A stretch of DNA of 64,000 nt from Allomuricauda sp. M10. GTDB taxonomy: Bacteria; Bacteroidota; Bacteroidia; Flavobacteriales; Flavobacteriaceae. A program made the position numbers and the translations under genes. Positions 1 to 64,000 of the stretch are shown here, in pieces. Where the stretch lies: assembly GCF_020782875.1 (NCBI RefSeq), contig NZ_JAJGBN010000002.1, positions 372,001 through 436,000 on the forward strand, read 5' to 3'. Every line of letters starts with the position of its first letter. Within the stretch, counting starts at the first letter, position 1. Below the pieces are notes generated by a model that was given only the letters and a program-made list of their open reading frames with translations, had not been told where the DNA came from and searched no databases.

Positions 1-147
1 GCCTACCTTACCAAAGGGTTTCCTTCCATACGTTCCAAATGGTTCAAGACCTATAAAAAATGGGTCAAGGTACAGCCACGGGACGCATACCAGTATCTGG
101 AATATCGTTTTAAAGACAAAGACGGTAAAGAAATCAACATACCTTAA
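1..147 (+). CDS. C-terminal end of an unrecognised protein (5' end outside window)
   Basis: An open frame runs from the window edge to a TAA at 145-147, giving 48 residues. The tail is basic and aromatic (Lys, Tyr and Trp rich) and ends in EINIP. It is followed at once by a strong terminator, which supports a real gene end. I do not recognise the family from so short a tail, and the start lies outside the window. Confidence 0.6.
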   Translation, partial: AYLTKGFPSIRSKWFKTYKKWVKVQPRDAYQYLEYRFKDKDGKEINIP

Positions 148-150
148 TAA

Positions 151-180
151 AAAAGCGGTCCATTTTGGACCGCTTTTTTT
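151..180 (+). terminator. Rho-independent terminator
   Basis: An 11-bp stem (AAAAGCGGTCC / GGACCGCTTTT) with a short loop is followed by a T run. It begins just after the stop of the partial gene and separates it from the next promoter. Confidence 0.9.
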
Positions 181-207
181 GTTTAAAACGGTTTCAACAC
201 AAAATGC

Positions 208-215
208 TACTTTTG
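208..215 (+). promoter_or_regulatory. -7 box TACTTTTG of the glycosidase-like lipoprotein gene
   Basis: A perfect match to the Bacteroidota -7 consensus TAnnTTTG, 25 nt before the TTG start at 241 and downstream of a terminator. No clear -33 TTG was assigned. Confidence 0.6.
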
Positions 216-240
216 ATAAATGCCTAATTGAAACATTATT

Positions 241-2613
241 TTGAGACCCATTTTATCACTGATTGCCCTAATCTTGATTACCGCCTGCTCCAAAAAAGAG
301 GCAGAATCACTGTCTGTATTGTTGGGAGATTCACCCTTTATCAAAGGTGCCTCCGCTTACTTGGAATCGCCTTATGTGACGGCTGGGGACCGAGTGTACA
401 TGGTGGGTCACCAAGACGGTAGTTTCCCTCCTTTGGGTTGGCACATTAAGGGTGAAATGGGCGGAATTTGGAATCATCCCATCAAGCTTATGGATGGTTT
501 TGATGCCGAATTGATCGTGGATGGTAAAGTGATGCCTTTCAACAAGGCCATGGAATTTACCAACTACCCTTTTGCAAATAAGCACGAGTTTAACTTCGAA
601 GAAGAAGGTATTTCTGTAGAACGTATTCAGTTTGTTCCCGATGGAAAACAAGGGGTTTTTGTCCAATTTGTGATTCATAACAACTCCAATAACATCAAAA
701 AAGGGAAATTCCAATTTAGTGGGCAAACCGATTTGAGACCCACTTGGCTTGGAGAACGTACCAACATGGTTGATGGCAAGGACGAGGCCAACTTCGATGG
801 AAAAAAATGGACAGTAAAGGATGCATCCAATCCGTGGTTCAGCATTTTTGGTGCCGAGCAAACCCCTGACCTGACCTTGACCCATGAGAATCCAAATGCT
901 GCCAACGGGGTTTCCAATACCTTAATCTACGAAATCGAACTTCCTGCCGAGTCCAATTTTATATTGAATTTTACCATCGCCGGATCCTATATTTCTTTGG
1001 AAGATGTGGAGGAAAATTACACCTCTATCCAAAATAACTATTATACCCTAGCCCAAGAAAAGAAAAATCGGTACTCTGAATTGGCCAACGAGACCAAACT
1101 GACCATTCCGGATAAAAAATTGGAACAAACCTTTGAATGGCTCAAATACAACTGTGATTGGTTGGTCCGAACCGTTCCTGAAATCGGAACAGGTATTGGA
1201 GCCGGGCTTCCCGATTACCCTTGGTGGTTTGGTGTGGATAGCGAATACGCATTAAAAGGTTACATGGCCATTGGACGGGAAGATATTGTGGAAAAGACCA
1301 TCCAACTTCTGGACAGTGTTTCCATGGCCCTCAATGGCAACGGGCGCATTTTGCATGAAATGTCCCCCAACGGCGCTGTTTTTAACGAAGGAAATATCAA
1401 CGAAACTCCCCAGTTTGCCTCATTGATTTGGGAAATCTACACATGGAACGGAGATAAAGCGTTTTTGAAAAAGTATTTTCCAACGGTTCAAAAAGGACTG
1501 GATTGGCTATTAGCTGAAAACGACGGCAATCAAAACCTTTTCCCCGATGGTTTTGGGATGATGGAAATCCATGGTCTAAACAGTGAAATGATCGATGTTG
1601 CCTCCTATACCCAAAAGGCTTTTTTTGATGCTGCTCAAATGGCCGCCGAATTGGAGCAACCGGAATTGGCCATGAAATATCAAGCATTGGCAGACACCTT
1701 GAAACAAAAAATCAATGATGAATTTTGGTCCGAACAGTTTGGTTCCTATGCTGATTTTATTGGAACAGACGAGCAGGCCATTCATTTGATCGAGGATGCC
1801 ATAGTGAGAGCCGACACTCTGAACAAACCTTGGGCCGTTGAAGAATTGAATGCAACAAAGCAACAAATCCTCAATCATCCATCAAACCAACCAAGACCCT
1901 TTGTGCTCTACCACAATTGGGTGGTGAACACGCCAATGGAAATGGGTATCGCCGATTCTTCAAAAGCCATTGCAGCCTTGGACAACGCCAAAAAATTTAC
2001 GAATCCCTTTGGGATGTTCGTTACAGGGATCGATCGGGATGAATCCGCTGGTAAGGATTTGGGTTCCTTTAAAGGGAGTAAGGTTTTTTCCTATACCGGA
2101 GCCGTGATGACACTACCCACAGGAGTGCAAGCTGTGGCTGAAAACAATTATGGTCGCCCCGATGATGCCTTGGATTATTTACAGAGAATGACCCGCACCT
2201 TCAGCTATGCGCTACCGGGAAGCATTTATGAAGTTTCCCCAGATTATGGGATGGTGACCCAGGCCTGGAACATTTATGCGTTTGCTTTTCCCATTGTTCG
2301 GCAATTTTTTGGCATACAACCCATGGCGCAACATCAGATGGTAAAAATTAAACCGCAAATGCCAAGCTCTTGGGACCATGCATCCTTGGAAAATGTAAAA
2401 ATCGGGAACAATGAAATCTCCATTTGGTACGAAAACAAGGATGGCAACCTTCAAATGAAAGTAGAGCAAACTAATCCCAATTGGTCTGTTATTGTAGTGT
2501 TGCCGTATGATGATTATAAAATTTTGGAAGGCGAAGCCCAGATGACCTCTTCAGGAAAGCAAACCATTTTTACTGGAAAAGGTGCCTCTCTAGAGATATC
2601 AAAAAAGCAATAA
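241..2613 (+). CDS. Exported lipoprotein with (alpha/alpha)6 glycosidase-type domain (GDE/GH63-like)
   Basis: A 790-residue protein. The N-terminus is a lipoprotein signal with lipobox ITAC (Cys16), so it is probably anchored to a membrane. Residues about 30-270 look like a beta-rich N-terminal domain. Residues about 290-690 look like the helical toroid of glycogen-debranching or GH63/GH15-type glycosidases, with WWFGVDSEYA around Asp333 and HEMSPNG around Glu373. These acidic residues are plausible catalytic candidates but I did not align them. A short beta-rich tail follows. The probable job is hydrolysis of an alpha-linked oligosaccharide in the periplasm or at the cell surface; the substrate is unknown. 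The start is TTG, because no in-frame ATG lies between the -7 box and the signal peptide. recX follows after 2 nt. Confidence 0.75.
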   Translation: MRPILSLIALILITACSKKEAESLSVLLGDSPFIKGASAYLESPYVTAGDRVYMVGHQDGSFPPLGWHIKGEMGGIWNHPIKLMDGFDAELIVDGKVMPFNKAMEFTNYPFANKHEFNFEEEGISVERIQFVPDGKQGVFVQFVIHNNSNNIKKGKFQFSGQTDLRPTWLGERTNMVDGKDEANFDGKKWTVKDASNPWFSIFGAEQTPDLTLTHENPNAANGVSNTLIYEIELPAESNFILNFTIAGSYISLEDVEENYTSIQNNYYTLAQEKKNRYSELANETKLTIPDKKLEQTFEWLKYNCDWLVRTVPEIGTGIGAGLPDYPWWFGVDSEYALKGYMAIGREDIVEKTIQLLDSVSMALNGNGRILHEMSPNGAVFNEGNINETPQFASLIWEIYTWNGDKAFLKKYFPTVQKGLDWLLAENDGNQNLFPDGFGMMEIHGLNSEMIDVASYTQKAFFDAAQMAAELEQPELAMKYQALADTLKQKINDEFWSEQFGSYADFIGTDEQAIHLIEDAIVRADTLNKPWAVEELNATKQQILNHPSNQPRPFVLYHNWVVNTPMEMGIADSSKAIAALDNAKKFTNPFGMFVTGIDRDESAGKDLGSFKGSKVFSYTGAVMTLPTGVQAVAENNYGRPDDALDYLQRMTRTFSYALPGSIYEVSPDYGMVTQAWNIYAFAFPIVRQFFGIQPMAQHQMVKIKPQMPSSWDHASLENVKIGNNEISIWYENKDGNLQMKVEQTNPNWSVIVVLPYDDYKILEGEAQMTSSGKQTIFTGKGASLEISKKQ

Positions 2614-2615
2614 GA

Positions 2616-3098
2616 ATGCCGAACCCATTTCCTCAAAGATCATTTGTTTCGGTTACGGAAGCCACCAAAAAAATGGAACATTATTGCGCCTACCAAGAGC
2701 GTTGCCATCAGGAAGTAGTAGAAAAACTCAAGGGGATGAACATGATTCCCGAAGCTATTGACAAAATTGTGGGACACCTCATCCAAGAAAATTATTTGAA
2801 CGAGGAACGTTTTGCCAAAAGTTATGCCCGGGGAAAATTCAATATTAAAAAATGGGGCAGGAACCGTATTGTGCGCGAATTGAAGTTTCGACAAATTTCT
2901 GCTTTCAACATCAAAAGTGCCCTAAAAGAAATCAATGATGGGGATTACCTTGATACCTTGGACGAACTCGCCCAAAAACGATTGGATCAGATCAAGGAAA
3001 CCAACATTCAAAAAAGAAAGAAAAAATTAGCCGATTACCTATTGTACCGTGGCTGGGAAAGCCATTTGGTTTTTGACAAAGTCAACGAGTTGGTCTAA
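2616..3098 (+). CDS. recX: Regulatory protein RecX
   Basis: 160 residues, the usual size for RecX, built of three-helix repeats rich in Lys, Glu and Arg. Motifs typical of the family are visible: LIQENYLNEERFAKSYARGK (about 54-73), then WGRNRIVRELK, and later KRLDQIKE and KKLADYLLYRGW. RecX binds RecA filaments and limits recombination and SOS activity in the cytoplasm. The ATG is 2 nt after the preceding stop, so it is probably co-transcribed with the glycosidase-like gene, a pairing without obvious functional logic. It converges with the cupin gene, with one base between the stops. Confidence 0.9.
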   Translation: MPNPFPQRSFVSVTEATKKMEHYCAYQERCHQEVVEKLKGMNMIPEAIDKIVGHLIQENYLNEERFAKSYARGKFNIKKWGRNRIVRELKFRQISAFNIKSALKEINDGDYLDTLDELAQKRLDQIKETNIQKRKKKLADYLLYRGWESHLVFDKVNELV

Positions 3099-3099
3099 C

Positions 3100-3975
3100 C
3101 TAACTCCACTTTTGGGCCATTACCCTTTGGGTGCGCAGAAGGGCTTGCTCGTTCTTCCAATCGATCCATTGTTGGCCTTTCATTTTACGCATCATGTTAT
3201 CAAAATGGCGCATTACGAAAATGTTATACACTGCCCTACTCAAGTTTTTGGGCTTTTTGGCAATGGAACGCAAGCTCATGGAAAAACCCGGCGTCACATA
3301 TTTCATATAGTGCCAATACCCTTCTGGAATATAGAGAACATTCCCGTGTTCCAAATGGGCGATATGTCCCTTGGCGCGTTGTAGGGCCGGCCATTTGTCC
3401 AGATCCGGATTATCAAAATCGATGTCTTCCCTAGTAATTAACGAATGGGGCACTTTGTACAAAAATTTGGTTTCTTCCTGTGAAAAAAGGATACATTGCT
3501 TTTTTCCTTCAAAATGAAAATGGAAAATATTGGCCAAATCAATATCGTAGTGCATAAAGGTATAGGAATCTTCCCCGCCGAAGAACAGCATAGGCAAGCC
3601 TTTCATCAATTTCAAACCAAAATCAGGATAGGTGAAATCCTTTTGCAGTTCTGGAATTTCTTTTAGAATGTTCCAAAGAAAAATACGGTATTTGGTAGGG
3701 CCACTCTTCAAAAGATCTACATACTCCGTCATCTTCATTCTGGCATGCGGCTCGTTAAAACCTTCATCGTGCTTTACCGGGCGATCATCATAAAGCGGTA
3801 CTTCCTTATCACCTGCCACCTGTTTCATATACTCCAGGTTCCATTTGGAATAGGCTGGCCAATCCTCAATAAACCTTTCGATCACAACAGGCTTTTGAGG
3901 CTTGAAATAGTTTTGGATAAAGTCCTTTTTCGAAAGGGTCTTTTCCCGAGGTATCTGTTCAAGGTTCAGCTTCAA
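3100..3975 (-). CDS. Cupin-like JmjC-type Fe(II)/2-oxoglutarate dioxygenase family protein
   Basis: 291 residues of the cupin_8 (JmjC-like) type. The facial triad that would bind iron is visible as His142-x-Asp144 (MHYD) and His222 (GYWHYMKYV). A Lys at 158/159 (EGKKQC) is placed to bind 2-oxoglutarate. The N-terminal PVVIERFIEDWPAYSKW is characteristic of the family. Likely a cytoplasmic hydroxylase or demethylase acting on a protein or small molecule; the substrate is unknown. The start is TTG and no better ATG is in frame. It lies downstream of bioB on the same strand with a 58-nt gap, so co-transcription is possible. Confidence 0.85.
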   Translation of the reverse strand: MKLNLEQIPREKTLSKKDFIQNYFKPQKPVVIERFIEDWPAYSKWNLEYMKQVAGDKEVPLYDDRPVKHDEGFNEPHARMKMTEYVDLLKSGPTKYRIFLWNILKEIPELQKDFTYPDFGLKLMKGLPMLFFGGEDSYTFMHYDIDLANIFHFHFEGKKQCILFSQEETKFLYKVPHSLITREDIDFDNPDLDKWPALQRAKGHIAHLEHGNVLYIPEGYWHYMKYVTPGFSMSLRSIAKKPKNLSRAVYNIFVMRHFDNMMRKMKGQQWIDWKNEQALLRTQRVMAQKWS

Positions 3976-4033
3976 GATTTCAAGGAATTAGGAAAAGCTA
4001 ATTTACTAAAACGTTTTGAAATGTTTAACCGCC

Positions 4034-5131
4034 TTAACTTTTGGAAACAGCACCCTTTTCCTTGGCCAATTCGTTCCTTTCGATGATATGGCCTGGTCTG
4101 GACCATTTCGGTTTTTCGCCCAAAGCAGTAAATTGGGAATCCGCAGCTTCCACGGTTTGTGGCTGGGAAATCTTGATAAACGGTTTTTGGGGAATCAATC
4201 CTAATTGTTTGAACATTTCCATATCCTCATTAACATCGGGATTGGGAGTGGTCAACAATTTATCCCCGGCAAAAATGGAGTTGGCACCAGCAAAAAAGCA
4301 TAGGGCCTGTCCTTCCCTGGTCATTTCCGTTCTTCCCGCAGAAAGACGTACTTGGGTCTCTGGCATTACAATCCGGGTTGTGGCCACCATTCGTATCATT
4401 TCCCAGATTTCTACAGGCTTTTGGTCTTCCATCGGAGTACCTTCCACGGCTACCAAAGCATTGATGGGCACGGATTCCGGTTGTGGATTCAAAGTAGAAA
4501 GGGCCACCAACATTCCGGCGCGATCTTGTTCACTTTCGCCCATACCGATGATACCACCACTGCAAACGGTAACATTGGTCTTTCGAACATTTTCTATGGT
4601 CTGCAAACGATCTTCGTACCCACGCGTAGAGATCACTTCTGTATAATATTCCTCTGAAGTATCAAGGTTATGGTTGTAGGCATACAGCCCAGCTTCGGCC
4701 AAGCGTTTTGCTTGATTTTCGGTCACCATACCCAAGGTACAGCAAACTTCCATATCCAACTTGTTGATGGTGCGGACCATCTCCAATACTTGATCAAATT
4801 CGGGACCGTCCTTTACATTTCGCCATGCAGCACCCATACAAACCCGTGAGCTTCCTGAAGCCTTGGCGCGCAACGCCTGAGCCTTCACCTGTTGTACGGA
4901 CATCAAATCGTTTCCTTCCACATTGGTATGGTAACGGGCCGCTTGCGGGCAATACCCACAATCTTCTGGGCATCCACCTGTTTTTATGGAAAGTAGGGTG
5001 GAAACCTGAACAGTATTGGGGTCGTGATGTTGCCTGTGGATGGTAGCCGCCTCGTAAAGTAACTCCATCAATGGCTTGTTATATATGTCAAGGATTTCTT
5101 CCTTGGTCCAGTCGTGTCTTGTCTGATTCAT
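4034..5131 (-). CDS. bioB: Biotin synthase (radical SAM)
   Basis: 365 residues, the expected length. The radical-SAM cluster motif CxxxCxxC is seen at Cys54, Cys58 and Cys61 ([12 protein letters not shown]). Other BioB signatures follow: [32 protein letters not shown] and [17 protein letters not shown]. It inserts sulfur into dethiobiotin, the last step of biotin synthesis. The other biotin genes of the window (bioA, bioD, bioF) lie 3-8 kb away on the same strand, separated by the flotillin operon and its terminator. bioB therefore has its own promoter, a TAnnTTTG box only 4 nt before the ATG. Confidence 0.98.
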
Positions 5132-5135
5132 AAAC

Positions 5136-5143
5136 CAAAAATA
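5136..5143 (-). promoter_or_regulatory. -7 box TATTTTTG of bioB, 4 nt from the ATG
   Basis: A perfect TAnnTTTG, then GTTT, then the bioB ATG on the minus strand. The usual distance from this box to the transcription start would put the +1 at or next to the start codon, implying a leaderless or nearly leaderless mRNA. Confidence 0.65.
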
Positions 5144-5156
5144 GTCTATAGAACAG

Positions 5157-5184
5157 AAAAACCGAAGGTCAACCTTCGGTTTTC
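5157..5184 (-). terminator. Terminator of the NfeD-flotillin operon
   Basis: An 11-bp stem AAAACCGAAGG / CCTTCGGTTTT with a 4-nt loop and flanking T run, placed between the flotillin stop (5209) and the bioB promoter. Confidence 0.85.
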
Positions 5185-5208
5185 TTTCTTTTGAATTGTT
5201 AATTCCGA

Positions 5209-6651
5209 CTATTCTTCTTTGGTATCATCGGATTCCTTGGAAGGTTTTGCCGGTTTTTTATCGCTTTCAATGGCTTTCACATCCTTCCCCTTCAAATACT
5301 CGGGAAGATCCATTCCGGCCATGTTGAACATTTCTTGCAAAGGCGGAACCGACTTGTACATCCCCGAAATAAAATTGGCGGTTGAATTCTTGCCATCTTC
5401 GGATTTGGTACCCGAATCCCAAACAGTGACCTTATCGATCTTGATGTTTTTGATGGCCTCAGCCTGTTTTTCAACAAGTTCGGGCAATTTATCCGCAATG
5501 AGCAACAACACCGCATCCTTTGGATTGTTGCCTGCAGCCTTCACGATCTTGTCCAACCCTTCGGCCTGCTTGGTCAATACCTCAAAAATACCCTTGGCTT
5601 CCGCTTGCGCCTTGAACAGGATTGCATCCGCCTCACCTTTGGCTTTTCTTCGGATTCGTTCGGCTTCGGCCTCCGCCTCGATCTCTACTTTTTGCTTGTC
5701 TATTTCAGCAGGAATTACAATATCGGCCATTTGGGAGCTACGTTCCCTATCGGCCCTAGCAATCTCCGCATCACGTTCAGCAGAATAGGATTCTTCCAAC
5801 GCTTTTGCAGCCTGTACTTTTTCAGAGGCGATAGCGGTTCTTTCCGCCTCGGCTTCCCGTTGACGACGTAGCGAATCTGAATTGGCGACATTAATTTTGG
5901 CCAAGTTTTCTCCTTCAACCGCTTTCGCATTGGCCGCAGCTACTTGGGAACGTTCATCCTGCAAGGCGTTTGCCTCTCCAATGGCACCATCCCTGTTTTT
6001 CTCCGCTACCGATTTTCTGGCGGCGTTGATGGCGTGGGCAGCGGCTTCCTTACCCAAGGCTTCGATATAGCCTGATTCATCAACAATATCCGTAATGTTC
6101 ACGTTGATGAGTTTTAGACCCACTTTTTTCAATTCCGACTCCACACTTTGTGAAATGTTGGTCAGGAACTTATCCCTATCAGCATTGATTTCCTCAATAT
6201 CCATGGAGGCCACGACCAAACGCAACTGACCGAAAATGATTTCCTTGGCCAATTCCTGAACTTCCTTCAAACCAAGACCCAAAAGTCGTTCCGCGGCATT
6301 CTGCATCACACCGGGTTCGGTAGAAATACCGATGGTGAAACGGGATGGCACGTTCACCCGAATATTCTGCCTACTCAAGGCATTGGTCAAATCAACTTCG
6401 ATGGAAATAGGGGTCAGGTCCAAAAATTCATAATCCTGGATGATCGGCCAAATAAAGGCGGCCCCACCGTGAATACATTTTGCGGAATTTCCGGTACCTA
6501 CTTTACCATAAACCACCAAAATCCGGTCGGATGGACATCTTTTATACCTTCGGATAAAGGAGATTATGATGATAAAGAAAAATAGTATGGCGAAACCAAT
6601 GACCAGTAAAGTGGCCCCTCCTCCGCCCATTTGTAATGGTAGTGTTAGCAT
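5209..6651 (-). CDS. Flotillin-like SPFH-domain membrane protein
   Basis: 480 residues. A glycine-rich N-terminus is followed by one membrane segment (about 14-34). A SPFH/Band-7 domain then spans roughly 35-220, followed by a long Glu/Ala-rich coiled coil (about 220-400) with repeated AEAEAER-type stretches typical of flotillins. The acidic and basic C-terminal tail looks disordered. Flotillins assemble oligomers that organise membrane microdomains and affect fluidity and protein complexes. It lies 5 nt downstream of an NfeD-like gene, the conserved partner, as in the Bacillus yuaF-yuaG pair, so the two are almost certainly one operon, closed by the terminator at 5157-5184. Confidence 0.92.
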
Positions 6652-6656
6652 GCTGA

Positions 6657-7232
6657 TTATTTATTTAAAAGATTAACGATCAAAATTCCGGTGTCGGTCA
6701 CATCTTGGACCTTCACCACATTACCTTGAACCAAATCGTGGTCTTCATCGGTAAGTGCTTGCAACTCCCTCAGTGTTCCTTGCACGTTAACGGACACCTT
6801 GCCCATTCGACTGCGTTTGGCCCCAATAGTGAGGTAAACTTCTCCAATTTGGTTCACTGCATTTTTTAGGTTGAGGGTGCCACTGCTCTGTAACTTGGCC
6901 AAATAATAGAACAAAGAGGCCATGGCCAACATCATCAATAATCCGCAAACCACCGAAATGAAAATGGTTAGTCCGGTGGACAAATCACTTTCAATACACG
7001 CAATTCCCGACCAACCGAAAATGGTAAAAAACCCCATTAGGTTCTTGAAGGACAAAAACTGAAAATCGATACCAGTATCCGCTTCAATGTCGGCATCCAC
7101 ATCGCCCATATCATCCACATCTCCTCCAATTAGCGTCATGGCAACGAGCACCAATAAAATGGCAGAACCTGCAATGGCAATTATCCAATAGACTTTCTCA
7201 AAGAGTGTAAGTGCTTCAAACCAATTTTCCAT
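6657..7232 (-). CDS. NfeD/YuaF-like membrane protein, flotillin partner
   Basis: 191 residues. An N-terminal membrane helix (about 14-36) is followed by an acidic stretch rich in Asp (DVDDMGDVDADIEAD, about 38-52). Two more hydrophobic segments lie at about 64-80 and 88-112. The C-terminal portion, about 120-191, is beta-rich like the OB-fold of NfeD proteins (GEVYLTIGAKRSRMGKVSV). It lacks the protease half of long NfeD proteins, as YuaF-type members do. It probably forms a complex with the flotillin encoded 5 nt downstream. The acidic loop is unexplained and could bind cations. Confidence 0.85.
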   Translation of the reverse strand: MENWFEALTLFEKVYWIIAIAGSAILLVLVAMTLIGGDVDDMGDVDADIEADTGIDFQFLSFKNLMGFFTIFGWSGIACIESDLSTGLTIFISVVCGLLMMLAMASLFYYLAKLQSSGTLNLKNAVNQIGEVYLTIGAKRSRMGKVSVNVQGTLRELQALTDEDHDLVQGNVVKVQDVTDTGILIVNLLNK

Positions 7233-7303
7233 GGCAACAAAATTTAAAGTTGGTACTATTTGTTAAGATAAGATTTTGAACGGATAATCTGTAGTCCGTA
7301 AAG

Positions 7304-8464
7304 TTATCTTTTGGAAAGTAAAATCGACACTGCATTTCCACCAAAGCCGACGGCATTCACCATGACTTTTTCAATGGTTTTTGGAAACACTTCGTTTGGA
7401 ACGAACGGAATGGGTATGGGCCTCTGGTGGTTAAGCATTAAAACAGCCATTTCCAAGCTGAGCAAACCAGAAGCTCCGAAGGTGTGACCTACTTTCCACT
7501 TATTGGTAGTCAAAAATGGCAATTTGTTACAGAACACTTTTTGAATGGCGTTGAACTCGGTCTGGTCTCCTTTGATGGTGCCTGGAGCATGCATCACTAC
7601 GGCATCCACTTGGGATGGATCCAAATTCCCCAAGGCCATTTTCATCGAGTCTTGGAAACATTGGGCATCCGTACTGATGGACACACTGTGTTCCAAGGGT
7701 TCGGTGGCGTATCCTATCCCTTCAATCATGGCCAAGGCATTGGTTTTTTGACCTTTTTCCAAACAAGCAAGTCCAGCCGCTTCACCTAAAACCATGGTGT
7801 TTTGGTGTTTGTTCAAATCCATGGCCAAACAGGGATAACCTTCTTTTTCCTTGGAATACACTTTTAATGCTTGCATTTGAGCAATGGTGAAAGGGGTCAG
7901 CGGTGCTTCGCTACCACCCACCAAAAACTTATCTATCATACCACTTTGGATCCATGCTACGGCATTCAAAACCGCATGCAAAGCTGTGGAACAGGTAATG
8001 GAATGTGAAATTTCCGGGCCTTTGGACTTTAGATCATGGGCCACCCAGGAGGAAATATTCCCCAAGGTTGTTGTGGGAGAGGAAAGGGTGGATGATTTTC
8101 CATTGGTCAAAAATTCCTCATGGTATTTTTCAAAAAGTGTTGTTGCCCCACGTGAGGAACCAATGTTGATGCCAAATTGGGTTCCTTTTTCCCAACCGGC
8201 AGTGGCCACTGCTTTTCGGGCCGCATACATGGCGAACAACACCGAATCGTCCAAAGGCTTGTACTTGGCATCGGATTGGCGCAAGTCCTCAATTTTTAGT
8301 TTGATGGATTCTGGCAATTGTGAAACCCAAACCATTTGTTCTCCAATACGTTTTTCGGAGAGAAAATGTTCCTTTTGGTAATAGGATTGCCAAACTTCTT
8401 CCAAGGATTCTCCCAAGGCGGAAATGGAGGATAGGGCGGTAATGGAAATGGGTTCCTTCAACAT
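7304..8464 (-). CDS. Beta-ketoacyl-ACP synthase-like protein in the biotin region
   Basis: 386 residues of thiolase fold, shorter than FabF (about 410). The Cys-His-His catalytic set is present: Cys158 (SITCSTALHA), His292 (VMHAPGTIKGD) and His327 (VGHTFGASG). The first His motif reads HAPGT where FabF has HGTGT. A KAS condenses malonyl-ACP with an acyl chain. Its stop-to-start spacing with bioA (9 nt) and shared strand place it in the bioA transcript. I infer a role in making the pimeloyl chain of biotin or in a related specialised chain; a role in ordinary fatty acid synthesis is less likely from context. The start ATG at 8464 fits the KAS N-terminus ITALSSISALG. Confidence 0.88.
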   Translation of the reverse strand: MLKEPISITALSSISALGESLEEVWQSYYQKEHFLSEKRIGEQMVWVSQLPESIKLKIEDLRQSDAKYKPLDDSVLFAMYAARKAVATAGWEKGTQFGINIGSSRGATTLFEKYHEEFLTNGKSSTLSSPTTTLGNISSWVAHDLKSKGPEISHSITCSTALHAVLNAVAWIQSGMIDKFLVGGSEAPLTPFTIAQMQALKVYSKEKEGYPCLAMDLNKHQNTMVLGEAAGLACLEKGQKTNALAMIEGIGYATEPLEHSVSISTDAQCFQDSMKMALGNLDPSQVDAVVMHAPGTIKGDQTEFNAIQKVFCNKLPFLTTNKWKVGHTFGASGLLSLEMAVLMLNHQRPIPIPFVPNEVFPKTIEKVMVNAVGFGGNAVSILLSKR

Positions 8465-8473
8465 AGCAAAAAT

Positions 8474-9769
8474 CTAAACCAGCTCAAGAGCCGACCGAAT
8501 GGCATCGTAAATTTTGTTCATCTGCTCTTTGGTGGTCACGTATGGAGCCAAAATATAGATGGTATTGCCCAATGGTCTTAAAAATACCCCTTGATCCATA
8601 AAATGTTTGAAAAGTCGGTTTCGAAGATTGCCGTACCGCTCCATTTGTACATTCAGATCCAAGGCATAAATAACCCCAAGTTGTCTCGTATTGGTCACTT
8701 TCGGATGGGTTTTCATTTCCATATCAAAGGCCGAATGCCACTGGATCATGTTTTGGATATTCTGCTGAATCTCATCGGTCTGCAACAATTCCAAAGCGGC
8801 CAAAGCTGCGGTGCATGCCAACGGATTTGCAGTATACGTATGCCCATGAAAAAGCCCCTTCGCCACCTCATCACTATAAAAAGCCATGTACACTTCCTCG
8901 GTGCAAGTGGTGAGTCCCATCGGGATCAAACCGGCCGTAAGAGCCTTGGACAAGCACATGATATCCGGTTGGGTCTCTAAATATTCCGAAGCGAAATGTT
9001 TCCCCGTTTTTCCAAATCCGGTCATGACCTCATCGGCCACGAGCAGCACTCGATGTGATTTTAGCAAAGTCAGGATTTTTTCAAGACCTTCGGCATCATG
9101 CATCTTCATGGCGGCGGCACCTTGAACCAAAGGTTCGTAGATAAATCCTGCCAAGTTGTTGTTCTGTAACCTCTCGGTCAATTGGGCCAAAATGGAATCG
9201 ATATTTTCTTTAGTTGGCACGGGAATACGCTCCACTTCAATAAAGAAATCCTCAAAAGGACCATTGTACACCGAAAGCCCTGAAACGGACATGGCACCAA
9301 AGGTGTCACCGTGAAATCCTTCCTCAAAAGCCAAAAGTACGTTGCGTTTTTGCCCCTTGTTGAAATGATACTGCAACGCCATTTTGATGCCCACTTCGGT
9401 AGCCGTGGAACCGTTGTCTGAAAAAAACAGCTTTTGTTGATTCTTGGGTAGAATCTTGACGAGTTCCTCTGAAAGCCGCACGGCTGGCTCATGGGTAAAA
9501 CCACTGAAAACCACCTGGTCCAAGCTTTGCATCTGTTCCATTACACTTTCCAGAATAAATGGGTTGCAATGCCCGTACATGCAGGTATACCATGATGAAA
9601 TGCCATCTACATATTCCTTTCCATCCTCATCATACAGCAAAGCGCCCTGGGCTTTGGTTATGCCCAACATTTCTGGGTGGGTCTTATGCTGTGTCAGGGG
9701 GTGCCAAAGGTGTTTTTTGTCCCGATCCGATAATTTTTCCAGTGCTACGGAATCTCTCAAAACATTCAA
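8474..9769 (-). CDS. bioA: Adenosylmethionine-8-amino-7-oxononanoate aminotransferase
   Basis: A PLP-dependent class III aminotransferase that converts KAPA to DAPA using S-adenosylmethionine. Seen: the BioA-specific N-terminus DKKHLWHPLTQHK; the substrate loop GISSWYTCMYGHCNP; LLVADEVMTGFGKTG; and the PLP lysine in CLSKALTAGLIPMGLTT. I choose the TTG at 9769 (431 aa; a second in-frame TTG is at 9760). The longer frame from 9835 would overlap the start of the divergent gene and contains a near-consensus -7 box at 9783-9790. It is followed by the ketosynthase gene after 9 nt. Confidence 0.95.
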   Translation of the reverse strand: MNVLRDSVALEKLSDRDKKHLWHPLTQHKTHPEMLGITKAQGALLYDEDGKEYVDGISSWYTCMYGHCNPFILESVMEQMQSLDQVVFSGFTHEPAVRLSEELVKILPKNQQKLFFSDNGSTATEVGIKMALQYHFNKGQKRNVLLAFEEGFHGDTFGAMSVSGLSVYNGPFEDFFIEVERIPVPTKENIDSILAQLTERLQNNNLAGFIYEPLVQGAAAMKMHDAEGLEKILTLLKSHRVLLVADEVMTGFGKTGKHFASEYLETQPDIMCLSKALTAGLIPMGLTTCTEEVYMAFYSDEVAKGLFHGHTYTANPLACTAALAALELLQTDEIQQNIQNMIQWHSAFDMEMKTHPKVTNTRQLGVIYALDLNVQMERYGNLRNRLFKHFMDQGVFLRPLGNTIYILAPYVTTKEQMNKIYDAIRSALELV

Positions 9770-9782
9770 TTTATCTATATTG

Positions 9783-9790
9783 CAAAGATG
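9783..9790 (-). promoter_or_regulatory. Candidate -7 box CATCTTTG of bioA
   Basis: One mismatch to TAnnTTTG, on the minus strand, 13 nt before the TTG at 9769. It lies in the 53-nt gap between the divergent bioA and glycosyltransferase starts. Confidence 0.4.
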
Positions 9791-9822
9791 ATCATTAATA
9801 GCCAATAAAACCGCCCCAGACC

Positions 9823-11301
9823 GTGCATAATCCATTTGTAATTCGAGACTATGAAGACCTGAATTGGAAACGGGTCATTTTTATTTTGGTGTTGGTGGCC
9901 CTAGTCATCCGGTTTCCATTCTTTTTCAGGGATTATGTTGATCGAGACGAAAGCACCTTCATCATCATGGGGCAGTCTTGGGCCGACGGGCACTTGCCCT
10001 ACACCCAACTTTGGGATCTAAAACCACCGATTACCTTTTTGTTTTTTGCTTTGATCATTAAAATATTTGGGCAGAGTTTTATTGCCATTCGATTTTTCGG
10101 CTCGTTGATGGTGGCCATTACCGCCCTGTTTACTTATGGAATCGCCACCAAGATAACCACCAAAAAAATTGCCTTTTGGGTAGCCCTGTTCTGTGTCTTT
10201 TTTCAAAGTTTATTTGGCAGTCTGCAAGGGGTAATGTCCGAACACATTTGCACCCTCTTTTTTGTAACCGGGGTCTATTTGTTGTTCTGCAGAAAAGTTT
10301 GGCATCTCTATTTGGCATCTGGACTTCTTTTCGGATTGTCCATCATGTCCAAATTGAACATGGCCTATCCCGTTTTTGTGGTGGGGTTGTTTTTGTTGTG
10401 GGAAGGATTCCGGGAACGTAAAATAACTTCGACCATCATCAATATGACCCTAATGGTTATGGGCACTTTTTTGATTGTAGTGTTGACAGCTTTGCCGTAT
10501 TACCTTGAAGGGAACATTCAAATTTGGTGGCAATCCATCTTTAAGGCGCCCATGGCCTATTCCGAAGGAAAGTTTCATTCTCCGTTGAATACGCTTCCTT
10601 TTTTGATTGTCATTTTAGGATTGTTGGCTGTTGGGTTTAAAACCAAGGTAATCGACTACAAATCTAGGGGTCTACAATTATTGACTGCGGTTACCACCGG
10701 TATTCTTTTGTCTTTCATGCAGGCGGGGAAGGTGAACGGTCATTATTTAATCCAATTGTATCCCTTTATTTTGATTCCGATGGGCATGGCTGTTGCCAAG
10801 CTTCCCCCGCTTCAGAAAAAATTAAAGCCTGTCATTATCGTATTGCTTTTTTTGATTCCGATGGAAAGCTACTTGGAATATGCCAACATCATTTCCAACA
10901 AAATGAAAAAGGGGTCCTTTTTTAATGGCGAAGGAGTTGATGTGCCCCAATACATTATGGACCATCATCTGGAAATCAAAGACATCTTTTTTACCGAATA
11001 CCACATCGGATACTGGGTTTTAGGGGTATCACCACCTACAAAGGCCGCCACACATCCTAGCAATATTACCCGTGAAGAGCTGTTCCCCTACATGCAAAAT
11101 CCAAGACAAACAGGAATGGAGGAACTGAAATATATTATGGAAGTGATCCAACCCAAAACCTTGGTGGCACGCAAGGGCAAGGAAATCTTCGATAAAAAAT
11201 TACTGGAGTACAATGCCTATATCGATGCATATTTAGCGGAGCACTACACTTTGGTGGCAACGGTAGATCGTGGCCTTATTTACCAAAGATTAAAACGATA
11301 A
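9823..11301 (+). CDS. GT-C membrane glycosyltransferase (family 39/ArnT-like)
   Basis: 492 residues with about 10 hydrophobic segments and a soluble C-terminal part from about 370. The first lumenal loop carries YVDRDES (38-44), the acidic motif expected in GT39/ArnT-type enzymes, and TQLWDLKPP (61-69) follows. Such enzymes transfer a sugar from a polyprenyl-phosphate carrier in the periplasm; donor and acceptor are unknown here. The start is GTG. The gene sits between bioA and bioD on the opposite strand and interrupts the biotin cluster. Its 3' end overlaps the convergent bioD by 12 nt. No functional link to biotin is evident. Confidence 0.85.
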   Translation: MHNPFVIRDYEDLNWKRVIFILVLVALVIRFPFFFRDYVDRDESTFIIMGQSWADGHLPYTQLWDLKPPITFLFFALIIKIFGQSFIAIRFFGSLMVAITALFTYGIATKITTKKIAFWVALFCVFFQSLFGSLQGVMSEHICTLFFVTGVYLLFCRKVWHLYLASGLLFGLSIMSKLNMAYPVFVVGLFLLWEGFRERKITSTIINMTLMVMGTFLIVVLTALPYYLEGNIQIWWQSIFKAPMAYSEGKFHSPLNTLPFLIVILGLLAVGFKTKVIDYKSRGLQLLTAVTTGILLSFMQAGKVNGHYLIQLYPFILIPMGMAVAKLPPLQKKLKPVIIVLLFLIPMESYLEYANIISNKMKKGSFFNGEGVDVPQYIMDHHLEIKDIFFTEYHIGYWVLGVSPPTKAATHPSNITREELFPYMQNPRQTGMEELKYIMEVIQPKTLVARKGKEIFDKKLLEYNAYIDAYLAEHYTLVATVDRGLIYQRLKR

Positions 11302-11904
11302 CAACGCTTCCTGAAATGCGGCTGCGTATTTTTTTACAACCGCTTTATTGAACTTTTTCTCCTCATTGATCCGTCCTAAAAATGCAGCGGTGGTTTTTTT
11401 CAGGATGATTTCTTCTGTGGTCGGATGTTCATTTCCACTGAAAATGATTCCGATCGCAACCCCTTTTTGCTGTAATTTTTCAATGGTCAATAAGGTGTGG
11501 TTGATGCTCCCCAGATAATGTCGAGAAACCACGATTACTTTGTAATCGGGTTGGATCAGATCATAAATGGTATCGGTGTCGTTCAGAGGCACCATCAATC
11601 CGCCTGCCCCTTCGATTACTAAATCGTTCTTTGTGGTTGGTGGTACAATTTTGTCCAATTGAATGGAAATACCATCAATATCCGCAGCGGCGTGCGGGCT
11701 CATGGGCGTGTTCAAAGCGTAGCTATTGGGATGTATCACCGTACGATCATTGGATATCAAGGCTTCAATTTTATGACTATCGGAACGATTTAAATCGCCC
11801 GCTTGAATGGGTTTCCAATAATCCGCAGCCAAGGCTTCCACCACAATGGCGGATGCTACCGTCTTTCCGACTTCTGTTGATATGCCCGTTATAAAAAAAG
11901 TCAT
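11290..11904 (-). CDS. bioD: Dethiobiotin synthetase
   Basis: About 204 residues. The P-loop variant FITGISTEVGKT (4-15) is the BioD signature and KPIQAGD follows. A GAGGLMVPLND motif (VIEGAGG) is also typical. It closes the ureido ring of DAPA with CO2 and ATP. I place the start at the ATG at 11904 because it overlaps the upstream stop as ATGA, a coupled start; a longer frame to 11940 would run further into the upstream gene. It follows the DUF2007 gene and bioF on the minus strand. The stop overlaps the convergent glycosyltransferase gene by 12 nt. Confidence 0.96.
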   Translation of the reverse strand: MTFFITGISTEVGKTVASAIVVEALAADYWKPIQAGDLNRSDSHKIEALISNDRTVIHPNSYALNTPMSPHAAADIDGISIQLDKIVPPTTKNDLVIEGAGGLMVPLNDTDTIYDLIQPDYKVIVVSRHYLGSINHTLLTIEKLQQKGVAIGIIFSGNEHPTTEEIILKKTTAAFLGRINEEKKFNKAVVKKYAAAFQEALLSF

Positions 11905-12287
11905 TTTGGGTGTTTTATGATAAAATTGCACTGCATGCATTTGTACTTCCTTGGTTCAAAAAAGGGAAATAACTTATAGAAAATCGTATTTCTGGAATAG
12001 TAAATTTCAGATTTTGTAGCCTTACAGTTTGGGCAAAGGATAGGATTACCAAAATCATCCGAAGCATATCTTCTAACCTCATCATAAATTTGCTTTGCAG
12101 CTTCCTTGTCGGTGGAATATACCTGAAGTTTTACTCCACCAATTGCAGTACTAATCAGGGGATCAGAGTTGATGGTCGCTTCATCACGAAGAAAAACCGT
12201 GATTCCTTCTGATTCCAGCTTCCCTTTAATGATGAGGGCATCGGCAGGAAACTCAAACGACCCCAATGTATAAAACTTAGCATTCAT
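11901..12287 (-). CDS. DUF2007 protein with C-terminal zinc ribbon
   Basis: 128 residues. The N-terminal half (about 1-75) resembles the DUF2007 'putative signal transducing' ferredoxin-like fold: LGSFEFPADALIIKGKLESEGI, then GGVKLQVYSTDKEAAKQIYDE. The C-terminal part has two CxxC pairs (CPNC about 90 and CMQC about 118), a likely zinc ribbon. It is tightly packed between bioF (2 nt upstream) and bioD (ATGA overlap), so it belongs to the biotin transcript, but a biotin function is not known. Likely cytoplasmic. Confidence 0.8.
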   Translation of the reverse strand: MNAKFYTLGSFEFPADALIIKGKLESEGITVFLRDEATINSDPLISTAIGGVKLQVYSTDKEAAKQIYDEVRRYASDDFGNPILCPNCKATKSEIYYSRNTIFYKLFPFFEPRKYKCMQCNFIIKHPK

Positions 12288-12289
12288 TA

Positions 12290-13438
12290 TTACATGAGAT
12301 TTTTTAACAGGGACAAAACTCGTGAAATTTCTTCTTTTGAGTTAAAGGCATGTAAGCAAAACCGCAAACGTTCCTCTCCTTCCTTTACAGTCGGGGAAAG
12401 AATGGGTTTTACATCAAACCCATGTGATTGCAACTGTTGGGCCATGTACTTCACATTACTGTTTCCAATAACTAGGGCACAATGAATGGCCGAATTACTT
12501 TGAATAAACTTCTCGGAAAGCTGCAATCGTGTTGCTTCCGATTTAAAAAAACCGATGTTCTCCTGCAAAGTTTGAATGACGGGTTCACCCTGCTCTTTTA
12601 AATACTGATGCGCTGCCAAAACCGTGGCCAAACTATGTGGAGACAGAGCCGTGGTATAGATAAAACTTCTTGAAAAATTAATTAGGTACTCTTTTAAGGA
12701 TGGACTACCAAGAACGGCGGCCCCATGGCAACCGATGGCCTTGCCAAAGGTTATGAGTCTTGCAAAAACTTCCTTTTGAAGTCCTAGCTGTGATACCATG
12801 TCTCTACCTTGACCAAAAATACCTGTAGCATGCGCTTCATCAACCACTAGAAAACAATTTTGCTCCCTGCACAACATGGCCATTGATTCCAAATTTGGGG
12901 AATCGCCATCCATGGAAAAAACAGATTCCGTGACCACATAGATTTCCGATTCATTGCTCGATTGCGCGCGAAGTGACAAAATCCTTTCTTTCAAGTGATC
13001 TATATCGTTGTGCGAAAATTTGAAACTTTTGGCATGGCCCATTTGAATTCCGTCTCGAATGCTGGCATGCGCCAGTTCATCATACAGCACAACATCACCA
13101 CGCTGGGGAACGGAAGAAAAAAATCCGATATTGGCATCATATCCAGAGTTGAAGACCAAGGCCGATTCGGATCCATAATGTTCGGTCAAAAAATCCTCTA
13201 ACTGACCATATAATTTATGATTTCCCGTCAACAACCGAGAACCCGTAGCACCGTTTATCGGAGTTACCTCTTTGATTAAATAGGAGGCTCTCTTGGAAAT
13301 ATCCTCACTTCTGGCGAAGCCCAAATAATCATTGGAGGAAAAATCGACCAATTCGCCTTTAAAAGTCAAAGCACGCAAAGCGTTTTCTGCTTTTCTTTGG
13401 TCGATCTTGGATTGTAACTTTTTGGGCAGTTTCTCCAT
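12290..13438 (-). CDS. bioF: 8-amino-7-oxononanoate synthase (KAPA synthase)
   Basis: 382 residues of the alpha-oxoamine synthase family. Seen: SSNDYLGFARS, GATGSRLLTGNHKLYGQLE, the DEAHATGIFG motif, and the PLP lysine in TFGKAIGCHGAAVLGS followed by SRSFIYTTALSP. This last motif favours BioF over the related KBL (glycine C-acetyltransferase). It joins pimeloyl thioester and alanine to give KAPA. I choose the ATG at 13438: a -7 box lies 4 nt upstream, and the longer frame to 13600 would overlap the divergent peptidase gene. It is first in a transcript bioF / DUF2007 / bioD. Confidence 0.93.
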   Translation of the reverse strand: MEKLPKKLQSKIDQRKAENALRALTFKGELVDFSSNDYLGFARSEDISKRASYLIKEVTPINGATGSRLLTGNHKLYGQLEDFLTEHYGSESALVFNSGYDANIGFFSSVPQRGDVVLYDELAHASIRDGIQMGHAKSFKFSHNDIDHLKERILSLRAQSSNESEIYVVTESVFSMDGDSPNLESMAMLCREQNCFLVVDEAHATGIFGQGRDMVSQLGLQKEVFARLITFGKAIGCHGAAVLGSPSLKEYLINFSRSFIYTTALSPHSLATVLAAHQYLKEQGEPVIQTLQENIGFFKSEATRLQLSEKFIQSNSAIHCALVIGNSNVKYMAQQLQSHGFDVKPILSPTVKEGEERLRFCLHAFNSKEEISRVLSLLKNLM

Positions 13439-13442
13439 ATCA

Positions 13443-13450
13443 CAAATGTA
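13443..13450 (-). promoter_or_regulatory. -7 box TACATTTG of bioF, 4 nt from the ATG
   Basis: A perfect TAnnTTTG on the minus strand, then TGAT, then ATG. It again implies a leaderless or near-leaderless transcript. Confidence 0.65.
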
Positions 13451-13455
13451 GTACT

Positions 13456-13473
13456 TACTGTTTTTAAACAGTA
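13456..13473. promoter_or_regulatory. 18-bp palindrome between divergent bioF and M61 peptidase genes
   Basis: TACTGTTT-TT-AAACAGTA, two perfect 8-bp arms around a 2-bp centre. It lies directly upstream of the bioF -7 box and overlaps a near-consensus -7 box (TATCTTAG, 13472-13479) of the peptidase gene, so a bound protein could control both. No copy is seen upstream of bioA or bioB. Confidence 0.5.
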
Positions 13474-13501
13474 TCTTAGTCCCTCTTAAACCACACTTAA
13501 A

Positions 13502-15298
13502 ATGAAATTTGCTTTCTCCCTTGGATCTCTGTTGTTTTGTTTTTTGTTGAACGCACAGACCAACAGCTATACCATTTCTTTTGAAAATGCGGTACATCAC
13601 GAAGCTGTTATCAATGCCACTTTTCCAGACCTAAAAGTGGAAACGGTTGCCTTTCGAATGAGCCGTACTTCACCAGGGCGCTATGCCTTGCATGAATTTG
13701 CCAAGAATGTTTATGGTTTCAAGGCTACGGACAGCAAAGGCAATCCGCTAAAAGTGACCCGCCCAAACCCTTACGAGTGGTTGGTTTCCGGCCATGATGG
13801 CACCATCAATATTCAATATATTCTATTTGCCAACAGAGGTGGAGGAACCTATTCCCAAGTAGATGAGACCCATGCCCATTTGAACATTCCAGCTACGTTT
13901 ATGTTTGCCCCTTCGCTGAGCGACCGTAAAATTGAAGTTACTTTTGGAGTTCGGGAAGATTTGGATTGGAAAGTGGCCACGCAATTACCACAGGTTTCTG
14001 GCAACACTTATTCAGCCCCGAACCTTTACTATTTTATGGATAGCCCCACGGAAATCAGTAATTATATGCTTCGCTCCTTTGAGGTGGATGGAAAAACCAT
14101 CAACCTAGCCTTACACCATAATGGAACCGAACAAGAAGCAGACACCTATTTTGAAAAAGTGAAAAAAGTGGTCCTGGCTGAAAAAGAGGTGTATGGGGAA
14201 CTTCCCGATTTTGACTATGGAAACTACACCTTTTTGGCCTGTTATATTCCAAATGCATCGGGTGATGGCATGGAACATCGGAATTCCACCATTGTAACCA
14301 GTACCCGAAGCCTCGCCGATGGAGGAATGGATGGTAATATAGGTACTATTTCACATGAGTTTTTCCACGCTTGGAACGTGGAACGCATCCGACCCAAAAC
14401 GTTGGAACCTTTCGATTTTGAAGCGGCCAATATGAGTGGTGAACTTTGGTTCGCGGAAGGATTTACCAGTTATTATACAGGGTTGATCCTTTGCAGGGCG
14501 GGATTGATTTCTCCCAAGGAATATGTGGAAGGCTTGGCAGGTACCTTCAATTATGTATGGAATTCCCCTGCCCTTCAATTTTTCAATGTTGTTGAAATGA
14601 GTTATCAGGCTCCTTTTGTGGATGCCGCCACTTCGGTTGATCCCGTAAACCGTGAAAATACGTTTATCTCTTATTATTCCTATGGAAGTGTTTTGGGGTT
14701 GGCCTTGGATCTTTCCCTTCGGGAAAAAGGCCTCAATTTGGATGATTTTATGAAATCCGTTTGGGTGAAATATGGAAAGACTGAAATTCCCTATACCCTT
14801 GACAATTTACATTCCGCATTGGTGGAATATGCAGGCAAAACCTTTGGTGATGCCTTTTTCAACAACTTTGTATACCATAGCAATATGCCGGATTACACCC
14901 CATTGTTGAATGCTGCCGGCGTACTATTGCAGCAACCCAAGAACGATCCTTACTTTGGTGCCTATACCGTGGTAAATGCAGAAACTACGGAAGCCACCAT
15001 TCTGAGGAACACAAAAATGGGAAGTCCTGCGTACAAGGCTGGTTTGGACAATGGCGATGTGATCTTGAACATTAACGATATTCCTTTTAAGGCCGATCAA
15101 AAATTTGACGATTATCTAAAGCAATTTGAAATGGGGACCCCCCTAAAAGTGAATTTCACCCGATTTGGCACTCCAAAAACAACCAATTTGGTTTTGGAAC
15201 CCAATCCAGATTATTCGTTCAGTTTGATGGAGGACAAGGAACAAAAGCCATCCAAAAAAATGTTGCAGCACCGCAAGGACTGGTTAAAAGTGGAATAG
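13502..15298 (+). CDS. Exported M61 family metallopeptidase with PDZ domain
   Basis: 598 residues with a signal peptide (1-19, ending LLNAQ). The zinc motif HEFFH is at 285-289 and the third ligand Glu is probably 319 (ELWFAEGF), matching the gluzincin M61 (glycyl aminopeptidase) family. A PDZ-like domain spans about 490-565 (MGSPAYKAGLDNGDVILNIN). It acts in the periplasm, trimming peptides. A GNAT acetyltransferase follows with no gap. The start ATG gives a clean signal peptide. Confidence 0.93.
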   Translation: MKFAFSLGSLLFCFLLNAQTNSYTISFENAVHHEAVINATFPDLKVETVAFRMSRTSPGRYALHEFAKNVYGFKATDSKGNPLKVTRPNPYEWLVSGHDGTINIQYILFANRGGGTYSQVDETHAHLNIPATFMFAPSLSDRKIEVTFGVREDLDWKVATQLPQVSGNTYSAPNLYYFMDSPTEISNYMLRSFEVDGKTINLALHHNGTEQEADTYFEKVKKVVLAEKEVYGELPDFDYGNYTFLACYIPNASGDGMEHRNSTIVTSTRSLADGGMDGNIGTISHEFFHAWNVERIRPKTLEPFDFEAANMSGELWFAEGFTSYYTGLILCRAGLISPKEYVEGLAGTFNYVWNSPALQFFNVVEMSYQAPFVDAATSVDPVNRENTFISYYSYGSVLGLALDLSLREKGLNLDDFMKSVWVKYGKTEIPYTLDNLHSALVEYAGKTFGDAFFNNFVYHSNMPDYTPLLNAAGVLLQQPKNDPYFGAYTVVNAETTEATILRNTKMGSPAYKAGLDNGDVILNINDIPFKADQKFDDYLKQFEMGTPLKVNFTRFGTPKTTNLVLEPNPDYSFSLMEDKEQKPSKKMLQHRKDWLKVE

Positions 15299-15829
15299 AT
15301 GATTACCTACAAGCAAGCTTCTACCATGGAGGAGTTGGAACAGATTCTGGCCCTTCAACAACTAAATTTGATCAAGAACATTTCAGCGGAAGAACGCAAA
15401 AACGAAGGTTTTTTGACCGTGGAGCACGACATGGATATCTTAAAGGCCATGAACGATGTGTGCGGACATATCATTGCTGTAGAAGATGATCAAGTGGTCG
15501 GTTTTGCCCTATGTATGCATCGTCAATTCGCAGAAAGTATTGAGCTATTGCAACCCATGTTCGAGGAAATTGACAAAGTGATCGAAAACAAAAATGGGTA
15601 TATGGCCATGGGACAGATCTGTGTGGCAAAGAGCCATAGGGGAAGAGGGGTATTCCGAAACCTGTACCTAACCATGAAGGAAAAACTACCTGAGGGCATT
15701 GATACCATTGTCACTGAAGTGGAAGGTAAAAACACAAGGTCTTTGGCGGCACATGCCGCCGTTGGTTTTAAAACGATCAACGTTTACCCTTCTGGGGAAC
15801 TGGAGTGGCACTTGATCATATTACAATAA
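15299..15829 (+). CDS. GNAT family N-acetyltransferase
   Basis: 176 residues. The acetyl-CoA binding motif of GNAT proteins is visible as GQICVAKSHRGRGVFRNLY (about 102-120, R/Q-x-x-G-x-G/A type), followed by VTEVEGKNTRSLAAHAAVGF. The substrate is unknown. The ATG starts right after the M61 stop, so the two are co-transcribed. A terminator closes the transcript. Confidence 0.88.
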   Translation: MITYKQASTMEELEQILALQQLNLIKNISAEERKNEGFLTVEHDMDILKAMNDVCGHIIAVEDDQVVGFALCMHRQFAESIELLQPMFEEIDKVIENKNGYMAMGQICVAKSHRGRGVFRNLYLTMKEKLPEGIDTIVTEVEGKNTRSLAAHAAVGFKTINVYPSGELEWHLIILQ

Positions 15830-15857
15830 AAAAGCCGCTCCAAGGAGCAGCTTTTTT
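15827..15857. terminator. Bidirectional terminator between the acetyltransferase gene and atpC
   Basis: The stem AAAAAAGC..GCTCC / GGAGC..GCTTTTTT has one internal mismatch and T runs on both sides. It lies between convergent genes. Confidence 0.8.
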
Positions 15858-15878
15858 GTGAATGAATTCATTTATTTC

Positions 15879-16157
15879 TTAGTCGGCCAAAACAATAACC
15901 TTGTTATCTTTCATTTCAACGGTACCACTGGTGATGGCCAAAATGGTCTCCCCATTGCTTCCCTTTGAAAATTTATCCTGAAAAGCCTCTTCAATGGTGA
16001 TATTACCCTTCACCTTCACGTTTCCTTCTTGTAATAGGGAAACGATCGCTGCGTGGTTTTCCAACATCTGGAACTCTCCATCAACACCAGGAACGGTAAC
16101 CGAGGTTACTTCCCCTGCGAACAATGTGGCTTCTGGTGATACAATTTCTAAGTACAT
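15879..16157 (-). CDS. atpC: F1Fo ATP synthase epsilon subunit, short form
   Basis: 92 residues, only the N-terminal beta-sandwich of epsilon (MYLEIVSPEATLFAGEVTSVTVPGVDGEFQMLENHAAIVSLL). The C-terminal helical hairpin found in E. coli epsilon (about 138 aa), which inhibits hydrolysis, is absent. The reading frame ends cleanly with no degenerate remainder, so this is a natural short form. It lies 76 nt downstream of atpD on the same strand. The pair is separate from the rest of the atp genes, as in other Bacteroidota. Confidence 0.95.
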   Translation of the reverse strand: MYLEIVSPEATLFAGEVTSVTVPGVDGEFQMLENHAAIVSLLQEGNVKVKGNITIEEAFQDKFSKGSNGETILAITSGTVEMKDNKVIVLAD

Positions 16158-16233
16158 ACTTTATAGTATTGAGATATGAGATTCCAGTATTGAGACTATT
16201 CTAACCTCTAAATACTAGTGTCTCAAATCTGTT
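16158..16233. repeat. Intergenic repeat-like sequence inside the atpD-atpC transcript
   Basis: A low-complexity stretch with recurring TATTGAGA / AGTATT words and their reverse complements (TCTCAA, AATACT), so the two strands resemble each other as an imperfect inverted repeat. It separates atpD from atpC. No gene, promoter box or start region is evident in it. Confidence 0.5.
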
Positions 16234-17883
<1,650 letters not shown>

Positions 17884-17904
17884 AATATCCTTTTTTACTG
17901 CCAA

Positions 17905-20664
17905 TTAAGGGTTTATGGTCCAGGATACATAATAAATGGATCCTATGAAACCAGTACCGATGGCAGTGTAGTATTCATCACCCAAGATATTGGAACCCCC
18001 AACCTTGAAAACAGACTTTAAAGAAGGTACTCCGTAGTTGATCTGTGCATCCAAAACCGTGAAGGCTGGAATGTCACCATCAGCAAAAGATGCTTCCCAA
18101 TAGTAGCTGTCGCTCCATCTGTAGTTTACATTGAAACCGAAATTCTTGAACAGTTCGGTATGGCCAAAGTGGGCTTTTACCTTATGTTTTGGAGTGTTGA
18201 AGTTGGTCCTTAGATCAGGATACAATCCCTTGTCAATGTCCAATTCGGCATAGGTATAGTTAACCCCAAGGTCAAATCCGCCTAATTTGGTATCCACCCC
18301 AACGGTTCCACCAAATGAGTTGATGTCCACATCGGAATTGGTGTACGTTTGGTACACTTTGTAATCTCCATTTTGAAGGGCCAATAAAGAAAGACCCCCG
18401 TCGCCTGCCTGCCCATAAAGTGGAACTGCCACGGCCGTATTGGCCAGGAAGCTGGAATAGCTATTGTAATATCCACTTAAATCAATGGTGAACTTGCCCA
18501 ATTGGGAACGGTATCCTACTTCGTAGGCCGTAATTTCTTCGGGCTTTACCACAGGAGTTTCAACTGCTGTTGGGGCACCGGCCAAAACAGAACCAATGGA
18601 ATAGGCATTTTCATAAGCGGCGCGGCCCACTACTTGCACTGAGGATTGGCCCGTCAAGGTTTGACCACTTTGGCTCAAATTGTACGTCCTAACATCCCTA
18701 TCCAAATTGGAAGGAGCGGAACCTACCAAAACGGCAGAACCGGCATCCAAGCCAATGAACAAGTCTTGGGTTGTTGGGTTCCTGAAACCTTGTTGAACCG
18801 AAACCCTAATGTTGTGGTTTCTTTCTTCCCCAGCCGTATATGCCAAAGATACCCTAGGGGAAACAAATCCGTCAAAGAACTCATTTTTATCATAACGGGC
18901 AGAACCAGTGAACTTAAATCGGTCATCCATAAACTTCTTTTGAAGTTGGATGTAGGCACCATATTCATTGTAGGATATGGGTCCATCAATATCGGTAAAG
19001 ATGGTTCCGTTGGAATTCAATACATATTCGCGGAAAGAACCACCAACCTGAAGATCAGCCCAATTATCTATTAAATGGGCAAAGTTATAATTACCATTGA
19101 TGTGTCTGAATTTGGTCTTATCGATAAACTTGGCGCCAGTGGTCAGGTTTCCATCATTGGTAACCTTATTGAAGGCACTTTCAAATCCTGGGGTACCGGG
19201 AATCAATCGCCCTGTATCGGCTGCTTGTCTTGCTGCGACATGCGCCTGGGTTGAAGATTGTTCCGGGGTAAGGCCAGCCTGTTGAATTCCTCCCAAATAC
19301 GCAGGAATATAAGTTGATGCATAATCAGTAAACCATTGTACATCGGATTTCCAAGTACGGTTTACGTTGATGGCGGCGAAACGGGTATCGTAAGCATCAC
19401 CCGAATTTTCAGAAACAATGTATCCCCTTAAAAAGAAGTTCTTGTTCTTGATCTCCAATTTGTGCTGTTGCATGGTAAATCCACTTACCGCATATCGGTT
19501 GGCACCTTGATAGATTGTGGTACCACGACCGATTCTACTGTTGAAAATGATTTCAAAATCGTCTGCAAACGGGCGAAGGTGCAAAGCAAAATCCGCTTTT
19601 ACGCTTTCTGCACCATAATCCGCAAGATCCGCTTCATCATAACCTGTTCTTGAAACTCGGGCGGAACCAACAGTTCCAGAAGGCAATCCAGCTGCAGCAT
19701 CAAAATTTAATGTGGTAACAACCTCATCCCCATATACGTTCAATCCATTATAAGCAGGATTGGAACGATCGGCTCCCGGGTTGTTCAAATCCACCCTGCT
19801 GTTGGCATGCCAGTCCTCACCGGTCAATACAGAAAGGTTGGCCTTAACAGCTACCCTATCACTAAAGGCATGGGCAGCACGTACACCAAAGTCTTTATAA
19901 AAATTATTCCCTGCAGCATCCTGAACGGTCACCCCTCCTTTGAAGTAAGCGCTAATGCCTTGAAAATCAAATGGATTTTTGCTGTTCATGAACAAAATAC
20001 CGTTAAAGGCACCCGCACCGTACAAGGCGGAAGAAGCACCTGGAAGGATCTCAACGCTTTGCACGTCCAATTCGGACATCCCAACAAGGTTACCCAAAAC
20101 AAAGTTCAGACCAGGAGCGGTGTTGTCCATACCATCTACCAACTGCAAGAACCTGTTATTGGCAAAAGTGGCAAAACCCCTAGTGTTGATGGATTGGAAC
20201 GTTAAACTGTTCGTGTTGATGTCCACTCCCTTCAAGTTTTGGAGCCCACCATAGAAAGATTCCGAAGTGGTATTCTTGATTTCCTTTAACCCGAAACGCT
20301 CCACAGAAACTGGAGATTCAAAGATTCGCTCCGGTGTTCTAGATGCCGAGATTACAATCTCATCAAGCAATGTAGAAGCTTCTTTTAAGGTAATGGAAAG
20401 CGTTTGGTTATTGGAAGTGACACTGGTCACAAAATCTGAATATCCAATACTGGTAAACCTAAGTTGGAATGGAGGGTTTTGTGAAGTATTGAATGTAAAA
20501 TTACCATCAAAATCGGTTGTGGTCCCCTCCGATTTGCCAACCAAAACCACGTTGGCCCCAGGAACCGGTTCATTATTTTCATCAACTACTTTCCCCTGTA
20601 CGGTAGTCTGTGCATAGGAGACGATACCCAACAGCATCAGGGAAATTGACATCAGTCTTTTCAT
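17905..20664 (-). CDS. TonB-dependent outer membrane receptor with carboxypeptidase-like regulatory domain
   Basis: 919 residues. Signal peptide 1-19 (ending SYAQ). A CarboxypepD_reg-like beta-sandwich (about 22-105, GKVVDENNEPVPGANVVLVG) precedes the plug (about 115-240), which starts with LDEIVISASRTPERIFESPVS. A 22-strand barrel domain fills the rest. It should import a ligand across the outer membrane with TonB energy. No SusD partner is adjacent, so a polysaccharide system is not indicated; the ligand is unknown. The last residues (SWTINP) lack the terminal aromatic residue usual in barrels. It stands alone between terminators. A palindrome at 20764-20779 is a candidate operator. Confidence 0.93.
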   Translation of the reverse strand: MKRLMSISLMLLGIVSYAQTTVQGKVVDENNEPVPGANVVLVGKSEGTTTDFDGNFTFNTSQNPPFQLRFTSIGYSDFVTSVTSNNQTLSITLKEASTLLDEIVISASRTPERIFESPVSVERFGLKEIKNTTSESFYGGLQNLKGVDINTNSLTFQSINTRGFATFANNRFLQLVDGMDNTAPGLNFVLGNLVGMSELDVQSVEILPGASSALYGAGAFNGILFMNSKNPFDFQGISAYFKGGVTVQDAAGNNFYKDFGVRAAHAFSDRVAVKANLSVLTGEDWHANSRVDLNNPGADRSNPAYNGLNVYGDEVVTTLNFDAAAGLPSGTVGSARVSRTGYDEADLADYGAESVKADFALHLRPFADDFEIIFNSRIGRGTTIYQGANRYAVSGFTMQQHKLEIKNKNFFLRGYIVSENSGDAYDTRFAAINVNRTWKSDVQWFTDYASTYIPAYLGGIQQAGLTPEQSSTQAHVAARQAADTGRLIPGTPGFESAFNKVTNDGNLTTGAKFIDKTKFRHINGNYNFAHLIDNWADLQVGGSFREYVLNSNGTIFTDIDGPISYNEYGAYIQLQKKFMDDRFKFTGSARYDKNEFFDGFVSPRVSLAYTAGEERNHNIRVSVQQGFRNPTTQDLFIGLDAGSAVLVGSAPSNLDRDVRTYNLSQSGQTLTGQSSVQVVGRAAYENAYSIGSVLAGAPTAVETPVVKPEEITAYEVGYRSQLGKFTIDLSGYYNSYSSFLANTAVAVPLYGQAGDGGLSLLALQNGDYKVYQTYTNSDVDINSFGGTVGVDTKLGGFDLGVNYTYAELDIDKGLYPDLRTNFNTPKHKVKAHFGHTELFKNFGFNVNYRWSDSYYWEASFADGDIPAFTVLDAQINYGVPSLKSVFKVGGSNILGDEYYTAIGTGFIGSIYYVSWTINP

Positions 20665-20763
20665 CGGTTATGAATTAGAGTTAATTTAGTTTTTATGTAC
20701 ATGCTAAGTTATGGAAGTGGAAGATACATTATTTTCCATTTCGATTATACAAATATGAAAAAA

Positions 20764-20779
20764 ATTATGCGTGCATAAT
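20764..20779. promoter_or_regulatory. 16-bp palindrome upstream of the TonB-dependent receptor gene
   Basis: ATTATGC-GT-GCATAAT, perfect 7-bp arms. It lies about 100 nt before the receptor ATG, just upstream of a weak -7 box (CATATTTG on the minus strand). Candidate operator for a dimeric regulator. Confidence 0.4.
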
Positions 20780-20821
20780 ACTTTTTCGGTAAAAATCCAT
20801 GGGATAATATACATAATCAAC

Positions 20822-20847
20822 AAAAAAGCGCCCGTTTGGGCGCTTTT
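20822..20847 (-). terminator. Terminator of glmS
   Basis: A 10-bp GC-rich stem AAAAGCGCCC / GGGCGCTTTT with a GTTT loop and T run, 27 nt beyond the glmS stop. Confidence 0.9.
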
Positions 20848-20873
20848 AAATTCAATATCTTGATATTTTTTGG

Positions 20874-22721
20874 TTACTCCACGGTAACTGATTTTGCCAA
20901 GTTCCTAGGTTGATCCACGTTACATCCTCTCATTACCGCAATGTGATATGAAAGCAATTGTAAAGGTATGGTTGTCAACAAGGGAGATAGACTTTCGGAG
21001 GTTTCTGGCACTTCAATAACGTGGTCTGCCAGTTCCTTGACTGATTGATCGCCTTCGGTAACAATGGCGATGATCTTTCCTTTTCTTGATTTGATTTCCT
21101 GAATATTGCTCACCACTTTTTCGTAATGCCCTTTTTTGGTCGCAATTACGATTACGGGCATTTGTTCATCTATCAAAGCTATAGGTCCGTGCTTCATTTC
21201 CGCGGCAGGATACCCTTCCGCATGGATATAACTGATCTCTTTCAACTTCAATGCACCTTCCAAGGCAACAGGGAAATTATATCCCCTGCCCAAATAGAGA
21301 CAATTAGGGGAATCTTTATATATATGGGCAATCTCTTCCACTACGGGATTGGACAACAACGTCTTTTCAACCTTTGCTGGAATCCCCTCCAACTCTGCCA
21401 AGAATTCGTGATATTTGGATTGTGATAAGGTTCCTTTTTCAAATGCCAATTTAAGGGCAATAAGGGTAAGCACTGTAATCTGTGTAGTAAAGGCTTTTGT
21501 TGAAGCAACTCCTATCTCCGGTCCAGCGTGTGTATAGGCACCTGCATTGGTTTCCCTGGCAATGGATGAACCCACCACGTTGCACACCCCAAATACAAAA
21601 GCACCTTTTTCCTTGGCCAATTTTATGGCCGCCAAGGTATCTGCTGTTTCTCCGGACTGGGATATGGCAATAAGCACATCCTTATCCGTAATTACTGGGT
21701 TTCTATATCGGAATTCGGAAGCGTATTCAACTTCCACAGGAATACGAGCCAAATCCTCAAAAATATATTCGGCCACCAAACCGGCATGCCATGAGGTTCC
21801 GCATGCAACTATGATAATACGGTTGGCATTCAGGAATTTTTCCAAATTCTGGTCGATACCTGCCATTTTGATGATGCCTTTGTTAGCCAAAAGTCGACCG
21901 CGATAGGTATCGAGAATAGCTCTCGGCTGCTCATAGATTTCCTTGAGCATGAAATGGTCGTAACCGCCCTTTTCAATTTCCTCAAGGTTCAATTGAAGTT
22001 CCAAGATGTTCGGATAGGCTATGGCATCATCCTTTATCTTACGTAATTTGATTTCCTTACCGATGCGCACAATGGCCATTTCCTCATCTTCAAGATATAC
22101 GGCATTGTTGGTATATTCAATGAACGGTGAAGCATCGGAAGCAATAAAATATTCGTTCTCCCCAATACCAATGGCCAAAGGACTTCCCAATTTGGCCACC
22201 ACGATCTCATCGGGTTTGGTTCGGTCAAAAACAGCGATGGCATAAGCTCCAACTACCTGATTAAGTGCAATTTGTACAGCCTTTCCTAATTTAACCCCTT
22301 CTTTGTTTTTTACTTCCTCAATAAGATTTACCAATACTTCGGTATCCGTATCGGATTCAAAAGTATATCCACGTTTAATGAGGGCTTGTTTGATGGCATC
22401 GTAGTTTTCAATGATTCCATTATGGATCATCATCAGATCCCCAGAATTGGAATAATGTGGGTGGGAATTAACGTCATTTGGAACTCCGTGGGTAGCCCAT
22501 CTTGTATGCCCAAGTCCCAACTTACCAGATGTAGGTATCGAGATTTCAGTCTTTTTCTTCAAATCTTCCACCTTTCCCTTGGTTTTGGAAAGATGGGTGT
22601 TTTCGCCGTCAAACAATACAATACCTGCACTGTCATAACCACGGTACTCCAATCTTTGGAGTCCTTTAATAATTATGGGATAGGCTTCCCGATGACCAAT
22701 ATAACCTACAATTCCACACAT
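20874..22721 (-). CDS. glmS: Glutamine--fructose-6-phosphate aminotransferase (isomerizing)
   Basis: 615 residues. Cys2 (MCGIVGYIG) is the N-terminal nucleophile of the glutaminase domain (1 to about 235), with GHTRWATHG and HNGIIENY. Two SIS isomerase domains follow (CGTSWHAG, SQSGETADT, ALEGALKLKEISY). It makes glucosamine-6-phosphate, the first step toward peptidoglycan and lipid A precursors. The C-terminus LAKSVTVE is the conserved GlmS end. A hairpin sits in the leader, but I see no glmS ribozyme. It lies downstream of the DUF4270 gene with a 129-nt gap and its own -7 box. Confidence 0.98.
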   Translation of the reverse strand: MCGIVGYIGHREAYPIIIKGLQRLEYRGYDSAGIVLFDGENTHLSKTKGKVEDLKKKTEISIPTSGKLGLGHTRWATHGVPNDVNSHPHYSNSGDLMMIHNGIIENYDAIKQALIKRGYTFESDTDTEVLVNLIEEVKNKEGVKLGKAVQIALNQVVGAYAIAVFDRTKPDEIVVAKLGSPLAIGIGENEYFIASDASPFIEYTNNAVYLEDEEMAIVRIGKEIKLRKIKDDAIAYPNILELQLNLEEIEKGGYDHFMLKEIYEQPRAILDTYRGRLLANKGIIKMAGIDQNLEKFLNANRIIIVACGTSWHAGLVAEYIFEDLARIPVEVEYASEFRYRNPVITDKDVLIAISQSGETADTLAAIKLAKEKGAFVFGVCNVVGSSIARETNAGAYTHAGPEIGVASTKAFTTQITVLTLIALKLAFEKGTLSQSKYHEFLAELEGIPAKVEKTLLSNPVVEEIAHIYKDSPNCLYLGRGYNFPVALEGALKLKEISYIHAEGYPAAEMKHGPIALIDEQMPVIVIATKKGHYEKVVSNIQEIKSRKGKIIAIVTEGDQSVKELADHVIEVPETSESLSPLLTTIPLQLLSYHIAVMRGCNVDQPRNLAKSVTVE

Positions 22722-22742
22722 AAGTCTTTTTTTTAGTTAAGC

Positions 22743-22764
22743 ACCACTATTGGGGGATAGTGGT
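22743..22764 (-). promoter_or_regulatory. Hairpin in the glmS leader
   Basis: A perfect 8-bp inverted repeat ACCACTAT / ATAGTGGT around a 6-nt loop, between the -7 box (22768-22775) and the glmS ATG (22721). It would fold at the very 5' end of the mRNA. There is no following T run, so it is not a terminator. Confidence 0.5.
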
Positions 22765-22767
22765 CCC

Positions 22768-22775
22768 CAAATTTA
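22768..22775 (-). promoter_or_regulatory. -7 box TAAATTTG of glmS
   Basis: A perfect TAnnTTTG on the minus strand, 46 nt before the glmS ATG. Confidence 0.55.
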
Positions 22776-22850
22776 TAAGGTATACGTGACAAATAATAAA
22801 TCTGGTTGTTTAAAACGACGAAAGTTTAGATATGATCTATGAGGCGTATT

Positions 22851-24674
22851 TCAATTGGCTTCAGTGTAAAATATTTCCAATTTCAATTTTTTGGCTTCTT
22901 CCCCAGCCTCTACATTACTGCCATAAAGGACAGTGCCCAGCGGACTAATAGTAGACATAACAGGGTAAAACACTCCTTGCATGCCGCTATCCACTGCTTC
23001 CTGCACATTCGGAAAAGCGATATTGGAAGTCATGGTCAACGCCAGTTTGGCATTTGAAGAATCCCTAACAATAATATTATTGATGTGCTCCGTAATCCTG
23101 ATGGTATATTTGACACCCAGCCCATTTTCCTTTTCAATAATTCCGTCATGACTTTGGTACAACCTCAATGGGTTGTTCGTGGTTGCCGTTGTACCAGTTT
23201 CATTTGTCACATCATACAAGGGCATGCTCGTTTCCCCGTTGTACAGATATAGCCTCGGTGGTTCCACCACTCCTCCCGCCAAATCCAACGTTTCGCGATC
23301 TACATAAAAAACCAAGTTGGCTTCATTGATGACCCATTTATTGGACTTGATCTGGTTGATGATATCCGAACCGCCATTTTCCGCTTCATCGAACAAACGG
23401 ATTTCAGCCAGTGTAGCTCCTCCCTTTACATAAATTCTAGAAGCATTGGTGTCATTATCCAATGCATCGGCAATGTTGGTCGGGAACATTTCATTCTCAA
23501 AAACGTTCACGGCATTACCTGTAATACCGGTTGTACTGTTGGCCGTCAAAAGGTTCAATACAAAATCCTTTTCGCTCGTTACAACAGTTTCTTCGGAAGT
23601 ATCATAATCTTGATATTCGTAAGTTATGGTGATAGTGGCCTCGGTAAGATCCAAAAGGAACATCAACTCATCCATATCCGTTCCGGAAAGATAGATTCCC
23701 CTGAAAAAGTTTCTGAAGTTTGAATTGCTCAAAAGCTCTGACTGGCCTTCTTTATCCAAAATGTTCTGCTGAAAAAATTCAGGGTTCAAAGGCACACGGA
23801 TCCCTGGATTCAGTTTAGTATCCACTTGTGTAGACTCGTCAACATCCTCAGTTTCCGGATCGTCTTCCTTATAAAAAAGGTAGTCCTCATTGTTAATGGT
23901 CACTTCCCCATCAAAAAGGGTTTCTCCAATAAATGCTGAAAAATCCTGATTGGAGTAATATTCTTGGGCCTCTTCAAAGCCTGAATTTGGATCAAGATCT
24001 CTTAATAAATAATTGGATCGGGCAACAAGTAAATTGAAGGATTGGTTTCTATCCCCATAAATACTGTCCAAATCATATCGCTGTGCGTAATTGTTTGCCA
24101 CAAAGTCATCTTGGGTACCATCATCATCTGCATCAAATGGATTGGAACCGATTACCCGTTCCTGGTTGTCTGTTACGCCATCGCCATCCCAGTCAGAATT
24201 GGGATCATCAACATCGTCACCACTTTCAAACTCGTCATCAACGCCATCTCCATCACTATCTGCGGAAGGGGGCAATTGAAACGGAATATATAGGTACACT
24301 TCCTTTACAGTTTCGTTTTCCACCACGGTGGATGCACTGTCATCCGAGTCCGCCTTATCTTCGGATGCCTGGGAAATATCACCAAAAGTTGGGGGAACAG
24401 TCGATAAACTTACCTGGGATATAATGCTTGCCTTTCGCTTTCCATAAATGGGATCATTGAAGGTTCCCAATTGGTACAAAGACAATTTATTGGTCTGGAC
24501 CGCAGTGATGCCTTTGTTGAAGGCAAACACGTCATATTCCACTTTTCCTGTGGTAAATGGATCGCCAGAAACTACTCCTTCACCAATGGTGTCCAACTCA
24601 TCATCGCAAGAAGCAATCAGAAGAAACAAAGTTCCGAACACGGCCGAAACTTTAAAGATTTTGGAAAATCCCAT
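22851..24674 (-). CDS. DUF4270 family lipoprotein with thrombospondin type 3-like calcium repeats
   Basis: 607 residues. Lipobox LIASC (Cys23). The beta-rich body matches the DUF4270 proteins conserved next to the GT5-like gene in Flavobacteriia. Inserted at about 135-190 is an Asp-rich segment with [24 protein letters not shown] and [10 protein letters not shown], the pattern of thrombospondin type 3 calcium-binding repeats. Function is unknown; likely outer-membrane-anchored and possibly calcium-stabilised. It follows the GT5-like gene after 5 nt, so it shares its transcript. Confidence 0.85.
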
Positions 24675-24679
24675 GCAAT

Positions 24680-25489
24680 TTATTTTAAAACCTCTGTTTT
24701 ATAGAAATTAGTATATGCCTCTTCCGCTTCTTGGAGTGAAACGTAGGGCAGAACAGGTTTGGAAAGCTTTTCTATGTACTCTTTTAAATCTCCCTCCAAC
24801 TGATCCGAGGCTAAAATAACCGCATCGGAATGATCTACGGCAACCTTTAACAAATTATTATAGTCGGGCTGCACCAGCGATGGGATTTCTTCTTTATCAA
24901 TGCCGTCAAAGGCAATTTTGTTGATCATTTCCATGTCCAGGTTACCTTCAAAACCTTTGCCATACACAGAAGTTACGATCCTGCTGTCGGCAAACAAGGG
25001 TTCATCCGCATAATACTTTCTAAGATAAAGGGGCAACAAGGAGGCCATCCAACCGTGTACGTGTATAATGTCTGGCGACCAGTTCAATTTCTTCACGGTC
25101 TCCACCACTCCTTTGGCAAAGAAAATGGCACGCTCATCATTATCAGGGTAAAGATTTCCTTCGGAATCCCTAAAAGTAGACTTGCGCTTAAAATATTCAT
25201 CATTGTCGATAAAGTATACCTGGATCCGTTCCCTTGGAATGGAAGCCACTTTAATGATCAACGGCATATCCATGTCATTGATCACCAAGTTCATCCCCGA
25301 TAAACGTATTACCTCATGTAATTGATGCCTTCTTTCATTGATATTACCGTACCTTGGCATGAAAATCCGTATTTGACCCCCGCTGCTGTTCACCATTCGA
25401 GGCGCCTCGTACGACATTAAGGAAACTGGATTCTCTGGGAGGTATGGGACTAATTCAGAAGATACAAACAATACCTTTTTACCATTCAT
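24680..25489 (-). CDS. Glycogen synthase-like protein, N-terminal GT5 half only
   Basis: 269 residues, about half a glycogen synthase (about 480 aa). It resembles only the N-terminal GT5 Rossmann domain: [12 protein letters not shown], then a degenerate [15 protein letters not shown], then [17 protein letters not shown]. The canonical KTGGLGDV substrate loop and the entire nucleotide-binding C-terminal domain are missing, with a clean stop rather than a frameshift. An active glycosyltransferase on its own is therefore doubtful. The ATG at 25489 is chosen because a -7 box overlaps the earlier TTG at 25528. It is the first gene of a transcript with the DUF4270 gene and divergent from panC. Confidence 0.85.
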
Positions 25490-25525
25490 AAACACTTTCT
25501 TTTGTTTATCTGAAAAACGTAGCTG

Positions 25526-25533
25526 CAAAAGTA
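25526..25533 (-). promoter_or_regulatory. -7 box TACTTTTG of the GT5-like gene
   Basis: A perfect TAnnTTTG on the minus strand, 36 nt before the ATG at 25489. It lies back to back with the panC box. Confidence 0.6.
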
Positions 25534-25564
25534 CAAAAATTATGCTGATTACCAGTATTTATAG

Positions 25565-25572
25565 TATTTTTG
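25565..25572 (+). promoter_or_regulatory. -7 box TATTTTTG of panC
   Basis: A perfect TAnnTTTG, 19 nt before the panC ATG. It is divergent from the GT5-like promoter, 31 nt away. Confidence 0.6.
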
Positions 25573-25591
25573 CCCGCCTTTAAAGCTTGAA

Positions 25592-26440
25592 ATGCATTTA
25601 TTTGACCGTAAAATGGAGCTTGTTTCGTACCTGGAAGGGGAACGAAAAAAAAACCGTACCATAGGCCTTGTACCCACCATGGGGGCTTTGCACACGGGGC
25701 ATCTCTCCTTGGTCAAAAAAGCACTTTTAGAAAATGATCTGGTAGTGGTGAGCATTTTTGTGAACCCCACCCAATTTGATAAAAAAGATGATCTGGAAAA
25801 ATATCCCCGAAGTTTGGAAAGGGATATCGATCTTTTAAAAACGGTCTCCAAAAAAATCGTCGTCTTTGCTCCAACTGTGGACGAAATCTATGGTAACCAC
25901 GTAAAATCGGAATCCTATGAGTTCGATGGACTGGACAAGGTGATGGAAGGGGAATTCAGAACCGGACATTTTGATGGTGTAGGCACCATTGTGGAGCTTT
26001 TGCTCAGAACCGTGGCCCCGAACAAGGCCTATTTTGGCGAAAAGGACTTTCAACAGTTGCAGATCATCAAAAAAATGGCCGAGATCAAAAAATTGCCATA
26101 CACCATTATAGGTTGCCCCATAGAAAGGGAACCACATGGATTGGCCATGAGTTCCCGTAATGAAAGGTTGTCCAAAACGACTAGGGAGCAGGCCGGTTTC
26201 ATTCATGTGACCCTACAGGCTGCCAAATCAAAATTTGGCACGGAAAATGCAACAACCATCGCGGATTGGGTAAAATCCGAGTTTGATAAAAATCCTGTGT
26301 TCAGCCTGGAGTATTTCGAGATAACCGACGAGGCCACCTTGACCCCCATGTTAAAAAAACAGGACAACCAAAAATACAGGGCGTTCATTGCCGTTTATGC
26401 AGACGGAGTTCGCTTAATTGATAATCTAAGATTGAATTGA
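25592..26440 (+). CDS. panC: Pantothenate synthetase
   Basis: 282 residues, the normal size. The HxGH-type nucleotide site is seen in PTMGALHTGHLSLV (28-41), with FVNPTQF, the FGEKDFQQL region and AMSSRNERLS. It joins pantoate and beta-alanine with ATP, cytoplasmic. panD, which makes the beta-alanine, follows after 12 nt, so the two genes supply one pathway toward coenzyme A. Confidence 0.98.
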   Translation: MHLFDRKMELVSYLEGERKKNRTIGLVPTMGALHTGHLSLVKKALLENDLVVVSIFVNPTQFDKKDDLEKYPRSLERDIDLLKTVSKKIVVFAPTVDEIYGNHVKSESYEFDGLDKVMEGEFRTGHFDGVGTIVELLLRTVAPNKAYFGEKDFQQLQIIKKMAEIKKLPYTIIGCPIEREPHGLAMSSRNERLSKTTREQAGFIHVTLQAAKSKFGTENATTIADWVKSEFDKNPVFSLEYFEITDEATLTPMLKKQDNQKYRAFIAVYADGVRLIDNLRLN

Positions 26441-26448
26441 TAATTTTG
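26441..26448 (+). promoter_or_regulatory. -7 box TAATTTTG of panD, 4 nt from the ATG
   Basis: A perfect TAnnTTTG starting at the base after the panC stop, followed by CACC and ATG. It suggests panD can be transcribed by itself as a leaderless mRNA as well as from the panC promoter. Confidence 0.5.
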
Positions 26449-26452
26449 CACC

Positions 26453-26803
26453 ATGCAAGTAGAAGTTGTAAAATCAAAAATTCATAGGGTAAAGGTAACC
26501 GGCGCGGACCTTAATTATATTGGAAGCATCACCATTGACGAAGACCTGATGGATGCCGCCAACATTATTAGGGGCGAAAAGGTACAGATCGTGAACAATA
26601 ACAACGGTGAACGATTGGAAACCTATGCCATTCCCGGACCAAGAGGTTCTGGGGAACTTACCCTTAACGGTGCCGCCGCCAGAAAAGTGGCCGTGGGCGA
26701 CGTGCTGATCCTGATCACATATGCTTGGATGGACATCGAAGAAGCGAAAGTCTTCAATCCGGCATTGGTCTTCCCGAACGAAGCCACCAATTTACTCAAT
26801 TAG
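26453..26803 (+). CDS. panD: Aspartate 1-decarboxylase (pyruvoyl-dependent)
   Basis: 116 residues. The self-cleavage site Gly24-Ser25 (NYIGSITID) yields the pyruvoyl group. [12 protein letters not shown] and [11 protein letters not shown] are family motifs. It converts aspartate to beta-alanine for PanC. A membrane protein gene follows, with its TTG start 2 nt after the stop. Confidence 0.98.
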
Positions 26804-26805
26804 TC

Positions 26806-27771
26806 TTGGGCAAATCCCTGAAAAAATTCCTGAAGATTTTTGTTCCCATTGCCTTTGGGCTTTTTTTGGTGTGGTATTCCTATAATTCAACCACACCCGA
26901 AGAACGCAAGGAAATTTTACATTATATCTCCAATGCAAGTCCATTTTGGGTCGGTATTTCCGTGATTATCGGAATTTTGAGCCATGTTTCCCGTGCCATT
27001 CGTTGGAACTATCTTTTGGAACCCTTAGGTTACAAACCGAAGATCATCAACAATATATTCATTGTATTGATCTCCTATTTTGCCAATTTGGGTATTCCCA
27101 GATCGGGGGAATTTTTAAGGGCCACGGCATTGACCACCTATGAGGGCGTTCCCTTCGAAAAAGGTTTCGGCACCATTGTTACGGAACGGGTCATCGACCT
27201 TATTATGTTATTGATGGTCATTTTGGTCACACTTGTTTTACAAACCGATATCATTCTTTCCTTTTTGGAAGAAAAAGGGGTAAACCTGATTGGTGCCGCG
27301 GGCATTTTGATTGTGGGAATCGTTGGACTTTTCGTGGGAACCTACATCATAAGAAGATCCAAGTCACCATTTGCCAACAAATTGAAATCTTTTTTGAACG
27401 GCTTGCTGGACGGCGTACTCAGCGTCTTCAAAATGAAGAAAAAATGGCCCTTTATTTTTCACACTCTTTTTATTTGGGCAGCTTACTTTGGCATGTTCTG
27501 GGTCATCAAGCACACGGTGGAAGAAACCATCCCACTATCATTGAGTGAACTCTTGGTAGGATTCGTGTTTGGAGCCTTCGCCATGTCCACTACAAATGGA
27601 GGTATTGGCCTGTATCCCATTGCGGTAAGTGCGGCATTGGGCATTTATGGAATCTCCTCCGTTTCAGGCGATGCATTCGGTTGGATCATGTGGATCGCAC
27701 AGACCATGATGGTGGTCATCTTCGGTACAATATCTTTCATCGTATTACCGTTATTGAATAGAAATCGGTAA
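26806..27771 (+). CDS. UPF0104 / lysylphosphatidylglycerol synthase-type membrane protein
   Basis: 321 residues with about 7-8 hydrophobic segments. Family motifs of the flippase-like LPG synthase TM region are present: SHVSRAIRWNYLL, NLGIPRSGEFLRA, TIVTERVIDLIMLL and TTNGGIGLYP. Inner membrane; possibly a lipid flippase-like function, without the soluble aminoacyl-transferase domain of MprF. The TTG at 26806 is chosen because it follows the panD stop by 2 nt; the longer frame would overlap panD by 79 nt in another frame. Confidence 0.85.
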   Translation: MGKSLKKFLKIFVPIAFGLFLVWYSYNSTTPEERKEILHYISNASPFWVGISVIIGILSHVSRAIRWNYLLEPLGYKPKIINNIFIVLISYFANLGIPRSGEFLRATALTTYEGVPFEKGFGTIVTERVIDLIMLLMVILVTLVLQTDIILSFLEEKGVNLIGAAGILIVGIVGLFVGTYIIRRSKSPFANKLKSFLNGLLDGVLSVFKMKKKWPFIFHTLFIWAAYFGMFWVIKHTVEETIPLSLSELLVGFVFGAFAMSTTNGGIGLYPIAVSAALGIYGISSVSGDAFGWIMWIAQTMMVVIFGTISFIVLPLLNRNR

Positions 27772-27796
27772 ACCCCGACCACCTAAATCTTTACCA

Positions 27797-28942
27797 ATGA
27801 AAAAACGGCTGTTAGTTGTTTTAATGGGCTTGTTGGGCCTGAACCTTGGTGCCCAAGTCAAAAAGGAGATTTTCGAATCCTTCAAACTACAGGAAAGAAG
27901 GAACGTTTCCTATTATTTTCCCGAGGACTATTCCGAAGAAAAAATATATCCCCTTTTGGTGGTTTTGGATGCCGAATACCTGTTTGACCTTGTGGTGGCC
28001 AATGCCAAGTTCCAAAGTAAATTGGACCGCATGCCTGAGGCCATCATTGTAGGCGTGGAGCAAGCAGAAAATGATATTCGATTAGAGGATTGTGCCTTTG
28101 ACGAACAATCTGGGCTCCCTTCCGACAAAGGAAAAATGTTCTATGAGTTTTTGGGAACCGAACTTGTTCCCTACTTGGCAACAACCTACAAAGTAGCGCC
28201 ATTTAAAATGTTGTTCGGGTATGATATCACGGCCAATTTTGGAAATTATTTTTTGTTCAAGGACAAGTCTTTCTTCAATTCCTACGTAAGCATATCTCCC
28301 GTTTTGGCTCCAGAAATGGAAAACAGGGTTCCTGAGCGATTATCCGCTTTGGATCAGGTAATTTTTTATAATGTAATTGTGGAAAAAGAACCTTCTGATG
28401 ATAGACAACGGATTTTGCAAATGAACCATAGCATCAATTCTATCACCAAAGAATCATTGCATTATTTCTTTGATGAATATGACCATACAGATCACGAGTC
28501 TATTGCAGCCTATGGCATTAGCAAAGCTTTTGATAATGTTTTCAAAATCTTCAGACCTATTAGTCCGAAAGAATACAAGACAGATATCCTAACGTCCAGC
28601 GAACCTGCTTTTAAATATTTGGAGGACCGATACACCATGATCGAAAATCTCTTTGGTTTTGCAAAACCTGTGGAACTGAATGATATCATGGCCATTTATG
28701 CCGCTTGCAGAAAAAAGGAGGATTACGAATCCTTAAAGCCATTGGCAGAACTTTGCAAGAAACAATATCCGGATACCATGATGGGTTTTTATTTTGAAGG
28801 TGAATACTACGAATTTATCGGAGAGCCCAAGAAAGCTTTCAAGACCTTTGAAAAAGCCTTCCAAATGCAAGAAATCGATTTTTTGACCAAGGATATGGCT
28901 CTTGAAAAAATTGATGCCCTTAAAGCAGATTTTGGATATTAG
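27797..28942 (+). CDS. Exported alpha/beta-hydrolase-fold protein lacking the serine nucleophile
   Basis: 381 residues. Signal peptide 1-19 (NLGAQ). Residues about 30-260 follow the esterase D/enterochelin-esterase pattern: YPLLVVLDAEYLFD, then PEAIIVGVEQ, then FLGTELVPYL. At the nucleophile elbow, where GHSxGG is expected, it reads FGYDITANFGNYF, so Ser is replaced by Asp143 and the small glycines are gone. A C-terminal region (about 300-381) may hold TPR-like helices. It is probably a non-catalytic or altered relative, periplasmic. It lies 25 nt after the UPF0104 gene. Confidence 0.8.
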   Translation: MKKRLLVVLMGLLGLNLGAQVKKEIFESFKLQERRNVSYYFPEDYSEEKIYPLLVVLDAEYLFDLVVANAKFQSKLDRMPEAIIVGVEQAENDIRLEDCAFDEQSGLPSDKGKMFYEFLGTELVPYLATTYKVAPFKMLFGYDITANFGNYFLFKDKSFFNSYVSISPVLAPEMENRVPERLSALDQVIFYNVIVEKEPSDDRQRILQMNHSINSITKESLHYFFDEYDHTDHESIAAYGISKAFDNVFKIFRPISPKEYKTDILTSSEPAFKYLEDRYTMIENLFGFAKPVELNDIMAIYAACRKKEDYESLKPLAELCKKQYPDTMMGFYFEGEYYEFIGEPKKAFKTFEKAFQMQEIDFLTKDMALEKIDALKADFGY

Positions 28943-29031
28943 ATTATTGGATTGTTAGACTTTTAGATGATTAGACATCTCTATCCAAAAATCCAGTTGT
29001 CCAAAAATCCGATAGTCCAATGCTCCATCTA
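28943..29031. repeat. Imperfect inverted repeat upstream of radA
   Basis: The left arm has ATTGGATTGTTAGAC-type words (TTAGA, GATTAGAC) and the right arm carries their approximate reverse complements (TCCAAAAATCC twice, then AGTCCAAT). It is typical of the degenerate palindromic filler seen between flavobacterial genes. No coding potential seen. Confidence 0.5.
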
Positions 29032-29037
29032 AATCCA

Positions 29038-29045
29038 TATCTTTA
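29038..29045 (+). promoter_or_regulatory. Candidate -7 box TATCTTTA of radA
   Basis: One mismatch to TAnnTTTG, 20 nt before the radA ATG. Confidence 0.4.
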
Positions 29046-29065
29046 GGCCTTCACCAAATTGAGGA

Positions 29066-30424
29066 ATGGCCAAGACCAAAACCGCTTTTTTTTGCCAAAA
29101 CTGTGGCACCCAATATGCCAAATGGGTAGGCCAATGCTCCTCTTGTAGGGAATGGAACACCATTGTGGAGGAAGTGGTCCAGAAGGAAGAAAAAAGGAGT
29201 TGGAAAACCGATACCTCATCGGTAAAACAGGCCAGCAAACCCCTTCGCGTTTCCGAGATCACCCAAGAAAAAGAACTTCGATTGGATACGTTGGATCAAG
29301 AGTTCAACCGGGTTTTGGGCGGTGGATTGGTTCCGGGTTCATTAACACTGTTGGGAGGAGAACCAGGGATAGGGAAAAGTACCTTGTTGCTTCAGATTGC
29401 CTTAAAACTGCCGTACAAAACCCTTTATGTTTCGGGCGAGGAAAGCCAGCGTCAAATCAAGATGCGTGCCGACCGCATTCAACCGAACAGCGAAAATTGT
29501 TACATCCTAACCGAAACCAAAACCCAGAATATTTTTCAACAGATTGCTGCCGTGGAACCTGACCTGGTGGTCATCGACTCCATCCAAACCTTGCACACCG
29601 ATTATATTGAATCCGCTGCCGGAAGCATTTCACAAATTCGCGAATGTGCCGCAGAGCTCATCAAATTTGCCAAGGAAAGTCACACACCCGTTATTTTGGT
29701 GGGACACATCACCAAAGATGGAACCATTGCCGGACCCAAAATTTTGGAGCACATGGTGGATACGGTGCTTCAGTTTGAAGGTGATCGGAACTATGTCTAC
29801 AGAATCCTTCGTTCTCTTAAAAACCGCTTTGGTTCCACTGCGGAACTCGGCATTTATGAAATGCAAGGAAGTGGGCTACGGGAAGTGAACAATCCTTCCG
29901 AAGTATTGATTTCCAAAAATGAGGAAGATTTAAGTGGAACTGCCATTGCCGCCACTGTGGAAGGCATGCGTCCCTTGTTGATAGAAATTCAGGCCTTGGT
30001 AAGTACTGCGGTTTATGGAACACCACAGCGTTCCGCTACTGGGTTCAACGCCAAACGCTTGAACATGCTCTTGGCCGTTCTGGAAAAGCGGGCAGGGTTT
30101 AAATTGGCAGCAAAGGATGTCTTTTTGAACATCACCGGGGGTATTTCGGTGGACGATCCCGCCATTGACCTTGCCGTTATGGCCGCCATATTGTCCAGCA
30201 ATGCAGACATATCCATTGAAAAAGGCATCTGTTTTGCCGCGGAAGTAGGTCTGGCAGGGGAAATTCGTCCCGTACAGCGCGTGGACCAACGCATTTTGGA
30301 GGCAGAAAAACTGGGCTTCTCTACCATTTTTGTTTCCAAGAACAATAAGATTGGCTTGAAGAACACGGGTATTCAAATCCGAAAGGTTTCCAAAATTGAG
30401 GATGTGGTCGATTTCCTTTTTTAA
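29066..30424 (+). CDS. radA: DNA repair protein RadA
   Basis: 452 residues. A four-Cys zinc finger (Cys10, 13, 24, 27) comes first. The RecA-like core follows with Walker A GGEPGIGKST (97-106). The RadA-specific KNRFGS motif follows, and a Lon-like C-terminal domain (AAKDVFLNITGGISVDDPA). It helps branch migration during homologous recombination. Monocistronic as far as can be seen. Confidence 0.98.
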   Translation: MAKTKTAFFCQNCGTQYAKWVGQCSSCREWNTIVEEVVQKEEKRSWKTDTSSVKQASKPLRVSEITQEKELRLDTLDQEFNRVLGGGLVPGSLTLLGGEPGIGKSTLLLQIALKLPYKTLYVSGEESQRQIKMRADRIQPNSENCYILTETKTQNIFQQIAAVEPDLVVIDSIQTLHTDYIESAAGSISQIRECAAELIKFAKESHTPVILVGHITKDGTIAGPKILEHMVDTVLQFEGDRNYVYRILRSLKNRFGSTAELGIYEMQGSGLREVNNPSEVLISKNEEDLSGTAIAATVEGMRPLLIEIQALVSTAVYGTPQRSATGFNAKRLNMLLAVLEKRAGFKLAAKDVFLNITGGISVDDPAIDLAVMAAILSSNADISIEKGICFAAEVGLAGEIRPVQRVDQRILEAEKLGFSTIFVSKNNKIGLKNTGIQIRKVSKIEDVVDFLF

Positions 30425-30456
30425 TCTCCTTTTCAAAAGTTTCCCTTTTTAAAACC

Positions 30457-30464
30457 TATATTTA
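30457..30464 (+). promoter_or_regulatory. Candidate -7 box TATATTTA of the PQQ dehydrogenase gene
   Basis: One mismatch to TAnnTTTG, 18 nt before the ATG at 30483. Confidence 0.4.
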
Positions 30465-30482
30465 GGAAACCTTCCAACGCAC

Positions 30483-32636
30483 ATGAAACGATTTTCGCTT
30501 TTTCTGCTGGTTGCCCTTTTGGCCTCCTGTTCAGATGAAAAAACCACATCTTCCAACAAGGACTATTTTACCACTTGGGAACACTATTTAGGGGATCCTG
30601 AGCGCACCCACTACTCCAATCTCGACCAAATTGACACCGCCAACGTTGATAAATTAAAATTGGCCTGGAGCTATAAAAGTGGTGGACTTCAAGAAGGAAG
30701 AACCACCCAAATCCAGACCAGCCCATTAGTAGTTGATGGAGTTCTGTATGGCGTAAATGCGGCCATTGAACTCTTCGCTGTCGATGCTACTACGGGTAAG
30801 GAAATCTGGAAATTCAAACCTGTTTCCAAAGACGAATCTGGTTTAGGAATGAACCGTGGACTGAACTATTGGAAATCGAATGGTGATGAACCCAGTCGCC
30901 TCTTTTTTACTTCGGGACCCCAACTTTTCGCCATCGACATTTCAACAGGTCAACCCATTCCTTCCTTTGGAAGTAATGGAAGCATCGATCTAAGGGATGG
31001 ACTGGGCCGGGATCCTAAAAAACAATCCGTGGTATCCAATACGCCTGGAGCCATTTTTGAAAATATATTGATCCAGGGCACTCGTGTTGGGGAAGGGCCT
31101 GGTGCCTCTCCTGGACATATTCGAGCTTATGATGTTATTTCTGGAAAGATTGTCTGGACTTTTCATACTATTCCGCAACCTGGTGAGTTTGGTTACGATA
31201 CCTGGCCTGCCGAAGCTTACAAAACAGTTGGTGGTGCCAACAGTTGGCCTGGTATGGCCATGGACCTTGAACGCGGAATTGTTTACATTCCTACCGGGTC
31301 GGCTGCTTTTGATTGGTACGGCGGAGATCGGGAAGGTGCCGATCTTTTTGCCAATACCCTATTGGCATTGAATGCTAAAACCGGGGAACGCATTTGGCAT
31401 TTTCAGATGGTACATCATGATATTTGGGACCGTGACCCTCCTGCATCACCCAATTTATTGGAAATTAATAGAGATGGGAAAATTATTCCTGCCGTGGCCC
31501 AGGTCACCAAGAGCGGGCATGTTTTTGTGTTCAACCGAGAAACCGGGGAGCCCTTGTTTCCTATTGAGGAAAAAGCCTATCCCAGTTCCAAACTGATAGG
31601 CGAAAAGGCCTATGCCACACAACCACTTCCCTTGAAACCGGAACCCTTTGCACGTCAGATTTTAACTGAAAACGACTTGTATGCTCCCAACGAAAAGGCT
31701 TTTGTGGATGATTTAGTGAAGGGCAACAAAAGTGATGATACCCCAACCGTTTTGGAAAAATTCAAATCCATTACCTCCAATGGGCAATTTATACCGATGG
31801 ACACTACAGGTGTGATTCTATTTCCCGGTGCCGATGGTGGTGCCGAATGGGGAGGTGCGGCCGTTGATCCCCGAAACGGAATCATGTATGTGAACGGTAA
31901 TGAGATGGCTTGGATCATTAAAATGAAGGCTGTAGGTGGAGATGGCAATGCCAATATGGGACAATCGTTGGCCCAAATCCATTGTGCACGTTGCCATGGT
32001 GGAGAATTGGAAGGACTTGCGGGAATCCCTGAACTTCAAAATGTGAAATTGCGTTTGCAGCCGGATTCTATTAAAACCATCGTACAAAAAGGAAGGGGCG
32101 CCATGCCCGGCATGCCCAATCTTTCCGAAGAAGAAATTGATGCTTTGGCCGAATTTCTAACCGGTACGGAAGAAGCCAAGGACCATCGTGTGGAAAAAAT
32201 CAAAATTGATGTGCCTTATTCCGTAGCCAGTTTTGCACGGTTCAAGGATGACAGGGGTTATCCTGTGGTAAAACCACCATGGGGTACCTTGAACGCCATC
32301 GACCTGAACACTGGTGAATATCTTTGGAAAATTCCATTGGGTCATGAGGAAAGCCTGAATGACCCCAATGTTCCCGTTTCTGGATTGGAAAATTACGGTG
32401 GACCGGTAATCACCAAAGGTGGAGTGTTATTTATCGCAGCAACCAAGGATGAAAAAATACGGGCCTTCAACATGAAAACCGGAGCTAAAATGTGGGAAGA
32501 CCAATTACCTGCAGGCGGGTATGCCACACCCATCACCTATCAAGTTGATGGCAAACAATACATCGTCATTGCCTGCGGAGGTGGCAAAATGGGAACCGCC
32601 TCAGGGGATGAATACCGGGCCTATGCTTTAGATTGA
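30483..32636 (+). CDS. PQQ-dependent dehydrogenase lipoprotein with cytochrome c domain
   Basis: 717 residues. Lipobox LLASC (Cys16). The body is an eight-bladed PQQ propeller of the quinoprotein glucose/alcohol dehydrogenase type (WSYKSGGLQEG, FAVDATTGKEIWKF, GGANSWPGMAMD). A cytochrome c domain is inserted at about 485-560, with heme site CARCH (Cys501, Cys504, His505) and a candidate Met ligand in GAMPGMP. The propeller then resumes. It oxidises a sugar or alcohol in the periplasm and passes electrons to heme c. No PQQ synthesis genes lie in the window. It converges with the aldo/keto reductase gene, 2 nt apart. Confidence 0.92.
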   Translation: MKRFSLFLLVALLASCSDEKTTSSNKDYFTTWEHYLGDPERTHYSNLDQIDTANVDKLKLAWSYKSGGLQEGRTTQIQTSPLVVDGVLYGVNAAIELFAVDATTGKEIWKFKPVSKDESGLGMNRGLNYWKSNGDEPSRLFFTSGPQLFAIDISTGQPIPSFGSNGSIDLRDGLGRDPKKQSVVSNTPGAIFENILIQGTRVGEGPGASPGHIRAYDVISGKIVWTFHTIPQPGEFGYDTWPAEAYKTVGGANSWPGMAMDLERGIVYIPTGSAAFDWYGGDREGADLFANTLLALNAKTGERIWHFQMVHHDIWDRDPPASPNLLEINRDGKIIPAVAQVTKSGHVFVFNRETGEPLFPIEEKAYPSSKLIGEKAYATQPLPLKPEPFARQILTENDLYAPNEKAFVDDLVKGNKSDDTPTVLEKFKSITSNGQFIPMDTTGVILFPGADGGAEWGGAAVDPRNGIMYVNGNEMAWIIKMKAVGGDGNANMGQSLAQIHCARCHGGELEGLAGIPELQNVKLRLQPDSIKTIVQKGRGAMPGMPNLSEEEIDALAEFLTGTEEAKDHRVEKIKIDVPYSVASFARFKDDRGYPVVKPPWGTLNAIDLNTGEYLWKIPLGHEESLNDPNVPVSGLENYGGPVITKGGVLFIAATKDEKIRAFNMKTGAKMWEDQLPAGGYATPITYQVDGKQYIVIACGGGKMGTASGDEYRAYALD

Positions 32637-32638
32637 TT

Positions 32639-33679
32639 TTAAGGAGCAGGATTCGGAATGGCTCTGTGGATGGCTTCAATGCCTTCCAACACCTCATCCG
32701 AAAGGTCCACATCAATGCTTTCAATGTTTTCTTTGAGTTGTTCCATAGTGGTGGCTCCTATGATATTGCTCGTTAAAAAAGGTCTGGTGTTCACAAAAGC
32801 CAAGGCCATTTGCGCCATGCTCAATCCATGCTCCTTGGCCAATTGGGCATATTGCTCAGTAGCCTGGGTGGCCGTTTCACTGCTGTATCTGCTGTAATTG
32901 GGAAAAAGGGTTATCCTTGCCTTTCTGGGTGGAATTTCCGTTAAATATTTTCCGCTGAGCACTCCAAAAGCCATGGGTGAATACGCCAACAACCCAATTT
33001 TTTCCCGCAAGGAAATTTCGGATAGTCCTACTTCAAACAACCGGTTCAATAGGCTATACGGGTTTTGTATCGTCAACATTCTGGGAAGTGACTGGTGTAC
33101 TTTGCTTTCTTCCAAATAGCGCATGGTTCCCCAAGGGGTTTCGTTGGAAATCCCCACATGTCTGATCTTTCCTTCGGCAATCAAATCGCGCAGGGTTTCT
33201 AAAACTTGGTGGATGTTATCCTCCCAAACATCAATGGCGTGGGCATTGTATCCTCTTTGTCCAAAAAAGTTGGTATTGCGTTCGGGCCAGTGTAATTGGT
33301 ACAAATCAATATAATCGGTTTGAAGTCGCTGCAAACTACCTTCCACAGCCCCAACAATGGATTCCTTGCTAAATCCTGTGCTACGGATGTGCTTGCCCCC
33401 ATGTCCGGGTCCCGCAATCTTGGTGGCCAAGGCCACTTTATCTCGGTTTCCATTTTTTTTAAACCAGTTTCCAATGAATTCCTCCGTCACGGCATACAAT
33501 TCCTTTTTCGGTGGAATGGGATATAATTCCGCAGTATCGAAAAAATTCACCCCTTGATCCAAGGCATAATCCATTTGTTCGTGGGCCTCATCCTCGGTGT
33601 TTTGACGCCCCCAGGTCATGGTTCCCAAGCAAATTTTGCTGATTCGGATATCGGTATGTGGAATGCGGGTGTATTTCAT
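32639..33679 (-). CDS. Aldo/keto reductase (Tas-like)
   Basis: 346 residues forming a TIM barrel. The AKR catalytic tetrad is visible: Asp48, Tyr53 (FFDTAELY), Lys87 (ATKIAG) and His130 (YQLHWPER). The insertion after the tetrad Tyr and the LGTMTWG start resemble E. coli Tas. It is a cytoplasmic NADPH-dependent reductase; the substrate is unknown. A separate gene, with no close partner on its strand. Confidence 0.93.
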   Translation of the reverse strand: MKYTRIPHTDIRISKICLGTMTWGRQNTEDEAHEQMDYALDQGVNFFDTAELYPIPPKKELYAVTEEFIGNWFKKNGNRDKVALATKIAGPGHGGKHIRSTGFSKESIVGAVEGSLQRLQTDYIDLYQLHWPERNTNFFGQRGYNAHAIDVWEDNIHQVLETLRDLIAEGKIRHVGISNETPWGTMRYLEESKVHQSLPRMLTIQNPYSLLNRLFEVGLSEISLREKIGLLAYSPMAFGVLSGKYLTEIPPRKARITLFPNYSRYSSETATQATEQYAQLAKEHGLSMAQMALAFVNTRPFLTSNIIGATTMEQLKENIESIDVDLSDEVLEGIEAIHRAIPNPAP

Positions 33680-33740
33680 TGTTCTAAAGTTTAGGACGGT
33701 TAAAGTTAAATAATCCTACTGTTTCAAGTTTATGCCAAGG

Positions 33741-34505
33741 TTATCTTTCCACCTCCAGCAAAATGGGGCAATGATCGCTGTGCCTGGCTTCAGATAGAAT
33801 CACAGAACGCTTCAATCTATCTTTTAACGGCTCGGACACCATTCCGTAATCCAATCGCCAACCTTTGTTATTGGCCCTTGCGTTGGCTCGGTAGGTCCAC
33901 CAGGTATATTGGTGCGGGCTTTTGTTGAAGTGACGAAAACTATCAATAAACCCACTATTAATGAAATTTCCGATCCATTCACGCTCCACGGGCAAAAAAC
34001 CGGATACATTTTTGTTCCGGATCGGATCATGAATGTCAATGGGTTCATGACAGATATTGTAATCTCCACAAACGATTAAGTTGGGTCTTTCTTTCCGAAG
34101 GTCATTGGCATAATCGTGAAAATCTGCCATGTACATCAACTTATGATCCAAACGGTCCATATTGGTGCCGGAAGGCAGGTACATACTCATAATGGAGAGA
34201 TCACCATAATCTGCGCGGATGTTTCTTCCCTCAAAATCCATATAATCGATGCCGGTACCATATTCCACATGATCGGGCTCTTCCTTACAAAGTAAAGCCA
34301 CACCACTATAACCCTTTTTTTGAGCACTATACCAGTAATGGAACGGATACCCGGCTTCTTCCAAAACAGAGGTATCCACCTGTTCTTTCATGGCCTTGGT
34401 TTCTTGTAGGCAGACTACATCGGGATCCACGGCTTTCAACCAATCCACAAATCCTTTGTTGAGTGCCGCCCGAATTCCGTTCACGTTATAGGAAACAATC
34501 TTCAT
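33741..34505 (-). CDS. xth: Exodeoxyribonuclease III
   Basis: 254 residues. Motifs of the EEP family: IVSYNVNGIRAA, the metal-binding Glu in CLQETKAM (about 35), GDYNICHEPIDIHDP, and the end YGMVSEPLKDR then SDHCPILLEV. An AP endonuclease and 3'-5' exonuclease for base excision repair. Monocistronic, with a near-consensus -7 box (TATTTTAG) shortly upstream. Confidence 0.96.
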   Translation of the reverse strand: MKIVSYNVNGIRAALNKGFVDWLKAVDPDVVCLQETKAMKEQVDTSVLEEAGYPFHYWYSAQKKGYSGVALLCKEEPDHVEYGTGIDYMDFEGRNIRADYGDLSIMSMYLPSGTNMDRLDHKLMYMADFHDYANDLRKERPNLIVCGDYNICHEPIDIHDPIRNKNVSGFLPVEREWIGNFINSGFIDSFRHFNKSPHQYTWWTYRANARANNKGWRLDYGMVSEPLKDRLKRSVILSEARHSDHCPILLEVER

Positions 34506-34637
34506 GTTTTAAATTTCATCTAAAATAGCCATTGTAACTGGGTCTCGAAAATTGAATTTACCAATAGTCCCATCAACCAAAAGAATAATGGATGGTGAAC
34601 AGTTTTGGATTATTTTTATGGACAAATCCCTCTTGGT

Positions 34638-35192
34638 ATGATGGCGCTTCTCTTGATCGATATTCAATCTGGTTTACAGGAAACCACTTATTACGGCACC
34701 GAACGCAATAATCCACAAGCAGAGGAAAACTGTGCAAAGATCTTGAATGCTTTCCGGGATAAAAAGCTTCCCATATTTCATGTGATGCACAATTCCACCA
34801 ACCCCTTTTCTCCACTTTACCCTGGAAAAGATGGAAACAGCATTCATCCTTTGGTGCAACCTATTGATGGGGAACCTATCTTCCAAAAAAAGGTGAACAG
34901 TGCCTTTATCGGAACCGACCTGGAGATTGCCATGATTGCCCAAAATATCACTGATTTGGTGATTGTCGGCCTTACCATCGAGCATTGTATCTCCACATCG
35001 GTGCGCATGGCCGCCAATTTAGGTTTCCATGTCACCTTGATTTCCGATGCCACCGCCGCATTCGATAAAATCGGTTTTGATGGAAAACGCTATCCTGCGG
35101 AATTGATCTATCAAACCGAACTGGCCAGCCTGAAGGATGAATTTGCCAAAATCATGGATACCTTCACTTTCTTGGCAGAACTTGACAATTAG
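34638..35192 (+). CDS. Isochorismatase-family cysteine hydrolase
   Basis: 184 residues from the ATG at 34638 (an adjacent ATG at 34641 is equally possible). The Asp-Lys-Cys triad is visible: Asp8 (LLLIDIQSG), Lys85 (FQKKVNSAF) and Cys117 (GLTIEHCIST). A near-consensus -7 box (TATTTTTA, 34612-34619) lies upstream and argues against starts further 5'. It is cytoplasmic and acts on an amide or related small molecule. Family members include nicotinamidases and isochorismatases; I cannot choose among them. Confidence 0.9.
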   Translation: MMALLLIDIQSGLQETTYYGTERNNPQAEENCAKILNAFRDKKLPIFHVMHNSTNPFSPLYPGKDGNSIHPLVQPIDGEPIFQKKVNSAFIGTDLEIAMIAQNITDLVIVGLTIEHCISTSVRMAANLGFHVTLISDATAAFDKIGFDGKRYPAELIYQTELASLKDEFAKIMDTFTFLAELDN

Positions 35193-35229
35193 TTCCTATT
35201 TTTATGGGGCACATAAATCAACTAAACCA

Positions 35230-36336
35230 ATGGTACGTTTCATCTTGGTCTGTCTGACCTTTGCCCTAATGCCAAGTTCAAGTCTATTTTCACAATCAGA
35301 ACCTTTAAAAATTGGGGTCGCCGGTCTTACCCATTCCCACGTCCATTGGATTTTGGGAAGAGAAGCTATCGGAGATGTTGAAATAGTTGGCATAGCCGAA
35401 CCCAATCGCGAATTGGCCCAACAGTATGCCGACCAACATGGTTTTTCCATGGATTTGGTATACAACAGTTTGGAAGAGATGATAGCGGCCACCAAACCCG
35501 AAGCAGTGACTGCCTTCGGTTCTATTTTTGAACATTTGGAAGTGGTGGAAACCTGTGCCCCCAAGGGCATTCATGTGATGGTGGAAAAACCATTGGCAGT
35601 GAGTATGGACCACGCCAAAAAAATGAAGGCACTTGCGGAAAAATATCAAATCCATCTGCTGACCAATTATGAAACCACCTGGTACCCTACCAACCATAAG
35701 GCCCAACAATTATTGGAAGATGGCAAAATTGGTTCCCTCAGAAAAGTAATCGTCCGTGATGGGCACAGAGGACCAGTAAAAATCGGGGTGAACAAAGAAT
35801 TTTTGGATTGGCTGCAAGATCCTGTCCTTAATGGCGGAGGTGCCATTACCGATTTTGGCTGTTACGGTGCCAATTTGATGACCTGGTTAAAAAAAGGTCA
35901 AAAACCAATTTCGGTGACTGCCGTTACCCAACAATTGCAATTAGAAAACAATCCCAAGGTGGATGATGATGCCACCATATTGCTTACCTATGATGATTCC
36001 ATGGCCATTTTGGAGCCTTCTTGGAACTGGCCTATCGGCAGAAAGGATATGGAAATCTATGGGCTGACCGGAGCTATCTTTGCCGATAACCGAAATACCC
36101 TTCGGGTTAGAATGGCCGAAGGATACGATGGTTTTCAGGAAGAAAAGATGGTTTTGGAAGAACGAACCAGCCCCTACAATGATCCCTTTTCGCTATTGGC
36201 CGCAGTGGTGCGGGGAAAAATCTCATTAGATCCTAGTGACCTCACAGCATTGGAAAATAATATGACGGTTGTTGAAATCTTGGAAGCAGCCAAAGAAAGT
36301 GCCCAAAAAGGCAAAACCATAACCCTAAAAAAATAA
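35230..36336 (+). CDS. Exported Gfo/Idh/MocA family oxidoreductase
   Basis: 368 residues. A Sec-type signal peptide (about 1-22, ending LFSQS) precedes a Rossmann domain (KIGVAGLTHSHVHWI) with the family EKPLAVS motif (about 125) and a GGGAITDFGCYGANL C-terminal domain. Cytoplasmic relatives use NAD(P), so an exported form without a twin-arginine motif is notable. The ATG at 35230 is chosen because it gives the signal peptide and lies 25 nt after a -7 box (TATTTTTA, 35197-35204). A TonB-dependent receptor gene follows after 6 nt. Confidence 0.85.
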   Translation: MVRFILVCLTFALMPSSSLFSQSEPLKIGVAGLTHSHVHWILGREAIGDVEIVGIAEPNRELAQQYADQHGFSMDLVYNSLEEMIAATKPEAVTAFGSIFEHLEVVETCAPKGIHVMVEKPLAVSMDHAKKMKALAEKYQIHLLTNYETTWYPTNHKAQQLLEDGKIGSLRKVIVRDGHRGPVKIGVNKEFLDWLQDPVLNGGGAITDFGCYGANLMTWLKKGQKPISVTAVTQQLQLENNPKVDDDATILLTYDDSMAILEPSWNWPIGRKDMEIYGLTGAIFADNRNTLRVRMAEGYDGFQEEKMVLEERTSPYNDPFSLLAAVVRGKISLDPSDLTALENNMTVVEILEAAKESAQKGKTITLKK

Positions 36337-36342
36337 CTGCCC

Positions 36343-38424
36343 TTGTCCCCCAGCAATCAATTTAAAACCAGCTTTTCGCTTTTTGTTTTCCTTGTTTTAT
36401 CGAACGTTCTTTTTGCCCAGGAAACGCAAAAGGACACCATAACCCAATTGGATGAAATTATTTTGATGGACGATGCCGTTCCAAAAAAAGCAGTAGGGAT
36501 AACTGCGTCCTCCACCATTGGTACCCAAACATTTGAACGGTTCAATCCCATCGATTTTCCGTCCGCCATCAATCAAATTTCAGGGGTTTATATGCTCTCC
36601 GGGGCTTTGAACACTAACCGTATCACCATTCGCGGGGTTGGGGCCAGAACTCCCTATGGCACGGATAAACTCCGCCTTTATTTCAATGGAATTCCGGTGA
36701 CCAATGGTACTGGATTTTCTGCCATTGAGGCTTATGATTTTGAAAATTTGGGTTCAATAGAAGTCATTAAAGGGCCCAAAGGCACAACTTATGGATCTAA
36801 TTTGGGCGGGGCCATTCTTTTGCAGACCAAAACTTCTCCCATTGAAGAAACCCGCTTGACCAATACCACCACTTTTGGGTCATATGCCATGCTGAAGGAC
36901 AACCTTTCCTTTGTGCATTCCGAAGAAAATTTTGCTCTCACCTTTGCCTACAATCATTTGGAAACAGATGGATATAGACAGAATAGCCAATTTGAACGAA
37001 ACGGTTATTTGTTGAACACCGATTTTAAAATCAATCAAAAAAGTAGTCTTTCTTTCTTAACGAATTATATTGATTACTCGGCCCATATTGCCAGTTCCAT
37101 CAACCAGACCGATTTTGATGAAGACCCCACCAGAGCAGCAAGCAATTGGTTGGCGGCACAAGGTTACGAGGCCAACAAATATCTCCTTACCGGGTTGTCC
37201 CATTCCTATCAATTTTCTGAAAAACTGAAAAACACTACTAGCCTATTTTACACCTATTTGGATCACTACGAACCCAGACCTTTTGACATCTTGGACGAGT
37301 TTACCAACGGATTTGGTTTCCGAAGTGTTTTTGAGGGAAACCTAGCCAAGGCCCAATATGTGGTGGGTGGCGAACTGTACAAGGACGAATACCATTGGGG
37401 TACTTTTGAAAACCTGTACGCGGACAATAATGGCAATGGAAGTCTTCAGGGTAATCGCTTGAGCAAGAATACAGAGTTTAGGAGACAGTTCAATCTTTTT
37501 GGGTCGCTCACCTATCCGTTTTCTGAAGCCTTTTCGGCACAGTTGGGTCTCAACCTCAACAAGACCCATTATACTTTTAACGACCTGTTCAATACAGGGG
37601 ATGCCAATACTTCCGCAGAGCGAAATTTTGATGCCATTTTGATGCCCAATTTCGGCCTTAGGTATTCCTTCAAACTAGGACAACTGTATGCCAATATCAG
37701 TCGCGGTTTTTCCAACCCAAGTTTGGAGGAAACCTTGACCCCAGATGGCGTTATCAATCCAGATATTGCACAGGAAACTGGCACCAATTATGAACTGGGC
37801 AGCCAGTTACTTTTGTACCAGAGTCGTTTATCTGCCAACATTACCCTATACCGAATGGACATCAAAAATCTTTTGGTGGCCCAACGCGTCGGAGAAGATC
37901 AATATGTTGGCCGAAATGCAGGTCAAACACGTCACCAAGGTTTGGAACTGGATCTACGCTACAGAACCAACTTATCCAACACTTTTACCGCAACACCCTA
38001 TATCAGTTACACTTTTAGCAACCATAGTTTTGTAGATTTTGTGGATGGCGATAATGACTATTCTGGCAATCCGTTGACGGGTGTCCCTAAACATCGCCTT
38101 AGTTCGGGGTTGGACCTTCAACACACGAATGGACTACAGTTGAACCTGACCCATCAATTTGTGGACAACATTCCCCTTACCGATACCAACACAACAAGTT
38201 CGGATGCCTACAATGTCTTCAATGCAAAACTGGGCTATCGTACCCAATTGTCCAACCATATGACACTGGGATTGCATGCGGGTATCAACAATATTTTTGA
38301 CGAGAACTACGCACAATCCGTCCTGATTAACGCAGTGGGTTTTGGTAGTGCTCAACCCCGTTATTTTTATCCAGGCAATGGCCGTAATTTTTATGGTGGT
38401 GTACGACTATCCTATATTTTTTGA
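36343..38424 (+). CDS. TonB-dependent outer membrane receptor
   Basis: 693 residues. Signal peptide (about 1-25, ending NVLFAQ). A plug domain begins with LDEIILMDDAVPK and has IRGVGARTPYGTDKLRLYFNGIP and IEVIKGPKGTTYGSNLGG. The barrel ends in the aromatic RLSYIF. Length and plug type resemble siderophore or cobalamin-type receptors rather than SusC. It has no carboxypeptidase-like domain. The TTG start is 6 nt after the Gfo/Idh/MocA stop, so the two form an operon and may act on the same nutrient. Confidence 0.93.
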   Translation: MSPSNQFKTSFSLFVFLVLSNVLFAQETQKDTITQLDEIILMDDAVPKKAVGITASSTIGTQTFERFNPIDFPSAINQISGVYMLSGALNTNRITIRGVGARTPYGTDKLRLYFNGIPVTNGTGFSAIEAYDFENLGSIEVIKGPKGTTYGSNLGGAILLQTKTSPIEETRLTNTTTFGSYAMLKDNLSFVHSEENFALTFAYNHLETDGYRQNSQFERNGYLLNTDFKINQKSSLSFLTNYIDYSAHIASSINQTDFDEDPTRAASNWLAAQGYEANKYLLTGLSHSYQFSEKLKNTTSLFYTYLDHYEPRPFDILDEFTNGFGFRSVFEGNLAKAQYVVGGELYKDEYHWGTFENLYADNNGNGSLQGNRLSKNTEFRRQFNLFGSLTYPFSEAFSAQLGLNLNKTHYTFNDLFNTGDANTSAERNFDAILMPNFGLRYSFKLGQLYANISRGFSNPSLEETLTPDGVINPDIAQETGTNYELGSQLLLYQSRLSANITLYRMDIKNLLVAQRVGEDQYVGRNAGQTRHQGLELDLRYRTNLSNTFTATPYISYTFSNHSFVDFVDGDNDYSGNPLTGVPKHRLSSGLDLQHTNGLQLNLTHQFVDNIPLTDTNTTSSDAYNVFNAKLGYRTQLSNHMTLGLHAGINNIFDENYAQSVLINAVGFGSAQPRYFYPGNGRNFYGGVRLSYIF

Positions 38425-38439
38425 TGCCATAATTTTCCC

Positions 38440-38447
38440 TACATTTA
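38440..38447 (+). promoter_or_regulatory. Candidate -7 box TACATTTA of the DUF1801 gene
   Basis: One mismatch to TAnnTTTG, 25 nt before the ATG at 38473. Confidence 0.4.
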
Positions 38448-38472
38448 TGCAACCATCTAATTATCAGGTCGC

Positions 38473-38823
38473 ATGAACGCAATTGATGAGTACATTTTCA
38501 ACTTTCCCAAAGAGGCTCAGGAAATCATGCAAAACCTCAGAAGTATCATAAAAGATGCCGCTCCCGAAGCTGTGGAACAAATGGCCTATGGTATGCCAGG
38601 TTATAAAACACACGGTAAGCCCTTGGTTTATTTTGCAGGATACAAAAACCATATCGGTCTTTACGCTACTCCTTCAGGACATGAAAAATTTGCCGAAGAA
38701 TTGTCAAAGTACAAACAGGGAAAAGGTTCAGTACAGTTTCCGTTGGACCAACCCATGCCATACGACCTTATAAAAAGAATTGTGGCATTCAGGGTTCAGG
38801 AAAATGTTTCCAAAGCCAAATAA
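38473..38823 (+). CDS. DUF1801 (YdhG/YjhX-like) protein
   Basis: 116 residues. Matches the small DUF1801 fold: IDEYIFNFPKEAQEIMQNLRSIIKDAAP, then the conserved MAYGMPGYK, LVYFAGYKNHIGLYATP and VQFPLDQPMPYDLIKRIVAFR. Related Bacillus proteins (frataxin-like YdhG) bind iron, but a role here is unproven. Cytoplasmic. Confidence 0.85.
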   Translation: MNAIDEYIFNFPKEAQEIMQNLRSIIKDAAPEAVEQMAYGMPGYKTHGKPLVYFAGYKNHIGLYATPSGHEKFAEELSKYKQGKGSVQFPLDQPMPYDLIKRIVAFRVQENVSKAK

Positions 38824-38925
38824 ACCTCAAATATTTAATTGAATTGGTAATGTTTCAATAGATTTTCCTCTTCTTTCCAATCCATTTCCTTCGGAAATGA
38901 CCTCCCATCCACTGGTTTTAAATGT

Positions 38926-38933
38926 TATCTTTG
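38926..38933 (+). promoter_or_regulatory. -7 box TATCTTTG of the M20 gene
   Basis: A perfect TAnnTTTG, 67 nt before the ATG at 39001. It is the only signal I see in the 177-nt gap. Confidence 0.5.
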
Positions 38934-39000
38934 GAAGAAGCGCGATTTAGCAACGCTCAACCAACTAAATAACCAAACCCAACTACTAACGCTTTTTAGA

Positions 39001-40428
39001 ATGAAAAACCAACTTTTACTCGCTTCCGCATTTGTGCTGATTTCATCCATTTCCATGGCACAAAAGGACAAGAAAAAAATGATTGCCGACCTCGATGCCA
39101 AAAAGGACCATTATACCTCCATTGCCAAATCGCTTTGGGAAAATCCTGAACTTGGTTATTTGGAGGAAAAAAGCTCGGCACTCTTACAAGAAGAACTTAA
39201 AAAAGAAGGTTTTACCATTGAGGCCGGTGTTGCCGGAATTCCAACGGCATTCACGGCCACTTATGGTTCCGGTAGTCCTGTCATCGGAGTGTTAGGGGAA
39301 TTTGATGCCCTGCCCGGGATGTCGCAGGATGCCGTTCCCTTCCGTCAGGCAAGGGTGGTTGGCGCACCCGGACAAGCGTGTGGTCACCATTTGTTCGGTA
39401 CCGGTTCCCTTGCTGCCGCCATTGCCGCCAAGGATTACCTAATAGCATCAGGGAAATCGGGAACCATCCGTTTTTATGGAACTCCAGCAGAAGAAGGCGG
39501 TTCTGGAAAAGTATATATGGTCCGTGCAGGACTTTTCAATGATGTGGATGCCATTGTTTCTTGGCATGCCGGAGATAAGAACACAGCCAACCCAAGTACC
39601 AATCTCGCTACTATTTCAGGTAAGTTCAGATTTACCGGAAAATCATCACACGCAGCCATGGCCCCTGAGTTAGGTCGCTCTGCCCTTGATGGCGTGGAAG
39701 GCATGAACGATTTGGTGAATATGCTTCGTGAACATACCACAGAACCTACCCGAATCCATTATGTGATCACCAAAGGTGGTGATGCCCCCAACATTGTTCC
39801 AAAAGAAGCCGAAGTGTACTACGTGGTTCGCCACTCCAACCGTCTTGAAGTAAAAGCCGTTTGGGATCGAGTGGTAAAAGCCGCCCAAGGTGCAGCGTTA
39901 GGTACCGAAACTGAAATGACCTATGAAATCATCGGAGGTACTTACGAAAGATTGCCCAATGAAGCTTTGGAAACCTTGTTGCATGCCAACATGACCCTTG
40001 TGGGCGGTGTGGATTATACCCCTGAGGATGTTGCTTTCGCCAAAGAAATCCAAAAGACCTTGGGAACACCAGGGCCGATTGAAAGTGCGGGACAAGTACA
40101 ACCAATGGAATTCACCCATGGCAAGGCCTCTGCCGATACCGGTGATGTAAGCTGGAACACCCCAACAGGAGCCGTCACCTCCGCCACATGGGTGCCTGGA
40201 ACCCCAGCCCACAGCTGGCAGGCCGTTGCCGCCGGTGGCACAGATATCGGTTACAAGGGAATGATGGTGGCCGCCAAAACCATGGCGCTCACCGCTATGG
40301 ACCTCATTAAAAATCCAAAACTTTTGGAGCAGGTCAAAGCCGAATTCAACGAGCGTAGAGGCGCCGATTTTAAATACGAGGCCTTATTGGGTGATAGGGA
40401 ACCTGCTTTGGATTATCGAAAAAACTAA
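39001..40428 (+). CDS. Exported M20 family amidohydrolase (AbgB-like)
   Basis: 475 residues with a signal peptide (1-20, SISMAQ). The M20 di-metal motifs are visible: GEFDALPGMSQ, GQACGHHLFGTGS, PAEEGGSGK, and a C-terminal HSWQAVAAGG with Glu/His ligands. The insertion SGKFRFTGKSSHAAMAPELGRSALDG is the dimerisation lid. It resembles AbgB, which cleaves p-aminobenzoyl-glutamate, but is exported. The metallophosphoesterase follows after 5 nt. Confidence 0.92.
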   Translation: MKNQLLLASAFVLISSISMAQKDKKKMIADLDAKKDHYTSIAKSLWENPELGYLEEKSSALLQEELKKEGFTIEAGVAGIPTAFTATYGSGSPVIGVLGEFDALPGMSQDAVPFRQARVVGAPGQACGHHLFGTGSLAAAIAAKDYLIASGKSGTIRFYGTPAEEGGSGKVYMVRAGLFNDVDAIVSWHAGDKNTANPSTNLATISGKFRFTGKSSHAAMAPELGRSALDGVEGMNDLVNMLREHTTEPTRIHYVITKGGDAPNIVPKEAEVYYVVRHSNRLEVKAVWDRVVKAAQGAALGTETEMTYEIIGGTYERLPNEALETLLHANMTLVGGVDYTPEDVAFAKEIQKTLGTPGPIESAGQVQPMEFTHGKASADTGDVSWNTPTGAVTSATWVPGTPAHSWQAVAAGGTDIGYKGMMVAAKTMALTAMDLIKNPKLLEQVKAEFNERRGADFKYEALLGDREPALDYRKN

Positions 40429-40433
40429 ACCTC

Positions 40434-41414
40434 ATGAAAAGCCATTCCGCACTTCTTGTTGCCCTTTTGTGTTTGATAGGTTGTAAGCAACAACCCGAGC
40501 CGGTTGCCCCGATTTTTAATCACGATATTTCCGAAGGGCCAAAACCATGGACGAGTGAAACGTTTGAGCCAACGGAGGAAGATTTCACCTTTGCCATCAT
40601 CTCGGATTTGAATGGTGGGGAACGCGAAGGGGTATATGCCACGGCCGTTCAACAACTGAACCAACTGGACCCCACCTTTGTGCTCAGTGTGGGGGATCTT
40701 ATTGATGGCGGTACCGAAGTAGATTCCATATTGACCAAGGAGTGGGACTCCTTTGACTACCGCACAGCCAAACTCAATATGCCCTTTTTTCATTTGGGAG
40801 GAAACCACGACCTCACCAACCCAAAAATGCGGGAGTTCTGGGAAAATCGTTTTGGTCCCCGTTATTATCATTTTGTGTATGATGATGTCCTTTTTCTGAT
40901 GATGGATTCGGAGGATTATGAGGAAAAACGGATGATGGAAATCTATGAAGCTCGTGCCAAAGCACTCAAGATCATCGCTGGGGAAATTGAGGGGAAATAT
41001 GAGGAATCAGAATACTACAGCATGCCCGAACGCAGCATTGGTGGGATGAGCAGTGCCCAGTTGGGTTATTTTACCGAAGTGTTGAAAAAATATCCCAATG
41101 TAAAATGGACATTCGTACTCATGCACAAACCCCTATGGATGCGGGAAGACGAAAAGGGGCTCGGCCCTTTGGAAGATGTGTTGGCAAATCGGGATTACAC
41201 TGTGATCAACGGACATTTTCATTCGTTCTCCAACCGAATCCGAAAAGGACACAGTTACACCATGCTTGGCACCACTGGAGGAAGTCAAAATCCGCAGGAC
41301 TCGATGGCTTTTGACCATGTGACCTTGGTGCGAATGGCCAAACAACCCGTAATCACCCACTTAAAAATGGCGGGCATCCTGAATGAACAAGGTACTATCC
41401 CTTCGGGCCAATAA
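40434..41414 (+). CDS. Calcineurin-like metallophosphoesterase lipoprotein
   Basis: 326 residues. Lipobox CLIGC (Cys17). Metallophosphoesterase motifs in order: ISDLNGG (Asp58, with Asn60 where many have His), VGDLIDGG (Asp88), GGNHD (Asn124, His125), VLMHKPLW and NGHFHSFS. It likely hydrolyses a phosphoester in the periplasm or at the surface. It is co-transcribed with the M20 gene (5-nt gap). Confidence 0.9.
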   Translation: MKSHSALLVALLCLIGCKQQPEPVAPIFNHDISEGPKPWTSETFEPTEEDFTFAIISDLNGGEREGVYATAVQQLNQLDPTFVLSVGDLIDGGTEVDSILTKEWDSFDYRTAKLNMPFFHLGGNHDLTNPKMREFWENRFGPRYYHFVYDDVLFLMMDSEDYEEKRMMEIYEARAKALKIIAGEIEGKYEESEYYSMPERSIGGMSSAQLGYFTEVLKKYPNVKWTFVLMHKPLWMREDEKGLGPLEDVLANRDYTVINGHFHSFSNRIRKGHSYTMLGTTGGSQNPQDSMAFDHVTLVRMAKQPVITHLKMAGILNEQGTIPSGQ

Positions 41415-41424
41415 GGTTTTTGGC

Positions 41425-41432
41425 TATATTTA
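41425..41432 (+). promoter_or_regulatory. Candidate -7 box TATATTTA of the M28 gene
   Basis: One mismatch to TAnnTTTG. It lies 34 nt before the ATG at 41467 and 7 nt before an earlier in-frame ATG at 41440. Confidence 0.35.
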
Positions 41433-41466
41433 AAACCAAATGCACACCAAACTAACTCAAATACTG

Positions 41467-42939
41467 ATGAAAAACTCCCTCCCCTTTTGTTTAGCATTTT
41501 TGCTGGTCGGAATCCTTTCGGCCCAAACCGATGAAGAAAAAGCAGCTTCCACGGTCAACGTTAACACCATTAAAAGTCACATTTACTTTTTGGCGGACGA
41601 CCTTTTGGAAGGTCGCGAAGCAGGAACACGGGGCAATAAGATTGCTGCCAGTTACTTGTCCAACGAATTGCGAAGAAATGGGGCCGTACCGGTTCCCGGG
41701 ACCGATTCCTACTATCAAAAATTTGATTTGGTACAGACCGGAACTCCCAATCAATTGGAGCTTGACCTAAATGGTGTTGCCTATCCTTTGCTTGCTTCTT
41801 TTACCATGCCCGCTATCGAGCAATCTGGCGAGGCTATGTTTTTGGGTTATGGCACCGAAGCGGATTTTAAGGGAAAAGAGGTGAAGGACAAAATTGTAGT
41901 GGTTCTTGGCGGAAGTGCTGCCGGACAAGATCCTGGTCAAATGTTCCGAAGCAGTAGGAAAAAGATTGAAATGGCCAAAACCATGGGTGCCAAGGGTCTT
42001 GTGGAATTGGTTCAGTTTGAGGAAGACCTCTGGACCCGCATACAACATTATATGGGGAGCCGTACCGAAGTAAAAGATCCCAATGATACTTCTGAAAGTG
42101 TTGAAATACCCCATGTATGGGTCAACACCAAGACTTCCGCTCCAGGATTTGAAAGCGGCAAAAAGCTATCCTATAACCTAAAATCGGACGGACAGACCAA
42201 GACCACCTTGCACACGCAAAATGTTGTAGCTATCATTGAAGGGTCCGACCCACAACTCAAAAATGAATATGTGATCTACTCCGCCCATTATGATCATGTG
42301 GGTATTGGCCAACCCAATGCCGAAGGGGATTCCATCTACAATGGGGCACGGGATAATGCCATTGGCGTTACCGCCGTACTTTCCATGGCAGAGAACTTAG
42401 GCAAGTACCCTACCAAGCGGTCAGCTTTGTTTATTTTGTTCACTGGGGAGGAAAAAGGCTTGTTGGGCAGCGAATACTATGCGGAACATCCCATGATTCC
42501 CTTGGACCAAGTATCCTATTGCTTCAATACCGATGGCGGTGGTTATAACGATACCTCTTTGGCCACCATTATTGGACTGGAACGCACTTCTGCCCAATCC
42601 TTGATTGAAAAAGGTGCTTCCACTTTTGGCCTAAAGGCCATTGGCGATCCTGCACCCGAGCAGGGACTTTTTGACCGAAGCGACAATGTGAGTTTTGCCA
42701 AAAAAGGAATTCCAGCCCCAACCTATTCCACCGGGTTCAGCAGTTTTAACGACGAAATTTTTAAGTACTACCACCAAGCCAGTGATGAGGCCGACTCTTT
42801 GGACTACGGCTATCTGTTGAAGTTTTACCAAGGGTATGTGCTCTCCGGGCGATTGATTGCCAATACTCCTGACAAATTGTTCTGGAATGCAGGTGACAAA
42901 TACGAGGAAGCAGGAAAGGCGTTGTATGGGATGAAGTGA
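41467..42939 (+). CDS. Exported M28 family peptidase with PA-like insert
   Basis: 490 residues from the ATG at 41467, chosen because it gives a compact signal peptide (KNSLPFCLAFLLVGILSAQ). The zinc ligands of M28 are visible: SAHYDHVG, the NGARDNAIGV Asp, the catalytic Glu in FTGEEKGLLGS, NTDGGG, and a final His in YYHQASDEADS. An insert at about 80-200 is PA-like. An aminopeptidase for periplasmic peptides. An alternative start at 41440 would add 9 residues. It lies 52 nt after the phosphoesterase gene. Confidence 0.92.
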   Translation: MKNSLPFCLAFLLVGILSAQTDEEKAASTVNVNTIKSHIYFLADDLLEGREAGTRGNKIAASYLSNELRRNGAVPVPGTDSYYQKFDLVQTGTPNQLELDLNGVAYPLLASFTMPAIEQSGEAMFLGYGTEADFKGKEVKDKIVVVLGGSAAGQDPGQMFRSSRKKIEMAKTMGAKGLVELVQFEEDLWTRIQHYMGSRTEVKDPNDTSESVEIPHVWVNTKTSAPGFESGKKLSYNLKSDGQTKTTLHTQNVVAIIEGSDPQLKNEYVIYSAHYDHVGIGQPNAEGDSIYNGARDNAIGVTAVLSMAENLGKYPTKRSALFILFTGEEKGLLGSEYYAEHPMIPLDQVSYCFNTDGGGYNDTSLATIIGLERTSAQSLIEKGASTFGLKAIGDPAPEQGLFDRSDNVSFAKKGIPAPTYSTGFSSFNDEIFKYYHQASDEADSLDYGYLLKFYQGYVLSGRLIANTPDKLFWNAGDKYEEAGKALYGMK

Positions 42940-43045
42940 AAATTATCCAAAGCCCTTTTATCCCTCAAAACAATGAACTTGTTTATTAATAAACGTGGAA
43001 ATTGTAACATCATCGATTACGACCAGGTTATTCTTGTAAAAGGAT

Positions 43046-43053
43046 TATTTTTG
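43046..43053 (+). promoter_or_regulatory. -7 box TATTTTTG, 4 nt from the PKD/LamG ATG
   Basis: A perfect TAnnTTTG, then GTGT, then the ATG at 43058. Confidence 0.6.
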
Positions 43054-43057
43054 GTGT

Positions 43058-44053
43058 ATGGAAAGAAAGAAACATTGGTATCTTAAATTTTTAAGTCTTT
43101 TTTTAATAATAGGTTGTTCAAGTGACAATGGAGAGGGGGAAAAAGAAATTATACCGATAAAGGCAAATTTCACCATTAATTCTTCTGAAATATTGGTTAA
43201 TGAATCCGTCTCTTTTAGTGATTCCTCCTCTGGAAATCCAACGAGTTGGACATGGACTTTTAATGGGGGGATCCCCTCTACTTCCAATCAACAAAATCCA
43301 GTGGTAACCTATAATAATGCTGGAACATATTCCGTAAAACTGGTTGCGAGCAACATAGAAACTTCTGATGAAATTGTTAAAGAAGGCATTATAACTGTAA
43401 ACCATGATTTGACCAATGGTCTAATCATTCAAGTTTTACTAGATGGCAATGCCCAAGATACGAGTAGTAACAACTACCCAAGCGAGATTATAGGTACTGT
43501 GAATCCAACAACAAATAGAAATGGTGATGCCAATAAAGCAATGGAGTTCAATGAAAATGACGGTTTCATTGCATTTTATAGTATTGATGAGTTGGAAATA
43601 GAATATAGTTCAACAATTACAGTATCCGTGTGGATAAATCCCAATGGCAATCAAAATGAATGGGACACAATTCTTAATCAATATTTTGGTGGGCCACCAC
43701 CTTCTGCAGTTGGACGTTTTTATCTAGGATTAAATCCATCAAACCAAAGAGTAAGATGGAATGTATTTGAAAACCATTTGGAATCTTCAAATCCAATTCC
43801 TATAAATGAATGGACACATATTTTGGTCTCTTATAATGAAAGAAATGCAAAAATGTATATAAACGGAAATTTGGACGGTGAATTAAATTTAGGACCAGAA
43901 ACTTATTTATTGGGTTCAGGTGCGCCCTTCAGAATTGGCAAGCAAAGCTTAACTCCAAGTACCACCTCCGGATTTAGCGGTATAATTGATGATATAAACA
44001 TATTTAATCGTATACTGGATGAAGAGGAGATACTTCTACTTTTTAACCAATAA
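43058..44053 (+). CDS. Lipoprotein with PKD domain and LamG/concanavalin A-like domain
   Basis: 331 residues. Lipobox LIIGC (Cys20). A PKD domain spans about 35-115 (ANFTINSSEI, then WTWTFNGGIPSTS, then VTYNNAGTYSVKLVAS). A LamG-type sandwich spans about 120-331 (LDGNAQDTSSNNYP, MEFNENDGFIAF, ITVSVWINPNGNQNEWDTIL, INEWTHILVSY, MYINGNLDGEL, GFSGIIDDINIFNR). Probably a surface carbohydrate or protein binding protein, or an adhesin part. Codon use is visibly more AT-rich than in its neighbours, which hints at recent acquisition. Confidence 0.88.
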   Translation: MERKKHWYLKFLSLFLIIGCSSDNGEGEKEIIPIKANFTINSSEILVNESVSFSDSSSGNPTSWTWTFNGGIPSTSNQQNPVVTYNNAGTYSVKLVASNIETSDEIVKEGIITVNHDLTNGLIIQVLLDGNAQDTSSNNYPSEIIGTVNPTTNRNGDANKAMEFNENDGFIAFYSIDELEIEYSSTITVSVWINPNGNQNEWDTILNQYFGGPPPSAVGRFYLGLNPSNQRVRWNVFENHLESSNPIPINEWTHILVSYNERNAKMYINGNLDGELNLGPETYLLGSGAPFRIGKQSLTPSTTSGFSGIIDDINIFNRILDEEEILLLFNQ

Positions 44054-44057
44054 TGGA

Positions 44058-44246
44058 TTATGTAAATTGGTGCTTTACCCCCCTCAACACCGTCACCACA
44101 TCTTGCAACTCTTGTTGTTCAAAAGCACCCTGCTCCACATAAAACAACATTTCCACGGCCAAATCTAAATATTCGGCCAATACTGCTGGCGTACCAAAGG
44201 TATCGGTAATCCATTCGTTCAATTCGGTGATTTGGGATTCGGTCAT
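44058..44246 (-). CDS. Small protein of unknown function (62 aa)
   Basis: 62 residues, acidic and Leu/Glu rich, probably helical (ITELNEWITDTFGTP, AEYLDLAVEMLFYVEQGA). I do not recognise it. A near-consensus -7 box (TATCTTTA, 44271-44278 on the minus strand) embedded in an inverted repeat lies 24 nt before its ATG, which supports expression. It converges with the PKD/LamG gene, 4 nt apart. Confidence 0.6.
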   Translation of the reverse strand: MTESQITELNEWITDTFGTPAVLAEYLDLAVEMLFYVEQGAFEQQELQDVVTVLRGVKHQFT

Positions 44247-44263
44247 TTTCGGAGCATTTTCAC

Positions 44264-44281
44264 TTATATCTAAAGATATAA
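44264..44281. promoter_or_regulatory. Inverted repeat overlapping the -7 box of the 62-aa gene
   Basis: TTATATC-TAAA-GATATAA, perfect 7-bp arms with a 4-nt spacer, containing the minus-strand box TATCTTTA. It lies between this gene and the divergent XRE regulator and could be its operator. Confidence 0.4.
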
Positions 44282-44345
44282 AACTATTTTAAAAAGCTAC
44301 TAATTAGTGGTAATTAATTGATGGCTTCATTGATTTCTTTACCTA

Positions 44346-44570
44346 ATGGATAAATCAAAAGAAATCAAGAAACTGGCCAATCGTATCAAAACATTACGAA
44401 TCCAAAAAGGGTACTCTAGTTATGAGAATTTTGCTTTTGAAAAGGATATTCCTCGTGCACAATATGGTAGATATGAAACTGGTACAGATATTCAATTCAC
44501 AAGCTTGTTAAAAATTGCCCAAGCATTTGATATGACCTTGGAAGAATTTTTCAGCGAAGGATTTGATTAA
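44346..44570 (+). CDS. XRE family helix-turn-helix regulator
   Basis: 74 residues, almost entirely a Cro/C1-type HTH (about 9-66): LANRIKTLRIQKGYSSYENFAFEKDIPRAQYGRYETG, then LLKIAQAFDMTLEEFF. No effector domain. It is divergent from the 62-aa gene, so it may control it. A small autonomous regulator of this kind is common next to accessory genes. Confidence 0.85.
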   Translation: MDKSKEIKKLANRIKTLRIQKGYSSYENFAFEKDIPRAQYGRYETGTDIQFTSLLKIAQAFDMTLEEFFSEGFD

Positions 44571-44586
44571 GAATGATTGGTTGCTT

Positions 44587-44660
44587 CGTCACCCTGAATT
44601 CAGTTCAGGGTCACACACCCATATCCAAAGATGGGATGCTGAAACCAGTTCAGCATGACG
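44587..44660. repeat. Flavobacterial intergenic palindromic repeat, copy 1
   Basis: Two hairpins in tandem: CCCTGAA-TTCAG-TTCAGGG near 44592-44610, and ATGCTGAA-ACCAG-TTCAGCAT near 44636-44656. The unit begins CGTCACCCTGAA and ends CAGCATGACG, and the outer ends are themselves complementary (CGTCA / TGACG). Confidence 0.8.
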
Positions 44661-44681
44661 ACAAATAACAATCGATCACTA

Positions 44682-44770
44682 CGTCACCCTGAATTTAGTT
44701 CAGGGTCACATCCCCATAACCAAAAGATGAGATGCTGAAACAATCCCGATAGTTAGCGGGACAGCATGAC
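44682..44770. repeat. Flavobacterial intergenic palindromic repeat, copy 2 (chimeric)
   Basis: It begins with the same CGTCACCCTGAA hairpin and continues to GATGCTGAAAC, but the second hairpin carries an inserted TCCCGATAGTTAGCGGGA palindrome before it closes with CAGCATGAC. It therefore combines two repeat types in one unit. Confidence 0.75.
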
Positions 44771-44855
44771 CTTTTCACCTTTCATCCTTAACCCTTTTAC
44801 CTCACAAACCCTTCACCCAAACCTTTTACCCAACTTATTTTGAAATTTCAATTAA

Positions 44856-44877
44856 TATTTAGATATTTATCTAAATA
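44856..44877. promoter_or_regulatory. 22-bp perfect operator palindrome of the SdpR/SdpI-type operon
   Basis: Two perfect 10-bp arms (TATTTAGATA and TATCTAAATA) around a TT centre, ending 10 nt before the ATG of the ArsR-type gene. The size and position match autorepressor operators of ArsR/SdpR proteins. The promoter is probably the AT-rich block it overlaps. Confidence 0.75.
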
Positions 44878-44887
44878 ACTAATCAAA

Positions 44888-45148
44888 ATGAATTCGCTGT
44901 TCAAGGCCCTTAATGATGAAACCCGCAGGCAAATTATAGAGCTGCTCAAGGAAAAGGACATGAACGCAGGGGAGATCGCTGAACGGTTCAACATTTCAAA
45001 ACCCAGTATTTCGCACCATCTGGACATTCTGCGACAAGCAGATCTGGTCACCAGCGAAAAAAAGGGCCAGTTTGTGGAATACTCCCTCAACACCACCATT
45101 TTGGAAGATTTACTCAATTGGATACTAACCTTAAAAAATAAACCATGA
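44888..45148 (+). CDS. ArsR/SdpR family winged-helix autorepressor
   Basis: 86 residues of winged helix: FKALNDETRRQIIELLKEKDMNAGEIAERFNISKPSISHHLDILRQADLV (recognition helix about 38-50) then GQFVEYSLNTT. There are no metal-binding Cys residues, so it is not an ArsR metal sensor but fits the SdpR type. The stop overlaps the SdpI-like start as ATGA, so the two are translationally coupled. In Bacillus, SdpR is held at the membrane by SdpI when the toxin SdpC is present. Confidence 0.9.
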   Translation: MNSLFKALNDETRRQIIELLKEKDMNAGEIAERFNISKPSISHHLDILRQADLVTSEKKGQFVEYSLNTTILEDLLNWILTLKNKP

Positions 45149-45792
45149 AGCTAAAAAAAGAACTTCCGTTGATCGGCATTGTATTGCTGCCTTTTCTGTA
45201 TTTGGCTTACGTTTGGAACCAGCTTCCGGAGCAGGTGCCGTTGCATTACAACCTAAAAGGCGAAGTGGACCGTTATGGCGACAAATCGGAACTGATCATG
45301 ATTCCCATCCTGTTACCGCTCTTGATCTATGTCATCTTTTTGGCCGTGCCCTACATCGACCCAAAAAAGCAGATCCAAAAAATGGGGAGCAAATACGACA
45401 ACTTAAAACTGATTCTCACCGCATTCATGTCGGGCTTGGCATTGTTCATCATCTATTCCACCAAAAACGGCAGCATGGGCAACCCGAACATCATTTTCCT
45501 GATCTGCGGTGTTCTGTTTGTGGTTTTGGGCAATTACTTCAAGACGATCAAGGCCAATTATTTTATTGGCATCCGCACCCCATGGACCTTGGAAAGTGAA
45601 TCCATTTGGAAAGAAACCCACAAACTGGGGGGCAAGGTATGGTTTGTTGGTGGACTTTTGATCATCATCTGTAGCCTTGTACTGGCAAATGAGGTGAACT
45701 TTAAGGTGTTTATGGGTATCACCATCATCATTGCCCTAATACCGGTGGTGTATTCCTATTTATTATATCGAAAAGAACAAAAAGCAGCTTAA
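45145..45792 (+). CDS. SdpI family (DUF1648) membrane protein
   Basis: 215 residues with about 6 hydrophobic segments (roughly 8-25, 50-70, 88-105, 115-132, 165-182, 185-207). The DUF1648 hallmark is seen in LPEQVPLHYNLKGEVDRYGDKSEL (about 27-50), and the SdpI hallmark NYFIGIRTPWTLESE in the middle. In Bacillus, SdpI gives immunity to the SdpC toxin and sequesters SdpR. No SdpC-like gene is visible beside it, so it may act as a general sensor or immunity protein. Confidence 0.88.
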   Translation: MKLKKELPLIGIVLLPFLYLAYVWNQLPEQVPLHYNLKGEVDRYGDKSELIMIPILLPLLIYVIFLAVPYIDPKKQIQKMGSKYDNLKLILTAFMSGLALFIIYSTKNGSMGNPNIIFLICGVLFVVLGNYFKTIKANYFIGIRTPWTLESESIWKETHKLGGKVWFVGGLLIIICSLVLANEVNFKVFMGITIIIALIPVVYSYLLYRKEQKAA

Positions 45793-45809
45793 AAGCCACT
45801 TTATTGCCC

Positions 45810-45817
45810 TAATTTTA
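45810..45817 (+). promoter_or_regulatory. Candidate -7 box TAATTTTA
   Basis: One mismatch to TAnnTTTG, 26 nt before the ATG at 45844. Confidence 0.35.
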
Positions 45818-45843
45818 AGGGAGTAATTCCTTAAACGAGGACC

Positions 45844-46236
45844 ATGGTTGTAAAGAACAGTTTTTTGATCTTTAAAAATGATTTTAAACACCGAACCTGG
45901 TTGGATTGGATTCAATCCCACATCATGTATGCGCCGCCGCCTTTCCGTTTTAAAGGCTCCGTAACTTTTGATGTCAATGGCATTTCCTTTGTGGGTTTTG
46001 ATATTTTTCATGATACCGAAGTGCAGTTCAACATCCCCAAAGCCGAAATTGAACAATTGTACCACGGTTACGACGAAACGTTTAGTACGTTTCAAACAAG
46101 AGGTTCCGGGACCACCTGGGCTCCCATCCGTTTCAAGTTTGCCCATGAAAACCCCTTGTATCTTATTTCAGAATTCAATGGTATTTATTCGGCAAACGAG
46201 GAGCTTTTTGAAGAACTGAAAATGTGGCTGTCCTAA
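45844..46236 (+). CDS. Hypothetical protein (130 aa)
   Basis: 130 residues, soluble, no signal peptide. A beta-rich pattern with many aromatics (FLIFKNDFKHRTWLDWIQSHIMYAPPPFRFKGSVTFDVNGISFVGFDI) suggests a small sandwich or PH/GRAM-like domain, but I do not recognise the family. A C-terminal helix ends the protein (ELFEELKMWLS). Own weak -7 box; no operon partner evident. Confidence 0.7.
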   Translation: MVVKNSFLIFKNDFKHRTWLDWIQSHIMYAPPPFRFKGSVTFDVNGISFVGFDIFHDTEVQFNIPKAEIEQLYHGYDETFSTFQTRGSGTTWAPIRFKFAHENPLYLISEFNGIYSANEELFEELKMWLS

Positions 46237-46259
46237 AGTAGCGTTTCCCGAGTTATCCG

Positions 46260-46267
46260 TATCTTAG
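46260..46267 (+). promoter_or_regulatory. Candidate -7 box TATCTTAG of the DUF3124 gene
   Basis: One mismatch to TAnnTTTG, 23 nt before the ATG at 46291. Confidence 0.35.
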
Positions 46268-46290
46268 TTACCGCACCGTACCGAATTTAT

Positions 46291-46803
46291 ATGAGGCTCA
46301 TCATTCCATTTATTCTGATAGTTTTACTTTCCGCTTGTGAAGAAAAGGCTCCTAAAGAAGTGAGTTCTGTAGACCCTGTCAATTGGAACAACCGCAAAGC
46401 GGATTTTTCAAAGGTTGATTCGTTGGTGATGGGCACTTCTTACCTTTCGGTGTATTCGGAAATTTATAGTGAAACGGAACATCGCACGCATCATCTCACC
46501 AGCACGATCAGCATGCGGAACACCAATCTAAAGGATACCATTTACATCAATAAAGCCGAATATTTTAATACCCAAGGCACATCCATCCGTACGTATTTTG
46601 ATATCCCCATCTACATTAAACCCATGGAAACGGTTGAAATCGTAATCGATGAAAAAGACCGATCCGGGGGAACGGGTGCCAACTTTTTATTTCAGTGGGC
46701 CACTAAACCCACCTCCCACGAACCTTATTTTGAAGGGGTGATGATTTCCACTTCAGGGCAACAAGGCCTATCCTTTACCACCCAAGGCAGAAGGGTAGAG
46801 TAA
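46291..46803 (+). CDS. DUF3124 family lipoprotein
   Basis: 170 residues. Lipobox LLSAC (Cys16). The single beta-sandwich-like domain matches DUF3124: YLSVYSEIYS, LTSTISMRNTNLKDTIYINKAEYFNTQGT, LKPMETVEIVIDEKD, GGTGANFLFQWAT and EGVMISTSGQQGLSFTTQGR. Function unknown, membrane-anchored in the periplasm. Confidence 0.8.
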   Translation: MRLIIPFILIVLLSACEEKAPKEVSSVDPVNWNNRKADFSKVDSLVMGTSYLSVYSEIYSETEHRTHHLTSTISMRNTNLKDTIYINKAEYFNTQGTSIRTYFDIPIYIKPMETVEIVIDEKDRSGGTGANFLFQWATKPTSHEPYFEGVMISTSGQQGLSFTTQGRRVE

Positions 46804-46867
46804 GGTAACCAAGAACATTTATCATGGGATTACTCCCCCGATTTGAGTATCTTGTAAGATAATTTTT

Positions 46868-46886
46868 GGAGCATTTTTATTGCTCC
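46868..46886 (+). promoter_or_regulatory. Hairpin in the fhs leader
   Basis: GGAGCA / TGCTCC, 6-bp stem with a 7-nt loop, ending 20 nt before the fhs ATG. It has no T run, so it is not a terminator. Confidence 0.35.
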
Positions 46887-46906
46887 CAGCACATAAAAAC
46901 TTCACT

Positions 46907-48574
46907 ATGACGGATCAGCAGATCGCCAAGGATGTTTCTTTGAAACATATCTCCTCCATTGCCGAAAAATTTGGAATAGACCCACAGGAAATAGAAATGT
47001 ACGGGAAATTCAAGGCCAAACTCCCCTTGAAAGCCATAGATAGAACCAAAGCGGAAAAAAGCAACCTCATCTTGGTGTCCGCCATTTCCCCAACCCCGGC
47101 TGGGGAAGGTAAGACCACCATGTCCATTGGGCTATCGGAGGGGTTGAACCGACTGGGCAAAAAAACCACTGTAGTGCTTCGGGAACCATCGCTTGGTCCC
47201 GTATTCGGAATAAAAGGTGGTGCTACCGGTGGTGGGTATTCGCAGGTGTTGCCTATGGAGGATATCAACCTGCATTTTACAGGAGATTTTGCCGCCATTG
47301 AAAAAGCACACAACCTTTTGGCCGCCATCATCGATAATAATATTCAGTCCAAGACCAATTCTTTGCTTTTGGATCCAAGGACCATAGGTTGGAAACGGGT
47401 GATGGATATGAACGACCGTTCGCTTCGTCATGTCATCGTGGGGCTGGGTGGAACTACATCTGGGGTGCCCCGCGAAACCGGTTTTGATATTACAGCTGCC
47501 TCGGAGATTATGGCCATTCTTTGTTTGGCCAAGAACTTGACCGATCTGAAGGAACGTTTAGGGAACATTTTTGTTGGCTATACTTATGACAAAAAACCCA
47601 TCTATGCCAAAGATCTTAAGGCCGAAGGCGCCATGGCCGCCTTATTGAAGGATGCTATTAAACCCAACTTGGTGCAAACCATTGAAGGGAATCCGGCTAT
47701 CATCCACGGGGGTCCTTTCGCCAACATTGCACAAGGGACCAATTCCGTGATTGCCACTTTAATGGGCATGACGCATTCCGATTATACCGTAACGGAAGCA
47801 GGTTTTGGATTTGATCTAGGGGCCGAAAAGTTTTTCGACATTAAATGCCAGAGTGCGGGATTGAAACCGAAGGCCGTTGTACTTACAGCTACCATTCGCG
47901 CCCTAAAATATCATGGGGGAGCCGATTTGAAATCCTTGACCGAACCCAATGTAGAAGCCTTGAAAAAAGGGTTGCCCAATCTGGAAAAACATTTGGAGAA
48001 TATTGCCAAATTCGGAATGGTTCCCGTCATTTCCATCAACCGGTTTGTATCGGATACTGATGAGGAGATCCAAGTAGTGAAAGAACTTGCCGATTCCAAA
48101 GGCATTCGGATCGCAGTGGCCGAAGTTTGGGCCAAAGGTGGCGCAGGAGCTTTGGAATTGGCTCAACACGTTATCGATGTAGTGGAATCCCAAAAATCAA
48201 AGTTTAAACCCCTTTACAATTGGGAAATGGGTGTACAAGAAAAAATTGCCACCATTGCCACGGAAATCTACGGAGCAGAATACGTGGATTATACCGCAAA
48301 AGCAAAGGCCGATCTTAGAAAAATTTCAGATTTAGGGCTGGAAGCTTTACCTGTCTGCATTGCAAAAACGCAAAAATCGTTATCTGACAATCCCAACTTG
48401 TTGGGTAGACCCAAAGATTTTATCATCACGGTACGCGAAATTGAAATTGCCGTTGGGGCTGGATTTCTTATTCCCATCACTGGCGACATCATGCGAATGC
48501 CCGGTCTGCCGGCCCATCCCTCTTCCGAAGGTATCGACATTAACGATGACGGGGAAATTACAGGCTTGTTTTAG
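46907..48574 (+). CDS. fhs: Formate--tetrahydrofolate ligase
   Basis: 555 residues from the ATG at 46907, the family's usual length. The P-loop-like SPTPAGEGKTTMSIGL (about 63-78) binds ATP. REPSLGPVFGIKGGATGGGYSQV and HGGPFANIAQGTNSV are signatures. It makes 10-formyl-tetrahydrofolate from formate. The longer frame starting at 46880 begins with TTG inside the leader hairpin, so I prefer the ATG. Monocistronic. Confidence 0.97.
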   Translation: MTDQQIAKDVSLKHISSIAEKFGIDPQEIEMYGKFKAKLPLKAIDRTKAEKSNLILVSAISPTPAGEGKTTMSIGLSEGLNRLGKKTTVVLREPSLGPVFGIKGGATGGGYSQVLPMEDINLHFTGDFAAIEKAHNLLAAIIDNNIQSKTNSLLLDPRTIGWKRVMDMNDRSLRHVIVGLGGTTSGVPRETGFDITAASEIMAILCLAKNLTDLKERLGNIFVGYTYDKKPIYAKDLKAEGAMAALLKDAIKPNLVQTIEGNPAIIHGGPFANIAQGTNSVIATLMGMTHSDYTVTEAGFGFDLGAEKFFDIKCQSAGLKPKAVVLTATIRALKYHGGADLKSLTEPNVEALKKGLPNLEKHLENIAKFGMVPVISINRFVSDTDEEIQVVKELADSKGIRIAVAEVWAKGGAGALELAQHVIDVVESQKSKFKPLYNWEMGVQEKIATIATEIYGAEYVDYTAKAKADLRKISDLGLEALPVCIAKTQKSLSDNPNLLGRPKDFIITVREIEIAVGAGFLIPITGDIMRMPGLPAHPSSEGIDINDDGEITGLF

Positions 48575-48576
48575 CA

Positions 48577-48665
48577 ACCTAGATTCCTAAAAATGGCATC
48601 TCGAGGGAAGTCGAGAAATCAATTATCTAGGTATGAAAACAGGTCTCGACTGCGCTCGACCTGAC
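48577..48665. repeat. Palindromic intergenic repeat cluster between fhs and glyS
   Basis: An outer inverted repeat (ACCTAGAT at 48577, ATCTAGGT at 48625) encloses a hairpin TCTCGA-GGGAAG-TCGAGA (48599-48616). Next comes AGGTCTCGA / TCGACCT around CTGCGC (48641-48662), a Ser/Arg-like TCTCGACTGCGCTCGACCT element recognisable from many Flavobacteriaceae intergenic regions. It lies between convergent genes. Confidence 0.8.
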
Positions 48666-48686
48666 ACCATTTATATAATTTAAAAC

Positions 48687-50228
48687 TTAAATCTTCTGTA
48701 ACCAGTAGCGCATATCCACTTCCTTGGCGATGATATCCTTCACCTCGGAAAGTTTTACACGACTTTGCTCCATGGTATCCCTGTGGCGAATGGTCACGGT
48801 TTCGTCTTCCAACGTTTGATGATCTACCGTAACACAGAATGGTGTTCCTGCGGCATCTTGACGACGGTAACGACGACCTACGGCATCCTTCTCATCGTAA
48901 TCCACGTTGAAGTCCCATTTGAGTTCATCCACCAGTTTTTGGGCCACTTCTGGTAGGTCATCACGCTTGAGCAACGGCAGAACAGCCACTTTGTTCGGGG
49001 CCAAAACTGCGGGGATTTTCAATACGGTACGGGTAGTGCCATTCTCAAGTTCTTCTTCCTGCAACGAATTGGAGAACACGGCCAAGAACATACGATCCAA
49101 ACCAATAGAGGTTTCCAGCACGTAGGGCACGTAACTCTCGTTCAACTCTGGGTCGAAGTACTGTAATTTTTTTCCGGAATATTTTTCGTGGTTACCCAAA
49201 TCGAAATCGGTACGGGAGTGGATTCCTTCCAACTCCTTGAACCCGAACGGGAACTTGAATTCGATATCGGCAGCGGCATCGGCGTAGTGCGCCAACTTTT
49301 CATGATTGTGGAAACGATAATTGTCCGCCCCCATTCCCAAGGAAAGGTGCCATTTCATCCGTTTTTCTTTCCAAGCCTCGTACCACTCCTTTTGGGTGCC
49401 GGGTTTAATGAAGAATTGCATTTCCATCTGTTCAAATTCCCGCATACGGAAAATGAACTGACGGGCCACGATCTCGTTACGGAAAGCTTTACCGGTTTGA
49501 GCAATCCCGAAAGGAATCTTCATCCTTCCGGATTTCTGTACGTTCAAAAAGTTGACAAAGATACCTTGAGCGGTTTCAGGTCTTAGGTACAGGTCCATGG
49601 CATTTTCGGCAGAAGCTCCCAATTTGGTACCGAACATCAGGTTGAACTGTTTTACATCCGTCCAGTTCTTGGAACCGGAAATAGGACAAACGATTTCCAA
49701 CTCCTCAATCAAGGCTTTTACATCGGCCAGATCCTCTTTTTCCAAGGATCTTGCCATGCGTTTTAGGATACCGTCCGCTTGGGCCTGATATTCCATGACC
49801 CTAGGATTGGTGGTCAAGAATTGCTCTTTATCAAAACTATCACCAAAACGTTTTTCGGCCTTGGCTACTTCCTTTTCGATTTTGGCTTCGATCTTGGCCA
49901 CATGGTCCTCGATCAAAACATCGGCACGGTATCTTTTTTTGGAATCCTTATTATCAATCAGTGGATCGTTGAAGGCATCCACGTGGCCAGAAGCCTTCCA
50001 GGTGGTGGGATGCATAAAAATAGCGGCGTCGATACCCACAATGTTCTCATTGAGCTGCACCATGGCCTTCCACCAATATTCGCGTATGTTCTTCTTCAAC
50101 TCGGCACCGTTTTGACCGTAATCATAAACTGCACTTAGTCCATCATATATCTCACTGGATTGGAACACGTACCCGTATTCCTTAGCGTGGGAGATAACCT
50201 TCTTAAAAATGTCTTCCTGATTTGCCAT
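48687..50228 (-). CDS. glyS: Glycine--tRNA ligase (alpha2 type)
   Basis: 513 residues, the dimeric class II form found in Bacteroidota and eukaryotes. Seen: the start with GYVFQSSEIYDGLSAVYDYGQNGAELK, the class II motif 1/2 region (RPETAQGIFVNFLNV, GIAQTGKAFRNEI), YVLETSIGLDRMFLAVF motif 3, and a C-terminal anticodon domain (VAVLPLLKRDDLP). It charges tRNA-Gly. A -7 box lies 4 nt before the ATG. Confidence 0.98.
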   Translation of the reverse strand: MANQEDIFKKVISHAKEYGYVFQSSEIYDGLSAVYDYGQNGAELKKNIREYWWKAMVQLNENIVGIDAAIFMHPTTWKASGHVDAFNDPLIDNKDSKKRYRADVLIEDHVAKIEAKIEKEVAKAEKRFGDSFDKEQFLTTNPRVMEYQAQADGILKRMARSLEKEDLADVKALIEELEIVCPISGSKNWTDVKQFNLMFGTKLGASAENAMDLYLRPETAQGIFVNFLNVQKSGRMKIPFGIAQTGKAFRNEIVARQFIFRMREFEQMEMQFFIKPGTQKEWYEAWKEKRMKWHLSLGMGADNYRFHNHEKLAHYADAAADIEFKFPFGFKELEGIHSRTDFDLGNHEKYSGKKLQYFDPELNESYVPYVLETSIGLDRMFLAVFSNSLQEEELENGTTRTVLKIPAVLAPNKVAVLPLLKRDDLPEVAQKLVDELKWDFNVDYDEKDAVGRRYRRQDAAGTPFCVTVDHQTLEDETVTIRHRDTMEQSRVKLSEVKDIIAKEVDMRYWLQKI

Positions 50229-50232
50229 TGGG

Positions 50233-50240
50233 CAAAAATA
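50233..50240 (-). promoter_or_regulatory. -7 box TATTTTTG of glyS, 4 nt from the ATG
   Basis: A perfect TAnnTTTG on the minus strand, then CCCA, then ATG. Confidence 0.65.
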
Positions 50241-50264
50241 GAATTTTACCCAAAAAGAAATGTG

Positions 50265-51161
50265 CTATTTCAATTGAAATTCTGAGGTGGCCAGCAATCT
50301 TTCGTCCTCAAAAACATTGAGGGTATAAATTCCTTCGACCAAAGATCCCTCGGGAACGGTTATGGCATCGCAAATGCTGATTTCCTTTCCAGTATAAACA
50401 ATCTCCACCTTTTTGCTGTAGATGTTCCCACTAACAGAGATAGTATTGGCATTATCCTCGATTACGGCCATATTGGGATCAAGGAACTGTAAGTACAAAA
50501 CTTTAATGTCTCCTTTGGAGTTGGGATCGCTCAGCACCGTAACACATCCTCTTAATTTTTCAATGGTGGAGGCTTTATTGGTCTTGATGGGCCTTCCAAC
50601 TTTTAAGCGGAATCCACTTCCTTCTGCATCCTGGAGTTTCAGATAACTTTTAATACGAAGCTCACGGGCAAGTTCCTGGGTGGTTTCCCGAAGCAATGAC
50701 TCCGTTCGTTCCATATTTTTAGTCCTACCACGAAGTTCCTCAATCTGCTTAACGGTCTCGTCATACTTACTGGCCAGCAAACTGTTATTGTACCTGAGGA
50801 AGTTGTTCTTTAGTTTGAGACTATCAAAACGAAGTTCCAATTTACGGAGTTCTTTGCGGGTCTCTTTCAATTTTGTAATATTGAAGTTCAACCTTCCCAC
50901 GGAATCCAACAATTGCTGAACCTTAAACCTCGAGGTCTGCAGTTCAATCTCATTGACTTCGTTGAGTCCGGAAAGTCGGTCTACTTCCGCTCTCATCAAG
51001 GTCAGGTCTTTGACCAAAAGTGATTTTTCCTGCTCCAAGAAAACCATTTGGTTCTTGGATTGGGCATAACTGTAGTAGAAAGCAATGAGAATACCCACAA
51101 TCACCGCGACAAGCGCAGCAAAGATAATCTTGTAGTTGAAGGTGTTATCTTGGGGGTTCAT
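50265..51161 (-). CDS. Membrane-anchored coiled-coil protein of unknown function
   Basis: 298 residues. One N-terminal membrane helix (about 10-32), then a long coiled coil (about 35-170, heptad Leu/Glu/Lys: EQEKSLLVKDLTLMRAEVDRL, KLKETRKELRKLELRFDSLK), then a beta-rich C-terminal domain (about 175-298). Such proteins are often annotated as a ParA-type partitioning protein in Flavobacteria, but no ATPase motif is present, so I avoid that name. It is divergent from comF. Confidence 0.8.
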   Translation of the reverse strand: MNPQDNTFNYKIIFAALVAVIVGILIAFYYSYAQSKNQMVFLEQEKSLLVKDLTLMRAEVDRLSGLNEVNEIELQTSRFKVQQLLDSVGRLNFNITKLKETRKELRKLELRFDSLKLKNNFLRYNNSLLASKYDETVKQIEELRGRTKNMERTESLLRETTQELARELRIKSYLKLQDAEGSGFRLKVGRPIKTNKASTIEKLRGCVTVLSDPNSKGDIKVLYLQFLDPNMAVIEDNANTISVSGNIYSKKVEIVYTGKEISICDAITVPEGSLVEGIYTLNVFEDERLLATSEFQLK

Positions 51162-51194
51162 GGGTTAACTGACTACTCTTAACGCGTATAAGAT

Positions 51195-51899
51195 TTGATA
51201 CCAAAAAGGTTGGCTAAGATAATAAACGAGATTAACAACATACTATTGCCAAGGGTATGTTTTGGATGTAATGCCCAATTATTTAGGGGAGAAAGCACCT
51301 TGTGTGCCGTTTGTCGACATGATGTGCCACTCACCGATCATAACTACCTCGAAGAAAATGCGGTAGACCGTATATTTTATGGCAGAATTCCCATAAAAAA
51401 GGCTGCTTCCTTCACTATTTTTTCAAAAAATGGGTTGATCAAAAATCTATTGCATTGGTTAAAATACAAAAATCAGGAACAAATCGGGGGCTTTTTAGGG
51501 GATTGGTGCGGCGCACATTTGAAGCATGACCCTGGTCTTGATAAAATAGATGCGGTGATCCCCGTTCCCCTTCATCCCAAAAAACTAAAAAAGAGAGGGT
51601 ATAATCAAGTCGCTTTATTTGCCCAAAAGATTGCCGAACATATCAATGCCGAATATCGAGATGATGTACTGTTGAAAGTGATCAATACCAAAACCCAGAC
51701 CAAAAAGGACCGCCAGTTGCGTTGGGAAAGTTCCAAGGAAGCGTTTATTGTGAATCCAGAAGCCCTGATAAATTTTAAGCGAGTGCTTTTGGTGGATGAT
51801 GTGATCACAACTGGGGCTACCATTGAAATCTGTGCCCGGACCCTATTGGAACTGCATGACCTAGAAATATCGGTACTGAGCATGGCCATGGTGCCATAG
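51195..51899 (+). CDS. comF: ComF family phosphoribosyltransferase-like protein
   Basis: 234 residues. An N-terminal Cys4 zinc finger (CFGC and CAVC, about 18-40) is followed by a phosphoribosyltransferase fold with PRPP motif RVLLVDDVITTGATI (about 195-209). Related to the late competence protein ComFC, which is needed for DNA uptake. The TTG start at 51195 is used; no ATG is near. Monocistronic. Confidence 0.9.
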   Translation: MIPKRLAKIINEINNILLPRVCFGCNAQLFRGESTLCAVCRHDVPLTDHNYLEENAVDRIFYGRIPIKKAASFTIFSKNGLIKNLLHWLKYKNQEQIGGFLGDWCGAHLKHDPGLDKIDAVIPVPLHPKKLKKRGYNQVALFAQKIAEHINAEYRDDVLLKVINTKTQTKKDRQLRWESSKEAFIVNPEALINFKRVLLVDDVITTGATIEICARTLLELHDLEISVLSMAMVP

Positions 51900-51971
51900 G
51901 GTTAAATTTTATTAATGGTTTGTTCCATTTTTCAAATTAGTTGTTTCTTTGTCCCACATTGATTTTTGGGC

Positions 51972-53591
51972 ATGGTGTACTTAAAAAAAATGTTGGGACT
52001 TCTTTTTATCTCCTTTATGGTGCTGGCCCTTTGGCAATGTGCCAAAAGAGGTTCACCTACCGGAGGTCCCAAAGATGTGACCCCGCCCAAACTCCTTCGC
52101 ACCGAACCGGAAAATTTCACCATCAATTTCAAGGAAACCAAAATCCGCCTCTATTTTGATGAGTTGATCAAATTGCAGGATGTACAGAACCAATTGGTGG
52201 TTTCCCCTCCTTTTAAACATGCGGCAGAAATAACACCACAAGGTACTCCGAGCAAATATATTGAATTGGTCATCAAGGATACCCTTCGGGAAAATACCAC
52301 GTATACCATCAATTTTGGACAGAGCATTCAGGACAATAACGAAGGTAACCCCAATAGTTTCCTTACTTATGTGTTCTCTACAGGGGATTATATCGATTCC
52401 CTTTCGGTTTCAGGTGCCGTAAAGGATGCCTATAACCGTAAGGCAGATGAATTTATCAGTGTGATGTTGTACGAAATGGACAGCACCTACAACGATTCCA
52501 CCATTTATAAAAGTCCACCGCTATATATTACCAACACCGGGGACAGCCTTCCCTTTTTTGAGCTGAAAAATCTAAAAGCGGGTCAGTATGCCCTCTTTGC
52601 CCTGAAGGATGCCAACAAAAACAACATGTACAATCAAGGGCAGGACAAGATTGGTTTTATACAGGATACCGTAACCATTCCCACGGATTCCATTTATTTG
52701 TTAAACCTGTTCAAGGAAATGGCCAATTACAAGGCTTCCGTACCCAGTTTTGTGGCCAAGAACAAAATCATTTTTGGCTATCAAGGAGATTATAGGGACA
52801 TGGAAATCGAAACCTTGACCACCTTACCAGATTCGGTGAAAACCAAGGTCCTAAAAGAACGAGACAAGGACACCTTGAATTTTTGGTTGTCCCCCACCGA
52901 AATGGACTCCATCATTTTTACCGTTTCCAATGAAAAGCTGGAGAAAATAGACACCTTTACAGTGAAAACCCGAAAGTTGCCATTGGATTCATTAAAGATT
53001 TCATCAACCGCAAGGGGCAAATTCAACCCAGAGGATACTTTTAGTGTTTTGGCCAGTACGCCAATACAGCAAATCGATACCAGCAAAATTGCCCTGAAAA
53101 TCAGTGATTCCATTCCTTTAACATATACCTATAGTCTGGATTCATTGACGAATAAAATCAATTTTGATTTTGAAACGGAGCCCAACCAAAAGTATACGAT
53201 CTCTTTATTGCCAGGTGCCATTACCGATTTCTTTGGAATACAGAACGATTCGATTGACTACAAACTTTCCACAACCAGTTTGGCCGAATATGGCATTTTG
53301 AGAATACGCCTCGGTGGAAACGTTACCTATCCTGTAATTGTTCAAGCAACAAATGAAAAGGGGGAAGTTCAACGAGAATTGATGGCTACCGAATCAAAAC
53401 TGTTCGAATTCAATAACCTAGAACCGGGCAATTATGTGATCCGCGTTATTTTTGATGAGAATGGAAATGGAATATGGGACACGGGAAATTATCTAAAAAA
53501 GACCCAGCCCGAACGAATCAGTTATTATCCCGGTGTTATCGAGATACGGGCAAATTGGGAAAAGGAAGAAAACTTTATCCTCTCAAACTAA
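51972..53591 (+). CDS. Ig-like domain lipoprotein of unknown function
   Basis: 539 residues. Signal peptide with lipobox LWQC (Cys23) and a following GSPTGGPKDVTPPKL. The next domain (about 35-140) is an Ig-like/SbsA (Big_5) fold: RTEPENFTINFKETKIRLYFDELIKLQDVQNQLVVSPPF. Further beta-rich domains follow, ending in a CNA-like EPGNYVIRVIFDENGNGIWDTG. Likely anchored to the outer membrane. The ATG at 51972 is used since a near-consensus -7 box (GATTTTTG, 51961-51968) lies 3 nt upstream and covers the earlier TTG at 51966. The 3' end overlaps the convergent hydrolase by 17 nt. Confidence 0.85.
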   Translation: MVYLKKMLGLLFISFMVLALWQCAKRGSPTGGPKDVTPPKLLRTEPENFTINFKETKIRLYFDELIKLQDVQNQLVVSPPFKHAAEITPQGTPSKYIELVIKDTLRENTTYTINFGQSIQDNNEGNPNSFLTYVFSTGDYIDSLSVSGAVKDAYNRKADEFISVMLYEMDSTYNDSTIYKSPPLYITNTGDSLPFFELKNLKAGQYALFALKDANKNNMYNQGQDKIGFIQDTVTIPTDSIYLLNLFKEMANYKASVPSFVAKNKIIFGYQGDYRDMEIETLTTLPDSVKTKVLKERDKDTLNFWLSPTEMDSIIFTVSNEKLEKIDTFTVKTRKLPLDSLKISSTARGKFNPEDTFSVLASTPIQQIDTSKIALKISDSIPLTYTYSLDSLTNKINFDFETEPNQKYTISLLPGAITDFFGIQNDSIDYKLSTTSLAEYGILRIRLGGNVTYPVIVQATNEKGEVQRELMATESKLFEFNNLEPGNYVIRVIFDENGNGIWDTGNYLKKTQPERISYYPGVIEIRANWEKEENFILSN

Positions 53592-54351
53592 ATTCATCCC
53601 GATCTTCTAAAAATTTAAGTTTTTGTCTTGTAGAAATGATATGCTCCTTGTCCAATGTGGCATACAGGATTTCTTCACCATTTGAAAAAGTCAGCTGCTT
53701 GCCCAAAACATCATAAACCGCACTATGGCCGGGATAATCGTAACCCAGATCATCTTGGCCAATCCGATTTACTCCAACGCAATAGGCCATATTTTCAATG
53801 GCTCTGGCTTTTAAAAGGGTATCCCAAGCCTCTATCCTTGGTTTTGGCCAATTGGCCACGTAAATCAACACATCATAATCTTCTGTATTTCTGGCCCAAA
53901 CCGGAAACCGAAGATCATAACAGATCAAAGGGCAAATTTTGAAACCTTTATATTCCAAAACCAATTTTTCAGTCCCAGACTTGTATACTTTGTCCTCACC
54001 TGCTAGAGTAAAAGTGTGTTTCTTATTGTAAGTCTTGGTTTCTCCGTTGGGATATACAAAGAACAAACGGTTGTGATAACTCTCTTCTTCCCAATAAACA
54101 ATACTCCCCACTATGGCACTTTCTTTTTTTTGGGCCATGGACTGCATCCACTTTACTGCTTGTCCTCCTTCTACTTTATCAAGGTTTTGTGGACTCATGG
54201 TAAAGCCTGACGTGAACATTTCCGGTAGCATGATGATATCCACTTCTTGAGAAATGGCATCCATCTTCTCCTCGAACATGAGCAAGTTCTCCCTTGGATT
54301 TTCCCAATGTAAAGGAGATTGGATCAGTGCTATTGTAATACGTTGGGACAT
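53575..54351 (-). CDS. Nitrilase superfamily omega-amidase-type hydrolase
   Basis: 258 residues. The Glu-Lys-Cys triad is visible: Glu44 (MLPEMFTSGF), Lys110 (YNKKHTFTLAGED) and Cys144 (PLICYDLRFP). It resembles YafV/omega-amidase, which deaminates alpha-ketoglutaramate. The ATG at 54351 is chosen because a longer frame would overlap the NUDIX stop. A near neighbour of the NUDIX gene (4-nt gap), so probably one transcript with it and the ankyrin gene. Confidence 0.93.
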   Translation of the reverse strand: MSQRITIALIQSPLHWENPRENLLMFEEKMDAISQEVDIIMLPEMFTSGFTMSPQNLDKVEGGQAVKWMQSMAQKKESAIVGSIVYWEEESYHNRLFFVYPNGETKTYNKKHTFTLAGEDKVYKSGTEKLVLEYKGFKICPLICYDLRFPVWARNTEDYDVLIYVANWPKPRIEAWDTLLKARAIENMAYCVGVNRIGQDDLGYDYPGHSAVYDVLGKQLTFSNGEEILYATLDKEHIISTRQKLKFLEDRDEFSLRG

Positions 54352-54355
54352 AGAA

Positions 54356-54979
54356 TCAATCAAAATGTGTTTTGGGTTCCACTGATGTGGCCATTTGGAA
54401 CAAATCCTTTAATTGGCTCTCCAAAATGCGTTCTTCTGAAAGTTCGGGAAGTTTATCCAAAGAAAAGAAGTTTGCATCGAGAATGTCGAAACCCGATTTC
54501 ATTTCTCCCCCGACAATCCTGCAGTGGAAGATGATCTTATAAACATAGTTCGGGGCCGGCGGATGTGGATGCATTCGTTTATCATAAACTCCTAATAACC
54601 TGACCACCTTTACCTTAATGCCCGTTTCTTCCTCTATTTCCTTGACCACAATTTCTGAAGGGGTACTGCCAATGTCGGCCCAACCTCCGGGAATGCTCCA
54701 TTTGCCATCCAAGCTTTCCCTTGCCATTAAAATTTCTTCTTTTTCATTGAGAACAAATCCCCTGATATCCACCTTAGGGGTTGGATAGTCTTCCTGTGGC
54801 ATGAAAAAATTTTCAAGAACCCCAATCGGTGTATCACTGATTCTTTCCAAAAGTTTGAAACTTATTTGTTTTAATTCTTCATATCGCTCCCGATCGTAGG
54901 GATCTTGGGCATAAATCAATCCTGTTTCAGAGATGGCCTTGATGCGTTTTATAATATTGAGCTGCTCTGCTGCGTCCAT
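54356..54979 (-). CDS. NUDIX hydrolase (CDP-choline/ADP-ribose pyrophosphatase-like)
   Basis: 207 residues. A helical N-terminal extension (about 1-65, IKRIKAISETGLIYAQDPYDRERYEEL) typifies the NUDIX_N_2 group. The Nudix box GGWADIGSTPSEIVVKEIEEETG has Ser in place of the usual first Glu and Lys for Arg, but keeps the metal-binding Glu residues. It hydrolyses a nucleoside diphosphate linked to another group. The ankyrin gene is 6 nt upstream. Confidence 0.9.
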   Translation of the reverse strand: MDAAEQLNIIKRIKAISETGLIYAQDPYDRERYEELKQISFKLLERISDTPIGVLENFFMPQEDYPTPKVDIRGFVLNEKEEILMARESLDGKWSIPGGWADIGSTPSEIVVKEIEEETGIKVKVVRLLGVYDKRMHPHPPAPNYVYKIIFHCRIVGGEMKSGFDILDANFFSLDKLPELSEERILESQLKDLFQMATSVEPKTHFD

Positions 54980-54985
54980 TCCAAA

Positions 54986-55462
54986 TTATCTTTTTTGCAA
55001 TAGCTCCACCATGGTTTGGGCTCCTTGTTCCTTGGCGTGGTCCAAAGCCGTTTTTCCCTTCGCGTCCTTTATTGCTACATCAGCACCATGATCCAAAAGC
55101 AAGGCGGCCATATCTTCCCGATTAAAGGTTACGGCATAGATCAAACAAGTGGCACCCATGGCATTTTTGTGGTTCACATTGGCCCCTGCATTGATCAATT
55201 GTGAGGCAATTTCCACATACCCTTTAAAGCAGACACCCATCAAAGCGGTGTTGCCCGATCCATCCTTTGCATCTACGTGTGCTCCTTTTTCCAATAAAAG
55301 GCTCACCATTTCCAAATGGCCATAATACGCTGCCAACAAAAGTGGTGTGGAACCTCGTTGATCTTTGGATTCCAAGAGTTTGGGATTTTCATCCAAAAGC
55401 ATTTTCAGGGCTTTTAGATTGCCACTTCGTATGTAATTGAAGAAGTCTTCTGTGGTGTCCAT
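54986..55462 (-). CDS. Ankyrin repeat protein downstream of katG
   Basis: 158 residues made of about four ankyrin repeats (GSTPLLLAAYYGHLEMVSLLLEKGA, GNTALMGVCFKGYVEIASQLINAGA, GATCLIYAVTFNREDMAALLLDHGA, GKTALDHAKEQGAQTMVELL). No signal peptide. It is on the katG strand directly after the katG terminator. In Pseudomonas, AnkB sits beside a catalase gene and is needed for full catalase activity, so a role with KatG is a fair inference. A weak -7 box (TAACTTTC, 55472-55479) gives it a start of its own. Confidence 0.88.
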   Translation of the reverse strand: MDTTEDFFNYIRSGNLKALKMLLDENPKLLESKDQRGSTPLLLAAYYGHLEMVSLLLEKGAHVDAKDGSGNTALMGVCFKGYVEIASQLINAGANVNHKNAMGATCLIYAVTFNREDMAALLLDHGADVAIKDAKGKTALDHAKEQGAQTMVELLQKR

Positions 55463-55480
55463 ATCGATATTGAAAGTTAT

Positions 55481-55514
55481 AAAAAAACTGCCATAACCCT
55501 AAGGGTCATGGCAG
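55481..55514 (-). terminator. Terminator of katG
   Basis: A 12-bp stem (with one G-U pair) CTGCCATGACCC / GGGTTATGGCAG, 3-nt loop, followed by a run of seven T on the minus strand. It lies between katG and the ankyrin gene. Confidence 0.9.
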
Positions 55515-55559
55515 CCATATTTCATTAAAATACTATTGTTCTAATTTGAACTGACTTGA

Positions 55560-57854
<2,295 letters not shown>

Positions 57855-57980
57855 TTAAAATACTATTAAAACATAAATGTTTTCTATGATTTAAATCATT
57901 GCCCATTTGAATTTTCAATGTTTGGGGATTCCTTAACATTTATTGGGAAAGTCTTGCCACAATGAGGGTCAAGCATTTTC

Positions 57981-57988
57981 TACCTTTG
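57981..57988 (+). promoter_or_regulatory. -7 box TACCTTTG of the SYLF gene
   Basis: A perfect TAnnTTTG, 24 nt before the ATG at 58013. Confidence 0.55.
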
Positions 57989-58012
57989 GATAAACACTAA
58001 AAACAGAATACC

Positions 58013-58543
58013 ATGAAAAGGATTAAAACTATTGCAATAGTAGCCCTTTTGTTAGTGGCAACCACTGGCATGGCCCAGAATAACAAAGACAAAAAAATAA
58101 TGGCCGATGCCGTTACTGCCAAGGCCAAATTGTTGGAAACCGATTCTGGATTGGAGCGGTTTTTTGACAAATCTGCTGGATATGTCATCTTCCCCAATGT
58201 GGGTAAAGGTGGTTTTATCATCGGTGGAGCAGCCGGAAATGGCGTGGTCTACGAGAATGGAAATGCCATTGGGATGGCCGACCTTAAAAAATTGAATATT
58301 GGTCTTCAAGCGGGTGGACAAGCCATTATTGAGGTCATCTTTTTTGAGACCGATACGGACCTGCAACGGTTTACCGAAGGGAAATTTGAGTTTGCCGCGG
58401 AGACCTCTGCCGTGGCCCTAAAATCCGGAATTGCCTTTAATGCCAAATACAAGGATGGCGTGGCCGTGTTTGCCCTGCCCAAAGCCGGACTGATGGCTGA
58501 TGCCTCAGTAGGTGGACAAAAGTTTGGGTATAAGGCGTTTTAA
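58013..58543 (+). CDS. Exported SYLF (Ysc84-like) domain protein
   Basis: 176 residues. Signal peptide 1-21 (TTGMAQ). SYLF domain: DKSAGYVIFPNVGKGGFIIGGAAGNGVVYENG, LKKLNIGLQAGGQAIIEVIFF, AVFALPKAGLMADASVGGQKFGY. These domains bind lipids. It is likely periplasmic or outer-membrane associated. It has its own promoter and terminator. Confidence 0.93.
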   Translation: MKRIKTIAIVALLLVATTGMAQNNKDKKIMADAVTAKAKLLETDSGLERFFDKSAGYVIFPNVGKGGFIIGGAAGNGVVYENGNAIGMADLKKLNIGLQAGGQAIIEVIFFETDTDLQRFTEGKFEFAAETSAVALKSGIAFNAKYKDGVAVFALPKAGLMADASVGGQKFGYKAF

Positions 58544-58559
58544 TACATTTTATCAAGAA

Positions 58560-58586
58560 GAAAGCCCCATAGTTTGGGGCTTTTTA
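58560..58586. terminator. Bidirectional terminator
   Basis: An 8-bp stem AAAGCCCC / GGGGCTTT with a 7-nt loop and a T run, between the SYLF gene and the convergent 151-aa gene. Confidence 0.85.
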
Positions 58587-59042
58587 TTACTGTTGTGGCA
58601 TTAACAGGTATTGTGCTTGCAGTTCCCTGATTATTTTGTTCCGTTTTTTCTTTCGTTTTATTGAAGAAATGAACAAAGGCAATGAAACTCCTACTTCAAA
58701 AGTTCCCAGAATCATAAGTCCTCCGCCAACAACTATAGCACCGAGATCTTCACATAATTCGTCATCCGTACAAGTAGTCCGATTAAAAATAAGATTCCCG
58801 CCCGTAAACATTAGTAGACCCAACCCTGCAAAACTTGACCCCATGATAAGATTGTTTTTTCGCTTTCGATCCATATCCAAAATTTCCCATAGTTTTTGTT
58901 CATTGGCTTCACTTTGTTGGATAAGGTAGTTGTAATCAAGCCCCAAATAATCCAGCCGCTGTTGTTGTTTGGGGGAAAAGTCTTGGGCATTAAGTTGTAT
59001 TGAACATACTATCCCCAATGTTAAAAAAATAATATTTTTCAT
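58587..59042 (-). CDS. Exported membrane protein of unknown function (151 aa)
   Basis: 151 residues. Signal peptide 1-19 (QLNAQ). A helical segment (about 22-60) then two hydrophobic segments (about 66-84 and 101-125) around a CTDDELCED loop that could form a disulfide. The tail is Lys/Arg rich (IKRKKKRNK). I do not recognise it. Last gene of a minus-strand group. Confidence 0.65.
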   Translation of the reverse strand: MKNIIFLTLGIVCSIQLNAQDFSPKQQQRLDYLGLDYNYLIQQSEANEQKLWEILDMDRKRKNNLIMGSSFAGLGLLMFTGGNLIFNRTTCTDDELCEDLGAIVVGGGLMILGTFEVGVSLPLFISSIKRKKKRNKIIRELQAQYLLMPQQ

Positions 59043-59068
59043 AATATATTTTTAAAGTTGCATGGAAA

Positions 59069-59087
59069 CAGCCCCTTTTAGGGGCTG
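59069..59087 (-). terminator. Weak hairpin terminator after the 170-aa lipoprotein gene
   Basis: CAGCCCC-TTTTA-GGGGCTG, 7-bp stem, with only a short T run on the minus strand. Confidence 0.5.
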
Positions 59088-59110
59088 GCGGCCACAAACT
59101 ACAAACTGAA

Positions 59111-59623
59111 TCAATTGCCAATGTCCTCATTTGAAACAGTAAACACAATTGCTCCATACATGAAATAATCACCATCCCTTATGGGTTTATCATATTTTAA
59201 AATACTCCAAGAGTCATAATTATAAGGGCTGTTCAATTCATTTCCCAAATAGCTGGGAGGTCCTATCCATTCTTTTTTCAGTTCATCCCCCACAAACAGT
59301 TCAAACTTGCCATAATTATTAATATGGTCATAATAGATGCCCACATTTCTTTCAATTATCACTTTGGAATTGCCTTCTTTTACGCCATCAGAAGAAACGG
59401 AAGATGTAAAGTTGGCAGCCATTTTGGTGTTTGCTTTTAATCTAAGTGTATCTGATTTTTCATCTGTCGAATCCAAGCTATGGTAAACAATAGTTACATC
59501 AACATTGGCGGCGTTTTCAAATACTCTTTGATAGAAATCAATATAAAAGGATTCTTCAGGGTCACAGTTCAGCATACTAAGGCCAATCAGAATAGCTGTA
59601 AAATGCATTGTCAACTTTTTCAT
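59111..59623 (-). CDS. Small lipoprotein of unknown function, overlapping the HExxHxxH protein
   Basis: 170 residues. Lipobox SMLNC (Cys20). The remainder is beta-rich and acidic, with no family I recognise (VTIVYHSLDSTDEKSDTLRLKANTKMAANFTSSVSS). The start is inside the last 47 nt of the upstream metallopeptidase-like gene (or 32 nt using the next ATG), so the two are translationally coupled and probably work together. Confidence 0.75.
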   Translation of the reverse strand: MKKLTMHFTAILIGLSMLNCDPEESFYIDFYQRVFENAANVDVTIVYHSLDSTDEKSDTLRLKANTKMAANFTSSVSSDGVKEGNSKVIIERNVGIYYDHINNYGKFELFVGDELKKEWIGPPSYLGNELNSPYNYDSWSILKYDKPIRDGDYFMYGAIVFTVSNEDIGN

Positions 59624-61280
59624 CGTATGTTGTTTTAGTTTTTAATTCGGCAATCAAATCGGTAAAAGTATCCGTGGTGGATTTTAAACACTCAAATATC
59701 TCTTTGGTCGTAACATCCGGCAGATTGTCCACATCTTGTAAAAATCCAGGATTGTACCAATCTTCATCCTTATCAAAATAATTGTTGCTACTTGGAAATG
59801 CTTTATCGGTCAAAACAGCACTGAAATAATTCCCCCACATTTCGCCTATGCCACAATTTCCTGAATTTATTCCATGTCCATCCCCATAGGCTCCATAGGT
59901 TATAATGTAATTGATATACTTGATCCAATACCCGCTGCCTACCTTTTTAAAATGTGAGGCATGGCCCAATTCGTGGAAGGTAGTGGAGAAGACCCCATCG
60001 GTACCCTTACTACTCCCTGATCTAATGAGAATGTCCGGGAGTATGTACTTGTACATTATCCATATTAAATTTGCCGCTACTGTTATGCCATTTGCCTTGG
60101 AAAAAAAAGTAGAGACCTTTGAACGGCTGGTAAATCCGGCATACCCCCATACCCGTCTTAACATGGGCGCAGATGAATAACCTGTACCTCCTAGCGCCAC
60201 TATCCTTAAATTGTTGTGCGGCTGTCCAACACCCATTTGTGAAGAATAATTGAAATACTTTACCGTGGCATTGTTCACCATGGCCCACCGCCAGCCCACC
60301 GAATTGGTGTAAAAATCAAAATTATGGCCATTTCTACTTTTTTTACCTGCCCTGTACCTTGCCGATGAAATACTTACTAACGAAGGCCAAACAATAAATC
60401 CCTTGGTGTTTTTGAATACCACTGTATAATGAACATCCCTTCGGTAACCCCGATTTACTTTGTAGTGGCCTGTAGAGTTTGTCCACCCCTTGGCCCATTT
60501 GAACCAACGTCTAGTTTTTACTTTCACACCGATCACAGGATCAAGTTTGTTTGTCACCGTATTGTGCACCTTTACATATCCCTCGGGCGTCTTTTTGCTC
60601 TTCTCCACCATAGATTCGACCGGTTCTTCATAATTTCCGGTCAGCCGGAGTGCCTCGTCCTCCAAATCGAACAAAAATTGTTTGGAAATTCCCGTCCTGC
60701 CAGCAATGGCCGTAGTCTTGAAACCATTTTCCGTCTCCTCTCCTTCAACGTTTGAAGGCTCAATCAAAAACAAATCCTCGACTTTCTCAAAAGTTATATC
60801 TTTTGGAAATTCGTAATCTTTGACCACAGAGGCATAAAGCCATTGACCTTCCTGGATCTGGGCATCCCCATCCACATAATAATCACCTTCCTGTTCAATA
60901 TCAACATCCAATGGAATCTCTGATAAATTGAGTGAATCTGCTAACAGCAATTGTTTTTGTTCGTCATTTTCCACCCAAAACTTCACATAATAATCCGTAG
61001 TGGTAATCTCAGAAGAGTCCTTGAGGATTTGGGAATCATAACCCTTTTGACCCTTTTCCAACTTCTTAATGAGATTGGCGTAGGCCCTCCTCATATTCAC
61101 CACCGAATATGGATTCTCTAGCTTTTTGCCAAGCTTGATTTGCTTTAAAATGTCAGGTTCTTCCATTGCCAATGGAGGGGGAGAATGATTGATATGCGTT
61201 TCCTCCTTTTCACAAGAGAATATAACACAGGCCACAATTGTTATTCTTGCCATAGCCCAATACATTTTTCTTTGTTTCAT
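59577..61280 (-). CDS. Exported lipoprotein with HExxHxxH zincin motif
   Basis: 567 residues. Lipobox IFSC (Cys23). A helical N-terminal region is followed by a domain of carboxypeptidase-like beta-strands with GVKVKTRRWFKWAKGWTNSTGHYKVNRGYR (about 250-280). The zinc-peptidase motif HELGHASH (His436, Glu437, His440, His443) lies in a helix, and Glu480 (GIGEMWGNYF) is a candidate additional ligand. No known family is recognised. It likely cuts or binds a surface polymer. It is the 5' partner of a small lipoprotein gene whose start it overlaps. Confidence 0.7.
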   Translation of the reverse strand: MKQRKMYWAMARITIVACVIFSCEKEETHINHSPPPLAMEEPDILKQIKLGKKLENPYSVVNMRRAYANLIKKLEKGQKGYDSQILKDSSEITTTDYYVKFWVENDEQKQLLLADSLNLSEIPLDVDIEQEGDYYVDGDAQIQEGQWLYASVVKDYEFPKDITFEKVEDLFLIEPSNVEGEETENGFKTTAIAGRTGISKQFLFDLEDEALRLTGNYEEPVESMVEKSKKTPEGYVKVHNTVTNKLDPVIGVKVKTRRWFKWAKGWTNSTGHYKVNRGYRRDVHYTVVFKNTKGFIVWPSLVSISSARYRAGKKSRNGHNFDFYTNSVGWRWAMVNNATVKYFNYSSQMGVGQPHNNLRIVALGGTGYSSAPMLRRVWGYAGFTSRSKVSTFFSKANGITVAANLIWIMYKYILPDILIRSGSSKGTDGVFSTTFHELGHASHFKKVGSGYWIKYINYIITYGAYGDGHGINSGNCGIGEMWGNYFSAVLTDKAFPSSNNYFDKDEDWYNPGFLQDVDNLPDVTTKEIFECLKSTTDTFTDLIAELKTKTTYDEKVDNAFYSYSDWP

Positions 61281-61439
61281 ATTAAAAAGATTTTAAATGT
61301 CTTGGGGTATGCTGCCGAATCTTAGATAAGGTAATGAATTACAATTTGCAAATCGAGGCCCTATTGACGGGTAATCCCTTTTGATTTGATGGATGCACGT
61401 TTTTAATTGATGAATGAAAATTCTTATTTTAATTGTAAG

Positions 61440-62801
61440 CTAATACTTTGCGCCTGGCGTAAAATCCTGTGGTGCGTTTTGGGGCAGTTTTATGGTACCC
61501 GCATCCCCGGTATCGTTTAATAGGGTCCATTCTGAAAAAGTGTAAACTGGGTTGCCTTCTATAATGTTTGGGTTTCGAACAGCACGCCCGTCCTCAAATT
61601 CATGGTTGGTATTGGAACCATCTTCGCCAACTACTCCAAACACATCAATAATAGTTCCGAATGCGTCTACCAGTTCGAAGTTGTCATCTCCATTGGAATC
61701 GGCCGGACTATTGGTAGAAACTCCCAGATCGGGTGCAAACCCATACACCAGATGAAATTCCTCCGCATTGGGTGAAATGACCAAAGTGCTCTCCGCGCCG
61801 ATGATCAAGCCTGACAAATCGATTGTAGAACTTACTTCTGTTCCATCATTGGTATAGCGGCGAAGGGTCCATTTGTTAAGATCCAAAGGCTCGGAAGCGG
61901 AGTTATAGAGTTCCAAAAACCGTGCCCCTGAGTTGTTGTCAGGGTCGGCCAGTTCCGAGATAAAAATCTGGTTCGAAGTGAATTCTGTAATGATTTCCGG
62001 ACAGCGTTCATTGATGAAATCAACATCTTCCAAACTTCGAATGATCAGTTGCGGATTTTTACCATCCCTGACCAAAATTCCAGTTATGGAACCATTGCCC
62101 TCCGGAAGGATTTCTGCCTGAAAATCTGCATACCCACTATTGAGCAAAACCGTTTGATTTTCCTCGCAATCCTGAAGATGTCGCTCGGTTTCTTCTGCGG
62201 CAACAGCAAAGGGTTCTCCTAGTTCTTCATCTACAACTTCCAAACCATCCAGTTGCACCAAAATATTTAGAGGGAGAGTGTCCAAAGCTGAAATTGTGAT
62301 CAAAAGAGGTTCTACATTTACCTTACCATCACAGGCTACCAAAACATGCTCAAACACTTTTTGGTTGGGCAATCTGCCGATGGAAAGATTTCCAAACGAA
62401 GAAAAAGCACTCCCTAACCTGATATTCCCTTCCTTGTTGACCATATAAAGATCCTTCAACTTAAGCAAAACCTTGCTCCCTTCAGGATATATGAGATGGG
62501 ATTGCCGCATATCTACTTCCAATTGCAGACCATAAGTAGGTTTGGATGGTTTGTCTTGAATGAAAAGGGTGCTGAAAAAATTTCCAGCCTTATCCGAAGA
62601 TATCACATAGCCCTCCAAAATTAGGCTGTCCTTGATTTGCGATACCTCTTCCGTGGAAAGGGAATCCAATTCCACAAAATTGATGTTGGCCTTCAAGTCG
62701 GTATTGCAATTTTCCTTCGGAACGTCAAAATTGGAACTTTCCACACAGGAAAACATCAACAGTAACAATATACCTACTATGGCAAAAACTAAATTTTTCA
62801 T
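61440..62801 (-). CDS. DUF5689 lipoprotein with lamin-tail domain
   Basis: 453 residues from the ATG at 62801 (earlier starts would overlap the receptor stop). Lipobox LMFSC (Cys19). The N-terminal part (about 40-270) fits the OB-fold-like DUF5689, including ILEGYVISSDKAGNFFSTLFIQD. A C-terminal lamin-tail domain (about 290-420: QIFISELADPDNNSGARFLELYNSASEPLDLNKWTLR) follows. These proteins are typically encoded next to TonB receptors. It lies 11 nt downstream of the receptor gene. Confidence 0.88.
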   Translation of the reverse strand: MKNLVFAIVGILLLLMFSCVESSNFDVPKENCNTDLKANINFVELDSLSTEEVSQIKDSLILEGYVISSDKAGNFFSTLFIQDKPSKPTYGLQLEVDMRQSHLIYPEGSKVLLKLKDLYMVNKEGNIRLGSAFSSFGNLSIGRLPNQKVFEHVLVACDGKVNVEPLLITISALDTLPLNILVQLDGLEVVDEELGEPFAVAAEETERHLQDCEENQTVLLNSGYADFQAEILPEGNGSITGILVRDGKNPQLIIRSLEDVDFINERCPEIITEFTSNQIFISELADPDNNSGARFLELYNSASEPLDLNKWTLRRYTNDGTEVSSTIDLSGLIIGAESTLVISPNAEEFHLVYGFAPDLGVSTNSPADSNGDDNFELVDAFGTIIDVFGVVGEDGSNTNHEFEDGRAVRNPNIIEGNPVYTFSEWTLLNDTGDAGTIKLPQNAPQDFTPGAKY

Positions 62802-62812
62802 GTTCTCAAGAT

Positions 62813-64000
62813 TTAAAAGCTTATTGCTAGATTTAAAAAATAGGTGCGTCCGTAGCTGTACCAATATTTTGGTCCAAAAGAGGGAACCCCGCTCAGGTTA
62901 TCTTTTTGCCATTGGCCAAAATTGCCATTTCGACTTTGTTCATAACCTCCCGTCCTAAAAACTGAATCGAACAAATTGCTGACGCTGGCAAAAGCACTGA
63001 TGTATTTTTTGCCCCAAAGCCAAGATTTTCCACCCACCAAATTCAACAGATAGATATCCTCCATCTTTTTCTGTTGGAGGAGTTTAGCCACGTTTTCATC
63101 GGTGGCGTCAGGGAATTGCTCCCCTGTTTCTGGATCCAACAAAAAGCTTTGGGTACGGGCAATAGTGGAAAGGCTTATATAATTTTCGGTGAGGTAATTG
63201 GCGGTCGCTCCAAGCCACCAGTATTTGGGTGAGCGGTATTCCACCCCCCCTGCCAAGGCCGTTTGCGGACCTTGCGCCAATCGTAAATCTTTCAATTTGG
63301 CAATTCCCAGATCTACAGTTCCTTCGGTGGCGATAAGGTCTTCTTCGGAACCAGATGTATCAAAATTAATCTGTACCGAAGGGTCGCTCGCATACACATA
63401 ACTCCCCAAATTCCCTGCAAGATTCACCTTCACACTAGATGATGCCTCGTACTGGAATCCAAACTCGATGCCCTTGTGTAGCTTGTCCAATCCTGTGATC
63501 ACCTCTTGTACAAAATCGGAACCCAGCCCAGAATCCACAAATAAGAAATTGATATCCGTCGTATTCATAAACCGAGTATAGAAGGCGGTCACACGACCTG
63601 TGAGGGTAGGTAAGCGAACAAAATATCCAAGATCAACCGTCGTAATGGTTTCCTTCAGTATATCAGGGACCACCTCGTTGTGTTCTCTCGGATTGATGAA
63701 AATGTTCTGGACCACCGGGGGCCGTTCCAATTTGGCGGCACTCGCTGTTAACCAATGTCTGCCAGTCATGAAATAGGAAAATCCACCTTTCAACCCTAGT
63801 CCGGACAAGGCCACTTTTTCACTTGGCCCGAATGAATTTTCCAAATAACGTTCGTTGGTGAAAAGTCCGTTTCGCTGTGCATTGAAACTAGTGAAGGAAG
63901 CCGATGCATAACCGTTCAATTTATTAGCCGAGTAAGCCAACTGACCAAATCCTTCTAATTGTGCAGCATTAAATACATAATTGTAGTTGATGATCTCTCC
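62813..64000 (-). CDS. TonB-dependent receptor, C-terminal part (5' end outside window)
   Basis: The frame stays open to the window edge, giving 395 codons of beta-barrel: alternating strands, YFVRLPTLTGRVTAFYTRF, DKLHKGIEFGFQYEASSSVK, LRLAQGPQTALAGGVEYRSPKYWWLGATANYL, and a barrel end TYFLNLAISF with a terminal Phe. The plug and signal lie outside. It is co-transcribed with the DUF5689 lipoprotein gene (11-nt gap), probably a receptor/lipoprotein pair for one ligand. Confidence 0.9.
   Translation of the reverse strand, partial: GEIINYNYVFNAAQLEGFGQLAYSANKLNGYASASFTSFNAQRNGLFTNERYLENSFGPSEKVALSGLGLKGGFSYFMTGRHWLTASAAKLERPPVVQNIFINPREHNEVVPDILKETITTVDLGYFVRLPTLTGRVTAFYTRFMNTTDINFLFVDSGLGSDFVQEVITGLDKLHKGIEFGFQYEASSSVKVNLAGNLGSYVYASDPSVQINFDTSGSEEDLIATEGTVDLGIAKLKDLRLAQGPQTALAGGVEYRSPKYWWLGATANYLTENYISLSTIARTQSFLLDPETGEQFPDATDENVAKLLQQKKMEDIYLLNLVGGKSWLWGKKYISAFASVSNLFDSVFRTGGYEQSRNGNFGQWQKDNLSGVPSFGPKYWYSYGRTYFLNLAISF

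Follow-up and report, generated by a model that had tools for sequence, protein, structure and literature searches.

We analysed a 64,000-nucleotide stretch of the Allomuricauda sp. M10 genome (hereafter the window), in which two adjoining lipoprotein genes are encoded on the minus strand, with the following features:

59577..61280, minus: 567-aa lipoprotein, predicted thermolysin-fold zinc peptidase and proposed toxin (ORF, conserved family, predicted fold)
61200..61214, minus: C23-E-K-E-E, the lipidated Cys and a lipoprotein-export-signal-like C-x-K-(D/E)2 (signal defined in PMC5080379)
60591..61139, minus: conserved N-terminal domain, about residues 48-230 (structure model; always accompanied by the peptidase domain in the same genome)
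59976..60590, minus: residues 231-435, transthyretin-like beta domain and peptidase N-lobe (structure model, fold comparison)
59952..59975, minus: HELGHASH (436-443), metal-binding/catalytic helix (alignment), with the cassette-swap joint just behind it
59841..59843, minus: Glu480 (in GEMWGN), candidate third zinc ligand, invariant in alignment A1 and on a second helix (472-493 in model numbering)
59577..59900, minus: exchangeable C-lobe, about residues 461-567, swapped among relatives together with the lipoprotein gene
59577..59623, minus: 47-nt overlap of the peptidase gene end and the lipoprotein gene start (ORF coordinates)
59111..59623, minus: 170-aa lipoprotein and proposed immunity protein, modelled as all-beta with modest confidence (ORF, model)
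59111..59130, minus: 20-nt 3' end (NEDIGN-stop) with a second frame (MRTLAID) that starts the next lipoprotein gene in the arrays of relatives

The original prediction of a 567-aa lipoprotein with an HExxHxxH motif and a candidate Glu ligand was borne out by the reading frame, by HELGHASH at 436-443 and by E480. Numbering in alignments A1-A3 and the structure model runs one below that of the protein, as the reference row lacks the Met. Loss of the zinc ligands in homologues, which would have spoken against the prediction, was checked in an alignment of 22 relatives including the window protein (the other 21 being 18-92% identical to it), and H436, E437, H440 and E480 were invariant. HExxH was present in all 41 loci collected by similarity and, scored without the Glu, in 3/3 further loci from a phylum sample. 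The third His of the proposed motif did not hold: among 39 C-terminal pieces, two have Gln in place of H443, and the metal site therefore reads as HExxH...E (gluzincin), with a spacing between HExxH and the Glu that varies from 24 to 48 residues.

Structure prediction, proposed earlier as a check of the zinc site, gave a thermolysin-like fold with Glu480 on the second helix. Using a second structure aligner, the predicted peptidase fold (mean pLDDT 75) matched thermolysin with Z 14.2-14.3 and an rmsd of 3.2 Å over 231 residues, the match spanning model residues 231-564 at 8-13% identity; the Foldseek list was weak, with allantoin synthase in its first row and the best thermolysin-type row at E 6e-4. 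By its modelled fold the peptidase would thus belong with thermolysin (M4), with which it has HExxH and a downstream Glu in common, but the low identity, the variable spacing and the failure of all 22 members to match Pfam M4 at E 0.1 set it apart.

The claim that no known family is recognisable was upheld by profile searches, which returned no curated match for the peptidase in Pfam, NCBIfam, PADLOC or PHROGs, and a search of the PDB by sequence led nowhere. Matrixin (M10; E 0.065), SieB, SdrD_B and Ta0938 each matched a single member weakly (E 0.02-0.09), PADLOC RmrT matched one lipoprotein among seven proteins scanned (E 0.0022) and PHROGs of unknown function appeared at E 0.03-0.09; none of these was believed. 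For the window lipoprotein, Imm25 (PF15564) reached 19 bits against a cut-off of 25 (E 0.0014) and was not upheld in a wider scan, where the lipoprotein of locus L032 scored 16.1 and nine other lipoproteins gave no score. The pair was not described in open-licence PubMed Central papers, among the matches listed.

The lipobox Cys of the peptidase is residue 23 and that of the small lipoprotein Cys20. A lipobox Cys was called in 37 of the 41 peptidase loci, and the other four were left out of the export-signal count, in which C-x-K-[DE] followed the lipid Cys in 28/37 peptidase N-termini vs. 0/69 lipoproteins; some lipoprotein calls took a later Cys, and both methods of picking the Cys gave zero. 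The strict form C-x-K-[DE][DE] occurred in only 11/37 peptidases. The C-E-K-E-E of the window fits the C-X-K-(D/E)2 of Capnocytophaga, a consensus that may not be that of this genus, as the export signal of Flavobacterium johnsoniae, SDDFE, differs from it (in the available part of PMC5080379). This signal match suggests that the peptidase is probably surface-located.

The stop codon of the peptidase gene had been placed within the start of the lipoprotein gene and the two genes called coupled; the 47-nt overlap and the conservation of the pair agree with this. Where both genes were called, the first lipoprotein ORF started ≤ 25 nt from the peptidase stop in 34/34 loci and overlapped the peptidase ORF in 24 of them, by exactly 47 nt in seven (start codons picked mechanically). 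A lipoprotein-family gene follows the peptidase in 35/41 loci, as found with profiles built from many of these lipoproteins; that of L042 was missed by the gene caller and recovered later, and three non-family genes were removed from the set. In five loci (L061, L064, L065, L067, and L068), four of which form one clade, the peptidase is not followed by a lipoprotein gene. A fold search with the model of the 170-aa protein (pLDDT 69) gave no match with Z ≥ 8, a negative result that is uninformative about its fold.

The phylogenies of the C-lobe and of the first lipoprotein agree with each other and strongly conflict with that of the peptidase N-part. In the N-part tree, L033 groups with L038/L041 (100/100) and the window with L032 and L034 (100/99), while in the C-lobe tree L033 groups with the window, L032, L035, L071, and L070 (100/100), and in the first-lipoprotein tree with the window and L032 (100/99), L034 falling there with L038, L041, L039, L036, and L040 (97/88). 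Groups chosen after the larger trees had been inspected were put to AU tests on ten loci. The N-part groupings were rejected both when imposed on the C-lobe (p = 1e-64 and 3e-89) and when imposed on the lipoprotein (p = 5e-5 and 1e-53); for the N-part, the tests rejected the group {window, L032, L033} (p = 1e-91). In the ten-locus C-lobe tree L033 pairs with L070, so that this group forms no clade there, although it is not rejected (p = 0.36), and in the ten-locus lipoprotein tree it receives only 91/86. As far as the HExxH codon, L033 and L038 are for the most part 80-97% identical in DNA; identity then falls to 62, 55, and 35% in consecutive 60-nt bins and stays at 28-53% over most of the first lipoprotein. 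Two reciprocal swaps were documented in this way, each breaking just behind HExxH, the joint being placed to within about 40 residues. In addition, one orthologous chromosomal site holds different cassettes between conserved flanks, with median identities between types of 67% (DUF5689) and 86% (KatG) for the flanks vs. 18% for the C-lobe and 21% for the lipoprotein. By sequence comparison, recombination exchanges the variable C-terminal part while the N-part in front of it is conserved, and the downstream lipoprotein gene travels with the C-terminal part, as an immunity gene would. In a partial Mantel test on 32 loci (7/39 lacked the lipoprotein or the N-part and were left out), the first lipoprotein tracked the N-part (0.40) and the C-lobe (0.43) without singling out the latter, which indicates that exchange in the family as a whole often extends beyond the C-lobe.

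The family of the pair is present in 29 of 71 Flagellimonas/Allomuricauda genomes. One to seven diverged lipoprotein genes lie behind the peptidase, and among 35 later lipoproteins the best match was the first lipoprotein of another locus in 26 cases, that of the own locus in eight and neither in one (e.g., L038_6 is 91% identical to L033_1, L032_2 75% to L044_1, and L043_2 71% to L032_1). Six peptidase fragments lack the N-terminus; five have a lipoprotein gene directly behind them, whereas in the sixth case transposase-like ORFs stand between the fragment and the lipoprotein gene. A seventh supposed fragment (G037:C1:50440) proved to be the out-of-frame end of a neighbouring full gene (L053). 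Lipoprotein-only loci were found in 6/42 peptidase-less genomes of the genus, although in drafts such as G006, with its 310 contigs, the peptidase can be missing through incomplete assembly; marginal A5 matches (E 1e-6 to 1e-3; e.g., G000, G011, G047, G048, G050, G057, G067, and G069) were not counted as orphans. Standalone C-terminal cassettes and arrays of the polyimmunity type, both marks of polymorphic toxin systems, are thus present. The N-domain and the peptidase domain co-occur in the same 29/71 genus genomes and the same 4/395 phylum genomes, and no unrelated toxin domain was found on this N-domain in either set. No genome has the N-domain but lacks the peptidase, so that no unrelated C-terminal toxin was seen, unlike in classical polymorphic toxins, and we therefore class the pair as a variant with the workings of the polymorphic class and not as a classical member.

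Cassette exchange, diverged lipoprotein arrays, and orphans together are what one sees with a toxin and its immunity genes, and the comparison of relatives establishes these alongside the conserved ligands and the predicted fold. The earlier proposal of an undescribed surface protease or processing system was right about export, conserved ligands, the lack of a family, and the coupling to a lipoprotein gene, its word "surface" corresponding to the signal match, but it missed the main point, namely the exchange of cassettes, the diverged arrays, and the orphans. We consider it likely that the two genes form a polymorphic-type toxin-immunity pair built on lipoproteins, with a surface-displayed protease toxin and periplasm-facing immunity lipoproteins. 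Toxicity, neutralisation, delivery, and target of the putative toxin we infer as follows. The 567-aa protein would be lipidated and, probably after flipping, displayed on the outside of the outer membrane. It would reach the envelope of a neighbour on contact or in shed vesicles, where it may cleave an essential protein of the envelope or periplasm. Translational coupling would yield the 170-aa lipoprotein, which would face the periplasm, attach to the variable C-lobe next to the active-site cleft, and block the cognate enzyme in the producer and its kin. Recombination behind the HExxH helix, as in the two documented swaps, would replace C-lobe and immunity gene together and create new specificities, and displaced immunity genes may be retained in arrays that protect against the toxins of other strains. 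No T6SS sheath gene (PF05943) was found in the genome, and no delivery machine was identified.

Overlapping genes are common in bacteria, and the two lipoprotein genes could simply be unrelated neighbours, which we find hardly credible: the 34/34 adjacent pairs, 24 of them overlapping, the lipoprotein family behind 35/41 peptidases, and the phylogeny that it shares with the C-lobe all speak against it. A more serious alternative, though still an unlikely one, is a housekeeping or nutritional protease of the surface or periplasm whose lipoprotein partner, an inhibitor or chaperone, guards against self-digestion, the variation being due to fast evolution or to pressure from phages or grazers. 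The fold is indeed shared with secreted proteases, and an ordinary protease role is possible in the 5/41 loci without a lipoprotein partner, four of which belong to one clade. However, an inhibitor of the cell's own enzyme has no need of arrays with as many as seven diverged copies, the later ones mostly closest to other loci, would not need to survive in genomes without the enzyme, and does not account for cassettes swapped at one orthologous site.

The zincin could also act only as a releasing (pre-toxin) peptidase, as PVC-metallopeptidases do (PMC3482391, available part), and free a short variable C-terminal tail that is the true toxin; the tail is in fact the part exchanged in both documented swaps. 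We regard this as very improbable, since the tail is only about 65-115 aa long, alignable family-wide (D516 invariant, L532 and F560 near-invariant), and inside the thermolysin match (model residues 231-564), and so looks like part of the peptidase fold.

The toxin-immunity pair proposed here can be set beside known systems, as far as the available excerpts of the cited papers go. SitA/SitI of Myxococcus (PMC5562445) is similar in that the toxin is an outer-membrane lipoprotein with a variable C-terminus, polymorphic among relatives, and has its cognate immunity gene immediately downstream. SitA, however, is delivered by TraA-dependent outer membrane exchange, carries nuclease-type (SitA1) or tRNase-type (SitA3) C-termini instead of a peptidase, and in some cases has the accessory gene sitB; for our pair we saw no constant upstream partner (DUF5689 at one site, a glycosyltransferase-like gene, named from sequence, at another), and its immunity proteins, unlike those of SitA, are lipoproteins. 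VgrG2b/PA0261 (Tpe-Tpi; PMC6899460) provides experimental precedent for a periplasmic HExxH toxin with envelope immunity proteins: its C-terminal metallopeptidase acts in the prey periplasm, and its immunity protein is periplasmic, with fast-diverging sequences and predicted lipoproteins in Enterobacteriaceae. It is a different zincin, carried on a T6SS spike, whereas here lipoprotein export, a thermolysin-like predicted fold, and a cassette swap inside the catalytic domain are seen, and no sheath gene was found in the genome.

Polymorphic toxin and polyimmunity loci (PMC3482391) likewise combine C-terminal exchange, standalone cassettes, adjacent immunity genes, and paralogous immunity arrays, and zincin toxins (Tox-MPTases, PVC-metallopeptidase) are already known among them. 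The pair differs in its single peptidase fold throughout, in the joint just behind the catalytic helix, and in immunity proteins of lipoprotein type in all loci examined, Imm65 being the sole lipoprotein immunity family of that collection in the available text; none of its toxin or immunity families gave a curated Pfam match in the pair. BSAP MACPF bacteriocins of Bacteroidales (PMC12853789) are also antibacterial surface lipoproteins with an export signal, but they are pore formers that recognise receptors via C-terminal domains, and the available text describes no adjacent immunity lipoprotein array. TANFOR toxins (PMC7073777) are polymorphic, belong to the same phylum (Bacteroidetes), and have downstream immunity genes; they are large proteins with several unrelated toxin domains and proposed use of the type IX system, and the word "lipoprotein" is absent from the available text.

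If true, the toxin-immunity reading would add a class of interbacterial weapon in a major marine bacterial group. Such a weapon would take the surface-lipoprotein route of the phylum and may work without an injection machine. The C-lobe and the immunity array alone would predict which strains inhibit which, thermolysin-like proteases would come naturally paired with highly specific protein inhibitors, and recombination placed at the catalytic motif would leave recombinants active. More tentatively, and with the odds somewhat against it, one may imagine a self-contained lipoprotein weapon of marine Flavobacteriia, in which a surface-anchored thermolysin-fold protease is passed on by outer-membrane contact or vesicles, recombination within the active site, with the HExxH helix as conserved joint, gives it new specificities, and lipoprotein immunity cassettes are chained by the 20-nt dual-coding end-start element.

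Split peptidase frames were also observed beside full-length lipoprotein ORFs (L033, L034, L035, L037, L040, L057, L059, and L071 among others); not counted as evidence given the gene lengths, they fit an immunity function of the intact lipoproteins.

The two genes lie on the minus strand and overlap by 47 nt (ORF coordinates, the window), and lipoprotein signals are present on both proteins (Cys23 in the 567-aa and Cys20 in the 170-aa protein):

59577-61280, minus strand: ORF of the 567-aa peptidase; residues 436-443 read HELGHASH, and Glu480 is a candidate ligand
59111-59623, minus strand: ORF of the 170-aa lipoprotein, here called the first lipoprotein

The host genome (3.93 Mb in 24 contigs) holds a single copy of the peptidase according to a search within it, and close copies occur in relatives named Allomuricauda and Flagellimonas. 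The upstream flank of this pair, or cassette, is a lipoprotein gene with DUF5689 and a lamin-tail domain (61440-62864 of the window). On the 3' side, a 151-aa secreted protein with no family assigned (window 58587-59042) is retained at the same site in five loci of relatives (L034, L035, L042, L044, and L045).

As originally predicted, the 567-aa lipoprotein carries HELGHASH and a candidate Glu (436-443 and 480, lipid Cys23) and belongs to no recognised family: Pfam, NCBIfam, PADLOC, and PHROGs assign none, and Pfam on 22 aligned relatives returned scattered weak matches only. Conservation of the ligands was borne out, with H436, E437, H440, and E480, as well as W482 and D516, invariant across these 22 relatives (window-protein numbering; alignment positions run one lower). 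HExxH was found in 41/41 collected loci and in the 3/3 extra loci of the phylum sample, and His443 was substituted in 2 of 39 C-terminal pieces. A structure model (mean pLDDT 75) places HExxH in helix 422-446 and Glu480 in helix 472-493, the next long helix but one (model numbering), and VIA-align 2 matched it to thermolysin (Z 14.2-14.3, rmsd 3.2 Å, 231 residues, spanning 231-564); the Foldseek list was weaker than that of VIA-align 2, and many of its entries paired the beta domain with transthyretin-like structures. On the basis of the conserved HExxH and Glu480, the replaceable His443, the model helices, and the thermolysin match, the protein is predicted to be a gluzincin of thermolysin fold, preceded by a conserved N-terminal domain to which no fold was assigned.

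The family is frequent yet patchy within one genus and rare across the remaining phylum sample, since the N-domain and peptidase profiles match the same 29 of 71 Flagellimonas/Allomuricauda genomes vs. the same 4 of 395 in an even phylum draw (the window's own among them). The N-domain was not seen without the peptidase in any of these 71 and 395 genomes. A lipoprotein matching either of two related profiles, which were built from many of these same lipoproteins, lies ≤ 450 nt 3' of the peptidase in 35/41 loci, and L070 has an unmodelled lipoprotein at this position. Conservation of the pair, another point raised with the original prediction, was confirmed: the first lipoprotein starts ≤ 25 nt from the peptidase stop in all 34 pairs with both genes called, overlapping in 24. 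Five loci have no downstream lipoprotein (L061, L064, L065, L067, and L068); four of them form one clade (100/100) and L068 lies outside that tree. This partnerless clade may represent an ordinary protease; L064, L065, and L067 share one conserved site, where the adjoining genes look BrnQ-like and Suf-type by sequence.

Exchange of the cassette was examined in eleven loci that have the DUF5689 lipoprotein gene upstream; KatG lies downstream in ten of these, and the loci were typed by their C-terminal tails. Between types, median amino acid identity was 67% for DUF5689 and 86% for KatG, 47%, 28%, and 18% for peptidase residues 43-225, 250-430, and 444-567, and 21% for the first lipoprotein; the low value of the C-lobe (the exchangeable end behind HExxH, about residues 461-567) arises partly by construction from the tail-based typing, those of the lipoprotein and flanks do not. 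The within-type medians were 69% (DUF5689), 74%, 86%, and 83% (the three peptidase segments), 71% (first lipoprotein), and 88% (KatG). In DNA, identity between L034 and L043 is 85-89% upstream and 98% over the opening 150 nt of the peptidase gene; it drops to 67% and then 30-55% in the cassette, returning to 71-94% downstream. A second type of break lies within the peptidase domain (L033/L038, window/L034). L033 and L038 are mostly 80-97% identical up to the HExxH codon (93% in its bin), followed by 62, 55, and 35% in three successive 60-nt bins and 28-53% over most of the first lipoprotein, recovering to 78% no earlier than the conserved 3' end of that gene; between the window and L034 identity drops 120-180 nt past this codon. 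The window and L032 share 69% in the DUF5689 flank vs. 91-94% in the cassette, and this less conserved flank suggests a recent cassette transfer.

The trees agree with these identity profiles in pointing to cassette exchange. L033 groups with L038/L041 in the N-part tree (100/100), where the window/L032 group with L034 (100/99), but with the window, L032, L035, L071, and L070 in the C-lobe tree (100/100); in the first-lipoprotein tree, L033 joins the window/L032 (100/99) and L034 the L038/L041 group (97/88). When the groupings of the N-part were imposed on ten loci, AU tests rejected them both for the C-lobe (p 1e-64 and 3e-89) and for the lipoprotein (p 5e-5 and 1e-53); {window, L032, L033} was likewise rejected for the N-part (p 1e-91). 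These p-values are too generous, as the groups were chosen after the larger trees were seen, but the log-likelihood gaps amount to 61-161 units. In the ten-locus C-lobe tree {window, L032, L033} forms no clade, with L033 pairing with L070, and the group is unrejected (p 0.36); the corresponding lipoprotein tree supports it at 91/86. Lipoprotein distances followed those of the C-lobe and N-part about equally (partial Mantel, 32 loci, 0.43 and 0.40), and our reading is that exchange between distant types involves a unit larger than the C-lobe, as in L034/L043.

The lipoproteins also occur in arrays, the largest with as many as six extra copies after the first (L038). Among 35 later lipoproteins, the closest relative was the first lipoprotein of another locus in 26, of their own in 8, and none in 1, and some array copies match reciprocally between toxin types: the first lipoprotein of L033, whose tail is type A, has counterparts in type-B L038 (91% identity) and L041 (87%), and L033 in turn holds a copy 67% identical to the first lipoprotein of L038, while type-A L032 holds a copy 75% identical to the lipoprotein of type-C L044, and type-C L043 one 71% identical to that of L032. 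The same 20-nt overlap, read in two frames as gene end (e.g., ..DEDIGN stop) and next start (e.g., M-R-I-L-G-I-D), is found at 11/12 lipoprotein-lipoprotein junctions of L033, L038, and L041, and the 3' end of the window lipoprotein (59111-59130) is such a dual-coding element, which could provide the homology for chaining immunity genes.

Orphans of both partners were found. Six peptidase fragments have no N-part (L112, L113, L047, L054, and those of genomes G012, contig 39, and G102), five with a lipoprotein gene directly 3'; in the exception, L047, transposase-like ORFs (oriented 5721-6859, named from sequence) intervene. The L113 fragment starts about at the motif, with Asn replacing the first His. 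Lipoprotein-only loci occur in 6 of 42 peptidase-less genomes (G006, G009, G023, G040, G043, and G065), and two of these loci, L149 and L153, lie, judging by their neighbours, at sites holding the peptidase in other strains. The lipoproteins of G006 and G040 form a solitary branch whose role may differ. Solitary lipoproteins beginning CDPVSDMEA or CDPTSQMEA (L147, L148, L154, and L155) form a separate branch that is related to the proposed immunity proteins, and no peptidase gene lies near them. In L153 (3374-4167, G065) the site is seemingly cut down to the lipoprotein gene and one ORF whose beginning resembles the upstream TonB receptor and whose end resembles a lipoprotein tail, possibly a deletion scar.

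In the proposed mechanism, the peptidase would be a toxin, a protease displayed on the surface, and the lipoproteins immunity proteins facing the periplasm. What the analysis shows is that the ligands are conserved, the fold is a predicted one, cassettes are swapped, and arrays and orphans occur; toxicity, binding, route, and target of the proposed toxin are inferred. Unrelated C-terminal toxins on one N-domain, a mark of polymorphic toxins, were not found on testing, so the system is called a variant working like polymorphic toxins. A search of the host genome for a T6SS sheath gene was negative. Judging from passages of the respective papers, precedents exist in SitA for lipoprotein toxins (PMC5562445), in BSAPs for surface lipoproteins (PMC12853789), and in polyimmunity loci (PMC3482391), and VgrG2b/PA0261 is an HExxH toxin of the periplasm with its immunity in the envelope (PMC6899460). 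The class of toxin and immunity gene swapped as a cassette is already known; what is new is that the exchanged domain has a single peptidase fold, that the swap joint lies directly behind the catalytic helix, and that the design is all-lipoprotein, and no description of the peptidase-lipoprotein pair was found among the matches listed in open-licence papers.

The partners differ in a putative export signal. C-x-K-[DE] follows the lipid Cys in 28/37 peptidase loci with a called Cys (the stricter C-x-K-[DE][DE] in 11/37) vs. 0/69 lipoproteins, or, counting distinct N-termini, in 25/34 vs. 0/58 (Fisher p 2e-15). According to excerpts of PMC5080379, C-X-K-(D/E)2-X is the optimal surface-export signal in Capnocytophaga, and F. 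johnsoniae has SDDFE. Because of this split and its likeness to the Capnocytophaga consensus, which may not be that of this genus, we predict an outward-facing peptidase and periplasm-facing lipoproteins; many of the lipoproteins, too, carry acidic residues close to the Cys.
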